Below, piece by piece: positions 1 through 5,132 of a stretch of 5,132 nt of DNA (within the stretch, counting starts at the first letter, position 1; each line of letters begins with the position of its first letter). The stretch comes from J088 sp003695505 [NCBI: Candidatus Dadabacteria bacterium] (lineage in GTDB: Bacteria; J088): contig RFIY01000206.1 of NCBI GenBank assembly GCA_003695505.1, positions 1 through 5,132 on the forward strand, read 5' to 3'. The position numbers were made by a program, and so were the translations under genes. The notes under the pieces are model-generated. The model was not told the DNA's origin. It did no database searches and saw only the letters and a program-made list of their open reading frames with translations.

Positions 1-1687
1 CACCCGCATCGACGTCGGTCGCCAGATGCGCGCCGCTGCGCTCGACCGCCGACTGAAACAGGTGAATGCGTCGCAGCAACGTTTCGCGTCGAATGCCGCG
101 CTTGTGGTGGACGCAGAGGCTGGTGGCGACGAGCGCGGTCGGCGTAACGGTGATCAACCGCTGGATGCCCCAGAGGATGTCATAGCCAACCTTGCGGGCC
201 TGTTCCAGCGTGGTGACCCCGGGCGCGTCGGCCTGCAGGGCGCGCAGCGATTGCGGTTCGCCGAAGCGGACATAGACTCGGCCATACTTGCGGCGCAGTT
301 TGCGCCGCGCGGCCAGCAGCGCGCCGACACTTTCTTTCTGTTTTTCGCCACCCTGCGCTTCTCGCACCATCGACGACTCCTCGAGAACCGACTCGTAGTC
401 AATCGCGATCGGCACGACCTGACATTCGGTGTGCTGGAGGCTGGCCTGGGCGTCGAGCAGCATCGTCAGCAGACCGAACTTCGGCGGCATGATCTTGCCG
501 CTGCGGCTACGCGTTCCCTCGATGAAGAACTCGATGCTGTAGTTTGCCCGCAGCAGCGCGCGGATATACGAGCGCAATGCGGCCTCGTAGGTCTGATCAC
601 CGAGAAAGCTGCGGCGGATGAAAAACGCGCCACTGCGTCGGAACAACGGCCCGAGCGGGAAAAACGACAGGTTGTCGCCGGCGGCGATGTGGGGCGGGAT
701 CAGTTCGTGCTGTTTGAACAGATACGAGATGATCAGATAGTCCATATGCGATTTGTGGCAAGGGACCAGGATGACCGGCCCACGGCGGGCCGCATCGCGA
801 ATACGTTCCAGTCCCTCCATATCGACGTTGAAGCCCTCGTAAATGCGCTTCCAGACGCGGCTCAGTACGAACGCCAGAAACCGGATCGCGCTCCAGCGAA
901 AGTCCGCGGCGATTTCATCGAGATTTTCCTCGACTTCGGCAAGTACCAGGTCACGGCTGACGCCGCGTTCACGCGCGACTTCGTCGACCACTTTCTGAAC
1001 GGACGGATCGTGCAGCGCGCGCTGGATCAGGCGCTGGCGCGGAATCAGCCGTGGACCGAGGTAGGCGCGCTCGGTCTGGGCGAGGTGATACCGGATGGTC
1101 AGCCGGACCTTGCGTGCCAGACGTGCGTCGTCGTCAGGGTCCTCCTGCACGAGCTGCGCCAGATCGACGGGATCGGCAGCGACGATCCGGCTGCCGCGCG
1201 CGCCAAGCACAACCCACATGATGCGCCGGAGCAGGCCGGCTCGTTCACGCGGACGAAACAGGATCTCGAGCAGGCTGCGCTCGACCCGACGCGGCGACAG
1301 GTCCCAGAGGATCGTGATCGGGAGCAACAGGATGCGCTCGCCACCGCGTGACGCGCCGACACTTTCCTCGATCAACGTAGCCGCCTGCTGGGCCTGAGGC
1401 CCATCCAGAAACAGCAGTGCGCGTGCCGGCAGGGTATCCGGCCCGACCGGCATCAGGCCAGCGATCACCGGCGGTTCCGAAATGCGGGCGCGCCGGCAGA
1501 ACGAGCGCCAGACCAGCACATCGACCCAGTTGGCCTTGCGCATCACAAAGATGACCCGTGCCTGCTCGCTCAGATCGCGGATACGTTCAACCACGTCCGT
1601 GGGCACCGGAATCCGTTCCAGCCACGGCCGCAACAGCACGCCTAGCAGACGCACGAGTAATGGCAATCGACTGCTCGCGTCACTCAT
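1..1687 (-). CDS. plsB: Glycerol-3-phosphate 1-O-acyltransferase PlsB (partial, C-terminus beyond left edge)
   Basis: PlsB is an inner-membrane-associated enzyme that transfers an acyl chain from acyl-ACP or acyl-CoA to sn-1 of glycerol 3-phosphate, the first step of phospholipid synthesis. Reading the minus strand from ATG 1687 gives 562 uninterrupted codons to the window edge. E. coli PlsB is about 807 residues, so roughly the last third is missing. The acyltransferase blocks appear in order: CHKSHMDYL with catalytic H311 and D316 (HX4D), GAFFIRR at 353-359, EGTRSRSGK at 390-398 and VPIAIDYE at 425-432. The preceding helical region (AYLGPRLIPRQ, then DEIAADF and NVDMEGLERIR) also follows E. 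coli PlsB. Block III reads EGTRSRSGK rather than the EGGRSRTG of E. coli. The start has a clear GGAGG 8 bases upstream. The ATG lies 4 bases after the stop of the LapAB-like gene, so translation is probably coupled. Family assignment is secure; completeness beyond the edge cannot be judged. Confidence 0.96.
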   Translation of the reverse strand, partial: MSDASSRLPLLVRLLGVLLRPWLERIPVPTDVVERIRDLSEQARVIFVMRKANWVDVLVWRSFCRRARISEPPVIAGLMPVGPDTLPARALLFLDGPQAQQAATLIEESVGASRGGERILLLPITILWDLSPRRVERSLLEILFRPRERAGLLRRIMWVVLGARGSRIVAADPVDLAQLVQEDPDDDARLARKVRLTIRYHLAQTERAYLGPRLIPRQRLIQRALHDPSVQKVVDEVARERGVSRDLVLAEVEENLDEIAADFRWSAIRFLAFVLSRVWKRIYEGFNVDMEGLERIRDAARRGPVILVPCHKSHMDYLIISYLFKQHELIPPHIAAGDNLSFFPLGPLFRRSGAFFIRRSFLGDQTYEAALRSYIRALLRANYSIEFFIEGTRSRSGKIMPPKFGLLTMLLDAQASLQHTECQVVPIAIDYESVLEESSMVREAQGGEKQKESVGALLAARRKLRRKYGRVYVRFGEPQSLRALQADAPGVTTLEQARKVGYDILWGIQRLITVTPTALVATSLCVHHKRGIRRETLLRRIHLFQSAVERSGAHLATDVDAG

Positions 1688-1691
1688 TGGA

Positions 1692-3068
1692 TCATCCTCC
1701 ACTCGCCAGCCGGCCCCGACCCGGCAGATGAGCAATCAGCCGCGAGGCCGCTGGTTCTTCCGCGCTGTACGGACGGATCATGCGAAAGCTCTGAAAGCCC
1801 CCGCAGCGTGGACATGTAACCGGATAACTTCGGGACAGTTCTCCACACCCGCCACAGCGCCACAGAAACGGCAGATGGCGCCACGCCCAGGCCGCCCGTT
1901 CCATATGCGCGGCGGCGTCGCGGTAGTGACCGCGATCGTACTCCAGAACGCCCTGCACGATGTCGGCATGCGCCGCAGCCGGCTGATCAGGCGCAATCGA
2001 GGACAGCCGTCGCGTTGCCTCTTCGACCAGGTCATGTCGAAGCGCCAGCCAGCCTGTTGTCAGCAGAAACCACGGATCGTCACGCACGTCGGACAATTCA
2101 TCGTCCAGGCGCGCCAGCAAAGCCACCGGATCCAGCTCGTCCTGCAGAAGCCGTTGCGCAAGGAGCAGCAGATCGGGATTGCCCGTGTTGCGGAATCCCT
2201 CGATACCCGTCCGCGCCGCGGCTACCGGCTCACCACGCGCGACCTGCGCCTGAACCGCAATCGCGTAGGGCGCGTACCAGCCAGAATAGTGTTCCCGCAC
2301 ATATGCGGCTTCTTTCAATGCGGTTTCGAAGCGTCCGTCCTCGATCAGCCGTTCGGCCAGGCGAATGCGCAATTGCATTTCCTGTTCGCTGAGTTCGATC
2401 TCTTCCTCTGGCGCGGGGGGATCGACCTCCCGCAGGCGCTCAAGTATTTCAAGTGCTTCGTCCTCGCGCCCCAGCGCCGCCAGCATGTCGATCAGGCGCC
2501 GCAGCGTCGAGCGCCGCACGACGGATCCAGCACGAATGCGCTCGAGCACATTGCGAATCCACAGTTCCTGCTCGCCCGCAGCTTCGTACAATGCGCTCCA
2601 GCGCAGTGAAAGTGCCGCTTCGGGGAGGCGTGGCAACAACCCGAGCAAGGCCACTCGGGCTTCTTCATGACGGCCCAGGTCGAGTAGCAGGCGAATATGC
2701 CAGTACTGCAGCCCCAGATCGTTTGGCTCGGCATTGGCGGCTTCCCGGATACGTTGTTCCGCCTCGTCCAGCCGGCCTTCACCGTAGGCGGCCTGGATTG
2801 CGGTGCGCACCTTGCGGCTCAATAGCCGTGGCAGCAGCTCGGACGGTTTGTGCGCGACCCGCAGCCGCCAGCGCGCAGCAATACTTAGAGAGACGGAAAG
2901 GCCCAGCAGAAACGACACCGCGACCAGCGCGACCGTCGGTACCGGCGCGCGAAAGCTGCCAATGCGCAGCTCGATACCCGGCGTCAACAACGAAACCGCG
3001 GCCAGATGCAGGATCGCGGCCGCAGCCAGTGCAGTCCACAACCACGGGGAACGTACAGTCTTGAGCAT
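1692..3068 (-). CDS. LapA/LapB-like fusion: two-helix membrane anchor, TPR repeats and C-terminal Cys4 zinc ribbon
   Basis: This encodes 458 residues. Two hydrophobic segments (about 8-29 and 42-65) flank a short loop reading GIELRIGSF, and basic residues follow helix 2 (RWRLRVAHK). This resembles the LapA (DUF1049) hairpin and predicts both termini in the cytoplasm. Residues about 83-395 are TPR-like helical repeats rich in Ala, Leu, Glu and Arg, for example GRLDEAEQRI, GRHEEARVAL, GREDEALEIL and GHYRDAAAHM. Near the C-terminus, C405, C408, C419 and C422 form CxxC-x10-CxxC, the spacing of the rubredoxin-like domain of E. coli LapB. LapB (389 aa) works with FtsH to control LpxC turnover and LPS synthesis, and LapA is a separate 102 aa protein; here both architectures sit in one chain. 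Sequence identity to LapB in the TPRs looks low, so the function is inferred from architecture. HemY also has two helices plus TPRs but lacks the zinc ribbon. A 36-residue tail follows C422. The frame is open upstream to 3302 but there overlaps rlmH, so ATG 3068 is chosen. Confidence 0.8.
   Translation of the reverse strand: MLKTVRSPWLWTALAAAAILHLAAVSLLTPGIELRIGSFRAPVPTVALVAVSFLLGLSVSLSIAARWRLRVAHKPSELLPRLLSRKVRTAIQAAYGEGRLDEAEQRIREAANAEPNDLGLQYWHIRLLLDLGRHEEARVALLGLLPRLPEAALSLRWSALYEAAGEQELWIRNVLERIRAGSVVRRSTLRRLIDMLAALGREDEALEILERLREVDPPAPEEEIELSEQEMQLRIRLAERLIEDGRFETALKEAAYVREHYSGWYAPYAIAVQAQVARGEPVAAARTGIEGFRNTGNPDLLLLAQRLLQDELDPVALLARLDDELSDVRDDPWFLLTTGWLALRHDLVEEATRRLSSIAPDQPAAAHADIVQGVLEYDRGHYRDAAAHMERAAWAWRHLPFLWRCGGCGELSRSYPVTCPRCGGFQSFRMIRPYSAEEPAASRLIAHLPGRGRLASGG
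1696..1700 (-). promoter_or_regulatory. Ribosome binding site of plsB
   Basis: GGAGG on the minus strand lies inside the last codons of the preceding LapAB-like gene, with 8 bases between it and the plsB ATG. This optimal spacing decides the plsB start at 1687. An ATG at 1695 reads only three codons before a stop and is not a start. Confidence 0.85.
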
Positions 3069-3070
3069 AG

Positions 3071-3075
3071 CCTCC
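3071..3075 (-). promoter_or_regulatory. Probable ribosome binding site of the LapAB-like gene, unusually close to its ATG
   Basis: GGAGG on the minus strand ends only 2 bases before ATG 3068, shorter than the usual 5-9. No better in-frame start is nearby: codon 5 is GTA, and an upstream TTG at 3080 has no Shine-Dalgarno sequence. The short spacer may lower initiation, or the gene may rely on coupling from rlmH, which stops 26 bases upstream. Confidence 0.5.
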
Positions 3076-3094
3076 GCCAACAGAACGGTCCGGT

Positions 3095-3505
3095 TCAGTG
3101 CCCTACATGATACGGGTGGCCGGTGAGAATCGTCAGAATGCGATAGATTTGCTCGGTTGCCACGGCTGCCGCGAGCTCGTGCGGCATCGTAATCTGGCCA
3201 AATGCCCAGCGCGTCTGGGCTTGCGCATCTCCTGGCCAGCCGTCGGCGCCGCCGATCAGAACCCTGACCAGTGGTGTCGCGGACAGTTCGCGTTCTCGCC
3301 ATTGGCGCGCCATCTGTTCTGTCGAGTATGCCGTACCGGCGGGATCACAGAGAATCGTCCAGCCATTGCCGGCAAACGGACGACGACCGGCGCGTTCGAT
3401 GACCTCGAACGAACGCTGCCGGGCAATCCGCGCGCCCCAGTCGCGGATCATTTCGGCGGCCGGCCCGCCGCGCAGGCGGAAGGCCAGATGCAGTTCGATT
3501 TTCAT
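3095..3505 (-). CDS. rlmH: 23S rRNA (pseudouridine-1915-N3)-methyltransferase RlmH, short divergent form
   Basis: RlmH is a dimeric SPOUT methyltransferase that uses S-adenosylmethionine to methylate N3 of pseudouridine 1915 in helix 69 of 23S rRNA on assembled 70S ribosomes. The 136-residue product carries the family signature in its second half: LIGGADGW at 83-90 (usually LIGGPEGL, the AdoMet-binding knot), MPHELAA at 107-113, and EQIYRILTILTGHPYH at 118-133, which ends in the conserved C-terminal PYH. It is about 20 residues shorter than the usual 155. The missing residues fall in the middle of the N-terminal half, where the Lys/Arg-rich segment and a helix normally lie. ATG 3505 is the only plausible start. 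Upstream codons in this frame contain no ATG, GTG or TTG back to the rsfS stop, and the Shine-Dalgarno is weak (GAAGAG abutting the ATG). It lies 32 bases after rsfS, its usual neighbour, which supports the call. Confidence 0.9.
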   Translation of the reverse strand: MKIELHLAFRLRGGPAAEMIRDWGARIARQRSFEVIERAGRRPFAGNGWTILCDPAGTAYSTEQMARQWRERELSATPLVRVLIGGADGWPGDAQAQTRWAFGQITMPHELAAAVATEQIYRILTILTGHPYHVGH

Positions 3506-3537
3506 CTCTTCAGTGGGGAAATAACCGGCTCGGCGCG

Positions 3538-3951
3538 TCAGGACGCCAGCGGCAGATCGAGCTCGGCAAGCGGAATGCGTGGCGCATCAAGCCACAAACG
3601 CTCGAGCTCATAGTATTCACGGGTTTCCCTGTCAAATACATGGACGACGATATCTCCATAGTCGACGAGGGCCCAGCCGGTTCCCTGTCCTTCGCTGCCG
3701 TAGGGACGAATGCCCTGCTCGCGGCAGGCATCGACGACATGGTCCACGAGTGTATTCGCATGACGCTGACTGGTGCCCGAACAGAGTACGAAGACGTCGC
3801 AGACGCTGGATACTTCGCCGACAACGACAACCTGAATATCTTCGGCCTTGCGATCATCCAGTGCGTGGACGATCGTCCGCAACAGATCGGCGGTGTCAGT
3901 TCGCAGGTATGGCAGTGGAGATGTGTCGGGACTACTGGAGGGGTCGTCCAT
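3538..3951 (-). CDS. rsfS: Ribosomal silencing factor RsfS
   Basis: RsfS binds uL14 on the 50S subunit and blocks joining with 30S, lowering translation in starvation or stationary phase. The 137-residue product matches the family from about residue 20 on: a helix ending in LDDRKAEDIQ, then D52 in SSVCDVFV, SGTSQRHA at 58-65, EGQGTGWALVDYGD at 87-100, VVHVF and YYELERLW at 113-120. The E. coli protein is 105 residues. The extra length is a Pro/Ser-rich N-terminal stretch of about 18 residues and a C-terminal tail (PRIPLAELDLPLAS). I chose ATG 3951 because it sits 5 bases after the nadD stop with a TGAGG just upstream. A longer reading starts at TTG 3987 inside nadD and adds 12 residues without family support. 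The position between nadD and rlmH is the standard one for this gene. Confidence 0.94.
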   Translation of the reverse strand: MDDPSSSPDTSPLPYLRTDTADLLRTIVHALDDRKAEDIQVVVVGEVSSVCDVFVLCSGTSQRHANTLVDHVVDACREQGIRPYGSEGQGTGWALVDYGDIVVHVFDRETREYYELERLWLDAPRIPLAELDLPLAS

Positions 3952-3956
3952 ATGCC

Positions 3957-4676
3957 TCAGGTTTTCCTCTGATGTACGGGCTGACAATCGTGGTCCGCGG
4001 GCGCGGACGGCGCATAAAGATGCTGCGCACGGATCCAGTTCGCAATGGTTTCAGGGACGAGGCCATCGATGGATTTCCCTGCTGCCAGGGTCGCGCGGAT
4101 CTCGGTCGATGACAACGAGACGGGCGTCATGTGCAACACGCGGATCCGTGTCGTTGCATCATGGTCATCCCGGCGCTGGAGGTTCCATTCCTGACCATCG
4201 TTGGTTGTATCATAGCAAATGCCCGCCACCTGCTCAATGTTCCGAATCACTGCACGGACGTCGATTTCGTACCCCGGCCGGGGAAAAACCGCCAGATTCG
4301 CGCGCCTGAGTAATGCGTCCGGGGACCGCCAGCGCGCGAAGTCGACGAACTGATCCGCGCCGATGATCAGCCACCATTCGTCGGCCTGCAGCCGCGCTCG
4401 CAGCGCTTTCATCGTGTCGATGGTGTAACTCGGGCCGTCCTGCCTCAGCTCGATCCCGCAGGCGTCGGCCCGCGGCACCAGTTGCGCAAGGCGACGCGCC
4501 ATTTCCAGCCGCTGATCGGGCGTTGCCGACGATGGAGGCTTTAACGGACTTTGTGCCGCCACAACGAGCAGCAGGCGGTCGAGACTCAGTTGTGCAACGG
4601 CCTCGCGAGCGACCGACAGATGCCCATTGTGCGGCGGATCGAATGCACCGCCAAAGACACCATACCGCACTGTCAT
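3957..4676 (-). CDS. nadD: Nicotinate-nucleotide adenylyltransferase NadD
   Basis: NadD is the cytoplasmic enzyme that joins nicotinate mononucleotide and ATP to give deamido-NAD and pyrophosphate, the penultimate step of NAD synthesis. The 239-residue protein opens with the nucleotidyltransferase signature GGAFDPPHNGHL at 9-20, containing the HxGH pair H16 and H19. It continues with SYTIDT at 83-88 (substrate-binding loop), GADQF at 106-110 followed by W116, and SSTEIR at 189-194, the ATP-binding ISSTxIR motif. The family end, WIRAQHLY at 214-221, is followed by an 18-residue tail (about 222-239) without an obvious counterpart in E. coli NadD (213 aa). The ATG overlaps the proA stop by one base (TGATG), so it is probably translated by coupling. 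The nearest upstream Shine-Dalgarno-like run (GAGGGG) is about 14 bases away, too far to act well alone. Confidence 0.97.
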   Translation of the reverse strand: MTVRYGVFGGAFDPPHNGHLSVAREAVAQLSLDRLLLVVAAQSPLKPPSSATPDQRLEMARRLAQLVPRADACGIELRQDGPSYTIDTMKALRARLQADEWWLIIGADQFVDFARWRSPDALLRRANLAVFPRPGYEIDVRAVIRNIEQVAGICYDTTNDGQEWNLQRRDDHDATTRIRVLHMTPVSLSSTEIRATLAAGKSIDGLVPETIANWIRAQHLYAPSAPADHDCQPVHQRKT

Positions 4677-4678
4677 CA
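4674..4678 (-). promoter_or_regulatory. Overlapping stop/start TGATG joining proA and nadD
   Basis: On the minus strand the proA stop TGA (4678-4676) shares its last base with the nadD start ATG (4676-4674). Such overlaps allow a terminating ribosome to restart, which would make nadD output depend on proA translation. The absence of a well-spaced Shine-Dalgarno before nadD fits this reading. Confidence 0.7.
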
Positions 4679-5132
4679 GACCCGGATCTGCCCCTCGCCG
4701 ACGACCACGAACTTCTCGGACGTCAGCTCCTCGAGGCCCATCGGGCCGTACGCATGAAGCTTTGTCGTCGAGATACCGATCTCTGCACCCAGACCGAGCT
4801 GCCCGCCATCGGCAAAGCGCGTCGATGCGTTGACTGTGACGGTCGAGCTGTCAACCAGACGCACGAACAGCCGGGCACGGTCCTGATCCTGCGTCACGAT
4901 GGCCTCGGTATGCCCCGATCCATAACGCTCGATATGGGCCGCAGCAGCTTCTACACCATCGACGACGGCAATATTTGCGATGTAATCGAGATATTCCGTC
5001 GCAAAGTCGGCCTCGGACGCCGGTTCCAGAGAAGCATCGATGGCGAGTGCCCGTTCGTCACCCTTGAGCGTGACGCCGGCGGCGCGCAGGGCGTCAATCA
5101 GACGCGGCAGTGCGGTCTCGGCAATCGCGGCA
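4676..5132 (-). CDS. proA: Gamma-glutamyl phosphate reductase ProA (partial, N-terminus beyond right edge)
   Basis: ProA reduces gamma-glutamyl phosphate with NADPH to glutamate 5-semialdehyde, the second step of proline synthesis. Only the last 151 residues are visible; the full enzyme is about 417, and the catalytic cysteine lies outside the window. The visible part reads clearly as Pro[21 protein letters not shown], then [53 protein letters not shown] and PMGLEEL, ending GEGQIRV. The frame is open to the right edge. A GTG at 4897 is an internal valine in the conserved TEAIVTQD segment, not a start. The gene is followed directly by nadD, a common proteobacterial order. Confidence 0.97.

Follow-up and report, generated by a model that had tools for sequence, protein, structure and literature searches.

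The open reading frame at positions 1,692 to 3,068 of the window (that is, the whole stretch of 5,132 nucleotides that was analyzed) encodes a protein which, judged by profile, architecture, and locus together, is a highly diverged member of a separate, widespread, and so far unnamed bacterial protein family with its own conserved locus. This family, designated here G1, is related to the LapB-type proteins and is not named separately in Pfam or NCBIfam, and no paper on a fused LapA-LapB protein or on a G1-type protein was found among the open-licence literature. On balance, we lean towards the explanation that the product of this gene is such a diverged G1 member acting as an inner-membrane, LapB-like adaptor; by analogy, it would probably work anchored to the membrane in the way LapB does.

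The initial annotation had recognized in this protein two hydrophobic segments, TPR repeats, and a Cys4 motif at residues 405-422, and the three elements were borne out by the translation, by a match to Pfam TPR_19 above its cut-off (E 3e-9), and by shuffling of the motif. The hydrophobic segments (residues 8-29 and 43-65) are free of charged residues and are separated by a loop of 13 residues (30-42), and residues 66-90 contain eight Lys or Arg versus one Asp or Glu. This uncharged pair followed by a positive flank is consistent, according to the positive-inside rule applied by eye, with a cytoplasmic location of both ends and of the TPR region, which fits the topology originally predicted. 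The Cys4 motif, CGGC-x10-CPRC, accounts for all four cysteines of the protein, and a comparable motif appeared in none of 20000 shuffles. A single-sequence AlphaFold2 model (mean pLDDT 67.5) exhibits a helix at residues 8-28, short strands at 33-36 and 39-42, a second helix at 43-72, and TPR-like helix pairs, together with two strands at the ribbon (415-418 and 425-428), which lie in a region (residues 377-458) where the pLDDT is below 50. The features of the window are collected in Table 1.

Table 1. Features of the window, with positions counted from its first letter.
Feature	Position	Strand	Basis
G1-family protein: LapA-like hairpin, TPR solenoid, and Cys4 ribbon	1692..3068	-	458 aa plus stop; translation, G1 profile, tree
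LapA-like transmembrane hairpin, residues 8-65	2874..3047	-	Model helices 8-28 and 43-72, 13-residue loop
TPR region, residues ~85-392	1893..2816	-	Pfam TPR_19, TPR part of the G1 profile, model helices
Cys4 ribbon CxxC-x10-CxxC, residues 405-422	1803..1856	-	Motif, G1 and LapB ribbon profiles
proA, 3' part, continuing beyond the window edge	4676..5131	-	ORF; named by eye; matches an ORF in 20/38 G1 loci
nadD	3957..4676	-	NCBIfam TIGR00482, E 9e-45, over cut-off
rsfS (ribosomal silencing factor)	3538..3987	-	Pfam RsfS, E 2e-32
rlmH (23S rRNA methyltransferase)	3095..3505	-	Pfam SPOUT_MTase, E 1.7e-22
plsB, 5' part	2..1687	-	TIGR03703, E 1.9e-113, under the full-length cut-off because the gene is truncated

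Taken by itself, the window protein does not reveal these relationships. At E≤1 it is matched neither by the Pfam LapA model (LapA_dom, PF06305), nor by Pfam Zn_ribbon_LapB (PF18073), nor by the NCBIfam LapB models (PRK11788), and the HemY model TIGR00540 reaches it with an E value of 0.0015 over residues 283-388 (17.4 bits, the cut-off being 142). Since the LapA and LapB models fail and the HemY match is weak, the original interpretation of the protein as LapA and LapB joined in one polypeptide finds no support in the window protein alone.

Distant relatives were more informative. A search of 116 genomes, the window's own included, revealed them in eight others, five of which yielded full-length proteins with hairpin, TPRs, and ribbon. 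In the resulting alignment of six proteins, LapA_dom and Zn_ribbon_LapB each match five at E≤1, the window protein being the one that fails. The profile of this alignment matches 65 of 386 genomes (own included) at E≤1e-30, and 67 of the 69 places listed were fetched, the two skipped being the window's own and a partial place (G306:C66). These 67 were sorted by their hydrophobic segments, with a hydropathy threshold set in a script, and by the presence of the Cys4 motif. The script assigned 36 to a two-helix class (31 with Cys4 and 5 without) and 28 to a one-helix class (25 with Cys4 and 3 without), and found no helix in the remaining three. Some assignments were made by hand: L122 was reassigned from one helix to two because the script had placed its start inside the first part of the protein, where two segments are visible; L123, with no helix found, was put in G1 by its locus; L128 and L143, fragments with no helix, were put in the one-helix class; and L160, a lipoprotein-like TPR protein, was dropped. 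The two-helix class thus defined is G1 (38 places), and the one-helix class, G2 (28 places), corresponds to canonical LapB. Profile A2 was constructed from 27 of the 32 two-helix G1 proteins that carry Cys4 (L112, L116, L117, L121, and L122 left out), and profile A3 from 23 of the 24 Cys4-bearing G2 proteins (L146 left out). Five two-helix, G1-type TPR proteins with rsfS nearby (L114, L118, L148, L154, and L157) were observed in which the Cys4 ribbon was not found.

The G1 relatives carry the parts that the window protein, by its own Pfam matches, does not. LapA_dom is recognized in 20 of the 27 profile members at E≤0.01 (best E 3.9e-11), and Zn_ribbon_LapB also in 20 of them; the proposal that the protein is assembled from parts of LapA and LapB type therefore holds for the family, including the LapA-like nature of the N-terminus, and fails for the window protein when it is searched directly. 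Of the NCBIfam LapB models, the best one recognizes 26 of the 27 proteins at E≤0.001, which identifies G1 as a LapB-related family unnamed in the libraries searched; in the one member examined in full, every NCBIfam LapB match lies below its cut-off.

Several lines of evidence place the window protein in this family. The G1 profile of 27 proteins, from which the window protein was left out, aligns with it as one colinear domain over residues 38-430 with 97 bits; the LapB profile reaches 44 bits, in an alignment broken into three. Among the other fetched TPR matches of the same genome, summed scores go as high as 131 bits, but no single domain exceeds 50.7 bits. The TPR part of the G1 profile scores 54.6 bits with the window protein. 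The hairpin profile scores 10.3 bits, its aligned part being the second helix (residues 38-61), a value reached by none of 1000 within-segment shuffles (maximum 9.4). Scores at the ribbon are 20.4 bits with the G1 profile and 19.3 bits with the LapB profile, equaled by 1 and 2 of 1000 Cys-fixed shuffles, respectively, with PF18073 itself unmatched. In helix 2, Gly56 of the window protein occupies a column that is Gly in all 27 G1 proteins, and Thr29, at the end of helix 1, one that is Asn in all 27. A tree built from the cytoplasmic region that all have in common, without the membrane part (32 G1 proteins, 24 G2 proteins, and the window protein), separates G1 from G2 by a single branch with support of 100/99, and the window protein falls on the G1 side, inside G1; its branch is the longest in the tree (2.95), and the AU test leaves a placement on the LapB side unrejected (p 0.19). 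It is the combination of profile, architecture, and locus that identifies the protein as a diverged G1 member.

Among PDB matches to profile A1, the solved LapB structures are by whole-sequence score the top natural proteins, behind four engineered TPR proteins, with the best stretch at profile positions 75-228, and this ranking was counted in favor of the LapB-like explanation. Fold searches did not discriminate. With the window model, the LapB structure 7t6d_B ranked sixth by Z (Z 12.8, 297 aligned residues, rmsd 9.1), level with TPR proteins unrelated to it, so the high position of LapB in the fold lists carries little information. The compared genomes listed share only their domain with the window genome. 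A phylum search returned the window's own genome alone, and further scans gave no close relatives. Among the best 80 of 496 nadD relatives, which are 28-43% identical and come from many phyla, the flanks contained no full-length G1 gene, the best G1-profile domain there scoring 58.7 bits over TPR positions 81-288.

The third element of the assignment is the locus. On the minus strand, the window carries proA (3' part), nadD, rsfS, rlmH, the G1 gene, and plsB (5' part), in that order. The gap between rlmH and the G1 gene is 26 bp and that between the G1 stop and the plsB start is 4 bp, which makes co-transcription of the genes very likely. In the ORF list, nadD and rsfS share 31 bp (3957-3987), an overlap that suggests translational coupling of the two genes, the rsfS start being uncertain. 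The RlmH of the window is short and diverged, with a match that begins at position 64 of the 154 of the SPOUT_MTase model and a score far under the NCBIfam equivalog cut-offs for RlmH. The same type of locus, proA-nadD-rsfS-(rlmH)-X-(gpmI), where X is the G1 gene, recurs throughout the family, with rsfS recognized upstream in 33 of the 38 G1 loci, nadD in 29, proA in 20, gpmI in 13, and rlmH in 9. None of the 28 G2 loci holds rsfS (Fisher p 1.4e-13, uncorrected for kinship), and in 12 of them HIT, lapA, or sppA was recognized. As neighbors were recognized by BLAST with a few proteins from the window and from early loci, some have likely been missed, especially rlmH (9/38) and the G2 neighbors (12/28). 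The window differs from other loci in that plsB occupies the position held in 13 of them by gpmI (named by eye), an arrangement that might connect the protein with phospholipid synthesis; no G1 match was found beside plsB in five other plsB-bearing genomes (L255-L259).

The distribution of G1 with respect to LapB, LapA, and lpxC was also considered. Canonical LapB was detected alongside G1 in 4 of 38 G1 genomes, and none was found in the other 34. Three of the four (G091, place L095; G360, L099; G344, L131) encode a full-length protein. The fourth (G235) has a 366-aa LapB-like protein for which the match is split in two, and a HIT gene lies close to it. Among the 385 other genomes, canonical LapB was counted in 69 by profile score rather than one by one (87 match at E≤1e-45, 18 of them through G1 only). 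The 34 of 38 looked striking as a sign of mutual exclusion between G1 and LapB, an idea that was discarded because the overlap of 4 compares with 6.8 expected (p 0.15). The gene lpxC is present in 36 of 38 G1 genomes versus 287 of 347 others (324 of 386 overall), an association that at p 0.06 was not used as proof. These counts allow a LapB-like role for G1 without establishing it. A separate LapA gene, defined as an open frame of ≤218 aa over the cut-off, is found in 29 of 39 G1 genomes, the window's own included, which counts against the hairpin simply replacing LapA.

The genome of the window itself contains lpxC (E 7e-99) and, on another contig, a separate gene whose LapA domain scores over the Pfam cut-off (L001 1-607, G000 C58), and which by eye follows sppA and a HIT-family gene; the ORF after it runs into the contig end and starts like a secreted protein, unlike LapB, also by eye. 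A second, weak LapA-domain match lies elsewhere in the same genome (L002 1501-1632, G000 C352; E 2.4e-4, below cut-off). No gene passes the LapB models in this assembly (84.5% complete, 395 contigs), and given its fragmentation and incompleteness lapB could be hidden as well as lost. The initial annotation had held that intact, separate lapA and lapB genes elsewhere in the genome would speak for a different TPR family; lapA is indeed there, and lapB was not found.

With this evidence, the explanations proposed for the protein can be compared. The initial annotation regarded it as a lineage-specific lapA-lapB fusion, in which both proteins would form an obligate 1:1 unit. A recent fusion replacing both separate genes agrees with the presence of hairpin, TPRs, and ribbon in a single chain and with the failure to find canonical lapB in the window's genome, but the same architecture occurs in 32 further genomes, nearly all at loci unrelated to lapA-lapB. 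The cytoplasmic part, moreover, groups with G1 rather than with LapB, even if the AU test keeps this from being decisive, the genome has kept its own lapA, and canonical LapB coexists with G1 in the four genomes mentioned. The fusion has therefore been rejected as largely refuted by the separate locus, the wide family, and the separate lapA, and we regard it as improbable. Even less credible is that the protein is a relative of HemY. HemY (TIGR00540, PF07219) does share the two-helix N-terminus and the TPRs, and partial matches to it are common in the family (HemY_N in 12 of 27 G1 proteins at E≤0.01, TIGR00540 in 23 of 27 at E≤0.001), but LapA_dom matches more members and with a better best E value (3.9e-11 versus 2.9e-8), and the window protein was set apart from HemY on the basis of its very low score with TIGR00540. 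HemY genes are located with haem genes, a locus other than that of the window, and HemY is not known to carry a zinc ribbon.

A more serious alternative, which we nevertheless consider rather doubtful, is that G1 serves as an adaptor but that its client is not LpxC and belongs to the processes encoded in its locus (ribosome silencing, rRNA methylation, or NAD and phospholipid synthesis), so that the LapA and LapB parts would have been reused in another regulatory circuit. The conserved linkage to rsfS, nadD, and in part gpmI argues for it, as do the proximity of plsB in the window and the genomes that encode LapB, full-length or of 366 aa, besides G1. In the same direction, the Arg, His, and Trp typical of LapB are retained in 11, 13, and 13 of 27 G1 proteins, respectively, and all are absent from the window protein. 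Nevertheless, an old gene order need not imply a common function, and G1 otherwise shows the whole LapB layout.

Returning to the explanation of G1 as a LapB-like adaptor, the closest known system is LapB/YciM (PDB 4ZLH, 7T6D, 8V24; PRK11788; PF18073), which has in common with G1 an N-terminal membrane anchor, a cytoplasmic TPR arm, and a C-terminal CxxC-x10-CxxC motif. Two reports describe E. coli LapB as an adaptor of FtsH, whose single helix binds the protease and whose cytoplasmic part recruits LpxC, and place the ribbon next to the substrate site of LpxC in the structure of the LapB/LpxC complex (PMC9356133; PMC13333357). In contrast to this single helix (PMC13333357), G1 proteins hold a two-helix hairpin. 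The loci differ as well, since G2 LapB genes, where their neighbors were recognized (12/28), accompany HIT, lapA, or sppA, and G1 genes follow rsfS; in the window, unlike in LapB, lapA is not a neighbor. LapA/YciS (PF06305) has the same two hydrophobic helices and short loop as the G1 hairpin, but it is a separate small protein, whereas the hairpin is part of a larger chain.

From these similarities, a working model can be outlined. G1 proteins are inner-membrane proteins in which a LapA-type hairpin, with both ends predicted to be cytoplasmic, precedes the TPR arm, and a zinc ribbon of LapB type forms the C-terminus. They are related to canonical one-helix LapB as a sister group or as a paralogous family, and their locus is not beside lapA. 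The docking site of the hairpin may be the membrane itself or a membrane protease (FtsH, for example), the TPR arm may recruit or hold a soluble client, for which LpxC would be the first candidate, and the ribbon may sit at the client face and cap the client. A hairpin of LapA type on an arm of LapB type is at least consistent with LapA and LapB acting together; LapA copurifies with LapB, and its mode of action is called unclear in PMC12444477. By analogy, LpxC is possibly the client of G1. Among the points counted against such a role, the neighbors of the G1 locus are translation and NAD genes and not LPS genes, and control of LpxC by FtsH has been reported to be largely limited to enterobacteria (PMC12444477). 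For LapB relatives outside this group, a possible model is Ght, the LapB homologue of Neisseria meningitidis, for which regulation of LpxC by membrane localization without FtsH has been suggested (PMC12444477).

According to the same source, LPS synthesis outside enterobacteria is controlled in ways that vary among bacteria and are known only in part (PMC12444477). G1 represents a concrete candidate for this control, being conserved and syntenic and occurring in genomes that nearly all contain lpxC and in most of which no LapB was seen. We put forward as a tentative possibility that a second widespread LapB-type family with a built-in LapA hairpin controls LpxC, and with it LPS, in many LPS-making bacteria lacking canonical LapB. 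If this were true, G1 would tie the synthesis of the envelope to the growth-state genes encoded alongside it (rsfS, nadD, and often proA) and, in the window, would link directly to phospholipid synthesis via plsB. The two-helix anchor also bears on the contribution of LapA to LapB, and the genomes that encode both G1 and a full-length LapB (G344, G091, and G360) are good subjects for separating the two functions. If the client is instead different from LpxC, the LapB layout would be that of a general membrane adaptor.
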